DNA from: Hexactinellida sp. DTS-2022
Taxonomy: Eukaryota; Porifera; Hexactinellida
DNA length: 64,000 nt
Assembly (NCBI GenBank): GCA_028753945.1
Contig: JAPNXP010000011.1
Location: 2,232,001 to 2,296,000, forward strand
Direction of reading: 5' to 3'
Below the pieces are notes generated by a model. It was not told where the DNA came from. It saw only the letters and a list, made by a program, of their open reading frames with translations, and did no database searches. The position numbers were made by a program, and so were the translations under genes. Positions 1-64,000 of this stretch are shown one piece after another (the stretch's first letter is position 1; each line of letters starts with the position of its first letter).

Positions 1-1260
1 AAGATGTTATTACTAACACTATTGTTTGCGCGCGAAAGAACATTTCCTAGAGGAAGATATACTATCTCTGACGTATTCACTACCCTATCGACCAAATGCA
101 TTCTCAAGATTACCTCTTAATTTCCTCGTCTAGATGCAAGTTCTTCGCTATGATTTTATTCCATATGTCCTATCTATCTCCTAAATATCTTTCAGAGCCG
201 AATTATCAAACAGCCACAAAGTTTAAAATTTGGAGAACATTGACTTTTTAACGTATTTGATACAAGCAAGTCATCAATCAATCAAAGCTATTGGCGATAG
301 GTATTCTGTATTCACTCTTGAGGTTAGACTTTTAGAAGTTTATCCATCAATCCATATTTAATTGCTAGCGCTTTATCAGATCGAACCGATTTCATTGTCC
401 TTAGATGTCATAAATCATATACTCCAGGTGAAGCTCTTCTTAGTGAAGTTGTTCGTCACTTGTTTGCAAATACTTCTCAGATTGAATATGTACATTTGTC
501 ATCATATTAATTCAGCCAAAGAATACATCATTGATGCAATTGATAGAATTGAGAAGTGTAGCACAAATGATCTAAATCTAAATAATGAGGATAACGTGTT
601 CTCTAACACTTCCCACCTCTTCAATTCGTTATATTCCAGATTGTATCCTGGTGTTAAAAGATACAACAAACGTACATACAATATTATTACACAGGTATTT
701 TATTTCCCACGAACTCTATAGAGTTTGTACCACCCTATTGAAAATGAGGTGGAATATTTAGTTATTCTAAAAATGCAGCAAAGACTCCTCAAAAGCACAT
801 CATCATCGAAATTGTCAAATGCTAGAGCTCCTCTAAGTGTGTAGTATTATTTCCCATCACTCAGCACAATTAATCCAATAATTAAGTTTTTAGCAATATT
901 GATATGTAGTCTGCATAAGAAAGGTTAAATCTTATTCGCCTTTTACCTCCTTGCCAGGGCCGGGGAGAGGGGGGGTTGCTTGGGGTAAAACCGGGGGGCC
1001 CGGGATAGCTAGGGGGCCCGGATCGGCATCTGAATGTTTCTTTAGGACTTCATAATATTGAGTCTGCAAAATAGTTATTGTGCCTTATAATACATCATTC
1101 ACCACAATATGAATTCCTTCGTTGCACTAATAATTGTTATCATCAATATACAGTATATCACAAAGGATCCAATGTGTCACTAATAAATTGTTACTAATCG
1201 TATTTCATTGGTTGATACCATATTATTAGTTTTTGCTATGCTTGACTCATTGAGAAATCC

Positions 1261-2183
1261 AGGGTTGCCAACCCTCCCGCATACCTGCCAACCTATTTGA
1301 GTCATATCCCTGTACAGGCTCCAATTTTCCACTGTACATTGGCCAAAATCCCTGTACACCTCCCAAAGATTTTCTCGCTCCCTGCGCTCGCTCGTCCAGG
1401 GAATTACTATACACTTACATTGCAAATTAGTACTTTGGAAAGGCGAAAGCATTGAATTATATATTGTGCAGGTAATCCCTGTACGCTTTATTCTGCATTG
1501 ACCACATAAAGGCACAACTGGTTTCTATATTTAGAAACCAGTTGTGCCTTTATGTGGTCAATGCAGAATGCATGGCTGAATATACTATCATAACTAGACT
1601 TTTTGAGACATTATTTAACACATAATTAGTAAATTATAAATCCCTGTACAAATTGAATAAATCCCTGTACGCCTGTACAGAACAGGCAAAATGTTTAAAT
1701 TCCTGTACGGTTGGCAGTTATGCTCCCGCTTTGGCGGTTGTCCCCCGATTTTTTGCCTTTTTTTTCTCCCATCCTCCCGATCTTCCGCAAAACTTTTTAA
1801 ACCCCCACTTTTTGGAAATTGTTTATATATTTATATTTTATGATAATTAATTAAATAACGGGATTTGTTTAAATTATTCAAATAAATTAGTCAACCTTCG
1901 AGCAACAAGTTTTTGAGTTTTCGTTTTTTAAAAGTTTTTTTAGTTGTAGTTTTTGTTTTAATTTTTTCCGAGTACCAAGTTTCTTTTCTAATTGTAGATA
2001 TCAAAACATACTAAATAATCCTATAATATCGTTCTATTCATTATAGATTTATAAAATAGCATATATTTTGAGTCTCCCGCTTTTCTCCCGCTTTTTCATC
2101 TTCGACCTCCCGATTTTTTGTTAAAACTCCCGCCAAAAATAGAATAATCTCCCGCTTTTTGGTTTCCAGAGGTAGGCTTCCCT
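1261..2183. mobile_element. Nested element with 9-bp flanking repeat
   Basis: Starts AGGGTTGCCAACC and ends GGTAGGCTTCCCT. The direct repeat GAGAAATCC stands at 1252-1260 and 2184-2192. It contains many copies of CCTGTACA-like and CTCCCGC words and a 78-bp near-perfect palindrome (1491-1568). Its left part (CATACCTGCCAAC, then TTGGCCAAAATC) recurs in diverged form at 30379-30500. No protein recognised; the 111-codon minus-strand frame at 1180-1515 is not convincing. Confidence 0.55.
1491..1568. repeat. 37-bp-arm palindrome
   Basis: Arms TTCTGCATTGACCACATAAA... and the exact reverse complement, 37 bp each, around a 4-base centre (1528-1531). No mismatch seen. Would extrude as a cruciform or fold as a long RNA hairpin. 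Confidence 0.9.
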
Positions 2184-2885
2184 GAGAAATCCTACATTTT
2201 GTCTAACAAAAAATTCATTTACTTGACCAATTATATTATTTTACAATTATATTATCTTTGTTCTATCTTTACTGAAATTTTCGTCTAATTTGGGAATTTG
2301 TTTCGAGTTGCAATTTATTTTTGTCTAATGTTTCGGGAATTATAAAAATTCAATCCTGGTCGAAGGATGTGGAGGGGCCCGGCCAGAAATCTTACCAGGG
2401 GGCCCATAATTTCTGTCGCCGGCCCTGCTCCTTGCTCTAATATGTATCAGAATCGCATCTCGCTATCAATTACTTCATTTGTGGTATTAAAAAATGCGGG
2501 CAATTCCTTCAAATATATTGCTCTGACAATTATATAAAAATTACTTTTTGACTTTTCTTTGCAAACAGACGCATTAGAACATCATTTCGGTTTATATCGC
2601 ATGATGTCAGGAGCCAACTACCATATTTCTTATTGTCAAGTCCTCGAGTGTGAGCTACGGCTCGCTCAAGGTCTCTTTTACCTTAAATTTATTTTCCAAT
2701 CTACACTCAAATGAATTAACTTTGGCCAATTTTATAAGCTCATTTTCTGCGACAACTGATGACGCTCAACCTGATTCCAATACTTCATATGATATCAATA
2801 ATTACTCGTCTGTAATTCTTAAATTGTCTGATATTTCCTGGATACTGAATCTCTACATTAGTTAGCCTTTATTGGAGGTTATGCT

Positions 2886-3049
2886 CAGTGTTTTTTTTTA
2901 TGGCAAATTAGAGGCCCAAAATGGACTTTTAATTTTTCTCAATGGGCCTCTAATTTTTAACGTGCTAAGTACTCAATAACATGAAATGTAGAATGAGGGC
3001 CTCTAATTGTTGGAAGGGCCCTCTAAGCAAATCCTTAAAAAAAAAACTG
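2886..3049. mobile_element. hAT-type MITE, CAGTGTTTTTTTT family, copy 1
   Basis: Begins CAGTGTTTTTTTTA, ends TTAAAAAAAAAACTG; flanked by GTTATGCT (2878-2885) and GTTATACT (3050-3057), 7 of 8 bases identical. Interior carries AATTAGAGGCCC words. It splits the GGYTVQQL segment of P-like copy 1. Copy 2 is at 57032-57216. Confidence 0.85.
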
Positions 3050-3687
3050 GTTATACTGTTCAGCAATTATGGAAACCATCTTTGTCCTTGCACTAATTGT
3101 ATGATGTATTTGACAAAGGGCAATTATCTTCATTTCGACGAACCTCTGGAATCAAAATACAAAATTTTGATTTATTGATCGAGGAAATCTGAAGTGGCCA
3201 TCTGATGTTGTTCTTGACGTTTGCATATTTGTTTGGAAAATATTTGGAATAATTGAGTTGGATAATATCTGGATCATCAAAAAAGATTATTGTGAACCTC
3301 TCAATATAATCGCTAGATGTTCGTTGCGAACATTGGAGAAACAAATGCCCAAGTTGCAACTTCTTTGGATGGGATTATCTTAAACGAATTTTGACCATCA
3401 AGTCTAACTGCATAATTGCCAATAAAGTTAAAATTTTAAATTCTACCGTCGTAACACTATCAATAGAAATGCAAATTCCTCGAAATCTTTAGAAACTAAC
3501 TGTCCTAGAACAACTGACATGTTGAGTTAAGAGCCCATATAAGTCTAGAACCTCTTGATTATAGAATTATTATTCAAACTTAGTGACTATTGTTAATTAG
3601 CGTGTCTTTATTTTTGTAATACCACAATATTGAATTCAATTACCAGTTATTACTTCTAAAATATCCATAGTTTTTTTACTGTTGGGC

Positions 3688-3847
3688 CAGTGGCGGACAC
3701 TAGGGGGGGGAGGCGAGGGAGGCGGTCTCCCCCCCCAATAATTTCGAAATAATTAATTGATTGGGGGCACTGACTAAGAATACTGAAAGTGTGATGAGTC
3801 CCAACTAATTTCGCCCCCCCAATATTTCGTCAAAGTGTCCGCCACTG
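3688..3847. mobile_element. hAT-type MITE (CAGTGGCGGACAC ends)
   Basis: Inverted ends CAGTGGCGGACAC and GTGTCCGCCACTG with C/G homopolymer runs inside; flanks TGTTGGGC and TGTTGGGT (7 of 8). Inserted near the 3' end of P-like copy 1. Confidence 0.85.
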
Positions 3848-3948
3848 TGTTGGGTCATATATCACAGTGGTCATTTTCAGGGTGGGCAATAGGAAAACTA
3901 TGGTAGATAGAATCTCTTCAAGTATTATTGACATATAGGTTATCTGAA

Positions 3949-4900
3949 GCTGTAAACTGAATGGCAATATCAAAAATGATATAAGTAGTCTCCTAAACGC
4001 AGTTCTAGATGATTAATGATAAATCAGTAATAAATTATATTTTAAGTTTGTTAACAAAAATTTATTGATCAACCATGATTATTGATTATAATTCTTGAGC
4101 CTGATATATTTTTCAAAAATCGTTAAAATCCTAATATATTATGTTTAAAAGTCACTAGATGATCCCAGTCGCGCCCTTTCACGCATCTAGAATACTTTTA
4201 ATTTGAAGGTATCGTCATAGCCTTTCATTTAAAATGGAAAAACCAAAGGTTCATGATGGCTCTCAAAAGTTCTTGAACAATATTGGAAATTATTAAATGC
4301 GCCCGAATCAGGGTGTTATCCAGGCGTATTGAGCGCTCCTAAAGGAGCGTAATTTGATTGGATTTTAATCTAGGCGTACAAAAATCGTGTCTAGGAGTAG
4401 AATATCGAGAGATACTCCCATAGACTTAATACAAAATGTGCAAACTAGGCGTACAAAATGAAAAATGAACGAGCTCAAACTAAATCTAGGCGCGCAGAAA
4501 TTTTTGTCTGGAGAAAGCCTGGCCCGAATCCTAAAATTCTGGTCGGAATGTATTATAATTTTAGACTATATAGGAAGTTAAAATGCATTCATGTACATTG
4601 ATTTCAATACATGCTAATGACAATGTAAACTTCATGATAAAGCTAACTTGAATATTTCATCAACATAATATAATTTGTTGAATTTTGTTCGACTTTGATA
4701 CTGCAATTCTGAAACCACAAAAATTGCTTTTTTTAGAATTGTTGTAACATGATGATCTCATTACACATAACTCTTGATCTCGAATATTTCTCAGCACAAT
4801 AAATTGAATTTTTTGGTTTTCATGTATGCTGAAAACGATGTCTAAAATATCGAGTCAATCTGAGGCGCTCTAAAAATGCTCTATTTCCACTTGTTTGAGG
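3949..4900 (+). repeat. Interspersed repeat family R, copy 1
   Basis: About 0.95 kb that recurs at 22122-23042 (same strand) and in part at 56470-56765 (opposite strand). Shared words include CCATGATTATTGATTATAAT, GTCGCGCCCTTTC and a final CTATTTCCACTTGTTTG. No terminal inverted repeats or coding sequence seen, so the class is unknown. It carries a MITE at 4309-4521. Confidence 0.75.
4309..4521. mobile_element. hAT-type MITE in repeat R
   Basis: Starts CAGGGTGTTATCCAGGCG, ends TCTGGAGAAAGCCTG, flanked by perfect 8-bp GCCCGAAT (4301-4308, 4522-4529). Copy 2 of R (about 22676-22685, reading GCGTCCGAATC) is the empty site, which proves the duplication. Interior carries repeated TCTAGGCGTAC words. 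Confidence 0.92.
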
Positions 4901-5106
4901 CTATGATTGATGAAAGAAAAAGCCGCTCCGGTCACATTCTCAAAACTCTACTTTGCCCCCCCCCCCTTGCATAAATGTCTGGATGAAACACTTCAAATAA
5001 TTCAATTTTTGTTATTATTTAAAAAACGCTCATCCATCGTGCTTCATCAATTTGACAGTGCCAGAAACCAATTTCTATTTTTTGTTCCTGTTCATATTTT
5101 TAAAAA

Positions 5107-5212
5107 CTAGCGCGCTTTGCCTGCTTGATCGCTTCCCGGCAGAACACTACCACATGCACCTATGCTTCGCGGTTGGTATGTGATTTACATAATTCAAACG
5201 TAGTTTATAATA
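5107..5212 (-). mobile_element. Helitron-like 3' end fragment
   Basis: On the minus strand ends GCGCGCTAG followed by T, with the degenerate hairpin ACCAACCGCGAAGC about 50-60 bases inside. Same family as 33413-33885 and 39540-39884. The 5' part is missing. Confidence 0.55.
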
Positions 5213-5310
5213 TAGGGATACATACAATTCGTGACATTACAATTCGTCACACATACAATTCGTCACATTACCTTTCGTGACATTACAATTCGTCACATTA
5301 CAGAATATTT
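5213..5310. repeat. Short tandem repeat, ACAATTCGTCACATT units
   Basis: About six imperfect units of ACAATTCGT[C/G]ACATT. It lies 0.6 kb upstream of the first MULE relic and could be a remnant of iterated transposon ends, as seen in the second MULE, but no matching inverted array was found on the other side. Confidence 0.7.
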
Positions 5311-5481
5311 TTTAAATAATCGCTACTTGTATTGTATTATTATAATTACGTTATTTGAATTTTACACTATGTAGTAATACCGTAGAAATACCGCTTGAGT
5401 TCTATTTCTACATCATAGAACAAACACTAACACCACTTGGCGTCAAATATAAACTAACCGAACTAGTATAAGTAATTGTGT

Positions 5482-5510
5482 TATATCATTCTAGGGCCTA
5501 GAATGATATA
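5482..5510. repeat. 29-bp palindrome
   Basis: TATATCATTCTAGG, one base, then its exact reverse complement CCTAGAATGATATA. Confidence 0.85.
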
Positions 5511-5753
5511 GTCCAGTATTTGTCTGGACAACACTGCAGATATGTCCTGGAAGCAGTGAATACCTGTTTAATATTCGTACGAGTTCAACCTAGAAATCTG
5601 AAAATAAGTACAAGTATACTTTAATACAATAAACTGAACAGGTTGAATTCCAAGAAATATTCCAAACTACTGTTAATGATTTGTAAACCTTTTAGCCTGA
5701 AGCTCCATTCCCCACCTGATGATCCTAAATTCCCCACCGGTTAAGTACCACTG
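5511..5753 (-). mobile_element. hAT-type element fragment (CAGTGGTACTTAACC end)
   Basis: Reverse-oriented copy of the first 230 bp of the element at 28450-29638. Its terminus GGTTAAGTACCACTG is followed by TTCTAGGC. The other end is not present here. Confidence 0.7.
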
Positions 5754-5901
5754 TTCTAGGCTATTATATGTATCTAGTTATTACTTCTCAATATTGCATT
5801 GCTATCGATTGATCTTCACTTTATTAATACAAATACGTATAAACTTTTCTTACAAATTTCATTACTAAATCTTAATTATACACAATTTTTTAAATCTACT
5901 C

Positions 5902-8129
5902 ATGGATTATATGGATGTTTCATGGGCTGGTTTTAAAAAATCTAATTTTTGTAATAATTATGATCATTTTAATCCAGAATACATTGCGAGTCAAGAAGAA
6001 AACGCTCAATTGATTGTATTCTTATCAGTCCTATATGCTCCAACTTTTCGTGCACTGGTAAAACCAATTCGAAATATTTCTGTTATGCAGGAAGATCTTC
6101 TCCATTCTAGAGAGTACTCAACCCGGACTTTCCAACCCAGTTCTTTTAGATGGATTTAAAGTCATTGTGACTATAAATTGCACAGGAGAATTGTTATACA
6201 TCGTTAAAGTTGAATTCGACAACTCAACTACTTATGGAAATTCAAAAATATTTGCTTTTTCTTTCATCGAAGACAATCTCAAATTTTGGACTGATCCGAG
6301 TCTGGCAGTTTCCATTCCAGCTTTTATTGATCAGATCTTAAAAGTATATAACATTCAACTTCAGTTGAATAGAGAAACGGCAGAAGTAGATAGAAGTATT
6401 TGGGAATTACTTGGTCCAGGTGCCCCTTTGAGTAAGCATACGCACACGAACATGACCAATGATGATGTTCCTGATCAAGTATCAGAGGATATGTATTATT
6501 CACAAGATTCTTCGTGCACGGAAAGATCGAAATCAGATGGCGACGACATCATCGATGAATCACAAAATCTTATATTTAATGAAAAAAATGATACTCCAAT
6601 ATCAGAAGCCATCGATTATTCACCAGCAGACCCTTCCTCATTTCAGGTGACAACCACACAGAGAGGAGGAGTATGTCTAATGGAAGGCAATTTTGTTTAT
6701 ACTAGACATCGTACCATACATAATAAAGTACACTGGCAGTGCATACAGAGGGTTATTTGCAAGGCAAGAATTCATACCTGTGGAAATGAAATTGTTGCTC
6801 GGATGAATGAACATACTCATGAAGCAACTCAGATGCTTTTCACTGTTCCAAATTGAAAGCTGGAATGAAGCGAAGTGCCTCTCTAACACAAGTAGGGACA
6901 CATACGATACTTACTAACTCAATTAGCGAATTAGATCAGGGCTCTGCCGTTAAACTTCCAAAGCTCAACAGCTTAAAACAAACTGTGCGTCGAGCGCGCA
7001 AACGAGCGGCTAATCTTCCTCCAGAACCAAATTCACTTAATTGTCTCGAGTTACCACCTTATTATTGTAAAACAGATAAAGGACAACGCTTCCTTCTTTA
7101 CGATTCAGGAGTAGATTCTGGGAACCAAATAATTCTGATTTTTGGAACTGAATCAAACTTAGAAATACTTAACACCTCTAGTGTCTGGTTGTCAGATGGC
7201 ACTTTTAAAACTGCTCCCAGTTTGTTTACCAATTATACGTAATCCATGGATTAAAAGGAGTAACCAACCCAATGAAAGATGGTCATTTGCTCCCAAGCTT
7301 ATTTGTTCTCCACCTAATCAGTTGCAAGATACTTACCACTAAATGTGGAATCAAGTTAAAATACTGTGTCCTGATGCATGTCCTACCCACCTCATTGTGG
7401 ATTTCGAGAAGGCAGCAATAAACGCTTTCGAAAGCCATTTTCCTCAAACTCAGGTAAAAGGATGTTTTTTTAATCTTACACAAAACGTATGAGGAAAAAT
7501 TCAAGAACTTGGTCTGAAAAATATATATCAAGAAGATCCTAGTTTCGCATTGCAAATACGAATGATTCCAGCCTTGGCATTTGCAACATCAACAGATGTA
7601 CCGGAGCTCTTTAATCAACTATTTATGGAACTTCCTACAGATGCTTATGATTTAGCCCTATATTTCGAATCCACCTATATTGGCAGATACATTTCCGACA
7701 CCCCGATTGTGATTCCTAGCACTTTCCCATTGAGCATGTGGAATAATCATTTAATGGTACAATACGGCCTTCCTAGAACAACAAACTCTGTTGAAGCTGG
7801 CATAGATCATTTGCTACTCACATCTCATGTCATCATCCCTCAATATGGACCTTCTTGAAAGTGTTAAAAAAAGAACAGGGCTTAATTGAGGTAAACACGC
7901 ATTCTATTTGACTGGTAGGGAGCCCGCAAAGAGAAAAGTCAATGTTGATCGCGAAAAAGCACTAAAAACTCTAGTTGATGGTTATCTAACTCGTCCAAAA
8001 AAGGATTTTTTTCGGGGAGTTGCCTATCAATTCTCCTTTTCTTCTTACTTTCATAATAAATTTACTTTATTGATTGATATAATAGCGCATTTGCATAAGT
8101 CATATTCTATTAAATATTTCCAACGATAA
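5902..8129 (+). pseudogene. MULE transposase relic with FLYWCH finger, copy 1
   Basis: Broken transposase of the Mutator-like class. In order: an unrecognised N-terminal region (5902-6640); a FLYWCH-type zinc finger (about 6645-6830: GGVCLMEGNFVYTR, HWQC, CKARIHTCGNEI, HTHEA); the MULE core with SDGTFKTAPSLFTN (first catalytic Asp, near 7195), LIVDFEKAAINAFESHFP (second Asp, near 7400), VKGCFFNLTQNV; then YGLPRTTNSVEA, the usual TNN..E.WH region with the WH damaged. The end reads RPKKDFFRGVAYQFSF, like the family's C terminus. Frameshifts near 6155, 6850 and 7225, and stops near 7340 and 7490. No terminal repeats recognised. A fold-back element begins 30 bp after. Confidence 0.85.
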
Positions 8130-8158
8130 AAAATATTCTATAGTAGGGCTGAAATATT

Positions 8159-9987
8159 GTACTGTTGCATGGCAGAATTGCTACCGTGGCAAAATTGCTA
8201 CCTCTATTAGTGGTACCATGGATATTCATAAGCCGTGGCAGAATTGCTACCCACTGTTTTATGACTTCTTTGATTGAATAATCACTATCACTCATGCATG
8301 CGGAACTTAGTTACGATTAAACCTTTGTTTACTTTTTCTGAAACATTATACGTGTACTAGTATACAAGAATCTACCAGAATAGTGAGGTTAGATTGAGAT
8401 ACTAAAGAATGTATCTTGTAGAAAAGTATGCATTTTAAATACAGTAATATTATAACGAAATAATTTGGAGGTAAAATCCCTCACAGACGGGAAGGGAGTG
8501 TGCTTCTTCTGATTGCACTTTCCGAATGTTTAATTTAACTAGAATTTCAATATTCAAATTAGATTTATCTTAGTGTAATATAATTTGATTAAAGTTTGAA
8601 TTGTGAAGATTTCAAATGTTTAAATTAATTAAAGATTAATTGTAACAAATATAAATAGGAATACGTGTAGCATTTACTTTACTATTTTGAATAATAGAAT
8701 TGACATCATCATCAAATGTAAAAAAAGTGTTTTCATCGCACTTGTATCAAAGTATCAATTGCATTTTGCCAATTTGGTGTGACAGGCTTACAACATTATG
8801 TAAATAGTTTGGACATTATGCAAAATTGCTGGACATTATGCAAATTGTCTGGTTGGTATGTAAACCTCAAAAATGAATGTAAATTAATGAAGTGGAATTT
8901 CAGGGATACTGTCCAAACACTTTGAAGATATCTATTTTTTAGCATGAAAATAAACTGCCGGGAAAGTCCTAAAACCTCGAATTTATCAATTTGGGAGTTT
9001 TTTGACAGTCATTGCTCCAAAAAAGATTTTTCTTCATTTAAAGTTTAAACACATATTCGAATAATGTCTTAGCAGTTTAGTCCATAAGTTATGTAATTTG
9101 GTCCTTATATTCAAAGTAGTAAGAATCTCATACAATGTTCTATAGTATGAGTATGCTATAGCGTAATTACAATATGGAGAAGATGGCTAATTTATGTAAA
9201 TAATCGTTAAATAAAACCTAGACTTGTTAGCGATCTATTCATTTTAATTGATAAATAGAAAGAACATCTTTAGAAGAATACAACCTCTATATTTTCAATT
9301 AATATTTTGAATTCTAAAAGAGTCACTGGATAAGACACAAATTTCGATTTAGTTGACGAACGAAAACGAAATTGAGTAATCGGGCATCGAGGTGCACATC
9401 TTCAGGAAATTCTCTATCTTAAATCAAAATTTGAAATCTCCATTCCCATTGGTCTAGTCAGGCCATCGCGTACGGCCTGCCGGCCGGAAGTCCGACAGAG
9501 GTAAATTTTGAACCATGCACTTATAGTATAAAACTATAGTAGGACCCTACTATAACGTTTTTCACAAGAAGAATCACACTAATAAATTTTATTACACTAA
9601 GATGAAATGTAATTTGAACATTGAGATTCTAGTTAAATTAAACATTCGGGAAGTGCAATCAGAAGAAGCACACTCCCATCCCGTCTGTGAGGGGTTTTAA
9701 TTATTTCGTTATAATATTACTGTATTTAAAATGCATACTTTTCTGGAAGATACATTCTTTAGTATCTCAATTTAACCTCACTATTCTGATAGATTCTTGT
9801 TTACTAGTACACGTATAATGTTTCAGAAAAGTAAACAAAGGTGTAATCGTAACTAAGTTCCGCATGCATGAGTGATAGTGATTATTCAATCAAAGAAGTC
9901 ATAAAACAGTGGTTAGCAATTCTTTCACGGCTTATGAATATCCATGGTACCACTAATAGAGGTAGCAATTCTGCCATGCAACAGTAC
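8159..9987. mobile_element. Fold-back element with about 0.4-kb inverted arms
   Basis: The left arm (8159-8590) and right arm (9583-9987) are inverted copies, over 85% identical by eye, beginning GTACTGTTGCATGGCAGAAT. The left arm has one extra GTGGCAAAATTGCTACC unit, so the tip is made of short iterated units. Both arms contain the same short frame starting MSDSDYSIKEVIKQW, which is probably a by-product of arm identity rather than a gene. The interior has repeated GGACATTATGCAAA words and no transposase. No clear duplication; GAAATATT on the left and GAAATCTT a few bases beyond the right end are a weak 7/8 match. Long iterated arms suggest a MULE or Foldback type. Confidence 0.75.
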
Positions 9988-10096
9988 CCCAGAAGAAATC
10001 TTTGGAATCATATTCGCTCAGTCAAAAAAGATGGGGGGGCAATTAAACGCCACAAGTAACGCTTCAAAGGCACTTTTATGTGAAGTGCATCGATTG

Positions 10097-10243
10097 CAGT
10101 GGCGGAACCAGGGGGGCCTTGGCCCCACCTTTTTGAGGCTGCCCCCCCCCCTAGAATAACAATGTTGTTCAGTGTGCCCCCACTAAAATCCTCCCTGGCC
10201 CCCCCGAAAGCTCCCATACCTGCAACTCCGGGTTCCGCCTCTG
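10097..10243. mobile_element. hAT-type MITE (CAGTGGCGGAACC ends)
   Basis: Ends CAGTGGCGGAACC and GGTTCCGCCTCTG; perfect 8-bp ATCGATTG on both sides (10089-10096, 10244-10251). C/G runs inside. Confidence 0.92.
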
Positions 10244-10251
10244 ATCGATTG

Positions 10252-11868
10252 ATATGCATCTATCTACTAATTTCATTGATTTCCGTCAATGCAGCGGGGT
10301 CATTTTCTTCTTTAAGACGCCTTAAGTCATTTTACGATCAACTTTTACTAAATATTGTTTGAACTATCTTCGCCTGCAGAATATACATCTTCACAGACTG
10401 ATGCCCTAGATTTATTAAGATTGGCTAAAGTATTTATGTCACGAAATAGTCCTAGTATAGAATATTTTGTGCACATTACTTAATATATTTGCCTGTGTAT
10501 TGATTGACCTTGAGTTAAATATTATAAGAGTCTGAACTGTCGTTGACATTGTTATGGGTTTAAAAACATTTTATGATCCTCAAATCTCTAATATTTACCT
10601 ATAATTTTCTGTTACGATTTTCAGCCCCTCCCTCCCAGCTAAAAATATCATTCCGCCGCCACTGGGTGGTATGCACCTAAAGATTTTACTTATGTCGCGC
10701 ATTGCGCACAAAGTTTATAATTTTATGATTTTAAGATGAGTGCATAAATATATTTGCATAAGCTGGCATCACATACTGTTTACCAAATATTGATCGATTA
10801 GCTATGCATTTTGCACTAACTGGAAATAATTGGTATTTTCTAGCAAAATACAATCAGTGGAAATTCTCTAAATTTATTAATAAATTATTAATTAATGGCC
10901 CACACATCTATAACTATTTAATTTGTTGCCCGCACTTAAATATATTTGGCGACCCCTTCTCTATATCATATTCCGAAGCTATAGATATAATTGAGGAAAT
11001 ATCAATCTAGGATGATTAAACACTGCATAATGATGATATAGCACAACGAAATTGGCATATTTACCTACATTTGATCTATTTATTTATTGTTTAAATTACA
11101 TGGTAAATCTTTAAGCAATTTAAACCTCAACTTTGGGTATGTATATTCTATTCACGTCATATTCATTACGATCAATAATTAGTGTATTTTACTGTCACGA
11201 CTACTACATATGGGGCCAGTATTTAAATCACTGCCTTTATTTTGATTATTATTCTCTGTAGACGGTTCCCTGGCCACACCACCTTTATTGTTTAAGGACT
11301 GAAAAATTTGCATAGATGTGTTGAGTTATAGTCTAATTTGGACCACGAATTACGATTTTGAGAATATTATTTGGCCACATTTTATCACATGTTTAATGTC
11401 ACAACAGGAACAATTTATTGTCCCCAATATTAAATTATATGCATTCGATAGTGAATTTAATTCTACAGATTTTCACAGTGCACGAATGTTTACATTGCAA
11501 TATAATCCTATAGTGATTCATTTTGTGATATCGATTAGTCTTCTATTTTCTAATTTAAAACTATGATCATATATTCCATAAAATGTCATATTATGTGAGT
11601 ACATATACTGCAAGAAGACTCTTGCAATATGTATAGTAGATATACTACGTATTTATTTTTAATTAATTCAGTTTATAATTATGATACAGAGACGCTTCCC
11701 ATTTGTTTGTAGGGGTAATCGTGTCTGCTGAAATTCAATTATTGTAGGTAAATTCATTTTACATTAATAATTATTTCAAATTATTAAACTTAGGATTCTA
11801 ACTGTACTTTCTAATTGGTGTTAAATTATTTAAAAACTTAATAATTATTTATACTATTTAGCTAAATA
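10252..11868. other. No gene seen; one repeat fragment
   Basis: AT-rich. 10580-10664 matches the right end of the element at 53644-54749 (TATAATTTTCTG, CGATTTTCAGCC, ATTCCGCCGCCACTG). A run near 10379-10480 reads EYTSSQTDALDLLRLAKVFM without stops but matches nothing I know. Confidence 0.5.
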
Positions 11869-12357
11869 CAGTATGTTCTCTTTAACAGTCCACCATTGGG
11901 TAAATGGACCCAGGTGAACTATTAGAGAACATGGTAAATTAAAGAATTTTGTCCCTAAGTAACATTCGTAATATATACCTACTAACAACAGAATATAATG
12001 TAAGAGTACAAGCAATTTAAATCGACGTTATAAAGCAGACTTTTTGGAGTATGAGATGTGCGTATTTAGTATTTTTACAAGTCCACCTGTAGTTAGATGT
12101 TCCACATGTGGACTTTAACCTAATTAATATTTACGATGTTGAACCAATATCGCAAATACAATTTCTACATTAATGGGAACACGATGAGAAATGTAACCAA
12201 TTACATAGATGGACTAGTAGAGAGTTAACACTTAAAAAATGGATTATTCGATATATAACTCCGTAAGGCACGTTTATGACTTGAATATTCTGGGAATCAT
12301 TGTACAACAAATGAAGGTGGACAAATTGAGAAGTGGACTGTTAGAGAGAATTGACTG
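11869..12357. mobile_element. TA-MITE (CAGTATGTTCTC ends)
   Basis: Left end CAGTATGTTCTCTTTAACAG and right end, reverse complemented, CAGTCAATTCTCTCTAACAG, each followed by TCCAC; flanked by TA on both sides. Non-autonomous pogo/Tc1-like by its TA duplication and CAGT ends. Confidence 0.8.
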
Positions 12358-12732
12358 TATCACTGATCTCAAGAGATGATCGAAGACAAAAAGAAATTTT
12401 CAATTTATCAATTGATCTTTTTGCCAAGTTATACCTTAACATATTGGGCTTAACAACTTAGGTGATGTTGCCTCTTCAAATAAATGTGTTTCCTATTTTG
12501 TGATTATGATATTTCGAATGTATTGGTTAGCGTTGGGTGAACATCCAACATGCACTGATGCACAGAAGAAATGCTGACTCATCACCTATTATTTTCATAC
12601 TTAAGCTATACTATTAGACTAATACGTATATTAAGTCTGCTAAATGGAACTCCCCACATTCTAAGGGTCATTACATTCTGAAACACCTTTCTGAAATGAT
12701 TTACTATTAGCACCTTTATAGTGATGATGACA

Positions 12733-12863
12733 TGGCGAAAAATCTAAAATTACAGCTGTGCCGACAGCATTTTTATGTAGAGGCACTATCAATCAATCAA
12801 CCACCAAGTATAGTGCTTACAAAGTAACATGCTGTCGGCACATCTGAAGTTTTCCTTTCGCCA
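12733..12863. mobile_element. Hairpin MITE next to DOCK exon A
   Basis: TGGCGAAA...TTTCGCCA ends with an inner inverted pair GTGCCGACAGCA / TGCTGTCGGCAC. No target duplication recognised. It ends 76 bp upstream of exon A, close to where the branch point would be expected. Confidence 0.6.
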
Positions 12864-12939
12864 ACTTGTCTCAATTTTTTGTATAGTTTAATATTGTGCT
12901 TATTGTATTTATTATCTACAATTTCTTTATTTCCTCTAG

Positions 12940-13060
12940 TTCGTTTGATTGATTTTAAGACTGTTGAGCGTCAGTTTGAAGCTCCTGATATAAAGATGAA
13001 GGCAATGTTTAACTTATTGAATTATTATAAGGAAATGGGACGTGATGAAATGTATATCAG
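12940..13060 (+). CDS. DOCK-family GEF, exon A (internal)
   Basis: Internal exon of a dedicator-of-cytokinesis protein, a Rac/Rap-type exchange factor acting on small GTPases at the cell cortex. It follows a pyrimidine-rich acceptor (TTTCCTCTAG) and ends at a GT donor. The translation, about 40 residues, ends KEMGRDEMYIR, which matches the conserved block just before the DHR-2 domain. It opens in phase 1 (two bases complete the first codon) and ends with AG of a split Arg codon that exon B completes, so the join reads EMYIR-YIYRF, the family's own wording. No stop or frameshift. I could not find the preceding exon between 10 and 12.9 kb; it probably lies to the left. A hairpin MITE ends 76 bp upstream. 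Confidence 0.85.
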
Positions 13061-15503
13061 GTAATTTATTAATTTTTTTGTTTCTATTGTCTACCATTTG
13101 TATACTTCTTACTATTAGATTGAATTTATTTGAAGTGTATGCATTTCAGTATTTGCATGACGACTTTTATGAAACTTTCTAATTTATTTTATATTGTTAT
13201 GAAAATGCTTTAAATCTATTGTCAATATTCACGAATTGGTTTTCGTTTTAATATTTATATTATTTACATTTGTGTTTCACTCGGTAAATCGGCTCGCGAA
13301 TGACGCACCTACACTACATTCGCGAGGCGGTTGTTGTTGTTACTTAGTCGGCACTTTGCGATTATACTTATTTTCTAGAATTGTCCTTAAATCATTGATG
13401 ATATTAGTTTATGAGCTCTCATTATTGATCCACCATTCAATCAAAATCCACATATTTTATGTGGATTTTATTTTTAAAAATTCATATTTGTCAATGTAAA
13501 TGCCAATATTTTATGTTGTGAACTATCTTCAGACGAATATCCGGATATAAATAAGGAATTTACAGGTATCAATTACTTCGTTTACTGTATAAAACTTAGA
13601 AAATTCAACTCGTATATTCTGGGGTAGATATTTATAAGTTTTACAAGGTTAAGTAGTTTTCGGCATCTATAATATTTTGTTCTCTTCTCAAAGACTCGAA
13701 CAGAAACATCCAAAATAATCTCGTGGAAGTTTGAGATCGAACTCTTATATATTCCACGGAACCAAGATGGGCTCAGATATTTCGACAGTGATGGGAATAC
13801 TTGAAGATGTGCCTTGTAATGGGTATGCTGAAAAAATGTCAACAATGTACTGTATCCAATTTCATTCGATGCCTTCGGTCCAGTTGCTCAAGTTTGTATA
13901 CCGAAGGGCTCGAATGTTACTGGAAACTTTTATTGTACTCTGGTGCTTACAGAATTGAAAAAACACTACACAGAGTTTTGGCATAGACCTGATCCTCATG
14001 GGATTTAATTAATTATTTAAACTTTTGCATGATAATGTCAATAACCATAAAACCAAATAGGTCGCCGCATACATTGTGGATATAAGGATGAAAACACTTA
14101 ATCACCTCTCCTTATTTCCCGCATCTTTATCCTTGTGACAATTGGTTGCTTTCAAAACAGAATATTCCTTCCAGATTTCACTACTGATATGGATATCGTA
14201 TTACATTCCATCAGTACCTAAATTCGAGCCCATAGACAGAGTACTTGAAGGAATTTTCACTACTGGATACCCCATTTAAAGGAATGTATTTGCGTTAAGG
14301 GATACTATTTTCATATTTATACTAATTATTCTGCATGTCTCATTACTTCTCGTCGAATTGTTTGGGGTGATCAGTAATTTTGAAATTACAGTAATATCAT
14401 TTCAATTATGATAATTCAATCGCAGAATAGAGAATCAACCGACCTTATTTGCTTGCTTTATTACCGGTCCTTCTATATTATCTTCGTATAGTTGACAACT
14501 ACGCTTCTATAAGAAAACCAAGCTGAAACAAAGAGAGGTATATGACAGTTGTGTACACTTATATGCGATATACTGGTCAAATTGCATCATTTCCAATTTA
14601 ACTTGCTACATTTGCAGTCAGCTCGTGTCAAAAATACTTGAAAAATAAAATTAAACCGTGGCCTACTCTACGTATAAAAGAGCACAATAAAGTGACCATC
14701 ATGGGATTGTGAGAATATTTTCACAGCATATCAATTACCTTTAAGACATCGTTAATTGGCCATTTAGTGAACTTTGGTCGTTGATCTGAATTAATCTATG
14801 TTTAGACTTCTTCAATGTTCATTTCTTTATTTATGTTGTAAACGAGATATCATGTTGACAATTATTTGAATGTTTAAAATGCATATACTAAGTAACTTGC
14901 TATAAAGGAGAGTGATTGAGTATTTGCTAATTCAATTTCATTGAGTCCTTCACTTACAGAAAGATACGTTCCCAAACTGAAAGAGGTGTCGAGGTGTTGG
15001 TCGTAGGACGATGAGCATAATTACACTAAGTTTTTCCATGATATGTCATTTTCCACAGGCTTTTTCGAAATTAATTTAATATGCTGACAACCTCAAGTAT
15101 CTGGCATTAGTTAATGAAGTATCATTCAATTCGATCCAACTTGATGATCAAGGGTATAATTTGTAAGAACTAAGATTAAACTTACAAATAGCCACTATTA
15201 GCAAGCAACGGGAGTTCAAACAAAAGCGACGAAACTTGTAGAAGTTTGAGGATTGATTTACCTCTCAGCTCGCAATGCTCGCCAACACTCAACCCAATCT
15301 ACTACAAGTTGACGGAACTAAATCACGTGATCTTTGGATATGTAATGGAAAGTTTATCCTTGATACGGTGCACTTTTCTCTTCCTTACTTCTCTGTCATC
15401 TTTGTGGAGGGTCTGAATCTGAAGGTATGTATTGGAAAACCAGTTTGACTCGCATGCAATGAGTAATGCTCAGAATCAATTGAAACTTGAAACTGAGTTA
15501 ATA
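13061..15503. other. Intron sequence, nothing recognised
   Basis: AT-rich; short frames only, none with recognisable protein features. No paired inverted repeats found. Confidence 0.5.
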
Positions 15504-16179
15504 TCTATACTCAGTGGCGGATTTACCATAGGTCTGCTCGGGCTAAAGCCCTAGGCCCACTTAATCTTAGGCCCAGTTTAGGTCAACTTGATCTGGAAAT
15601 GGGATTGATTTGGGAGTAGGAAATTAACTTCAAGAGATAATGAATAGTTTGCTTTAGCTAAACCCCGAAAAGTTTCAATAAAATTTTAGCTACACCAGAT
15701 ACATTAGTACTTCGTGACTCTTATCTCAATAAATGTTATCTATCCATATATTGAAACCACAATTGTTTTCTGCTTTTGTGTGTGTTATTTAGTGCTAATT
15801 AGGCAAGACCATATGCTCTCGAAATATACAAATTGGCATTCAGGCTAACACGAACAAGTCTAACACGAACAAAAAAGGACACGATGCGACCTAGACCGAA
15901 GAACTGGTTTATATTAATAACAAATAATTAATAGTAATTATGGAAAAAGTGTAACAGTACATAATGGACATAGTGATAATGGCGGGGACATGGAATTGTT
16001 GGCCAAATTATCAATATATGACTGTATATATTGTCAGTACTTATATTCTCATATGTAGAATCAAATTCATTCTCGAATTCAACTGGTAACGATATTTATA
16101 TTGCAAAATATGAAATTATGGGGACAAGGGAGGTCAAAAATCCTATATTCTTGTATAATCTTTCTACAAATTATCACTA

Positions 16180-16691
16180 CAGTCTACTTCGCTTAATTGG
16201 GACATGTTTGTTGTAGGCCTCTTGTCCCAATTAAGCGGAGATCCCAATTAACCGAAAAATTATGTAAAGTAGTGATATACACAGCGATTTGCAACAATTT
16301 ACTTTAAACCTGTCACAACAATTCCTCAAATACCTGCGGAACCTTGATTCTACTCAAACCCATTTATGAGCCAAAATATTATGTCGACCGTTTGAAACTA
16401 TCCCTGAAACACAAGGTCATGATCTCTGGTAATCCGATTTTACGGAAATCAATAAGAAAATAGACCCTAATTAGATATTTTGTTATTCCTTAATAATCAG
16501 AATTACTAAAATTATTAGAATTTGTTCTGATCAATATGAATTTTCTATTGAGCGAGCACCAATTTTGAACACAATATGTTGAGTTAGTCCTGATTAACCG
16601 AAAATATTTAGTATTAGGTGCTATGGAAAGGATTCGGTTCTTGGTGAGTTGTCCCAATTAAGCGGTTGTTCCAATTAAGCGGAGTACACTG
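16180..16691. mobile_element. TA-MITE (CAGTCTACTTCGCTTAATTG ends)
   Basis: Left CAGTCTACTTCGCTTAATTG, right AATTAAGCGGAGTACACTG, flanked by TA. Related to the 185-bp element at 51246-51430, which has CAGTCAACTCCGCTTAAT. Pogo/Tigger-like in ends and duplication; no transposase. Confidence 0.85.
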
Positions 16692-16763
16692 TATATCCAA
16701 TATATCACTCACTATATATCCAATATCACTATATCCGGGAGCGCTGCATTATCTCGAATTGTT

Positions 16764-17090
16764 ATGTTGTCGATAGCTCGAATTTAGAATGTTGTCGATA
16801 GCTCGACTCAGTTTTTGACTAGGTTGTCGATAGCTCGACTCAGTTTACATAAGTTGTCGATAGCTCGACTCAGTTTACATAAGTTGGCGATAGCTCGACT
16901 CAGTTTATGATATGTTGTCGATAGCTCGACTCAGTTTACATAAGTTGTCGATAGCTCGACTCAGTTTCTGACTAAGTTGTCGATAGCTCGACTCAGTTTT
17001 TGACTATGTTGTCGATAGCTCGACTCTGTTTTACATATGTTGTCGATACCTCGACTAATTTACATATGTTGTCGATAGCTCGACTCATTC
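16764..17090 (+). repeat. MULE left terminal array
   Basis: Eleven units of TTGTCGATAGCTCGACTCAG separated by variable ACATAAG or TGACTAAG linkers. Each unit holds the dyad GTCGA-TAGC-TCGAC. Likely transposase binding sites (inference). Confidence 0.9.
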
Positions 17091-17238
17091 ATTTGTATGG
17101 CTGTTGTCAATGGGAAATAATTGCTGAATAGGTTTGTTTTGAGAAATCACATTTTATGTGAATTCCAAATAACTTGCTTCTCTAGTATAAAAAACTTTTT
17201 GTCCCCTTAATACTATTGTAATATTTACATCTTCAACT

Positions 17239-18842
17239 ATGGAATACATATCAGACAGCTATAGGCGTAGTAATGGAAAGTTTCTTACAACAACTGATGG
17301 GTTTAAGTATTCTAAATATAAAATGAAAGAAAATACAACATACCTCAGATGTGTTTTATCAAAAATTGGGTGTAAAGGGACAGCTAAATTAAATTTAGAA
17401 ACTAATTTGATATATCCCAATTCAATTCATAACCATGGCATTGATGAGTACAGATCAGGAGTTTATGAATTGAAGACAAAATGTAAGAAAATGGCTCAAA
17501 CTACCAAATATAATTTAAGGAAGATTTTCGATGACGAAACAAGAACTAGTCAGTTTGCAACTGAAATTTCTTTCAATGAGTGTGAGTCTTCTATGTACCG
17601 TTCTAGGAGAAGATTGCAACCTTAGATCCCCCTTACAGCTATAGAATTCTCAGTTATGTTACCCGAATCTACTTTTGCGACTCACTACAAATTTACTGTC
17701 ACGACTAATAACCATACTGCTGTTGTCTTTTATTCTCAACACATGAAAAATTACTTATCAGAAATTTCCAAAATTCAGTCTGATGGGACATTTTATACAG
17801 TGCCAACCCAATTCTCCCAATTATGGACAGTATTCGTGGTAATTGATCGACATGCACTCCCAGGCATACCTACATTGTTTAATGACATCTAAATATCAAG
17901 AACTCTATACTGCAATTTTAGCTAAGATCCATTCTCTCATTCCAGATTTCATACCGAAAATCTCTATTTCTGACTGGGAACCAGCACCGCGAAATTCTAT
18001 GAAAGAAATTTATCCCGCCATCAAAAATCAGGGATGTTGGTTCCACTTTACCCAACGTATCTGGGCCAAAACTCAGAAGCTCGGGCTTGTTCAGAATTTT
18101 CATGGTAATCCTGAAACTGCCAAGTTCATAAGAAATCTAATGGCAATACCATTTCTCCAAGCAAGTTTAATTCGTCCAACCTATGCATTCCTCCAAGTCC
18201 CGGATCTTACAAATCTAGAATCAGGCAAATTGGAGAACTTCGTAAATACTTCAAGAAGAGGTGGATTACTCAAATTGATCCAGAGAAACTTTCTATCTAT
18301 GAAGCTGAAATCACCACCAATAATGCTGCGGGAAGCTATCACGCAAAGCTCAAATCCACATTAAAACTCCTCATCCAAGAGTATGGAATTTTCTAACAAC
18401 TCTAAACAATATGATAGATGACATAGATAATGAATTAGGGAGATTGAGACTAGGTCATAGCATTTCTATGTAGAGGAAATCAAAGCATGTTCTAAAGGAT
18501 CAACAACGCGAGGTTATTAAGGAAAAGTTCAGATCTGGCGAGTTCATTCCTTGGCAGTATCTAAATGCAATGAGCAACACTATTGGTGGTACCTTCACTT
18601 TAGAAGCAGGAAATGAATTATCTGATACTGATGAGTCAGACACTTCAGAGAATGAAAGCGAGAATCCAGTACTGGAGAATATTTGTGTTGTATGTCTGAG
18701 GCCACGGACAACAACTTGGGTATTTCTACCTTGTAAGCACGCTAATTGTTGTGCAGCATGCATCGAGAGAATAGAGGAATTGAATCAGACTTGTCCGGTG
18801 TGACGTGCTCCAATTATCAGTCGATTCCAAATTTATATTTAG
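17239..18842 (+). pseudogene. FLYWCH-MULE-RING transposase relic, copy 2
   Basis: Transposase of the element 16737-19396. Domains in order: FLYWCH finger (17239-17450: TTDGFKYSKYKMKE, YLRCVLSKIGCKGTAKL, NSIHNHG); MULE core with QSDGTFYTVPTQFSQLW (first Asp near 17782), ISDWEPAPRNSMKEIYP (second Asp near 17971) and GCWFHFTQRIWAK; TTNNAAGSYHAKLKSTLK; a C-terminal acidic stretch; then a C3HC4 RING finger (about 18682-18803: CVVCLRPRTTTWVFLPCKHA, CCAACIERI, TCPV). Breaks: an in-frame TAG at 17623-17625, frameshifts near 17885, 18220 and 18370, and TGA replacing the last RING cysteine codon at 18801-18803, after which RAPIIS continues. A transposase fused to a RING is unusual. Confidence 0.88.
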
Positions 18843-18998
18843 TAGTCATGCACTTATATTTATCACTTTTTCATTCATTTACACATTATTTTAATATCTT
18901 AGTAGTAATTAAATATTTCTCTCTAGTACAATATATGTATTCAATAAACAATGGAAAATTTCAACAGTAAATAATTATACATGAAACATTGGGGAAAC

Positions 18999-19370
18999 TT
19001 ATGTAAAACTGAGTCGAGCTATCGACAACATAGTCAGAAACTGAGTCGAGCTATCGACAACTTATGTAAACTGAGTCGAGCTATCAACAACATAGTCAGA
19101 AACTGAGTCGAGCTATCGACAACTTATGTAAATGAGTCGAACTATCGACAACAAAGTCAGAAAGTGAGTCGAGCTATCGACAACATAATCAGAAAGTGAG
19201 TCGGCTATCGACAACATAGTCAGAAAGTGAGTCGAGCTATCGACAACATAATCAGAAAGTGAGTCGAGCTATCGACAACATAGTCAGAAAATGAGTCGAG
19301 CTATCGACAACTTATGTAAAATAAGTCGAGCTATCGACAACATGGTAAATTCGAGCTATCGATAACAATA
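18999..19370 (-). repeat. MULE right terminal array
   Basis: About twelve inverted units CTGAGTCGAGCTATCGACAA with ACATAGTCAGAAA or CTTATGTAAA linkers, mirror image of the left array. One unit has lost bases (GTCGGCTATC). Confidence 0.9.
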
Positions 19371-19774
19371 ACAATTCGAGCTAAAGTATGCGCCCCCTAT
19401 ATCCACTATGTACTGTATTTACATTGTTTCTGCTTAAATAAGTAAAGTAGGGACTATCATTGGAAAAATCAAGGATATAAAAATAGGCCCAAAGATAATG
19501 ACAGCCCTAGGCCCACAACACCCTAAATCCGGCACTGTCTATACTATTAAAACACAATCCTTTATGTATATACAAAAACAGCCTTATATCTGAGATATTG
19601 GGACAGTATCCAATTTTTGTCCCTATATCTGAGATCTAGGGACAATTGCTAGGGTTTTGCTTAGGCAAAACAAAGGCGTGTCCTATGGCTCATTTTGCCG
19701 ACTAAAGACACTTTTGCTGGATAATAACCATAAAATACACTTAAAAGCACTTTGCTGGATAAAGGGACAATTTT

Positions 19775-19975
19775 TGGATATAAATATATATATATTTGTT
19801 TGTATGTTCCGAGTTGATTGAGAAAACTGGACGGTTTCTATATGCGATTTTTGGCTTAAAGGGGTTGCTTTTGACAGCCGCCAACAAGTTGAGGTTTCCA
19901 CTAAATGTTTCTCACACCTCGACAAGTTATGACTCCATTGTCACATTTCGAGAACCCTTCCCGCGTTTTAGGAGA
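19775..19975 (+). mobile_element. Helitron-like 5' part
   Basis: Reads TTTGTTTGTATGTTCCGAGT, then TTGATTGAGAAAACTGGACGG and GCCGCCAACAAGTTGA, matching the 5' half of the complete element at 33413-33885 in the other orientation. The 3' end is missing. Confidence 0.55.
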
Positions 19976-20248
19976 TTATAATCAGAAAATTTAATAATAC
20001 AAATTTAATACATCTGAAAATTTAACCACAGTGGCTTAATTTGGCATTTGGTAAGGAATATGTATCTGGGTTAATTTACCTTATATAATGTATTATTTGC
20101 CTATAGGTTATCGAACATTAGGAATCGATTGCGATAATTAGACCTTCCCTAAGTCTTGCGGTTTTGGACTTATGACGTTATCATAATTTTCCCAAATCTG
20201 GAAATCAAGAAATAATTTCACAATTTTTTGTATTTTTTAGCATCATAT

Positions 20249-21763
20249 TTATTTAACAATAAGAGAATGTACTAGACTATCTATAGATGACTCTATTGTG
20301 TTGTTTGAGTCGTATTTGCTGCAACACTTGGCATACCTTCTAGTGTGATCCTCTTCGCCGCATCTCTCACACCTCAATTTAGAGCGAAATCCTAATAAAA
20401 CTGGATGACTTTCACAAGCTAGCCTAACAAAGATGTCAATAATGTTATCTTCAAAGGATGTCTTTCTTGCTAAATGTTCTCTGTATTTCTAATTAATTTA
20501 TTACAAGCCTCTGAACCTTCTTCAGAGAAACATTTAAAACCATACCCAGAATTAACTTCGCTTAACAATTATTCGGGGAGTGTGCCAATAATTTGTGCAA
20601 TGTGGGAGTGATGTTTGCCCATGGAAATGATTCAAGGATAGAGATAGGTACCTTTACAAGTTTTACAAGTTCATTGGTATTGATCTTTTTTCCACTGTTG
20701 AAGATTCCCAGAATTGCAGATAATTGTGTATTTTTTGAGAGTGCTTCTTTGTGCTGTTGCTCAACTAATGAAGATACACACTCAATGAACTGAGACTCGC
20801 TAGAAAGATTTTTCCAGAGTTCGTTTCCACTTGAAGACATGATGGAAATGGATTTGAAACAAAAAATATCATCGGCTTGATAGAATTATTTTTATTTTGT
20901 TGGTTGTAAATTGTATGACTTCCTGATCCATCTAAACCATCTACTATTTGATAACTAAGCGGGAAATCCTCTACTAATGGACGAGATATTATAGAAAGGA
21001 TTCTGATAAATGTATGCTCTACATATTGGGCGTAGGATACACATGCACCAATTGGTTCTAAATCGTTAGGATACAGCTTTATTGAATAACGTAAAATGAT
21101 ACTGTTTCTCCTATCGACAAACATCTGATAAGCAGGAAATTGAATGTAACTAGATAGTAAATGTTGACGCAGCTTAGTATATTTCCTCTTGCCAATTTCC
21201 AGCATATTAAGAAGGTAAAATGACTTATCAAAATCAACATCTTTCTTGACTACTTTACCAAAATCCCCAGGAAAACTGTCAGTTGCAATTTACTTAGATA
21301 CCTTAGCTATTTGTCTGTTATCATACTCATTAGAAACCAACTCTAGAACGAGTGTAGCAATCTTAATTTCTGAAATGTTTTCCAATTCAGCAAGTACTCT
21401 GATACAGTCTAATACATTTGATGGACGTGATAGCTGTTGTTTAAATGAAAGGGTGTCAATACCCTTCCTATGATGCACTGAAGAATTTGGTTATCAGCTT
21501 CGCAAGAAAGACTCCTCTTCTTCAAATCTGGTTCGAGAAAAACAGCAGAGTTCCAAAATTCTCCACCCAGTGAGTTTGTTAGTCTTCCTGATTGTATCCC
21601 GAACCCTGGTTAGGATTGTGTATATACTATCTCTCTTAGCAACGTTTAATTCAAAATATTCCTCCAATTTGACAATCGTTTGAGAAATATTGTTGTCATT
21701 TTCTTTCAAAATTCTTGCAAAATCAAGCCTGGTTTGTTGGATAGTAATTGGGATTTCAGCCAT
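20249..21763 (-). pseudogene. RAG1/Transib-like transposase relic
   Basis: Minus-strand reading frame of about 500 codons, from MAEIPITIQQTRLDFARILK to a stop at 20249, with several frameshifts (near 21530, 21480, 21290, 20840, 20600, 20495). Near 20912-20944 it reads VDGLDGSGSHTIYNQ, the place of the first catalytic Asp of RAG1. Then IFCFKSISI and NELWKNLSSESQF; then at 20570-20620 NITPTLHKLLAHSPE, and at 20495-20535 CFSEEGSEACNKLIR followed by KYREHLARKTSFEDNI. HKxLAHxPEII and SExGxExxNKLxRxxRxxxARx are RAG1's zinc-binding and third-acidic-residue (E962) blocks. The segment that should hold the second Asp looks deleted between the two. The C terminus has a zinc knuckle, RCERCGEEDHTRRYAKCC. 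No RAG2-like gene or signal-like ends were found. Confidence 0.78.
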
Positions 21764-22121
21764 AGATGAGGAAATAAATATGTAATTCTTTGTTATATTA
21801 TTGAAATAATCTTTATTCTTTATATTATCTTACATTTACGTATATATATTATAAATTTGTAGATTGTCAACATGCCATTTACATATTCCGAAAGGTTTAT
21901 TGTTACATAGCAACAAATAACAGTCATTCGAATTTCCTTAGCAACGTAAATTGACAATGGAATTCGATAACTTTTTAAAAGTTGCGCACTGTTTCGGGAG
22001 CTAAGATTCCATGATTAATTCTTACAACTTTAATCTATAACCTGTAAAATATCTCGTTGTTGTCCGATGAACATTGTTTTTCCGCATACCTGAGAATTTA
22101 AATTTAATAATATTGAAGAAT
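21764..22121. other. No gene seen
   Basis: AT-rich sequence upstream of the RAG1-like relic. No inverted terminal repeat pairing with the region left of 20249. Confidence 0.5.
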
Positions 22122-23042
22122 TTTGGACTTAGAGTTTTTATCAGTCATAAATTATATTTAGGTTTTTTAACAAAAATTTATTGTTCAACCATGATTATTG
22201 ATTATAATTTTTGAACCTGATATAATTTTTCAAAAATAGTTAAAATCCTAATACCGTATTCCCCCGAATAAGCGCAGGGGCTTGAATAAGCGCGGGGTCA
22301 ATAAAAATGACATTGGTATAATAAAATTTATACACATTAGTTGATCACCATAATGTAATTCCATTGATTTTGGCAACTTCGTTAGGTATACTGTTGGTGG
22401 AAACCTTTAGAACCGACCTAAATATTATATTCTGGATTTTTCACAAATTTTTCACGATAATTTTGGTCCACGAAAACAATAAGCGCCGGGGCGCTTATTC
22501 GGGGAAATACGGTATATTATGTTTAAAGGTCATTAGATCACCAAGTCGCGCCCTTTCGCGCATCTAGAATACTTTTACTTTGAATGTATCATCATAATCT
22601 TTCATTTAAAATGTAAAAACCAATTGCTCATGATTGCTCTCAAAAAGTTCTTGAACAATATTGGAAATTGATAAATGCGTCCGAATCATAAAATCCTGGT
22701 CGGAATGTATTATAATTTTAGACTATATAATAAGTTAAAATGCATACATGTACATTGATTTCATACAATGCCAATGCCAATGATATAGCTAACTTGAATA
22801 TTTCATCGACATAATATCATTTGTTGAATTTTGCACTACTTTGTTACTGCAATTCTGAAACCACAAAAATTTCTTTTTTAGAATTGTTGTAACATCATGA
22901 TCTCATTACACATAACTCTTGATCTCGAATGTTTCTCAGCACAATAAATTGGATTTTAGGTTTTCATGTATGCTGAAAAAGATTTCAATAATATCGAGTT
23001 AATCTGAGGCGCTCGAAAATGCTCTATTTCCACTTGTTTGCC
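22122..23042 (+). repeat. Interspersed repeat family R, copy 2
   Basis: Same-strand relative of 3949-4900. It lacks the MITE of copy 1 (empty site near 22680) and carries its own at 22254-22512, for which copy 1 is the empty site (CCTAATATATTATG near 4129). Confidence 0.75.
22254..22512. mobile_element. TA-MITE (CCGTATTCCCCCGAATAAGC ends)
   Basis: Inverted ends CCGTATTCCCCCGAATAAGC and GCTTATTCGGGGAAATACGG; TA on both sides; exact empty site in repeat R copy 1. 259 bp, non-coding. Confidence 0.92.
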
Positions 23043-23869
23043 CGCTGCAGATCACTGACTAAATGACATCAGAGTATTGTACCCCTACACAATAAATCGT
23101 CGCAATAGCCTCTGATACATGCAGTACTTGCGCAAATTTGGCAAGCTGATATGTAAGGCCAAGAAAACTCACAGTGACACAGAATCCGAAGAGAGCTGCG
23201 ACCATTCACTTCACTCCAAATCCGATGAGGATGTTGCACAGACTCTGTGAATTCAGATTACTATTTAATTCCATTGAACATCGCAGACCAGAATCGTTTG
23301 GATCTAGCTCAAGCTATGGTATATTGCAGTCAAAATCTATGCCCGCTACACATCATCCAGCTCATAGTCAATGATGTCATAAAAGCCACTAACGTATCTT
23401 CTGTCCTTGCTTCCCACAGACCCACTGCCAGGTAAAAGCTTCTTTTCTTGCCTAAGATTGGAGGTTTGAGATGGAACACAGTCCTAGTGTAGTATTGATT
23501 ATACGATTCATTCGTTATTTCTTTGGTAAGTAGTGCGTGTGGTTTCTTTCACATGTCTGATTATACTATATACCATTGACATTCGCTATCTCGAACATTT
23601 TGATTCCCCTGACAGCTGGACGTACTTGCCCATAAATTCCGCTTGGTGGTGGGACTACTAGGGCAACTATATAACTAACACATTTGGTATTAAATATTTG
23701 TAATCAGTAAACGATCTGTTGTCCATCTGGTTATATAATTATTGCCAGATATACCTCGGTTATCTATGTCTATGTATGTATATATTTAGTTGACTTTACT
23801 ATCTCTAACTACATATCTAGTACTTTGTTATCTCGTTGTCATATCCTGCACATATCTCAAGATACAAAC
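23043..23869. other. No gene seen
   Basis: Between repeat R and P-like copy 2. The left end of copy 2 should lie here but its terminus was not recognised. Confidence 0.5.
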
Positions 23870-26800
23870 ATGCCGATATAATGCTGGGCTCCTGGATGTA
23901 AGAGTAATTATTACACTACAGATCCTCATATACCGGTTTTTAAGTCACCAGAAGATATAGGAATACGACAAGCTTTGCTAAACGCTTTACATAGAGAACA
24001 CGATAATCCTCCAAGACTATTTCACGTATCATGAAGCATTTCCAAGAAACAGATATTGAGCCTACGATCAAAGTAAATGACGAAATATAAATTACACATA
24101 TAAATCGAGAGAGACCTATTCTACGTAAAGGGGATATCCCTTCCATCCTTCCTGGTTGCCCTAGCTACCTAACATCTACAAAGTCAACTCGAGCATTTCG
24201 CTTCTCTCATGGAGCGAAGGAAGAGGAATTATTTATCATTGCAAGAAAGCTTAGTCTCGAAACTCAAGTTGCGGAAGGATATAAATTTCAAGTTAGCTCT
24301 TTTTCAGACATGAAAGATAAACTATCTTCTTCTTATCCCGATCCATGGCTCGTGTGGTTTTCACAAGATAAAACAATATTGAACTTAGGGCTAAGTTCCT
24401 TCTGGAATTGAAAACCCTAATTATCTTCCTTAGTTTGTATTCTATTTACTCTCTTTATTATCTATCATTTAAAACAAAGTTTGACTCTCTAGCTCATATA
24501 CATTCCGAGTTACAGCCTGGTATGTGAATATGGAACTAAATGACATTTCATTTAATTTAACATTAATTGAAATTTACTATAAACAAAGTTACTTGAGAAA
24601 TTTGGGTAGTTATCAATGCGATGTTAATGCCTATATAGTTAGTACTAACTAGTAGCACGGGGGCGACAGAGAGCTTTAAGCAATTACGCTATATATGTCG
24701 CCGAGAAGGCCATAAAACAAAGAGGCCAGTTTCTAATTTTAATTCTAGGATAAACTATGCTACCTATTGTTGTATTTGGGTTATATATGGGGTAATCAAT
24801 GGCGCCTAAATAGCTTAACCACAAATCTGAGATTCTCAAAAGTGTTTCTAATGGACTCGCAATGGTTGATTACCCCATATACAACCCTAATAACAACAAT
24901 AGGAGGCATAGTTTATCCTAGAATTAAAATTTGAAACTGGCCTCTTTGTTTTATGGCCTTCTCGGCGACAGACCTATATAGCCGTATATTAAGTAGGCCA
25001 TGGACCACGAAACCCAGAAATCTCATCACCGATGCAATAGCACTTCTACAAAATGCTCTTTCAGTTATCGAAGAACAATCAGATGAAAATGAGGACTAAC
25101 ACTGTGACAATTCGCTTCTTTCTTTTCTACAATTTATAATTTGTCAGCTACAAAATTTGTGCGTTCCCAAGAGTAGACGAAGATATAATATACTCACTCA
25201 AATAGTCACACTAAAAGCTCATTTTATTTCTCGGACATGTTATAGCTTTCTGCAGTCTCTAGATTGCTTGGCTCTGCCCCATTTCTATACCATCCAGAAA
25301 TTATACTCTTCATTTGGTATCGATGATGAGTATACTAATTTTCTCCAACAAGCTACTGCAGCATTTAGCACTCAACAAAGGAATGTAATATTACAAATGG
25401 ATGAGATTCACATCAAACACGATCTTGCATACCTAGCAGGGAAAATTATCGGTGGTTCTCTTGATCCAAGTGATCCAACGAGCTCAGTTTTTGCCATCAT
25501 GGTATCAAGCTTATTTAAGAAATGGTCTACCATTATTCGACTTTTGCCTCTTGGTACCTCTTCTGCTACACAATTATTATCTACCATAAAATCTGTTATT
25601 TCTGATGTTGAACGATGCAATCTCTCTTTTCAAGTAATCAGTACAGATGGTTATCCTCTCAATGTAAATCTCTTTAAAATGTTATCACCCGACAATACAC
25701 TACAACCTATGGTACCACATCCCTTCGATCCTTCTCGGTGTTTATTCCTAATTTTTGACTTCGTTCATATCATGAAGTCCATTCGAAACAATTGGTTAAA
25801 TGTTAAGAATCATGACAATATGCTTCAGTATCCTTATTTTGAAGATTTTCAACAAGTAAATAATGCCTCTTTTGAAGTTATCCGTGTCTTGTATCGAGAA
25901 GAGCAATGTAAATGTGTCAAACTTGCTCCCAGACTAATCGCGAAATCTTGCTGACCAACATCTTTAGAACGACACAAAGTTGATTTAGCCTTAGAGTATT
26001 TTGTGATTCTACTAGATCAGCTGTTCAAATTAAAAACGAAGGTCGCATTGAAAAATATCAAAACCAAACTTCTGATTTTCTTACTGTTATTATTCAACTT
26101 TGGAAACTTTTCAACGTCAACAGACCTAACAAGGATATACGTCTTAACGATTATTTTTGTCTTCAATTTTGTTATAATGATGATCGTTCTAGTTTTTTAG
26201 CAAAAATTGTGGATTGGATTTATGCATGGAAAGCTCTCCCTGGCAAAGATGGTGAATTATTTCCCAGACATTTACTTGTTTAAAACACTCATGTCTCGCA
26301 TTACCAAAAATCTGTTATCATCTAACCAAAGAATGTGGATTACTTATTTTTTATCGTACTTTTTACAAACAGACGTTCTAGAACATCATTTGGGGGTATA
26401 TTTAATGATGTCAGGGGCTAATTATCGTATCTCTTATTGTCAAGTTCTCGAAAGCGAGCGCAGACTAAAGGTTTCTACAATCCTGAATATCTTTTCTAAT
26501 CAGCAATCGAACTTAACTCTAGCTGAGTTTATCAAATCCTTTTCAGCGCCACCTGATGAAACAGATAATGACACCTCGGTTGATATCAGTCTTTACTTCC
26601 CTGCAATAAGTAATTTGACTGATATCTACATTGATACTCACACCTTGCAATATTTATCTTTCATTGGTGGATATACAGTTCACCAACTATGTAATCATAT
26701 TTCGCCTTGTAGAGATTGTATGGACTTCCTAACAGTTGATACATTTCTTTATCCAGAAGACTCGGATTCGAAATACAAAATATTCGAGTTTATTGATGGG

Positions 26801-27370
26801 GGAAACCTAAAGTGGCCATCTGATGTTGTTCTTGATGCCGTAATTATTACTTGGAAAATCTTTATGATCATTGAGCAAAATGATGAATTGCTAAATCGAT
26901 TTATAGCTGGGTCATCTAGAATGACACTTGTACACCTCTCATTTTCAACGATCGAATTTCAAGAGAGTGAACATTGGAGAAATACATGTTTAAAATGCAA
27001 TACACTTGGTTGAGTTTATCTTAAAAGGATATTTACAGTCAACCTCTAATTGCATTATCTCCAATAAAGTTAAAATTTTCAATTCTATTGTATCTTTTCG
27101 GTCAAAAGAAAAGATATGTAGTCGAAAAATAAGGAAACTAAATCCACAATCAACACCTGAAAGCGATATTTTATCTGTGAAGAAACACAAAAGTACTAAT
27201 TAGATCCCATTTCGCTATTAGTATTCTCTGTATTCACATTTGTTATTGATTCATTATGCTAATTTAGAGAATATAATGAAAAGCATTGTAGTACATTGTA
27301 CATTGATATTATTACTTATAGCATATCCATGGTTTTTTAGCTATTAGGCCATATATAGAGTAGGCTATTG
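23870..27370 (+). pseudogene. P-superfamily THAP transposase relic, copy 2
   Basis: Starts with a damaged THAP domain (CWAPGCKSNYYT, then FKSPEDIGIRQALLNALHRE; the second Cys-x2-His pair is frameshifted). The DDE part is best kept at 25157-25954: RRYNILTQIVTLKAHF, QMDEIHIKHDLAYLAGKIIG, SSLFKKWSTIIRLLP, STDGYPLNVNLFKMLSPD, LIFDFVHIMKSIRNNWLN. It continues at 26207-27013 with YFLQTDVLEHHLGVYLMMSG, FIGGYTVHQL and a CxxCMDF pair. Several stops and frameshifts. The 3' terminus TAGAGTAGGCTATTG ends at 27370. A palindromic relative of the element at 46379-50430 is inserted at 24690-25002. Confidence 0.85.
24690..25002. mobile_element. Palindromic P-like MITE
   Basis: Two inverted arms of about 140 bp nearly back to back (GCCGAGAAGGCCATAAAACA left; mirror image TGTTTTATGGCCTTCTCGGC right). 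The right end AAGTAGGCCATG and the arm sequence match the long ends of the element at 46379-50430, so it is an internally deleted derivative. The extreme left end is missing or diverged, so no duplication could be read. Confidence 0.8.
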
Positions 27371-29135
27371 GTGATGTTATCCTCTCTTTACACGCTCTAT
27401 AAGTGATACTCGACTGCTTGAGTCAATTTTAAGTGAAATATATGAATTCACTCACCAGCCTAGCTCCTCTAATACCTCTAATACCCAATGTACATACGCT
27501 ACCCTTATTTCAATGGCAGTGGAACATAAACAACAAGCAATTGAAAAAGTTCCTACTTCTGATGAATTTTTCCATTGTCCAGAGCTTTCTGCACTTCAAT
27601 TCATTCTTTGTCAACTAGAAAATAGCCTCATTCCACTAACAGGCGCAGAAATAATTTGATCACCCAAATTTTGGCGCTTAAAACACATTTGATTTCGCCA
27701 GGTTTCTACAAGTATATCCAGAGTTTACCTTGTTTATCTCTTCCACACTTCCATACCTTAGAAAAGCTATATCACTCTTTTGGACTTGAAAATGAATTCT
27801 TATCTTTTCTTATACAAGCGACTAAATATTTTTCTAATGAACAAAAGCATGTCATTATCCAAATGGATGAATTACACATCAAACTTACAAAGGAGGAAAA
27901 CTAGTTGGTTCTAATCTAAATCCTGATGATCCAAACCAAAACAGTATTTGCTATCATTGTATCTAGTCTTCATAAAAAATGGTCCTGTATTGTCAGTTTA
28001 TTGCCATGCCATCTATTTCTGCTGAAAAGATATTTTCTGTTATACAATCTTGTATTTATAATTTTGAAATCAACCGGTTTATTTTTCCTACGTTTAGTTT
28101 GTCCACATTCTAAAAACGATTCGAAATAACTGGCTCAATCAAATATCTGACTTCAAAACTTTCGCTGATCCTGATTTAGACAATTTTAACACTGATTACT
28201 GTTCCTTTCCTTTGAGATTATGTTCAGCTTCTTTTCTTGAGCGCCAAAATGTCAAACTTGTCTTAAAAGTTATTCATGAATCAACAGTAGCTGCTTTAGC
28301 TGTTCAAAATGACCTACGTTGCCGAGAATTACAAACTGATGCGTCGGATTTTTTGCAAAATTCTTCTCTCGCTCTGGGAAAGAATTTTGCAATGTTTAAT
28401 TTAAACATTCCATATAACCATGTCCGTTTAAAGGATGCATTCTCTATCCCAGTGGTACTTAACCGGTGGGGAATTGAGGATCCTCAGGTGGGGAATGGAG
28501 CTTCAGGCTAAAAAGTAGTTTGGAATATTTCTTGGAATTCAACCTGTTCAATTTATTGTATTAAATTATACTTGTACTTATTTTCAGATTTCTAGGTTGA
28601 ACTCTTACGTATATTAAACAGGTATTCACTGCTTCCAGGACATATCTGCAGTGTTGTCCAGACATTCTGGACTTCTAGAGGGTTCGAGCGCCCCAAAACT
28701 TTCGCACGCTCGCTACGCTCGCCCGTTGTTCAAGATAAACATTGATACGAGAAATAGTTTGAGATTCCCTTGACATATCTAATATTAAAAAACAAAAAGC
28801 TGAATCAAATTTAGTGTGGAAATGACGAATCAATATGATTCTATACGGATTTGAGCACCTCTGGGAACCCGGGGTGCTCAAATCCATATAGAATCAAATT
28901 CAAGTATCGCCTTGACTTGCTTAGAAAATTTATATTGCCCTTTTCAAGAAATATCCTTGCCATAGGCATAACACGCTGTTCTGCTGATCCGCTATGGTCG
29001 GACCAGTTTTCATTTGCTGTAACTATGTTATATTATAGCATGGTCTAGTTTGGCTGGACTACAGAAAATCTTTGGCCGGAGAATTTCCAAAGCCTTGTTT
29101 CCCTTGTGAGAAAAAAATGCTCAATGAACATATAG

Positions 29136-29287
29136 CAGGGCTGTAAATAAATAATTTATCTTTTCTTAAATCAAATCATTTGAGATTTCAAATAATTCCA
29201 AATCAAATCATTTGCCACTCAATATTCCCGTGAATCAATTCAAATTAAATCAAATATTTGAAATATTTGGCTTGATTTACAACCCTG
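29136..29287. mobile_element. hAT-type MITE, CAAATCAAAT family, copy 1
   Basis: Starts CAGGGCTGTAAAT, ends ATTTACAACCCTG; flanks ACATATAG and ATATATAG (7 of 8). Interior almost only permutations of CAAATCAAATCATTTGA. Nested in 28450-29638. Confidence 0.85.
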
Positions 29288-29321
29288 ATATATAGTTATG
29301 TTTATATAAGTGTCACTGGAC

Positions 29322-29479
29322 CAGAGGCGGCGCGAGGGTGGGGCCAGATGGTGCCTGTGTACGAACTAAATTAAGTGTGCCACACCTCATTGATGTGAGT
29401 GTGCCCCAGTTTAACAGCCTGTGCCCCACCTGTGACGCAATTGTGCCCCACCAGTGGCGGCTGGCTGGCGCCGCCACTG
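29322..29479. mobile_element. hAT-type MITE (CAGAGGCGGCGC ends)
   Basis: Ends CAGAGGCGGCGC and GGCGCCGCCACTG; perfect 8-bp CACTGGAC (29314-29321, 29480-29487). Nested in 28450-29638. Confidence 0.9.
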
Positions 29480-30378
29480 CACTGGACTAATAACAATAAT
29501 ATTAAAAGGGATATTAAGTGTACCCATATAGTATATGAGCACCATTTACTTCTTAAATTAAGTTCATATTTAGGTGGGGAATAGAGTGACTAGGTATTCC
29601 AAATTGGGAAATGGCAGAGAAAAGGTTAAGAACCACTGCTCTATCCCATTCGTGGTAATGACGAGCGCTTTTCTTTTTTGAGGCGAGTTGTCTATTGGTT
29701 TGAAGCCTAGAGATCACTCCCTGGAAATGAAAAGGAAGGAAAATTAAGTCTCCCAACTTTTACAAGCTTTAGACATGCTTGTGTTGTGTTACCCCAAATA
29801 ACTCCAGTCCATCATTAGTGATATTAGCTAATTCATACAAGGAATGGTTGTACGAGAGTATTTTAATTTACAATCTACACAAAATACTTGAATTAAATAT
29901 TAGCCACTTAGTTTATCAATAATTCAGCTTGCAATCGAATTAATTTAGAATTTAGAAATCCATCTTCATGGTCCAAAATTATCAAGTTACTGTGGGGCAT
30001 TATGTATAGTAGGCTATGGAACCATCAATTTGCGTATATTTATCAATAATTAGCATTATACTTTCAAATCGTTATTGTAATAGGTATTACAGTTGAAACC
30101 TGGTTTTTCCAACACCGGATAATCTTACTATCAGTTTTTTTAAAACAAATTTACTGCACAGTCTCCACTAATTATTTAATTTGTTATTATAATTAATTTA
30201 TCTCTGTTTTTTGTAAATCAAGTAATTCTTGACTATCGTTTTATTCGAATTATTTATGGCTTAATCATTTCCAATTTGACTATTATATTTCCATTTGTTT
30301 TTCTAAATATAGTTTTTTTCTAACTATTGGTCTATTTTATCTATCGGGTTCTTCTAACATTCTGTTTCTTCTGACTCA

Positions 30379-30680
30379 TACCTGCCAAACTATATGAGTC
30401 CTAACCTTGGATGGGCTACATTTTCCTTGTTCATTGGCCAAAATCTCTGCAAACCCTCAATTTATTTATTGCTTGCTCATCAAGCGAATACATGCACACT
30501 TATACTACGCGAAGTTACACAACCAAGACATTACAATTATGTGGTCATTTCAAAATGAGTGGCAAGATGTACTATCATGTTATTTTTATTTTTAAGGTTA
30601 AAAAATTATTCACTTTGGGAAGGAGAAAACTTTGAATTATACGGACTGTACGACGAATCCGTGTACTTCTAAATTTGAAT
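30379..30680 (+). repeat. Diverged repeat shared with 1278-1500
   Basis: CATACCTGCCAAACTATATG, then TTCATTGGCCAAAATC and a degenerate TGCTCATCAAGCGAATACA correspond to the left half of the nested element at 1261-2183. Ends undefined. Confidence 0.55.
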
Positions 30681-30714
30681 TGTTATTTTACACAACAAAA
30701 TGATACATTTAGGG

Positions 30715-31214
30715 CAGGGGTGCCCAACCTGTGATTCGCGAATCAAATGTGATTCTTTTCCTGAAAAATATGATTCGCGAAGCATTTTGTTGCTTTTTTA
30801 AAAAATATAATATAATTTTTGAAAAAAGCATTTTACTTATTTGATCGTAAATACAATTATTATTGAATACAGTTAAAATTGATGATTCTACAATTATAAT
30901 TACGTTATTTCGGTCGTACGTCTAAATCGTACGTCTATAACTTCCAAAAACATTTGAGTAACTATAGTAACTTTATTTATGGAAGTCAAGGAAGATTGTA
31001 TCAGCGAAAAAATATTTTTGGTATTTCTTTACGAACAATTAACATTTTGACAGATATTTACGTTTTTATCGAAATTTTGGATAACACCTGCTTTTTGTTT
31101 ATTAATCTTAGTTGGTAAATTAGGGGTTTATGGAACCTCATTGTGGTCTATGATTCGAAAATTATATATCAGTTGAAATGTGATTCGCCACATGAGAAAG
31201 GTTGGGCAGCCCTG
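30715..31214. mobile_element. hAT-type MITE (CAGGGGTGCCCAACC ends)
   Basis: Starts CAGGGGTGCCCAACCTGTG, ends AAAGGTTGGGCAGCCCTG; perfect 8-bp ATTTAGGG (30707-30714, 31215-31222). Interior has repeated GTGATTCGCGAA words. In intron 1, 450 bp before exon B. Confidence 0.92.
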
Positions 31215-31663
31215 ATTTAGGGTGTAAATTATTATTAGACTCACAATCACTAATTTTGTAAATAGAAATATCTGTACCAAATGAAATATACCGTGTGCTT
31301 TTTATAGTTAGGCTAACAATCAGTTTATTCTAAAGAAATGTTAGGAAATAACTGTTTCCACCGTATTTAATATTTCAGAAAGAGATACAATGCTATATCC
31401 TATATTGCACGTTCTTAAGGAATGTTTATAAATGTAGGTATTTGTCATATTAACTGAACTATACTTTCTGAAATATATATTAGTAATATACTTTTTCGAA
31501 AATGAATTGATGTCTATTTTTGTGTATGTATATTTATTATCAACGAATTGCTTTTGAAATTCCATGACTGGCTCTGATTGCTTCAATTTTGTCATTTAAG
31601 AAGCAAAATTTATTAATTATTTCTCAGAATTTCTTATTACCATTAGTTAATATATTTGTTTAG

Positions 31664-31842
31664 GTATATTTATCGTTTTTGCAAAATGCTCGTCGACAGG
31701 GAATATTTTCTGGAAGCTGGCTATACTTTACTCCTTCACGCCGATGTTCTTGGTTGGAACTATACTAGAATGAAACCAGAAGGAAATTATCCTTATCAAA
31801 CTGAAAGCGAACGCAAAGAAAACCTCTACATTGACATTATTG
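31664..31842 (+). CDS. DOCK-family GEF, exon B (internal)
   Basis: Second recognised DOCK exon, 18.6 kb after exon A. Acceptor TTTGTTTAG, donor GTATCG. It encodes about 60 residues including YIYRFCKMLVDREYFLEAG, then YTLLLHADVLGW and YPYQTESERKENLYIDII. The YPxQTE..RKE.L block followed by II.(F)FDKGK in exon C points to the DOCK3/DOCK4 branch rather than DOCK1/2/5, judged from remembered family sequences. Phases agree on both sides: one base completes the Arg codon from exon A, and one base (G) is carried to exon C. The reading frame is intact, unlike every transposon ORF around it, which supports a living gene. Confidence 0.9.
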
Positions 31843-32059
31843 GTATCGTTTATTTATTATTTTATATTTTTAAAGTTTGGAATTATTTTATATCTCTAAA
31901 CAATATTTTAATTTTTTTCAAGCCATCATTGAATATCAATTACACCTAAGTTGGGGTCTGAAGTACAAATTGAAAAAAAACCCTTTCATTTTCACTTTCA
32001 ATTGAATTTTAGTTAACTTTCAGTTTCAGCTTCCATATTCCGAGCAAGATTTGGTTATA

Positions 32060-32253
32060 CAGTCAGGTTCTTTTATTATGAACATTCGAGGGACCTAAAA
32101 TTGTGTTCATAATAGAGAGACTTCATAATAAGCGAACTCAACTTTATACAAACCCTATGTAAGTTGTTTAATTGGGGCCATAGGGCTTGTTCATAATTAA
32201 AAATCTTCATATTAATCAGACGAAATCTTGTTCGTAATAAGCAGACCTGACTG
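32060..32253. mobile_element. TA-MITE (CAGTCAGGTTC ends), copy 1
   Basis: Left CAGTCAGGTTCTTTTATTAT, right ATAAGCAGACCTGACTG, flanked by TA. Sub-repeats of TTCATAATAAGC inside. Intron 2. Confidence 0.88.
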
Positions 32254-32667
32254 TATAACAATTTGATGTTAAGCACAAACTTCTTCACCTTTTATGTTAT
32301 GCTTCGCCTTTTCTCCATGAATCTCCATTTTTATTTATGTATAACAAATTTATGCCGGATCATTACATTTGGATATATACCAAGGTTAATCCTCTACTAG
32401 CTACACTGGTAGGTAGTTCAAAAAATTCTGCCACTCAATAATTATAAAATTATCTCGAAACAACATGTATCTCAAAGGTTTTTTAATATTCCTTTAACTC
32501 CCAAACGGTTCACACAATCTCATTGTTGCGACTCTTTTTTTGAAAGTCAAATTGATAGCTTGTGTGATTCAGTAGTTTGAAATTTATCCATTAATAATTT
32601 AATAAGATAAATCGTTTCCAAATTATCACTTTACTTTTCTCGTGAAATATTAAAATTACAATTGATA

Positions 32668-32850
32668 CAGTATAGTCTGGTCTGCTTATTTTGAACTATT
32701 TTCTTTCTCCTTAATATAATTTTTTTAATTATATACACCCCTATGTTGCCAGTTTAACAACTTACTAGGTGTTTGTTCGCTTATTATGAAGTCCCTCTAT
32801 TCTACACACATTTTGGTCCCATGATTATTCATAATAAAAGAACCTGATTG
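32668..32850. mobile_element. TA-MITE, same family, copy 2
   Basis: CAGTATAGTCTGGTCTGCTT at left, ATAATAAAAGAACCTGATTG at right, TA both sides. A truncated third copy ends at about 45960 (AGCAGACCTGACTG). Confidence 0.82.
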
Positions 32851-33412
32851 TATCAAGCTTATTAATCTTTTGTGAAAAGTTATCCCTTACTTCAACTCGT
32901 CCCAAAAATATTTGTAAATTGAAATAATGTTCGTAAATCTTGCTATTTCATCAGACAAACGTCTAGATCCACACGAAGTGTCGATTTATAACAGAGTCGG
33001 TAAATAACAGATAAACTATTATGAAAGCTCCTGGTTACATAAGGCTTTCCATGGGACATAATCATACTACTATGATTTGTTACCGTTGACCTTTCTACTC
33101 TTTTCTTTAAGAACATATTATAAAAAGATTTCTTTCTTAGTGTATTCTTTGAATTCTGCGAAGGGAAAGAAATACTACATCGAGAGGTCCTTTTCGTGTT
33201 GTTAACTTTCTTGGCACAGCTATTAGGGCAGAAAATATTAGCCATTATAATTTCTCAACTTTCATAATTTACTTGATTATGTTATCTACAAATAACATAG
33301 ACAACCTTTATACGTATATATTTTCTTTATACAATGCTTATTTGGGTAATATATAATCCAGTTAAATTGTTAGTGTTGTACTTCAGAAAATAATGTGATT
33401 CATTATATTAAA

Positions 33413-33885
33413 CTAGCGCGCTTCGCTTGCTAGGTCGCTTCGCGATAGAACACAACCACACCACCGCTTCACGGTTGGTGTGTGGTTTATACACTTCTAA
33501 CATTGATTATATAGCGTAAATAGGTATAAATAGTAAAGTTAATAATGTGAATCTTTTGTAATCACGTCATAATTCGATAATGGGTAAGCATATTGGCAAT
33601 CTGGTGTGACCATTGTATTCGCATCTTTAATGTCCATGTTATATTAAATTTTCAGATTTTTATCTCTTAGAGTGCGCGCATTATGTGCGATTAAGTGAAT
33701 TTTCAAGGTTCTCAAATATGACAATGACTTGTCGAGGTGTGAGAAATTTTGAGTGGAAACATCAACTTGTTGGCGGGTGCCAAAGGTTGCCCCTATATCC
33801 CAAAAATCAGATTTGGAAACTGTCCAGTTTCTTCAATCTACTCGGTACATACAAACAAACCAGCCTTGTGTTATAATAGTATAGA
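33413..33885 (-). mobile_element. Helitron-like non-autonomous element
   Basis: Read on the minus strand it starts TCTATACTATTATAACACAA after an A and ends AGCGCGCTAG before a T, with a hairpin ACCAACCGTGAAGCGGTGGT about 60 bases from the end. TC start, CTAG end and insertion between A and T are the Helitron pattern. 473 bp, no protein. No terminal inverted repeats or target duplication. Confidence 0.7.
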
Positions 33886-33934
33886 TATGTAATATTGACA
33901 CACAAGTATTTATGTATACAAATGTATGTATGTA

Positions 33935-34395
33935 TATTTGTTTGTTTGTTCCGAGTTTATTGAAGAAACTGGAAGGTTTCGGAATCTTTTATTGGCATAT
34001 TGGGGTAGCTTTTTTAGCCCCGAATACTAGTTGCGATTTACACCCAAATTTTGACTCCTCGCCAAATTATGACGTCTTTATCACATTTTGATATGCTTGC
34101 AAATTCACTTATTCGCTCATAATATCACCCTCTGAAATAAAATCTGAAAATTAGTAGAACATGCAAATTGATGATGCGGACATGTTGGGCATATCATATT
34201 AACAATATGCGTACTCATTACCTCTTGGTGACATAGTCATTATAATTTCAAATTGTCTAATTTGACTTTTTATGCTTATTATGCTATATAATTAATGTTA
34301 GAAGTATTAACTTCTACTATTTGTGTTCTGCCGCAAAGCTACCCAGGAAGCGAATTGCAATAGTAATACGTATATACTATATTCAGTAAAAATCC
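33935..34395 (+). mobile_element. Helitron-like element, decayed
   Basis: Plus-strand relative of the neighbouring element: TTTGTTTGTTTGTTCCGAGT, ATTGAAGAAACTGGAAGG, then GATGATGCGGACATGTTGGG and TTCTGCCGCAAAGCTACCCA at the 3' end, where CTAG is lost. Confidence 0.6.
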
Positions 34396-34539
34396 CTTGA
34401 TGTGTTATTAAATATGATATACTAAACATGCTTAGATCTTCCACAGATTTTTTTCTTGTTATTTTAAATAATTAATACTTGAAATTTCTTATGTTAATTT
34501 CTTGATCCATCTAGTATTTAAACACAATGTCAATTTTAG

Positions 34540-34821
34540 ATTTTTTTGACAAGGGAAAGATGTGGGAATTCGCCATTGAGCAAGCAAAGAAACTGTCTTT
34601 ATACTATGAAATCAACTCTTTTAATTATGGTATGTTGAGTGCAATGCATAAAAGAGTAGCGGGATTTTATTCCAATATTATCAATGAAGTCCGTGCCAGT
34701 CCGGAATATTTCCGAGTAGGTTTCTATGGTCGTGGATTCCCAAACTTTATCCAAAATACTCAGTTTATTTATCGTGGACTTGATTTTGAAAATCTTCAAA
34801 GTTTTAATGAACGTCTATCAG
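34540..34821 (+). CDS. DOCK-family GEF, exon C (DHR-2 lobe A)
   Basis: Third DOCK exon, 94 codons, after acceptor TCAATTTTAG and before donor GTAAAT. It reads DFFDKGKMWEFAIEQAKKL, then YYEINSFNY, then EYFRVGFYGRGFPNFIQ and FIYRGLDFENLQSFNERLS. The FRVGFYG.xFP signature followed by a FxYRGxxxE block is diagnostic for the DHR-2 catalytic region of DOCK exchange factors (lobe A, dimerisation side). The frame would also allow an upstream Met at 34527, but the splice phase with exon B shows that residue is intronic. The donor is only 22 bp upstream of a TA-flanked MITE (34844-35003), so read-through past the donor would enter transposon sequence. Confidence 0.95.
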
Positions 34822-34843
34822 GTAAATACAACATGTTCATATA

Positions 34844-35003
34844 CAGTGGTGTTCGGCTAATAGCAAGTCGCATTTTGCATGAAATTTGCTTGCTAATTTT
34901 AGAGGAACAAAACTAACATTAAATCCTCGCTTGGGGACAGAAAATAACTTGCTAATAGAGCAATATTGCTATTAGAGCAATTGCTATTAGGCGAACACTA
35001 CTG
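34844..35003. mobile_element. TA-MITE beside the donor of exon C
   Basis: CAGTGGTGTTCGGCTAATAG left, CTATTAGGCGAACACTACTG right, TA both sides. Interior repeats GCTATTAGAGCAAT. Begins 22 bp after the GT donor of DOCK exon C. Confidence 0.88.
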
Positions 35004-35076
35004 TATGTATTGTTTCGTATACTATGTAAATGATTATTAATATTATTTTGTTTTTATCTCAATAATTTGTTTTCTA

Positions 35077-35118
35077 TATTATTATTATTATTATTATTAT
35101 TATTGTTATTATTTATTA
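35077..35118. repeat. ATT microsatellite
   Basis: Run of ATT triplets with one GTT interruption. Confidence 0.9.
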
Positions 35119-35267
35119 TTGTACGTACTATAGTATAGTGTATTATGGTCGGTTCTAAAATGACTGCCTTGGAAAGTTATTATTATTCATCCGTAGCCCC
35201 TCCTCAGAGCAGAGTTTATTAACTAATAACTGAAATTTTCAGGTCGGGTGTCTCATGGGTTACAGAT

Positions 35268-35504
35268 CAGGCCTTCATCTGGGTGCGCGGCGCGCACCCA
35301 GGGGTGCGTGATTTCAAGAAAAATTGCTGGAAGGGTGCGTGAAATTGGAATTATTTTGGGTGCGAAGTGCGCACCCAGAGTATTTTAATACTAATTTTGG
35401 TCTTTTTTTTGATAAATGTCCTATTTTTGGTAAATTTGGGTGCGCGATTGTAAAATGAACATCACTTTGAGTGCGCGGATCTCTTAGGGCTAGATGAAGG
35501 CCTG
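35268..35504. mobile_element. hAT-type MITE (CAGGCCTTCATCT ends)
   Basis: CAGGCCTTCATCTGGGTGCG left, TAGATGAAGGCCTG right; perfect 8-bp TTACAGAT (35260-35267, 35505-35512). GGGTGCGCGG words inside. The 119-codon minus-strand frame here is a by-product. Confidence 0.92.
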
Positions 35505-35512
35505 TTACAGAT

Positions 35513-38077
35513 GTACATCTAAGATCAATATTTTTATTACATTTTTTGGGCATACGTATTTGAATATTTTTACACCCATTTAGTATCACAAAGCGAAGCT
35601 GTGTTTCCTCACACTTCAGATTCAGTAACAGTGTTGGATCCATTTCCATCCATAAGCGGACTAGAGGATTCATTCTTCAAATGCACATGTTTGTAGAGTA
35701 CATTTACATTTAATATCTTCCATACTTTGTTGACAATATCAACTAAATGTGGAGTGTTATTATCCCGGAGGGAGAATGATTCTGAATCTTAAGACCTGCA
35801 CATGTTGACTTATCGAACTACCGAAGTGTTATATTTACATTCTGGTGTTCAAAAGTCGAAAGTAGAGTCAAAAACGTTCAAAGGTTGTAGCCCAACAGGC
35901 CAAATAATTTAAAATATTTGCTTGTTTAACGGTAGACTGTTCTTCAGACTTGTACAAAAATCATTTGTCATTAAACTTGTCCTTATCAAAAATATTTGTT
36001 TCACTGTTCGAAGGGTAGAGTAGGCTGTCTTGATATATTAATGTTCGATTATGATCTTCCAAGTTTAGCCAGTTGTTTCGTATCGATCTGGTATGTGTAT
36101 AAAATAAAACAGGATAAAGAGTGTTCGGTGTGCGACCTCATGGGCCAAAGTATTTTTATCTGAGGAAAAAAATTAAATACACGGACATTCATTGAATAAT
36201 TATTTGCAAAGAGTACTTCAATTAATATACTACATCATTCAATATCTGATGCAACAGATCTCACAAACGGATTAACTTCCTCTGCAGTAGAAAATTGGAG
36301 GGACAAAGTCTCGCAACTTGTGCCCATTTATTGAATAATCTAGATACCATTAGGCAGTGGCGCAAACAGGGGGGGGGGGCGTGCGCCCCCCCCGTAAAAA
36401 GTTGAAGGGGGTGAATATTAATGGTGCGGGTGTTACCGTGCCCTCTGGATAAAAAATATAAAATTTTCAATATAATTTAGGATGTTAAAATATACGTATA
36501 ATTCATTAAAAAAAGTCATTTGTTGCAATCAATTCTTTTCGGAGGGGCAAGCCCCCCAGACCCCAAAGGAATCGCTCGCTACAATGTAGATGGAATGTCC
36601 TAACTTTCCACTTTCCGCTGATGAGATCATTCTTCACGTACACTAACTGACCAAAGGTTTTGCACAATAATTTGTTTTGATAAATTAGTGCTTCTAGAGG
36701 TAGATGCTTCAACATGGATGTTGATATAAAACGCTAGATTTATATAATAACATAATTTTTGTATATAGATTTTTATGGAGGTGTTGAACTCATTCAATAT
36801 TTGATTAGATACATAGATCTATAATTTCTGAGCCTTTTGAGGCAATTAGAATATACAACTTCTGATTCAGATTTGAATACGACATGGCCGCATTCCTATA
36901 GGTACTTGAGACGCAGCGAGAATTAGTATTATTCAAATACTTTTGGTCTATTGGTGTACAACATTTACTTTTTTAAGTTTTTAGCATGTCTGTTGTCTTC
37001 GACCCGCTATTGAATTCTCCGCAAAGTTAACACTCGAACTCGAACTATTGGATCACTGGACTTCAGGTGAGATTAATTATTTACCTTGATCATACCAAAG
37101 ATTTCAGTTCCATAATCAAATGTCATCCTAATAATCAATTCCTAGTTAGATACCAAAACTTTTGGTAATTGCAGTTATGTACCTCATGCAAATATTCGTT
37201 ACTGATTCCGACAAAACTTTATATTCAACTCTCAATTTAGAGAATAGAATTTCTGTTTTGATTTTTGGATACCAGAATTATTAGATGGCATTCACCAGTA
37301 TTTTCTTATCTCAACTAAATACTCGCTCCTAAGGCATTTATTTATTGGAGAATAAGTTTATTTCTAATAGGAGCTTTGTCAAGGAACAATTACTACCTAG
37401 AGTGTTTTTATTTCTGTATTACCTTGTAGAATTTATATTTGTTACTGAAAAATACACAGAATACAGTTACTTAAATTGTAGTAACTAAACATTTATTAAC
37501 TTGATTTTTATACTATTTGATGATGATGAAATGTTGTTCTATTGTTTATACTTGGCCATGTAATACTTTGGGTTTTTACTGTTAAATACCTTGAACAGGC
37601 TATTTTATGTGGGCTGATATTTCTCACAAATTCTACCACTACAAACAGATTCAACCAATTTCTTCAATCTGAAGTGTGATTTCGTCCTTAATTTTTGGCA
37701 GAAACTAACCCCAAATTGAAAATCGTGGAGATCTATCAGATTAATTTTTATTGTGAATCTTAATATCAAATTTTTATCACATTGTATTGGCCGACGTTTA
37801 TCTTATGTTTACAATTTGAAAAAGGAGCTTCATATATAATGGATTATCTTCGTATACTGTATGTTTCATTCTCCTCAAATGACAAGTTCTCAGATGTGAT
37901 TCCCTTAAGTTAAATGATTGTTTAACTTTTGTTCTAAGTATTGGTTGTACCGCTTTATGTCTAGTCAATTTAAATTGATTTTAAATAAATTCCAATTTTT
38001 TCAGACGTTTCGATCTTCTTTATCTACCTTTTTCTATTTGAAATTTTAATTGTGTTTCTTATTTTTCCTTTATTTAG
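35513..38077. other. Intron 3 remainder
   Basis: No gene. 36355-36440 begins CAGTGGCGCAAACAGGGG and looks like one end of another hAT MITE, but its partner end was not found. The rest is AT-rich without recognised repeats. Confidence 0.5.
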
Positions 38078-38228
38078 TTGAATTTCCAAACGCAAGAATA
38101 ATGAAGACCCTTGATTATCCAAATGAAGGTATATTAGAAAGCAATGATCAATATTTGCAATCTTGTAAAGTTGATCCCATAGCCGAAATGACATTTCTAA
38201 ATGATGATGTACACGAAAAAATTCGTAG
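38078..38228 (+). CDS. DOCK-family GEF, exon D
   Basis: Fourth DOCK exon, acceptor TTTATTTAG, donor GTGAGT, an excellent match to the consensus. The G left by exon C plus TT gives Val, then EFPNARIMKTLDYPNEGILE, then SNDQYLQSCKVDP and HEKIR. FPNA, then DxQYLQ, then a conserved xVxP-type segment is the order expected between lobes A and B of DHR-2. It ends with AG of a Ser codon completed by exon E. Intact, no stops. Confidence 0.9.
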
Positions 38229-39539
38229 GTGAGTAGATAAGTTATATTTATTTGTGTAATTAGCTGAATTATATATACGTATGTTATGTGCCTTAAGGTA
38301 TATCTCTCCTATTCTGTTTTAGTTAAATTTGTTTACAAGGATTATTTCAAGATTACAACTGGCATACACTTAGTTGTTTTGTTTTGTATACTATTTTAAT
38401 ACTGAACTGTTTGTTTAGTGCGTAAATCTTTCTTGTTTTGTATCGGATTGATTGAAGAGGTTGGCACTCTTCTAGTTCTAATATTAGGCAGACATGGCAT
38501 ATTCCCAATAATTATATATAATAAGAAATATGTAGTGCTTTGGTATTGTACAAGTATTTTTGACATTATTGACACTGCAAACTAACTCGACATCATTGAC
38601 ATCTGCAAACTAACCTCTTCAAAAATGATATATGTAGTCTAATAAATTTTACTTTTAGATTAGAACTGTTATACACTATCCTACCAGAAGTATTCGTTCT
38701 ACAAAAAAGTTCTTTAGAAAATAGCAATATAGTGTGTCTGGAAAAAATGTATCTTGTTTTCGTAGTATATGGGTAATGCAATTTTAATGCCAAATTCTTT
38801 TTATACGCATTAGAAATATCAATTGCAGATGCCTTCACCTCTGTTAACTACTGATTAGGTTGGAAATTTTCCATCCTTTGCCACTATGTGCCATTTGTTC
38901 CCACCTTGTACCATGTTGGCAATTGGAAGAATGGTACATGGTGCCACCGGATGATATCTTTCAAACAAATCAATATGTATTAAGATAAAAGCTTCTACAT
39001 AGCTTAATTCGGATGCGTTGAAAACGTTTCTGCAATCAAAATGACCATATCTCATAGAATTTGGATGTATTGGCACATAATATTAGACCGTGACCTTCGT
39101 TATATAAGGCCCATTCACGACTTAAAAAAATTGGACCATGGATGAGTCCGAAGTCCATTGTAAATTAGAGGGTACTCTTTACCTCGATTATTAGTAATGG
39201 TAGACCTGAAATATAACTTGTAACTATATGGGAACATCCGAACATGATATCAAGGTATACATAGCACCTTTCAAAATTGTAATATGTCATCATCTAATGG
39301 CGTAATCGTAAATTTTCGCGGCGCGGATTATCATGTTTTTAAAGCCTGCTTTTGACACAGTTAAGCGCTTTCTAAAAGTTCAACATTGGTACATAGTGAT
39401 ACCCAGACACAGTGGCACGAAACAGCCCAAATCTGGATGTAGGCATTTAGGTTGCAGATAGCATTATAAACTATATTATTGTCCTAGGCGAAATCTACCC
39501 CAAGGAATCATTTGATGTAATCAGAATTATTCTATCGTA

Positions 39540-39884
39540 TCAGGGTTAAATTTATGACGTCATTGTCACATTTCGAGAACCCTGAAAATTCATTTAATCG
39601 CACATAATTCGCGCCCACTATGAGATAAAAATCTGAAAATTGAATAGAACATGTACATTAATGATGCGAACACGTTGGTTACACCAGATTGCCAACATGC
39701 TTCCTCATTATCGCATGATGACGTGAATTACTAAAATTTCAAATTGTTAAATTTGACTATTTTAGGCCTATTTACACTTTATAATCAATGTTAGAAGTAC
39801 TATATAAACAACATACCAACCGCAAAGCGGTTGGTGTGTTGTTGTGTTGTGCTGCGAAACCATTTACTAAGCGAAGCGAGCTAG
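39540..39884 (+). mobile_element. Helitron-like 3' part
   Basis: Ends AGCGAAGCGAGCTAG before a T, with the perfect hairpin ACCAACCGC-AAA-GCGGTTGGT about 55 bases upstream. The 5' end is missing. Inside element A. Confidence 0.65.
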
Positions 39885-40890
39885 TATAAATTAAAGCACT
39901 CTAATTCCATAATTTAATCATATTTATTATGATTAAATTAATAATACTAAAGAACCACATTATTTTATATTATATTTTGACAAGCGAAATTTGGGCGATT
40001 TTTATCAAGTTGGCTTATCTAAATTGAATTTAACAATTTTGGGTCAACTTCGGGCAAGTTACTGATGGTTTATTCTGATAGAGAATTAACAGGGATACAA
40101 AAGGAAACCCACGAGATAAGTTGACAGAGCGCGACAGAGTAAGTTCTGTTACTCGAAGTTGTGATATGACAGAAAATTGAATTCCAAAAATAGTGTTAAA
40201 TAAAATGTGAATTTTCGATATATAATTTATGTATCCTTTTCTACATTCTACATTATATCAAACGTTGCATATAATCGAACATAGAATTCTTTGAAATTGA
40301 TATTTTGTTCACGCTTGACGCTTGATTCATCTCAAATAATAGCTGCGGTAATTCTTGAGATGAATTCCATTAGCAGAGTAATAGTTGACAACTCTTCTTT
40401 GGATTCCTATTGTTCTTCGAAACAAGTATACATTGATACAATATTTAACAGAGCTATAAATTCAATATTGCTCTATCAAATGAGCGTAAATTTGAAAAGT
40501 TTGGAAGAAAGTCAAAATATTCCAAATTTCCAGATGGTGTGCCACTGTGCCAGATCTAGTTAAATATAATATATCGAAATTATAAATGGAATGTTTACAC
40601 ATTCCTCGGTTGTGAGGCAAATGTATATTTCCTAAAATGAGCCATAACTCCAAAACTATAAACGTTATGTAACTAGACTAGTGATAATCTGTCCGCTATA
40701 GGTGACTTCCTATTCGTAGACACTACATTTTATATGCCTTACTTTAATATTTTTTAGTTTATCAGCTCTTACCATATACGGAATACGAATTAATTATCTC
40801 ACAATTTTGAAAGGTGCTATGTAGTATGTATACCTTGATATCATGTTCGGATGTTCCCATATTGTTCCAAGTTATATTTATGGTATACCA

Positions 40891-40922
40891 TCTATATATT
40901 AAAAGAGGAATTGTTGTTTGTT

Positions 40923-40958
<36 letters not shown>

Positions 40959-41472
40959 TCCAGAATTGATTGGAAAGACTACGAGTCCCAGAAAGCTGAA
41001 AATTTATATACAGGGGTAATTTTGTACTGCGACAACGATCTATTGGTTTTTGAAGAGAAATATTCACATTTGAAGGTGACAAAATATGTTGGCCAATTAA
41101 ATTCGAGAGTTTGTTAGTATGGATTAGCAAATTTCATCAATTAGTATAAATAGATTGTGCATAATAGAAATATTTTCTGGGGCTCCAATTTGATTGATTG
41201 AAAATTAATCTATTTAACCAATCAATCATTTGTCTATTCTATTGCCTGTTTTTCTTTAGTATTATTTTTATTCGAGCTTTCTTATCGTGCAACTGAAATT
41301 TATTGAGCTTTTAAAACTCATTATTAATGTGATTGCTTTTGGGGAGGGAAAGGCCGCGAAGCGGCCGTTAATTGCATCGGTAGTGCCTAACACGAACGAA
41401 CAAAAGTCGCGAAGCGACTTTTGTGAGAGAGTGATCCGTCGCAGTGACCGAGACCGAAGGGCTTGTTACTAA
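40891..41472 (+). mobile_element. Helitron-like element inside element A
   Basis: Starts TCTATATATTAAAAGAGGAA after A and ends GGCTTGTTACTAA (the window reads GGGCTTGTTACTAA) before T, giving TC...CTAA in an A/T site. Hairpin ACAAAAGTCGC-GAA-GCGACTTTTGT and a second GGCCGC-GAA-GCGGCC near the 3' end. It splits the right inverted end of element A, whose left end is the intact comparison. A (TG)n run lies at about 40926-40956. Confidence 0.75.
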
Positions 41473-41860
41473 TAATCGAGATAGAAAGTACCCTCTATAT
41501 TACAATGGACTTCGAACTCATCCATGGTCCAAATTTTTTTAAGTCGTGAATTGGCCTTATATAACGAAGGTCACAATTAGACATATAAAGTGCTATTTGC
41601 AATGGGATTTTTTTGCGTAGGAATATTTTTGGTATTGGTGTACGTATTTATCCTCAACTGAAATTATATTGCCTATCATGGCATTTACTGTTATTGTACT
41701 TAGATTTTCATTTTCAGTATCTCTTTTCATATGGTGTCAGTGGTATTTTGTTAAAATATTAAAAAAATTTAATATTAATAACGGTGTCCAGTTTTGGAAG
41801 CATCGTGTTTATTATAGAGAAATAAGAGAATGCTTCAAGTTAATAGCTTTCCATAATTTC

Positions 41861-42184
41861 CAGGGTTGCCATGGGTATGGTATGTGAATTCCCATGGGGA
41901 TCCCCTACCCATGGGAATGGGATGGGAATGGGAATCAGATTTTCCCCTGTGGGTATCCCCATAGGAATCCTGTGGGAATTCCCATGGGATATTCGAATAT
42001 TGTTTCATTAGGTCATGCTTACTTATTATATGGTTTACTATTGATACGAATCTGCTTTAGTAATTAAATTGGTTTTTATGTATATATTATACTCCCCTAT
42101 GGGATTCCTTATGGGGATTCCCACAGGATTCCTTGGGAATGGGATGGGAATGGGAACAGAAATTCCATTCCCACGGCAACCGTG
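41861..42184. mobile_element. hAT-type MITE (CAGGGTTGCCATGG end)
   Basis: Starts CAGGGTTGCCATGGG, ends CCCACGGCAACCGTG; flanks ATAATTTC and ATACTTTC (7 of 8). The interior is dominated by GGGAATGGGATGGGAATGGG and its complement. Confidence 0.85.
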
Positions 42185-42310
42185 ATACTTTCCTACCCAT
42201 TGTCTTCTTTATTTTCACTTTATACAAGTCAAATTATAAGAAATTTCTATTATTGTTATTGTTAATAACTTTTTTAATGAGAAATTTGGAGTCTATTCAA
42301 TATGATAGTC

Positions 42311-45300
42311 CATAGCCTACTCTACATAAGGCCTACCATCAACCTCGAAAATCTGGACTAGGGATAAAGCAGTGTACGATATTATTATCAACCCATAAAT
42401 TGAAATTTTAGTTTTATCTAAGTACTATATATTACAAAATACTTTCATCAACTTTCAAATACGTTTTGTATATATTTTTTCCCAGTAGTCACCCGATTAT
42501 CTATTTAACCAGGCTTTCCCTGCCTTTCCCAACCTTTATGGGTTGTCAATTCCTTATTCACCCCTTTGTTTGCTCTGTTTAGGCCAGAGTAAACAATGTC
42601 TTATTTAATTAACATTTTCCCCAACATTTATAATTAGAACTAGTTTTTCAATGCCTAACTGTTCTGCTCCCGGATGTAAGGGTAATTATACCCCTGAAGA
42701 ACGTGTTACAGTATTTAAACTCCCTGAAGGTCCACCTGAGATTCGCCAGGCTTGGACACGTGCTCTCCATCGTGAAGATATTTGTGATCTCAAAACTGTG
42801 TATGTTTGTTCTAAGCATTTTCTGGAGGAAGATATTGAACTGTTTCACATAGTACCCAAAGGAGATGGCACATTCTATGAGGTACCGCGCGGAAGACCAA
42901 AATTGAAACTTGGCGCTGTTCCTTCTCTACTTCCAGGTTGTCCTCCCTATTACTCATCCACTCTATCAACCGGGGTCAAACGCACTCGTCTTTCTTTTGA
43001 CTCCAAGGAGCAAGATTTCTTAAACCAAGCAATTAATCTCAGTCTGAAATCAGAGAATGAAGAGTTGGAAAAGTTTCGTGTTCTTTGTGTACAAGAAATT
43101 CGAGATAAGTTAAGTTTAATTACACTCCCAACTGACTGGCTAGTTTGGTTTTCAAAGGATAACTGTATTAGATTATTCTTACCAAAGATGGATAATCATA
43201 AGATTTCTGTAGATGTTTCGCTTGAAATAAATACCTATTTATCAGTGATTGGCTATCTATATGGGCAAGTTTGTTCTCTTTCCCATAACTCTATCACTGA
43301 TATTCGACAGATTGAAACTCTATTATTAGAGATTACTCTTAAGCAAAACTCTTTTCCTAACGAGAGATATTCACAACATATATCTAAAGCGAAATAACAT
43401 ATTGATGAAGCAATATTTGATCTTGTTGATGATGATGAATTAGGATCTAATTATTCTAATTTAGTGACAAAATTGCAATTTATCCTTGGGCAATTAGAGA
43501 ACTCTGATATTCCTAAGAAGAGAAGAAGATATAATGTTATTACTCAAATTTTGGCTTTAAAAACGCATTTAATTTCTCCTGCGAGTTACAGTTTTCTTCA
43601 AAGTTCAGAATGCATTTCTCTACCACATGTTCATACGCTAGAGAAGTTGTACTCATCCTTCGGCCTGGAAAATGATTTTAGTACATACCTTAGCCAGATT
43701 AGTTCTTCTTTTAGCCCTCAAGAGAAGAATGTAATCATTCAGATGGATGAAATACACTTTAAGTCTGATATCTCATATAAAGGTGGTAAAATATTTGGTC
43801 CTAACCTATCCCCTGATAAGTCGACAAGAACTGTTTTTGCCATCATGATTTCAAGTTTACATAAGAAATGGTCATGTATTGCTCGTTTAATACCTTGTGC
43901 ATCCATCACTGCTGAATTTCTCTTTCCCATAATCAGATCTTGTATTTTGGATATTGAATCTTGCGATTTGAAAGTACAAATTATTTCTACAGATAATTAT
44001 CCCTTAAATGTGAATTTATTCAAGCAATTCTCTCCAAATAAGAAGTTAGAAACTCATGTACCACACCCTTCTTGCCACCAAAGAAAGCTTTTTTTATTTT
44101 TTATTCTGTACACCTCTTGAAATCAGTTCGAAACAACTGGTTAAATCAGCAAGATTTTCATAAAACTTTTCACTTCCCCAACTTTCAAAACATTCAGTTA
44201 AGTTCTTATGAAGATCCAGTTCAAGTTCTATCAGCATCTTTCAATGATGTGCGCCTCCTCTACAATTCAGAGAAACAATCCTTAGCTAAATTAGCTCCAA
44301 ACTTAACTATCAAAGCATGCTTTCCTTCTATCATTGAGCGCCAAAATGTGAAACTAGTTCTGAAAGTAATCAATGAATTGACAATTGCAGCTTTGAAATT
44401 ACAAAATGAACTTCGTCAGCCAGAAACCAGAAACAATACTCATGAGTTTGTTGATATCCTCCTTAAAATTTGGAAAATATTCAATATAAACACACCATTT
44501 AATGGTCAACGTTTAAATGATGATTTCTCAAGACCTTTAATATTCCAGGACGAACGATTTTCCTTCTTAGCTTGTGTTGTAACTTGGTTAGAAGCTTGGC
44601 AAGCATTACCAGGCGATAAAGGAAAATTATGTAAGCAAACTTTTACCAGCATCAAACATTCGTGTACTGTCTTGCCTGAGATTACCATCTATTTAACTGA
44701 GTTTTGTGGATTTAAATATCTCTTGAGTTCCTTTTACAGACAGATCCGTTAGAACATCATTTTGGCCTATATCGTATGATGTCAGGTTCGAATTATCATA
44801 TTACATATCTTCAAATTCTTGAAACTGAACGCCGCCTAAAATTATCCAACATTTTGAAGATATTTTCGTCCCAACAAGAATCTGGGTTTAATTCAATTCA
44901 AACATTTATCGATTCATACTCAACAACGTGTGATACTTGTAATGATAGCGAAATAGATGTGCAACTGGTCATGGATGAAATAGGTGATTTAACTTCCATT
45001 GAATGTAGTAGACAAATAGTTCAGTCATTGGCTTTTATCGCTGGATATTCAGTACATAAGTATTTGAAAAACACTCAGTCATGTCATGTTTGCAATGAAT
45101 TTTTAACTATTGATAAGGATTTTCTTTTTGATGAAGATTCACAACCTGAGCTTACACTTATAAGATTAACCGACCGTGGCGGTCTAAAATATCCATCCGA
45201 GGTTATACTAGACTCTATAATAACTTTATGGAAGACACTGACTGCGATTGAGAGCAAAGACAACTTGACGGCGATGTTCATGCAAGGATCATTCAGAAAG

Positions 45301-45744
45301 TCTCTTGTCCAGCTTACGTTGATATTCTTAGAAGACACTAGTATGATTGGTGACTCAAGTTGCATATCTTGTGGTGTCTCTCTGATTATTATCATAAAGA
45401 AAATTATTTTCACATCTTCCAATTGTCTCCTTGCAAATAAAGTCAAGAATTATAACTCCGCTCTTATTTCTAAAGGTATAGAAAAGCGTAAATTAAAAAA
45501 ATTCGCTCACTAAGAAGGATACATACCCATCGAACACTTACATATTTACCTTTATTATTCTATGTTTTGTTTCCATTATTTGTGAAATTATTAGAATTAG
45601 GAAACACAGTAGTATGTGTTTCTCTCTCAACAAGAGAACAAATAACACATTCCTACCATTATGTATTGTAACATAGTAATTCATATCGTACACTACTTCA
45701 TCCATGGAACATGTGATGGTAGGCCTTATATAGAGTAGGCTATG
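42311..45744 (+). mobile_element. P-superfamily THAP element, copy 3
   Basis: 3434 bp. Ends CATAGCCTACTCTACATAAG (left) and, reverse complemented, CATAGCCTACTCTATATAAG (right), followed on both by GGCCTACCATCA. 7-bp duplication GATAGTC at 42304-42310 and 45745-45751. Contains one transposase frame with three breaks. Confidence 0.93.
42651..45513 (+). pseudogene. THAP-DDE (P-type) transposase, copy 3
   Basis: Best-preserved P-type transposase of the window, about 950 codons. THAP zinc finger at residues 1-90 (MPNCSAPGCKGNY; VYVCSKHFLEEDIE; the LGAVPSLLPG box), then RRYNVITQILALKTHLIS, QMDEIHFKSDISYKGGKIFG (first Asp), SSLHKKWSCIARLIPC, STDNYPLNVNLFKQFSP (second Asp), a damaged VPHP region, HLLKSVRNNWLN, then TDPLEHHFGLYRMMSG and the C-terminal FIAGYSVHKY...CHVC cysteines. 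Breaks: TAA at 43395-43397 with the frame open on both sides, a frameshift near 44070, and loss of one T in a T run near 44736. It would need only three repairs, but as it stands it is not functional. Confidence 0.92.
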
Positions 45745-45839
45745 GATAGTCGTATAGTCAGTGCCGGCCTTAAAGTTTTCAAAAGTTTGAAACCACTCTA
45801 TATACTTTATGGTTCTTTTGCTAGGAACTTCTTTGATTC

Positions 45840-45960
45840 ACAAAAAAGACCATAATGAGCGAACGCAATCAACTAAATATAAGTTGTTAAATTTCGACCA
45901 AATTTTTTGATCAGTTTTTGATATTTATTTAACTAAGTTTACAGTGAGCAGACCTGACTG
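45840..45960. mobile_element. Truncated TA-MITE (CAGTCAGGT family)
   Basis: Ends AGCAGACCTGACTG followed by TA, with TTCATAATGAGC-type words; the left end is missing. Confidence 0.6.
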
Positions 45961-46853
45961 TACTCTCTTGTATAGCTTTAATAATACCTGTTACAGAATA
46001 ATTTATTTTATACCCTAGCTGGTGGTAGCTAGGCCTGCATGAAGGTGCGGCACTGGTGGATTATGGTTGCGGCATTTCCGCACTATAGTATTATACTAGT
46101 GGGCATTCTTGTGGGCACAAACTTTTTGGGTGCGGCCTGTGCCCCTAGTGCCGCACCCTGGCTACGCCTCTGCCTGTACCGCATGTACAAATATATTTTG
46201 GATTTGTGAAACCCATGTAATTGGTTATATTTTGACTGTAGTATGACTATCCAATCTCTGTACATATACATATTGAGATGAAAACCTGTTGTAATTGGAA
46301 TCAATGGAGGTAATATAAACTTTGGTTTCTAAATTACCGTTTTATGTACATACTGAGCATATTCGTAATGTGATGCGCCATGGCCTACTTAATATACGGC
46401 CGTGTATGTCACCGAGAAGGCCAAAAAAATAGAAGGCCAGTTTATAAATTTCATTCTAGGCTAAACTATGCCTCCTATTGTTATTATTTGCATTGTATAT
46501 GGGGTAATCAACCATTGCGAGTCCAATGGAACCACTTTTGAGAATCTCATATTTGTGGTTAAGCTGTTTAGGCGCCATTTAATGATGACGTCAGCATATA
46601 CTATATATATTGTATTAATATTCTATTGTAAGTATTTTGACGAAAATTATAGAATGATTGATTTAACATAGTTTGAATGCTACTTATTTCATGATCATTT
46701 ATTCAATAGCTAATTTCTAAAGAATGAACAATACGTAACCAATTCCATGTGGTTTAATGATGAAACAAATGATAGCGACCCATAAATATTAAATTATTTA
46801 ATAATTAATTAATTAATACATGATTTTCTTATATTACTGTGCCAGATAAATAT

Positions 46854-49800
46854 TTACTTGTCATCACAACTTATTTGTCTTCTTTTAAATTCTCTTACTT
46901 GATCCAATCTTCTCTTTTCACTGACATCCCTTACTATGTTCTTCAAGAAGCAATTTGCAACGATGGAGTTTACCTTTTGACAACCAATGTCAGAGTGATA
47001 TTCACAGACAAAAGAATGTTCCCAATCAGATGAGTAGCGATTCAGGACACACTGTGCTACAACTTTGGAGGGAACGTCTAATTTTAAAATTCTTTTCTCT
47101 AAAAAGTTAAGAACTGAAAAAGCTGATTGTACATAGTTGCTCAATGATGAAGTTGGATACTTGAGGCCTCCTTTATTACTTTCATCTTGGTAGGCACTAG
47201 AAACAGGATCATTGTTGAGGGAAATTGTACACAATTCACATTCAATGTGTCTGACTAGAGACAGAGATATATATATCCTGCTACATAGATGATGACATCA
47301 ATTGTATCTTGGGAAATAGTTAAATCATCGAAGTTTTCATTGCCAATTTCTGTTAGACAATGTTCTATGATGGCTGTTTGTTCATCCGATGAAGAAACTG
47401 AAATTGAGGTGAGTTCAATGTTATTTCTAAGGATAGTTTTCAATTTTATGATTGACTCCGACCGATATACATCCTTAAGACTCACTAAAAACCTACCTCC
47501 TGACATTTGCCTATACTGTGAAAATCTTCTTTCAAGATGATCCGTTTGTAACCTTCCTGTAAGAACATATAGATAGCCTTCATTTAGTAAATCTGTGCTA
47601 AGGTCTGCAATTGCTTGGTTATTACAGATTAGAGCATCAAATGTTTGCTTAGACAGGCCATACTTTTTTTGAGTCTCTCCATTGACTTAGCCAGTTATTC
47701 ATTTTCTGCAGAAAATTAATTTTTCCATTATTTGACACTAGAGCATTGCCAACTATAATAGGATGAAATCTTTCTTTGGCGTTTACAACTAACCACCATT
47801 TGTAGATCAAATTTAGAAACGAAGAGGAAGTTATTTCTTCGGGAAAGTATTGGCGAATGGCTGCAATAGTTGTTAATTCGAATATTGCTAGTGCATGTGG
47901 CACAGATTGTTTGTTATTTCCAGGATGCAGCACCTGTTCTGAAATTTTGGGTGCTTTCCTCAAATGGCATTGCATTTCTAAATATCTTTCATGGATATGA
48001 TGAAAAACTGACCATTTGATAAACCCAGGTACAACATCATAAATGCTATCCATTAAGCTTGTTGATAGTTCCGGAATTTTGAAAAATCTTTTCGAAATCA
48101 AGTTGTTCCTGATGTTTTTCATTAAATGAACGCTGTCGAATAATAAATATAAATGTCTCTCTGGGTTGGATGGGTTGATCATAGAGTTTTCGCGTAGTGA
48201 ACAGGGATATCTTTCTTTCAAGTGTTTAAACGCGCTAACGTTAGTTGGATGGTTGTCGCTGATCACGGCTCTCGTATTGAAGAGTGCTTCGTTCAGGATT
48301 TTCAAGCAATCCAATATACCATCTTGTACGATATGGTTATCAATTTTTGTGAGTGGAATAGCTTTTAGTATAAAAGGTATTGATTGCTTCAAAGAAACCA
48401 CCATAAAGCAAAGTATGCTTTTGTACAATTGTAATAGATTAGTGCATCCAGTTAATTCTCGCCCATCGTACTGAACTTCTTGCTGTAAATACATTTCGTC
48501 GAGCAATATGATCACGTCGTTACCAAATATAGAATTCTCCCTTAAAGAGATCAAACTTTTACTGGTGTCTACTCCTCTGGCACTTAATTTGTATAATAAA
48601 GATAAGCTAGGCAGAGGGAGAAATTCTTGCAGGTATCGATATCAGTGTTGTAAATCAAATCAAATATTTCAAATATTTGATTTGATTTGATTTGATTTAA
48701 GAGAATTTGAATTCTCAAATGATTTGATTTGATTTGATTTGAAATTATTTCAAATCATTTTCAAATCATTTTCGAATCATTTTTCAAATCATTTTCAGAT
48801 CATTTTCAAATAGTATTCGGTAAATCATTTTCAAATCGTTTCCAAATCGCTTTAGTATAATTTCACGTCATTTTCAATTCAATTTCAAATATATAAGATC
48901 ATTTTCATAATTTCTATACGTTTTGACAGTGATTCAGAAATGATTTGAAAGTTTCAAATATTTCAAATATTTGATTTGATTTGATTTCAAATGATTTGAA
49001 ATCTCAAATTATTTGAAATGATTTGATTTGAAATAATTTTAAATCTAAAATGATTTGATTTGATTTGATTTGAGAAAAAAAAAATGATTTATTTACAACC
49101 CTGATCGATATGCAGAAAGGGAAGTATAGCGAAAGATTAATGCAAATCTTAATGCTTTAGAGGAATAAGGTGGTCTCCCTTTTTGAAATAGTATTTGGCG
49201 TATGTTAACTCATCAATTATGCTTGTATCACAGGTTGCTGCAGCATTTCTACAGTATGTTGGAAGATTTGTAAGCATATCTAGAGAAGTAATTTTGCATC
49301 TTTCACCTTTTTGTATGTAACTAGGAAGTGGGATGGGACAACTGTCATAGCTTAGCTTGACATGAAAGCCATTGTCAACGTGTATGCATTCTTTGACCCT
49401 CGCAATTCCTGAACAAATCTGGACTCGGAATGCTGTAATACTGCTATCAGATATTTCTAACTGAAAATGTTGATATTATTTTGCTTGTCCGATGAACCCA
49501 ACTAGATTATCGAAGGATTTGACATCATATATTGACATGAAACTTCCTAATTCATCAGGGGCATATACTCGAACTTTTGGGAGTTTCCGTGGTTCACATG
49601 GCACTGGAGCTTGGGATAGTGGAATGGATTTCGGGTGAATAGTAGGGATTGGACTCATAGAATAATCAAGCCTGATTCTTTCTTTATTTTTGATAAGATA
49701 TTTATCTTCAAAATGATCAATACACATTACAGAAGATTTGCTGGACTCGTAATCTTTCCTATTCCAAAATTCTATCCACTTTTTTGAGAGTACTTGATCC

Positions 49801-49880
49801 TGTGGAAATCTGAAAACTGGTTTAGTCTGACATAACTCGTAATTTGTGTTACATCCAGGAACTGAACATTTATTGGGCAT
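46854..49880 (-). pseudogene. THAP-DDE (P-type) transposase, copy 5
   Basis: Separate subfamily from copies 1-4. THAP at 49880-49640 (MPNKCSVPGCNTNYELC; VMCIDHFEDKYLI; SPIPTIHP), a linker, then SSKALRFALIFRYTSLSAYR and LQEFLPLPSLSLLYKLS, VIILLDEMYLQQEVQYDGRE (first Asp), RAVISDNHPTNVSAFKHL (second Asp), LLFDSVHLMKNIRNNLIS, LQTDHLERRFSQYRQMSGGR, VAGYIY and SNKGGLKYPTSSLS. Breaks: TAA just after GFIGQAK with the frame continuing, a frameshift near 49165, the 461-bp MITE within codons for SAYRY, an A-run frameshift near 47660, and one more near 47250. Confidence 0.9.
48643..49103. mobile_element. hAT-type MITE, CAAATCAAAT family, copy 2
   Basis: Starts CAGTGTTGTAAATCAAATC, ends ATTTATTTACAACCCTG; perfect 8-bp ATCGATAT (48635-48642, 49104-49111). 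Built from permutations of TTTGATTTGA and ATTTTCAAATC. Interrupts the transposase of copy 5. Confidence 0.93.
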
Positions 49881-50534
49881 ATTTGGAGGAAAATTATGTT
49901 GAATAATACTAGTGGAATAACAGATAATTTCTTTTATGGCTACAGAGGTGGTTTCAAAGTTTTGTCAAGTGTTTTATGGAATGTCAAAGTGATTAGTTAT
50001 TCATATTCCACAGAAGCTCGAATGTTATTTTGATTTGCCACATTCTAACCACATTATGCATACTTCAATTGATCTGGATTGATTTATTGCTTCACATTCC
50101 TATTGTCTATTGTCTAATTCTCTGATTTTGAATTTATTACTATGATTTCACTTCTACTAATTTCATGCGTATAATAATAATAATATTAATTAATACAATA
50201 TATATAGTATATGCTGACGTCATCATTAAATGGCGCCTAAACAGCTTAACCACAAATCTGAGATTCTCAAAAGTGGTTCCATTGGACTCGCAATGGTTGA
50301 TTACCCCATATACAATGCAAATAATAACAATAGGAGGGCATAGTTTAGCCTAGAATGAAATTTATAAACTGGCCTTCTATTTTTTTGGCCTTCTCGGTGA
50401 CATACACGGCCGTATATTAAGTAGGCCATGGATGCGCCTATGCTTTTCCCGATTAATGAGGGTGTAATTTAATTAACTAGCGCGGGTGTAATGGATACTT
50501 CTTTTATTGTGGTTTCAAATCTGTAATTTTCTAG

Positions 50535-50794
50535 TTTTCATAAAGTTAATGACGTCTTCAGATTTCGCCATTCAAGGCCATTTCATAAAGGTCATAAAGA
50601 TAAAACAAATGAGTTTAAGACATTATGGTTAGAAAGAACTATTTATTACACTGGAATTAGGTTTCCTGGATTATTGAAGTCATTTCCAGTTGTATCTACA
50701 GAGGTTCGGGAAATCAGTCCAATTGAATATGCTTTGGAAACGGTTCAATCTTCAACTTTGGAACTTAAAGAATTAATCTCTTCAATCAAATCAG
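50535..50794 (+). CDS. DOCK-family GEF, exon E (DHR-2)
   Basis: Fifth DOCK exon, acceptor TAATTTTCTAG, donor GTTTAC. With the split Ser it reads SFHKVNDVFRFRHSRPFHKG, HKDKTNEFKTLWLERT, FPGLLKSFPVV and EVREISPIEYALETVQ. SFxxVNxVxxFRxxRPFHKG.KDKxNEFKxLWxERT is a hallmark of DOCK proteins; the FRH..RPFHKG wording favours DOCK3/4. It ends with G of a split codon whose continuation I could not find before 64000. It lies 104 bp after the right end of a 4-kb P-like element (46379-50430), so that insertion stopped just short of the acceptor. Confidence 0.92.
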
Positions 50795-51006
50795 GTTTAC
50801 ACAATACGCACTTTCTAATTATTTTATGTACGTGCATTGATAAAAAAAATTTCTTTCTTAAAATGTTTTTATATTTTCTCCGATGTAAATAATACATAGT
50901 GGACCACGTATGCACGGCACCTCCGAAATTGAGCAATTATGTGGAATGCAGGTTGAATGTTTTGCCTGAAAAATTACCTCTGAGGTATGATATCGTCTCG
51001 CATACT
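50795..51006. other. Start of intron 5
   Basis: Sequence after the GT donor of exon E; nothing recognised. Confidence 0.5.
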
Positions 51007-51757
51007 CGTGACCTTCGTTATATAAGGCCTAACTACTCCATGGATTACTTAAAGGCAATTGATTATTAGCTGACTTATCTTTATCTCAATATCTAGTAAT
51101 GACAGAACTGAGAAGTGCATTATAACTATATAGGAAGTTAGGAACATGATATCAAGGCATACATAACACCCTTTAAAATTGTGATATATCACCATTTGAT
51201 GACGTAATCGCTATTTTTCGTTGGAATTATCGTGTTTTTATCATACAGTCAACTCCGCTTAATAGAGCCACCGGTTAATCGGTTTCTCCGCTTAATCGGG
51301 TCAAAAATTCACAGGATTTATAGGACAGAATTACAGTTTGACTTACAATATTTTCGGTAAATCGGTTTCTCCGCTTAATCGGGTCAAAACAACCTGGTCC
51401 CGAGGTGGCTCTATTAAGCGGAGTCGACTGTAGTTAAACGCGTTATAAATGTTAAAAATTGGAACATGAGGATGTCCATAACTTGTTGAATGAAATATAT
51501 CGAAATTATAAATTGAATGTTGACACATTCCTCGGTTGCCAGGGAAATGCATATTTCTTAAATGAGCCATAACTCAAAAACTATCTATTTTATGTAAACT
51601 ATGCTTGTGCTCATCTATCCGCAATTGGTAACTTCCTATTCGCTGATGATACATTTTCTAGGCCTAACTTCAATGATCTTTGAGATAATGAGATTCAATG
51701 GCCTAAAGTATTCCATGGTTCGGAGTAGTAGTAAGGCTTTATATAACGAAGGTCACA
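51007..51757. mobile_element. P-like non-autonomous element B
   Basis: Inverted ends CGTGACCTTCGTTATATAAG and TTATATAACGAAGGTCACA. Internal sequence matches element A, including ATATCAAGG...CATACATA, GATGACGTAATCGC and GAGCCATAACTC. The flanks GCATACT and CCTTTCC do not match, so the duplication has decayed or one end is inexact. A TA-MITE lies inside at 51246-51430. Confidence 0.78.
51246..51430. mobile_element. TA-MITE (CAGTCAACTCCGCTTAAT ends)
   Basis: CAGTCAACTCCGCTTAATAG left, CTATTAAGCGGAGTCGACTG right, TA both sides. The interior repeats GGTTTCTCCGCTTAATCGGG twice. Element A shows the corresponding unoccupied region. Confidence 0.92.
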
Positions 51758-53263
51758 CCTTTCCCTATTGTCTATTTATGTACAATATTCAATCAATCTA
51801 TTGATCTTTTTTTCCTCTAATATTTTGAATTTTTATTTGAATCCCTCTGTGAATTTGCGAAATTGGTGGAACCTGGCCTACATCAGGGCAGTCTTTCATT
51901 AGCTCATCACATTTATGCTCGAACCTACGCTTGAAATATGTGAACTTTGCATCGATCAGTTTAATTGCAATCAAAGTAGTGATAGAGTTGCCCGGTGCGC
52001 CGCGTCCCTTACATACACCACTGGATCACTTAATTATCTTCCATTTGAAATTCAGATCTTCATCATTTCTACACATTAAGGAGTTATTGAATATTCTGAT
52101 CTAACACTTATTTACTGGTGCAGCAAAAGTGGACTATTAAATATTTGGTTTGCGCGTTCGCTTTCCACTAGTGTTGTTGAACGATTACTATATATTGAAT
52201 TACCGATTATCAAATATTTATAATGCATCATAACCGATTAATCTGTTATTAATCGGTTATTATCATTATCCAACATCAAGTTTACTTTTCCACCACCTTG
52301 TTTTTGTTTGGCACCGTTCATGAACAAATATGAATATATACTGAACAAATGAAAGTAGCAATGTAAAAAATGAGAGAATCTAAATCTAATAATTTATGAA
52401 GAATTATTGGGTCTTGAAATATGCTTTCAAGACCATCAAACTTAGCTCTAACTTCCTGGATTTATTTTTATCTAAATTAAAAAACATGATGGAATCATAT
52501 ACCTTGCCAACAATATATTGTCGTTCATTCAAATTCCAGATTCTGCCACTTGGACATATCTCAAATCGAGAATTTGTGTAAGAAAGTGTCCAATTCAAAT
52601 TATATTGGGAAAGACACTATTGAAAACTTTTGAAGATTACGGTGAACCTTTATACAAGGTGTCCTTATACATAACATGATGTTGAATATGTAAATGTCAG
52701 AAATATTTTGTAGAGAGCTAATTTTTTCTCGTATTATTCGCAAAACAGTGAAAAAACTTGTTTCGATGACAAAACTACCCCAAAATATTATTTTTACAAA
52801 GTTTATCAAGAAAAACGTTCACGAACATTTTCAATATTATCATTTAAACATTTATATCAGAAATCTGGATAGAAACACTGAAATCTTTTCAGTTTAAATT
52901 TTTTAGGTTGTACTATAGTTAATGTAAGCTAAAATTAGAATAATAAAAACCTAGGTAAATGAAAACAGATCATACCAGGTTGCTATGCTAAAAATATTAA
53001 GTATATATAAACTTACTACCGCATCACATGGTTATTTTGGTTTAGTTAAGCAAATACATCTCTATATTACAAGGATTACATACTAGTTGAATGCACTAGC
53101 CATAACCGATTAATCGAAATGAATTAATCGGTTATCGTTCATGTTTGAAAATTAAATAATCGATTAAATAATCGGTTATCTAATAATCGGTTATCATCGC
53201 TACTTTCCACTCATACCCAGCTCTTTTTGTTAGAAGAAGAGGAATGAGCTCACTTTAAAACGA
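51758..53263. other. No gene seen
   Basis: AT-rich. 52195-52270 and 53100-53200 share ACCGATTAATCGGTTAT-like words (TAATCGGTTATC repeated several times), which may be the two ends of an unrecognised element of about 1 kb. Confidence 0.5.
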
Positions 53264-53271
53264 CTGTAGAG

Positions 53272-55257
53272 CAGGGCTTTACATAAATCATTTAGATTAT
53301 TTTTTTTCAAATCAAATCAATGATTTATGATTGATCTTGGGGTAACATTCAGTGATTTGATGATTGATTTTTTCCTTTTCATTTTTAGAATGATTTGATT
53401 TTGATTGATTTGTGAAAAGTTGATGATTTGATTTTTATTTAAATCAAATCATTTTTCTGCTCTGTAATAATAATATAACTAACATGTATGTTATATGTTC
53501 TTCCACTTCAGGAGGATATTGTAGTATGTACACGTTAAATGCAATTACGGGTCCATGTGCATTTTATCGTTTCACTTCACCCCCGTTTGAAACTACAATC
53601 ACTCAGCCAAATGGAAACCCAAGTTTTACCAGGAACAACAAAACAGTGGCGGCGAAACCACGGGGGCTACGTGGGCTATAGTCCCCCTGAAGATAATTCT
53701 AGGGGGGCTTACCCCCCTAAAGTTCAGGCTTGTATAGGATTATAGGTCAAGTACTGTGATATACTTGTTTAATCTTTACCTGGCTAAGAGCAAATTTAGT
53801 ATTTACACATCAAACCTATAAATACTGTTTATTGCCTATGAAAGCTGTCCTAATTTAATTTCCACTTTAAGTAGTAAATTCAACTTTAAAAGTAGTAATT
53901 TCGACTTTAACTGCAGACTGCCTAACTGACACACGTTGTGTCAGGTGGAAAACCCGTATTCAAATTATTCAAATTTCGTGAAAATTCAGATCTAGACATG
54001 GTTTTGGACTCTCTATCGATTTCATTGAAAAAATCCAAAGTTTCTGAAATTGTTATGATTACGTAGTATTAAAGTTTACTGCTACACTTGCTTGCCACTT
54101 GCTTCCGTTTATTCGAAATATTAAAATTTCACCGTGGAAATACCCGCAAGAAGATATTAGACTAAATTTTGACTATTTAGGATATTTGGTTTGGTTAATA
54201 TAGAGTTGTGATAATATAACTGATGTCTTTTTTCGTAAGCCATGGTTCATCAAAACAGAAAAGTCGATTTTCTTTTAATGGTGTAACTTTCGTTTACTGA
54301 GGCGGATTTGTTCAAATTTTGAGATATGATAACTAATAAGATAGTCGTAATTGTTCAAATATAGAAACAAAGGATTACTTGCATGTTAACGGCGTTCTAT
54401 TAATTTATAGATAAAGTATGTGTCATCACTTTCTGTCAAAATCCTCTAGTAAAAATTTCAAAAATTCTAGCATGTTGATGTATTATTGTGCTCTTGTTGG
54501 ATTTCAAATTAATATGTTCTAAATATTAATTACAAAGAACTACAAGGTTTGCTATTTCCGGAAAAATCAGTCCGGCAGTCTACGCTTAAAAGTAGTAAAT
54601 TCGACTTTAAAAGTAGTAAATTCCACTTTATGTCTTACTATTAAGAAGCACTTAGTATAATTATATATTCCAACAATCACTAATATTACCTATAATTTTC
54701 TGTACGATTTTCAGCCAACCCTAAGAAAAGTTTCATTCCGCCGCCACTGCAACCCAATACCAATAGTCTTAGATTGCTCCGGTTTAATGGGTGAAATATA
54801 CTATTGTATATACTATTACTATCGACTCCGCTTATTAGTCTCCTCGGAATTAGTTATTTTAACCTTTTAATAGGTACATCTGAAAAGAATTACTAATTTA
54901 TAGTAGCATGTATTTTTATTTCCCATGTCCAAATAACCAAAGTGATTTGTTATTGTAGCTATTATATTGTTTAAGATTCTTGGATCACCTATTAAAAATC
55001 TGTTACTGTGTGTATATTAGTATTCGGCTAAAAGAACATCTTCGGGACTCGGGAGTAACAAAAAAACTAATTATATCATCGTTATTGGAAATGATTTAAT
55101 TTTCATTTTTGATCATTTTGTGGTTAATCAAAATGATTTGATGATTCATTTTTTCAATCTCACATTTTGAATGATTAGATTTTGATTGATTTTTATATCA
55201 CTTTTTTTCCAATGATTTTGATTTCAAATTATGATCAATGATTTATGTAAAGCCCTG
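53272..55257. mobile_element. hAT-type MITE, CAAATCAAAT family, copy 3, interrupted
   Basis: Starts CAGGGCTTTACATAAATCAT, ends ATGATTTATGTAAAGCCCTG-like TGATTTATGTAAAGCCCTG; perfect 8-bp CTGTAGAG (53264-53271, 55258-55265). Interior of ATGATTTGATTT words, interrupted by the element at 53644-54749. Confidence 0.9.
53644..54749. mobile_element. hAT-type element (CAGTGGCGGCG ends)
   Basis: Starts CAGTGGCGGCGAAACCACGG, ends TTTCATTCCGCCGCCACTG; flanks CAACAAAA and CAACCCAA (6 of 8). Contains CGACTTTAAAAGTAGTAAAT repeats at 53865-53910 and 54585-54630. Nested in 53272-55257. A fragment of its right end is at 10580-10664. Confidence 0.75.
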
Positions 55258-55265
55258 CTGTAGAG

Positions 55266-57023
55266 TTGATCAAATTTTTAATAACAAACTTGATTAAATA
55301 AGAAGCCTTAGCAGTAATTTCCAAGTGTAGAAGAGCACAGAATGTAAGGGTCCTGATAGGTAGGGCATCCATACTTTCATTGTATGAGAGAAATACTTTT
55401 TGACTCAAAAGGGTTAAACATTATATGAAGATTCTATTTATAACTGTATTTGCTTATTTCGTAAATATTTATCCTGGGGCCCCGTTTCTAATTGAAAAGG
55501 GGCCGAGACCTCCGCGAAGGTTCAAAAGGGAGCAATAATTGGCTAGAGAAGAGAAGAATATCACTTATGTTCTGTACTTGAAAAGCTAGTAGATTCAGGT
55601 ATAATGTTGTGTCGATTTATTTGTAGTTTATTTGTACCTGATCTTAACCACTTGTGGCACTAGTCACCCATTGAGACCAAGTCTTTTGTTTGTCCGGGAC
55701 TGGGACTAGAATCCAGATTGCATTTAATCAAATTATTAACTCTACTATGAACAAGGGGCTCCCATGCTCCCAACGAGGGCTTTACTTCATCCGTATGTTT
55801 GTTTGACTATTGGTACATTAAGTGTGTTGTTCGAATTGTAGAATAATGTATCATTGTGTTGGTAAACACTTCTACTTACAAACGAATCAAAGTTTTAACA
55901 ATTAATTGATTATTTTATCACAGTTTATCCCTATTTTCACTCAAAAGTTGATTGATTTCAAATAGACTTTATAACCACTATAACTACATTCATTTAATCA
56001 ATTTGATCTCTTCGAACAGATTTAGTTTATTGGCATCGACTTTTTAGTTTCTTTCCATTTCGGACAAAAATATGCATTTAGTCCACTATTAAAAAATTAT
56101 GGGACTATTAGTGTCGCATCATTTCGTGAAGTCCTTAGAGTTTTAAAGTGTAAATTATATAGTAATATTATATTAAGAAAAGTATTATACCCCGCACGGA
56201 GGCGCACTAACACTTTATTTTACAAATAAATGTATTGCTTTAGTACATATATAGCTTCATGAACATTAGAGAATCTCTTGAATTTCTAACCTTTATGAGA
56301 CAAGCTTCCAACCAGTTAATTTTTGTATTACTACCGTTTGGGATCCGACTAATATCAAACAATTCGGTGTCAATTTGAAGAATAATAGTTTAGCAGGGAA
56401 ATTAATTGTCTGAAAATCAGTGGAACATACTCAGGTGTCAATAGTATTGCAAAAATGTATTTAGTACTAGCTCTTAAACCTATTTGATGTAATATTCAAA
56501 TAAAAAGTTTCTAAATGCGGCGAAAAGCCGCGACGAGGGTCACTTGATGACTCTCAACCATATATATTAGGATTGTAGGAAAATTATACCGGTTCAAGTC
56601 TTCCAGAATTATAATCAATAATCATGGTGAATAATATAATTTTGTTAACAAAGTTAACATATAATTTATGGCAGAATTATCATGAATTGTCCAGAACTAC
56701 GTTTAGGAGATTACATACATCATTTTTGATAATGCGATTCGGTTTACAGCCACCGTTAACGTATATGTCAATAATACTTCATTAGATATCTAGCATAGAT
56801 TTATGCCAATTGTGTGACGTAGCCATTAAAATTTCTTAGTGGCAAATTCTTCTATTTTATAAAATAATTTGCGTTAGAAGTATTGAACCACACAACAAAC
56901 AAAAATTGGTTGTTGTGTAGTTGTGTTCTGCTGGTGAAGCACGCCACTCTATATACGTATAGTATTGGTTACCAAAAAATTGTTCCTTTTATTTTTTCTT
57001 AAATTATTTAAATATCCTGTATA
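55266..57023. other. No gene; part of repeat R on the minus strand
   Basis: 56470-56765 is a reverse-oriented partial copy of repeat R (ATTATAATCAATAATCATGG and its flanks). 56880-56950 resembles the Helitron-like 3' end (ACAACAAACAAAAATTGGTT). The rest is unremarkable AT-rich sequence. Confidence 0.55.
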
Positions 57024-57031
57024 ATTCTGAT

Positions 57032-57216
57032 CAGTGTTTTTTTTAAGGCAAATTAGAGGCCCAAAATGGTCTTCTAATTTTTATCAATGGGCCTCTAATT
57101 TTTAACGTGCTAAGTACTCAATATCATGAAATGTAGAGTGAGGGCCTCTAATTGTTGGGGTGAGGGGCTCTAATTGTTGGTAGGGCCCTCTAAGCAAATC
57201 CTTAAAAAAAACACTG
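57032..57216. mobile_element. hAT-type MITE, CAGTGTTTTTTTT family, copy 2
   Basis: CAGTGTTTTTTTTAAGGC left, CCTTAAAAAAAACACTG right; perfect 8-bp ATTCTGAT (57024-57031, 57217-57224). Confidence 0.93.
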
Positions 57217-57281
57217 ATTCTGATCATTACGAAAAGCACCCTACTTGATTTTACTCGCACATTTCATTTACCTATTATAAC

Positions 57282-57756
57282 CAGGGATTGATCCACCGGG
57301 GGGTTCAGCGGGTACACTCCATCAAATATGGCTCAGGGGGAGTGCGAATCCCCCCCCCCCCCAAGAATATGATATTATATTCCAAAAGTTATATATAGGG
57401 ATTGGCACCATTTCCGAGATTGATTGATAGAAATTTTTCAGAGTTTCTGTGAATACTTGTGGGAAGGTTGTATATCAAATATCAGAAATCCTCCAAATTC
57501 AGAACTAAATAGCTAAACAAAAATATATACGGAGTTCTCTCTGACTGAAACTGGTTATTGTAGATCAGTTTTCTTTGACGTATATTAAATATATTTCAAC
57601 CTACTTGAAAGATCCTTTCTAAAAAGAGGTTCTTAAAAAAAGAACGTCCAAAGACTGACACGGTTGACCCGCGGGTGCTCCCCACTGCGTCCACAATTTT
57701 AAGGCCCAACCCTGTGCATTGCACCCCCCATATATTTGGTGCTGGATCCATCCCTG
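57282..57756. mobile_element. hAT-type MITE (CAGGGATTGATCCA ends)
   Basis: CAGGGATTGATCCACCGG left, GCTGGATCCATCCCTG right; flanks ATTATAAC and ATTATGAC (7 of 8). A C run lies at about 57350. Confidence 0.87.
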
Positions 57757-58149
57757 ATTATGACACCTCTTGTAAAACTATATTTCTGATGCATGTTAGG
57801 TTGTAAAGATTACAGATGGGCTCCACATTTTAGTTGTGCCACTTATTCAATGTGTTTGAGTAATTGGTTTAATGGTTCACGCAAATCAATGCTTTTGCTG
57901 TTCTGATGATCTAGGGAGAAAAAGATCACTTCACTGATTGATACTGTGCATCACTGATATTTCAGGGTTTTATGCTAAGAGCAAAAATTATATAATCTAC
58001 CCTAACCTCGCCTCTGCAATGCGTCCAGTTACTCATACAGAAGACTACAGAAGACAAATTCCTAAACCTCAATATATTTCACATGATGTCTTATGCCTAT
58101 AGATGAAATTATTTCGTTGGAATCTGATGATTAGTTTTCCACCTCCATT

Positions 58150-59336
58150 GAAATTTGTTAGTCATCCCTCCTTCCTCATCTAATGAATTAATTGTATCTG
58201 TATTATCTACTCAGAGTCTCAGAGATCTAAATTCAATCAAAGAACAGAGTGAATCACTTGGTTCCAGAATCAAACTCGAAATTGCTGGAGGAAGGGACAA
58301 AAACATCAGTTTTTATTACACGTTAAGAAGCTTTCTCAATATATTTCGAAATGTATAATACTCTATGCTTTTGTAACAACATCGACGCTTTGATGGAGGC
58401 TTTAGAATTTCAACACATACCATCAGATTGGCATCTGTTTATTTACTCTTTTAAGTTCAGCATCAAGGCAGTGTTGCTTCACAATTGACAATCTATTACC
58501 CTCTATACCAGGGGTTCTTAACCTTTTTATGTAATTTCCCCTTTTGGTCTGTTCACTCTACCCTATTTCCCCCTTCATTTGTATAAGGAAAAAAGTAGCC
58601 TCTACAAACAACCTTTTGGATGTCTGCTGCTTACATATTTAGCAAACCATAGAGCATAACATCAATATGATTGGTGATCAGTACTTTGAAATGATCTATG
58701 TAGATAAAATATATGGTTTATAATGTTTTATTTAATTAAGTTTATTATTATTATTAATTTTGTCTAAATTGATTTCCCCCTTATATTCCCGAAATTTCCC
58801 CCTGGTTAAGAACTCCTGCTTTATACCAATTGCATATTCAGAAAACTGGCGAGAGTCCCATGAAACATTGGTAATCCGATTAGAACATGTAAATTATAAT
58901 ACTTACAATCGGAATACTCTGGGTATACTATCATGTTATAAAAGTATTGCTGCTTCATACAAAACTGGCCTCTCCGTGATAAATTAATTATAGCTAATAA
59001 AGGTTTGTTACCACCCTTTAGTAGTCCATAGGAGGTTATTTTCCTCCTCTACATATTAAGTGGGTCTTATCGCGAATTTTGTTGTAGCATTGTTAAAATT
59101 CAACAAAGAAAGGTGAATCTTTCCAGTAAATCAAGTCCAAATTCCCCAAAATGAGTGATGCGCAGATAACAGACGGAGTATTCATCGGACTTCAGATCAG
59201 AGAACTTATTAAGGATATTAAGGAAGAAACATTAACTCTTCGGAGAAAGCTGCCTGGAATACATTTGAATCGGTAACTGAAAACTTTCGGGGGAATCAGT
59301 GATCACCGGACTATTAATAAACTATTCAGAAACTTC
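58150..59336 (+). pseudogene. Relic of an uncharacterised transposon-type protein
   Basis: Scattered pieces in order: SLRDLNSIKEQSESLGSRIK (58220), FCNNIDALMEALEFQHIPSD then WHLFI.SFKFSIKAVLLHN (58370-58485), IAYSENWRESHETL and HVNYNTYN (58820-58910), NKGLLPPF (59000), then PKMSDAQITDGVFIGLQIRE and LIKD (59150-59220), and after a frameshift AAWNTFESVTENFRGNQ with SPDY after a TGA. From memory this order (LFIDSSK.SLKAVLLHN ... FIGPQIRELIKD ... AAWxxFxxVxxNFLGN) belongs to an uncharacterised protein family common in invertebrate genome annotations; I know no function. Broken by stops, frameshifts and a 310-bp MITE. Confidence 0.7.
58509..58818. mobile_element. hAT-type MITE (CAGGGGTTCTTAACC ends)
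   Basis: CAGGGGTTCTTAACC left, GGTTAAGAACTCCTG right; flanks CTCTATAC and CTTTATAC (7 of 8). Interrupts the relic at 58150-59336. Confidence 0.9.
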
Positions 59337-60786
59337 TTCATACATACAATGCTATTAGTTGTAATCTGTCTCTAAAGTTACGATTTTTCCCTTTACATTT
59401 TACTTCTTCGCTCTTTTGGTGACGTGAGTAACGAGCATGGGAGGGGTTCATCAAGATATCTAAACTATCGAAAATAGAAATAATTGCAAGTGTAAACCTA
59501 CCATGTTGCCTGTGCTGTGCAAAGTTAGGCAAACGCAATCTACATATGCTTAGGAGTTATTTACTGTCTAGCAAATTGTAATGTACAAAGATATAATTGG
59601 TTATATTCATAATTTTGCTGTATAATTTTGTTTAATACATTTTTCAATATAATAATTACACTAAATTAGAATAATATTAAATAGCTGATTTAAAAAAACC
59701 TTAATACAGAAAAAATAAATCATATAACGTACTATATGGTATTTTTGAACAAAAGAATTTAAAATTTGTTGGACTTTTTTTAATCATTCGGATTCTAGAT
59801 AATTTGTCAACAAATGATTAGTTGGAATGTTGAGAGTCACGGATGAAATGTAAATTTTACAAATATTGGAAAAGAAAGATACAAGGAATAATTTGGTGCT
59901 AATAAGTTTTTGAATGTACAGACAATGGACATACTTATTCCGCCACCCCATTTTATTTACAATATTTTGAGCTTAATTCAGAGTTATCTCACTCTTTACA
60001 TGGAATAATCTTTTGCAATTCTTTACATTAGTAGTTTGGATATTTTTATGATAAATTTCAATACTTATAAGGATTTTTCAAGTAATTTCCCTGACGAAGT
60101 CACATCTCTGACAGCTCAATTAATAGTAAACTGTACTGCTAGCAGTTATTTTTCCATTTCTTCGAGTTCTAATACCTTTAATTATAATTTCAGATTGATT
60201 GTTTAAATGGTATCTAATTTATAGTACCATTTGTTCCTCATGAATTAAATGGCAAAATTGCATTGGAAACCAGTGCACAACAAAATGAAATTTTAATGGT
60301 GGCTAATTAAGCCACCACCTCACTTTATTTGGTGGCTAAAGATTAAATAACAGCCAAATGTTAATGGATTTACAGACTTCTGATGCATTGAACTAAACTA
60401 TTATTAAATATAAATCAATGCTACGAAAAATATACTCTACACAAAGTCAAATAGTCCCCAAATTATGGCTAGACCTCGAAAGGCAAAATTTGGTGGCTTA
60501 ATAAAGATTGTGGTTGCTCTTGCCACCAAAACCTCCTAAATCGTCGAGCACTGTTGGAAACATGTCGTCTAATTATTCATCCATGAACACTGGAAGTAAA
60601 TTAATTCCGGACTTGTATTCTCTGATAATTTGAGACGAATAATTAAAAATAAAATAAAAATTAGTGTAACTGATAGAACTTTATTGATAATTGAGATGTC
60701 AGGTTTAATGATCTCATTTTCTCGATTTATAAATATAGTTATTTGTAAATAGAGAGAGGGGAATAAAAATATTATACAGTTTAGTT
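59337..60786. other. No gene seen
   Basis: AT-rich. GGTGGCTAATTAAGCCACC at 60298-60316 is a short perfect palindrome with GGTGGCTAA words repeated to 60500; ends of any element are unclear. Confidence 0.5.
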
Positions 60787-63700
60787 CTAAATGCGTCTAA
60801 CTGTATCAATTTCTTTTTTTTCAACAAGGATAGGAACCTCGACGCCTGGGTGTTTTACATTGTAATGATAATTAGCGTTATATGTCCATATTGTAGAGGT
60901 ACAATAACCTAATGGACAATTAATCACACGATTGGTGCAAGGATTCTTCTTCGAGCTTGCTGCCTTACGGCCATAATCAAAGAAGTATGCGCAGTCTTGT
61001 CTACCAATTCTAAAAATTTTGTTAGAACCCTTCTTTGATGTAGCATGCAATTCTATCGTACAAATATCTCGCCCACAGAATCAACAGACATTAGGACCTT
61101 CAACCTCCTCTTAAGTATATGTCCTCCTATATGTGCTCTCATATCCTGATGAACAACATTTTTTCTTTAAAAAAATCTTCATTGTTCCCTCTGATGCCAC
61201 TGTTACATCGGCTTCATCATTTTCAAATATTATTAAGTGAACCCAATGTCATTTATTAACTGCAAGTCAAAATATAATTTTGACTAATTTTCAGGGGGAT
61301 TAATATCAATGGAGGGCTGCATTGGCATTCAGGTACTTCCAACTACATCAAATCCTTCCCCATCATATTCTCCATTCCAATCGAGTCTTAATCCACACTC
61401 TTTTGTCTTTAGCTTCTGTATGGTTATGATGACAGTATTCATTGCTTCAAATTATTTAATGATAAAGGAAGATTATTAATGGGTCCTAATTATCGGTCTA
61501 ACAAATTTAATTAAAAGTCTAACAAAATTCGTTATACCTCTAACAAAATTTGTGAAATGTCTAACAGATTTGCCATTACCATTATTACTAGAAAGTTTAT
61601 CAAAATCAATGAGAAATCTAACAAAATTAGTGAAAGTGTCTATAACAAAATTTATGAATAGTCTAAGAAAATTATTGAAAAGTACAAAATTACTGATACA
61701 GTTAACTGCTCTAATTAACCTAATCCTACAATTAATGAAAAGTATTTTCAGTAATTTTGTCATACTTTTCAGTAATTTTGTTAGCATTTTCAATGATTTT
61801 ATTAGAAATTTTTCATAATTTTGTTAGACTTTTCAGCAATTTTGTTAGACTTTTTAGTAATTTTGGTAATGGAAAATCTGTTAGACATTTCACAAATTTT
61901 GTTAGAGGTATAACGAATTTTAACAGACTTAATCAAATTTGTTATACCGATAATTATAACCGATTATTAATTACTACATTTGCTTTCGACATCTTTTCAA
62001 TATTTGCTGTGATAATCCTCTGATAAGATGTATGCACTACTGGATCTCCCGTTGAGATAAAAGCTTCACTGTCATTTCCACTGATATCAATCAGTGGAAA
62101 ATCAGATGCACCCTGCACCCTTCTTCGAAGATCCTTAGATAACTTTTTTATTTGAATATTTCATTCAGGCAACTAGATTTATAAATAGCTTTTCCCTCAT
62201 CTAATGTAAATGTCACATCATGTTTCTCAGTAGGCAGTAATTCTGCTAAGTTAAAAAGTTCCTCATTACTTGTGTCATTTCTAATGGGTCAGCCTCTCTT
62301 TCTATAAGACTCCAATCAATATCAGAAGTATTTAATCCAACATAGGAATTTTTTAGGGGACATCTCAGTGTTAATCCATTCTCTTTAATATCTGATAAAT
62401 CAAAATTCTCGCATTTTCCACAATCATGGCAAAGGCATACATACAGCCACTCATCTAAACTGACTTGATTTGCACATCATCAAGAATTAAGTGCTCTGAT
62501 GTCCAATCACGTGGGTCGAATAGTCCAGTGCTATCCTACGCTGATATCTAGATTTCTTGCTCCAATTAGGATGCTGTACCAATAAAATCTTATTGCATAC
62601 AACCTTGGATCGAGAGATATTTATCAAGCCAAGGGCATCCATAACATTTGAGTGGTTGTGCCAAAATAGCGTTCAAGTGGATCTGTTCCATTTCGCACGA
62701 GATACAAAGGTTTTCCCAAGAGAAGATATCTTTAATTTAGCAGCACTTAGTAATGCGTCATTTAATGTACATTGCAAATCGTTGTAAAGTTGAGCAGGCA
62801 TTAAGGACGTGGTGTTTTGTCTGTATAGGTAAAAAGGTAAATATGACGATGTGCAATATTGCTCTAAGTTGTTCGGAAATTGACATTTCAATATATATGT
62901 ACATAAAATGAAAGAGCACCATAAAAATCTTACCTAACATACAATATGTTTCTCTATCGATAACAATTGATATGGTATTCCTGAAAATGAAGCTACATCG
63001 TTTGTAATCGCATCTACAAAGCAGAGCAAAAAATTTTTTGCATTTGGTACATTCTGTTTATCTTGAGGGTATATCAATGTTTCAATATTAGCATTAGAAC
63101 TAAACATTTCTTTTAAATTATATCTTGTAATTTTGACACACTCAATTGAAACCTCCCTAAGAAACGTACACCATAAACGTTTAACAAGATGCTTTGGATC
63201 AAAGTTACATGTTAAAAGATCTTTATCTGCAACTAGATCAATTAATGGATTTATATGATAACATTTCATAAATTGGAGAGTTCGAAGGTATTCTAATGGA
63301 CATGATATGTTCAGCAACTTTTTCGTCTAGTTGCATCCCCATCGGTACACAAGTTAATTAATGGAAATCCAGTTTTTGCTTTTAATGTTTCATTAACCTC
63401 ATTTATAATTCTTTATGTCCCCGAGTAGTCATCTTTCTGACAAGTTGGTCACATAATTATTGTTTGAATTTCAGATACTGCATTTAAAGGTGTGATGCCA
63501 ACTACTAGACATTCCTTTGGAACATGAAGTTGGTCTGAATCTATCTGTTCTTTGATCACCTCGCAGTCTTCAAATGAATTTAATGTCAAATTAACACCTT
63601 TTCCATGTTGATAGCATGTACCATAAGCTTGATTGTCTCTAGGACAATAATAAAGTCTCGGGTTTATATACGTCTCAAACATTTTCAAAGATAATGCATT

Positions 63701-64000
63701 TATACCTTCAATGTCTAAATTAATGTTACTTTCAAAACAAATTCTAATTGGAATTTGCACTGAATAAACTATAGGTATACAAGTTTTGGCCACCTTATAT
63801 GCTGTAGAAACACTAAGTTATACCCCTGCCCGATATAAAATGTCAAGAAAACTTAGACCTCCAAATTTCAAGACCAAAAATGCCAAGTCCTTATCATTTT
63901 GGCTAGGTCTTGATCTATACATATTATCAACTGCATTGAGAACTTGTGATATAATGTGTGAAATACTTCGTCGATTTCCTATTGCAATTGAGAGGAGCTC
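60787..64000 (-). pseudogene. Relic of an unclassified transposase-like gene
   Basis: Minus-strand gene running off the right edge. From the 5' side: NDKDLAFLVLKFGGLSFLDI (about 63880), CIPIVYSVQIPIRICFESNI, CLVVGITPLNAVSE (63490), then CNFDPKHLVKRLWCTFLREV (63190) and LIYPQDKQNVPNAKNFLLCF (63060), then a stop-ridden middle, and at 61050-60787 CAYFFDYGRKAASSKKNPC, NCPLGYCTSTIWTYNANYHY with a following NVKHPG, which looks like a C2H2-type finger (C-x4-C...H-x4-H). DPKHxxKR with PKDxQNVP a little later recalls a widespread unclassified transposase-like family. I cannot name it. A fold-back array (61487-61956) is inserted. Confidence 0.55.
61487..61956. mobile_element. Palindromic element made of iterated units
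   Basis: Inverted arms of about 92 bp start TAATTATCGGTCTAACAAAT (left) and, reverse complemented, TAATTATCGGTATAACAAAT. The whole body repeats TCTAACAAAATTNNTGAAA, about 20 bp per unit, forward in the left half and inverted in the right half, switching near 61745. No protein; the 88- and 105-codon frames here are repeat by-products. No target duplication seen. Confidence 0.8.

Follow-up and report, generated by a model that had tools for sequence, protein, structure and literature searches.

Vertebrates assemble their antibody genes with the RAG1 enzyme, and the consensus heptamer of the vertebrate RSS is CACAGTG. Two models of origin are laid out in PMC7204232: in one, RAG arose when a Transib gained RAG2; in the other, a RAG transposon lost RAG2 and became Transib. 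Subgroup I Transibs, reported from ctenophores, Hydra (Transib-9_HMp) and Ca. Thioglobus, have been described as the RAG2-less group closest to RAG1L and proposed as the intermediate (PMC9435367). According to the same paper, the zinc region with alpha11-alpha12 is found in RAG1L and in Subgroup I and was lost in Subgroup II, and the Subgroup I tail, CTT1, is a knuckle of the Cx2Cx3GHx4C type. Published work takes this knuckle to be ancestral.

Here we analyse a locus in a 64,000-nucleotide stretch (the window) of the genome of a glass sponge, Hexactinellida sp. DTS-2022. The locus is very probably a dead cut-and-paste RAG1/Transib transposon with Subgroup I Transib traits, the assignment to Subgroup I being made by traits taken from one paper (PMC9435367) and compared by description, not by a shared clade. 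This kind of transposon is already known, having been published as Subgroup I Transibs; new are the glass-sponge host, the scale, the apparent recent activity, the exact RSS heptamer and the variation among sister families in having or lacking the knuckle. A sponge host is absent from the main text of PMC9435367. No report of such elements in sponges was found in the literature searched, most subscription journals and bioRxiv lying outside its scope, nor in passages of PMC4411706, PMC8355894, PMC13337447 and PMC8075586.

A broken transposase gene in the window

An earlier note, made from the letters of the window, had placed a RAG1-like fossil at 20249-21763 and assigned it to the RAG1/Transib superfamily. 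We built a profile from 19 relatives, leaving the window copy out, and it matched six separate minus-strand frames in the window, in the correct order (E 1.7e-4 to 1.5e-44). The same profile gave no match at E <= 10 on one shuffled and one reversed window, ruling out a chance origin of the matches. Together the frames outline a broken minus-strand gene that starts with the ATG at 21763 and extends to around 20252. Its N-terminal coding segment lies at 21497-21763 (E 1.7e-4 for the frame 21497-21829), followed at 21293-21490 (E 8.8e-14) by a segment aligned, through a profile-to-RAG1 alignment, to the region matching the RAG1 nonamer-binding domain (NBD), within what we take to be the limits of that domain. 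The segment at 20768-21289 (E 1.5e-44) holds the first catalytic Asp, in VDGLDGSGSH (20944-20915). Two overlapping frames at 20473-20885 hold the HKLLAH zinc-binding block and the catalytic Glu block SEEGSEACNK (20565-20885, E 3.5e-28; 20473-20568, E 5.1e-10), and the C-terminal domain and tail occupy 20252-20488 (E 5.5e-20). Within the tail, at 20324-20371, is the CCHC zinc knuckle CERCGEEDHTRRYAKC, which has a homologous tail in knuckle-bearing relatives.

The motifs listed in the earlier note are thus largely as described: VDGLDGSGSH, CFSEEGSEACNKLIR, KYREHLARK and the terminal C-x2-C-x4-H-x6-C are all present in window frames, but the frame through the zinc-binding block reads HKLLAHSPNNC, and 'HKLLAHSPE' can be obtained only with a change of frame. 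Searched by themselves, five window fragments had no significant RAG1/Transib match in Pfam, and the fragment 20765-21289 alone had none in the PDB; the superfamily assignment therefore depends on intact copies at other places in the genome, which do match RAG1/Transib.

Extent and decay of the window copy

Comparison by blastn with two complete copies, L049 and L050, extended the relic to 20027-22142 on the minus strand, so that the interval first proposed contains the coding relic but the transposon is larger. Identity over aligned bases is 91.6% to L049 and 94.6% to L050, both of which are themselves broken. The 5' end is truncated, the first ~342 bp present in complete copies being missing. 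A 645-bp block has also been deleted, the same total against each of the two relatives, with its junction at 20806-20808 on the minus strand; the second catalytic Asp went with it, confirming a loss that had been suspected from the letters, and so did the zinc-region stretch. Counted over the whole element, not the coding part alone, gaps whose length is not a multiple of three make up 16 of 20 against L049 and 17 of 18 against L050. The family to which the window copy belongs looks older, from these sequences, than the families with near-identical copies described below.

The 3' end of the window copy is preserved (CACAGTGG), and L049 and L050 have the same end. The terminal inverted repeat (TIR) of this minus-strand element, read inward on the plus strand, starts with CACAGTGGCTTA at 20027-20038, its heptamer being 20027-20033; CACAGTGGNTTA was matched once in the window, at 20027-20038, where 0.02 matches were expected. 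The second motif of this TIR was read by eye against the family pattern at 20054-20062 (minus strand), the long-spacer position at about base 28 of the end. On the 3' side, GTTAA at 20022-20026 lies where complete copies lead one to expect the 5-bp target duplication; its 5' partner was lost together with the 5' end.

Relatives in this genome and in other data

Across the 18 contigs of the 112-Mb genome, the first-Asp fragment matched at least 150 stretches, its own among them (150 scored out of 345 candidates, some stretches being two pieces of one copy). Full-length relatives, which the earlier note had proposed to look for, are among them: 13 of 20 related loci, fetched at 7 kb and selected because they had long frames or near-identical matches, contain stop-to-stop frames longer than 700 aa. 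The transposase gene of related copies is ~710-750 aa, and ORFs of 710-750 aa had no RING match in Pfam. In one family three pairs of copies differ at 15, 23 and 26 of ~3,077 bases, and in a second family pairs differ at 15, 31 and 36 of ~3,009 bases. Such near-identity suggests that these two families moved recently. The description as a fossil fits the window copy, a broken relic, but the group is more than a fossil: it has many copies, some of them near-identical and open. Another repeat family, ~71-96% identical over 290-1,470 bp, adjoins or cuts five of the loci (L036, L033, L041, L044 and L046).

Protein relatives were also found outside this genome. Among 8,000 candidates scored, 15 of 71 relatives carried a species name (14 of 62 in another search), in every case Oopsacas minuta. 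In the tree, a number of families from this genome are paired with an outside protein, and in the pair L047-P0037 the partner is a named Oopsacas protein. In a protein search that started from HzTransib plus RAG1L and sought RAG1L or Subgroup I references, the named rows among the best 120 of 1062 were insects, and searches of GTDB genomes and of IMG/VR contigs with short peptide patterns yielded nothing useful. In the accessible portion of the Oopsacas genome paper (PMC10280926), DNA transposons are put at 15.44% and RAG/Transib is not named. For another glass sponge, A. vastus, PMC10282587 gives an 80-Mb genome in which scaffolds above 40% GC were treated as bacterial; the small, AT-rich genome studied here, with a GC content of 0.29-0.38 in the window, would fit such a host, though as a weak indication.

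Ends, target duplications and gene content of complete elements

Both ends were visible in 21 of the 26 loci examined, and the ends and 5-bp duplications that the earlier note had suggested seeking were present. With a search pattern that fixed CAC and TG and left the middle of the heptamer free, the 5' heptamer was CACAGTG in 20 of 21 elements (CACATTG in L050) and the 3' heptamer was CACAGTG in all 21, an element thus reading CACAGTG...CACTGTG. A perfect 5-bp target duplication flanks 16 of these 21 elements and is lacking in five. The selection of loci favoured intact copies, and the fractions should not be taken as values for the whole genome. A narrow 5'-end pattern matched the genome nine times, eight of them at an L035-type end, and a control pattern gave no match.

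The fifteen elements delimited first, for which a target duplication was required, measure 2,975-3,735 bp and carry one gene each. Apart from transposase pieces, no ORF longer than 123 aa was present in these 15 complete elements, and the RAG2-like neighbour sought at the suggestion of the earlier note was not found. At genome scale, none of the 18 places matched by one kelch model adjoins any of the 150 listed transposase places, and a RAG2 model, run without a positive control, found nothing. The lack of a second gene in the 15 elements rules out a RAG1L-RAG2L element.

The two ends of an element share 9-18 outer bases (4 in L050), inside which lies a second motif, ~GGAARTAGG; its usual start is near base 19 at the 5' end and near base 28 at the 3' end. 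We compared the two ends in 14 family representatives, dropping 7 further copies of the same families. With offset 0 excluded, the best shared block fell at an offset of 9-10 bp in 11 of 14 families, the exceptions being L042, L046 and L052. The summed match at offset 9 was 6.86, compared with a maximum of 5.43 at any offset in 300 shuffles; the sum at offset 0 (5.71) also exceeded the shuffles, owing to the shared outer bases. When elements were run singly, 14 of 15 gave 9 or 10 bp; compared with shuffles of the same element, however, the block stood out only weakly in L035, L037 and L038 and did not reach significance in L042, L046, L049 and L050. The window copy shows one end only. A difference of 9 bp separates the 4- and 13-bp spacers of the Aureococcus RAGL (Tao et al., PMC9435367).

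Relationship to Transib, RAG1L and RAG1

At E <= 1e-3 the family profile matched only HzTransib (3e-46), lancelet RAG1L (1e-19) and RAG1 (1e-16 or weaker) in the PDB, and RAG1 was the only Pfam family matched at that threshold, by 17 of 19 sponge-type members. A better match to another DDE family was not seen for the relatives in either database, which rules out such a family. All 19 of the 19 relatives aligned share three residues, D280, D382 and E632 (L040 numbering), which fall on the catalytic blocks of RAG1, RAG1L and Transib; the family profile also aligns with the RAG1 segment that holds the NBD.

The earlier note had judged the relic closer to RAG1 than typical Transib is. Mean identity over RAG-core columns was 25% to HzTransib-like proteins, 21% to RAG1L and 19% to mouse RAG1. 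When every aligned column was counted, the values were 21.9%, 21.3% and 19.0%, with Transib and RAG1L nearly tied. By these comparisons the overall similarity of the sponge-type group is nearest to Transib, not to RAG1. Other traits, the tail among them, lean to RAG, as judged from the proteins. The stretch from CxxC to His in the zinc region measures 62-64 residues in 31 of the 32 sponge-type proteins (the pattern did not match P0014) and 58 and 62 residues in two RAG proteins, RAG1L and RAG1, whereas it is 25-28 residues in 17 of 17 HzTransib-like proteins; its equivalence to alpha11-alpha12 was judged by length and alignment. In Pfam, three of six sponge-type proteins pass the 25-bit cut-off of the RAG1 model (best 36.7), one scores 20.0 and two are unmatched, while six of eight HzTransib-like proteins reach E <= 1e-3 but all eight stay below the cut-off (best 23.5). 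The proposed closeness to RAG1 therefore stands for the ~62-residue zinc region and the Pfam RAG1 fit, but not for profile similarity, which is highest to HzTransib. This mixture of Transib and RAG traits is the one that defines Subgroup I, of which the sponge group is a candidate member.

Subgroup I Transibs resemble the sponge elements in having a single transposase gene without RAG2L, a zinc-region stretch that matches RAG1 alpha11-alpha12 in place and length, an NBD-like region, asymmetric TIRs and similarity to both Transib and RAG1L (PMC9435367). A CCHC tail that resembles CTT1 occurs in part of the sponge families. Unlike them, several sponge families are without the knuckle, and the sponge elements have the exact CACAGTG heptamer.

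The same mixture could be explained if the element were a true RAGL (ProtoRAG-like) transposon minus its RAG2L gene, of RAG1L and not Transib origin. The zinc-region spacer, as long as in RAG1L and RAG1, the CCHC tail and the Pfam RAG1 model, which fits better than for HzTransib-like proteins, would agree with such an origin, and ProtoRAG/RAG1L-RAG2L elements (lancelet, 6b40; protostomes, PMC7204232) are alike in zinc-region length, tail, 5-bp duplications and CAC ends. They differ in that the sponge elements are without RAG2L, no kelch gene being present in 15 elements, and show lower profile similarity to them; the published protostome TIR consensus, CACTWMC..., differs from the sponge CACAGTG. 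Profile similarity is best to HzTransib, and HzTransib-like proteins are also the more identical ones when the RAG-core columns are compared.

Two single residues bear on the same question, R848 and E649 of the mouse protein, which we took as the sites to compare. In vertebrates R848 is a residue linked to suppressed transposition. Its position is occupied by Ser or Thr in all 23 of the 32 sponge-type proteins that the pattern matched, by Thr in HzTransib and by Met in lancelet; the vertebrate residue is thus absent. The E649 position is mostly Pro (21 of 32 sponge-type proteins), as in HzTransib. Both sites place the sponge proteins near HzTransib and, for R848, apart from lancelet, and we regard a RAG1L origin as unlikely.

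An ordinary Subgroup II Transib that acquired its zinc knuckle by convergence seems just as improbable. HzTransib (PDB 6pqn) and HzTransib-like proteins, which we took as Subgroup II, share with the sponge elements the DDE core and a single gene, and HzTransib gave the highest profile similarity. However, in an unrooted tree 26 sponge-type rows were split from 17 HzTransib-like rows (5 of them named, all insects) with 100/99 support, the two RAG rows lying on a very long branch. The zinc region that is longer by ~35 residues is missing in 17 of 17 HzTransib-like proteins, and the CCHC knuckle was matched in none of the 17. Asymmetric ends also speak against Subgroup II, although published Subgroup II ends can be asymmetric too.

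The knuckle occurs in one clade of families and is missing in other sponge-type families. With L044 omitted from the count (its 3' end is truncated) and six rows short of the C-terminus omitted from the tree, the knuckle-bearing rows form one branch with 95/95 support and a further change falls at P0024, so that two changes are needed among 25 sponge rows (unrooted). The tree would fit either a single gain within the sponge clade, which would suit convergence, or several losses. The tail itself varies: the window copy has D for G before the His, and the spacing after H differs among members. A tie between the knuckle and TIR bases 9-12 was rejected, L052 (knuckle) and L053 (knuckle lost) sharing GCA there; on the sequences, these bases seem to follow ancestry, and we therefore claim no link between knuckle and TIR. 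The 9-10 bp offset is kept in 5 of 6 knuckle-less families.

Domestication of a RAG1-like transposase as a host gene would account for related open frames in this genome and in Oopsacas, but the window copy is broken at many places, copies have transposon ends and target duplications, and near-identical dispersed copies point to mobility, making this by far the least credible reading.

Interpretation

As a dead transposon with Subgroup I traits, the window copy can do none of the steps of binding, pairing, cleavage and insertion. In intact relatives, the core of a transposase dimer would bind the heptamer, and the NBD-like N-terminal part, with the knuckle where present, would bind the second motif. 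One short-spacer end would be paired with one long-spacer end, a nick would be made beside CAC, cleavage would follow by hairpin formation, and insertion would proceed with a 5-bp stagger. The window copy decayed by truncation, the 645-bp deletion and many small gaps.

Vertebrate RAG1 and its RSS share with the sponge elements the catalytic blocks, the NBD-aligned segment and paired signals with a difference of about one helical turn between them. Unlike vertebrates, the sponge elements are without RAG2 and without the RING N-terminal region, their second motif is not nonamer-like, and their offset is 9-10 instead of 11 bp. One tentative reading, to which we give somewhat less than even weight, is that glass sponges hold a living pre-RAG2 stage: RAG2-less and recently mobile, with CACAGTG, ends whose 12/23-like asymmetry amounts to one helical turn, and a RAG1-type zinc region. 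In the same tentative spirit, this zinc region would be the one on which RAG2 docks, and part of the families would add the CCHC tail. On that reading RAG2 came later than both its docking surface and the signal code, and a comparison of sister families that have the knuckle with those that lack it is an experiment done by nature on the function of the tail. The finding of many diverse, apparently recently active elements in which RAG2 was not found, but whose ends and zinc region are of RAG type, provides testable material on RAG origins and raises the questions whether unlike ends are paired without RAG2, whether vertebrate RSSs are cleaved and what the tail contributes.

Other features of the window

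A dispersed repeat at 22143-23050 abuts the truncated 5' end of the relic. It has a second window copy at 4026-4897, 89-92% identical, and occurs also in L018, L052, L012 and others. On the other side, at a distance of about 1.2 kb from the relic's 3' end, the plus strand at 17843-18803 encodes a MULE transposase domain (PF10551), whose match at E 4.5e-6 falls just short of the cut-off, and after it, in a further frame, a RING finger (PF13920, E 1.3e-8). Several overlapping inverted and tandem repeats, ~79-88% identical to one another, lie at 16737-17089 and 18996-19368. Finally, a near-perfect hairpin of ~80 bp at 1487-1572 matches the Rfam model of mir-31 on either strand. Two more near-full copies and many arm-length matches occur elsewhere in the genome, and because it recurs in this way the hairpin has the look of a small inverted-repeat element that has dispersed, for which the name mir-31 is probably wrong.
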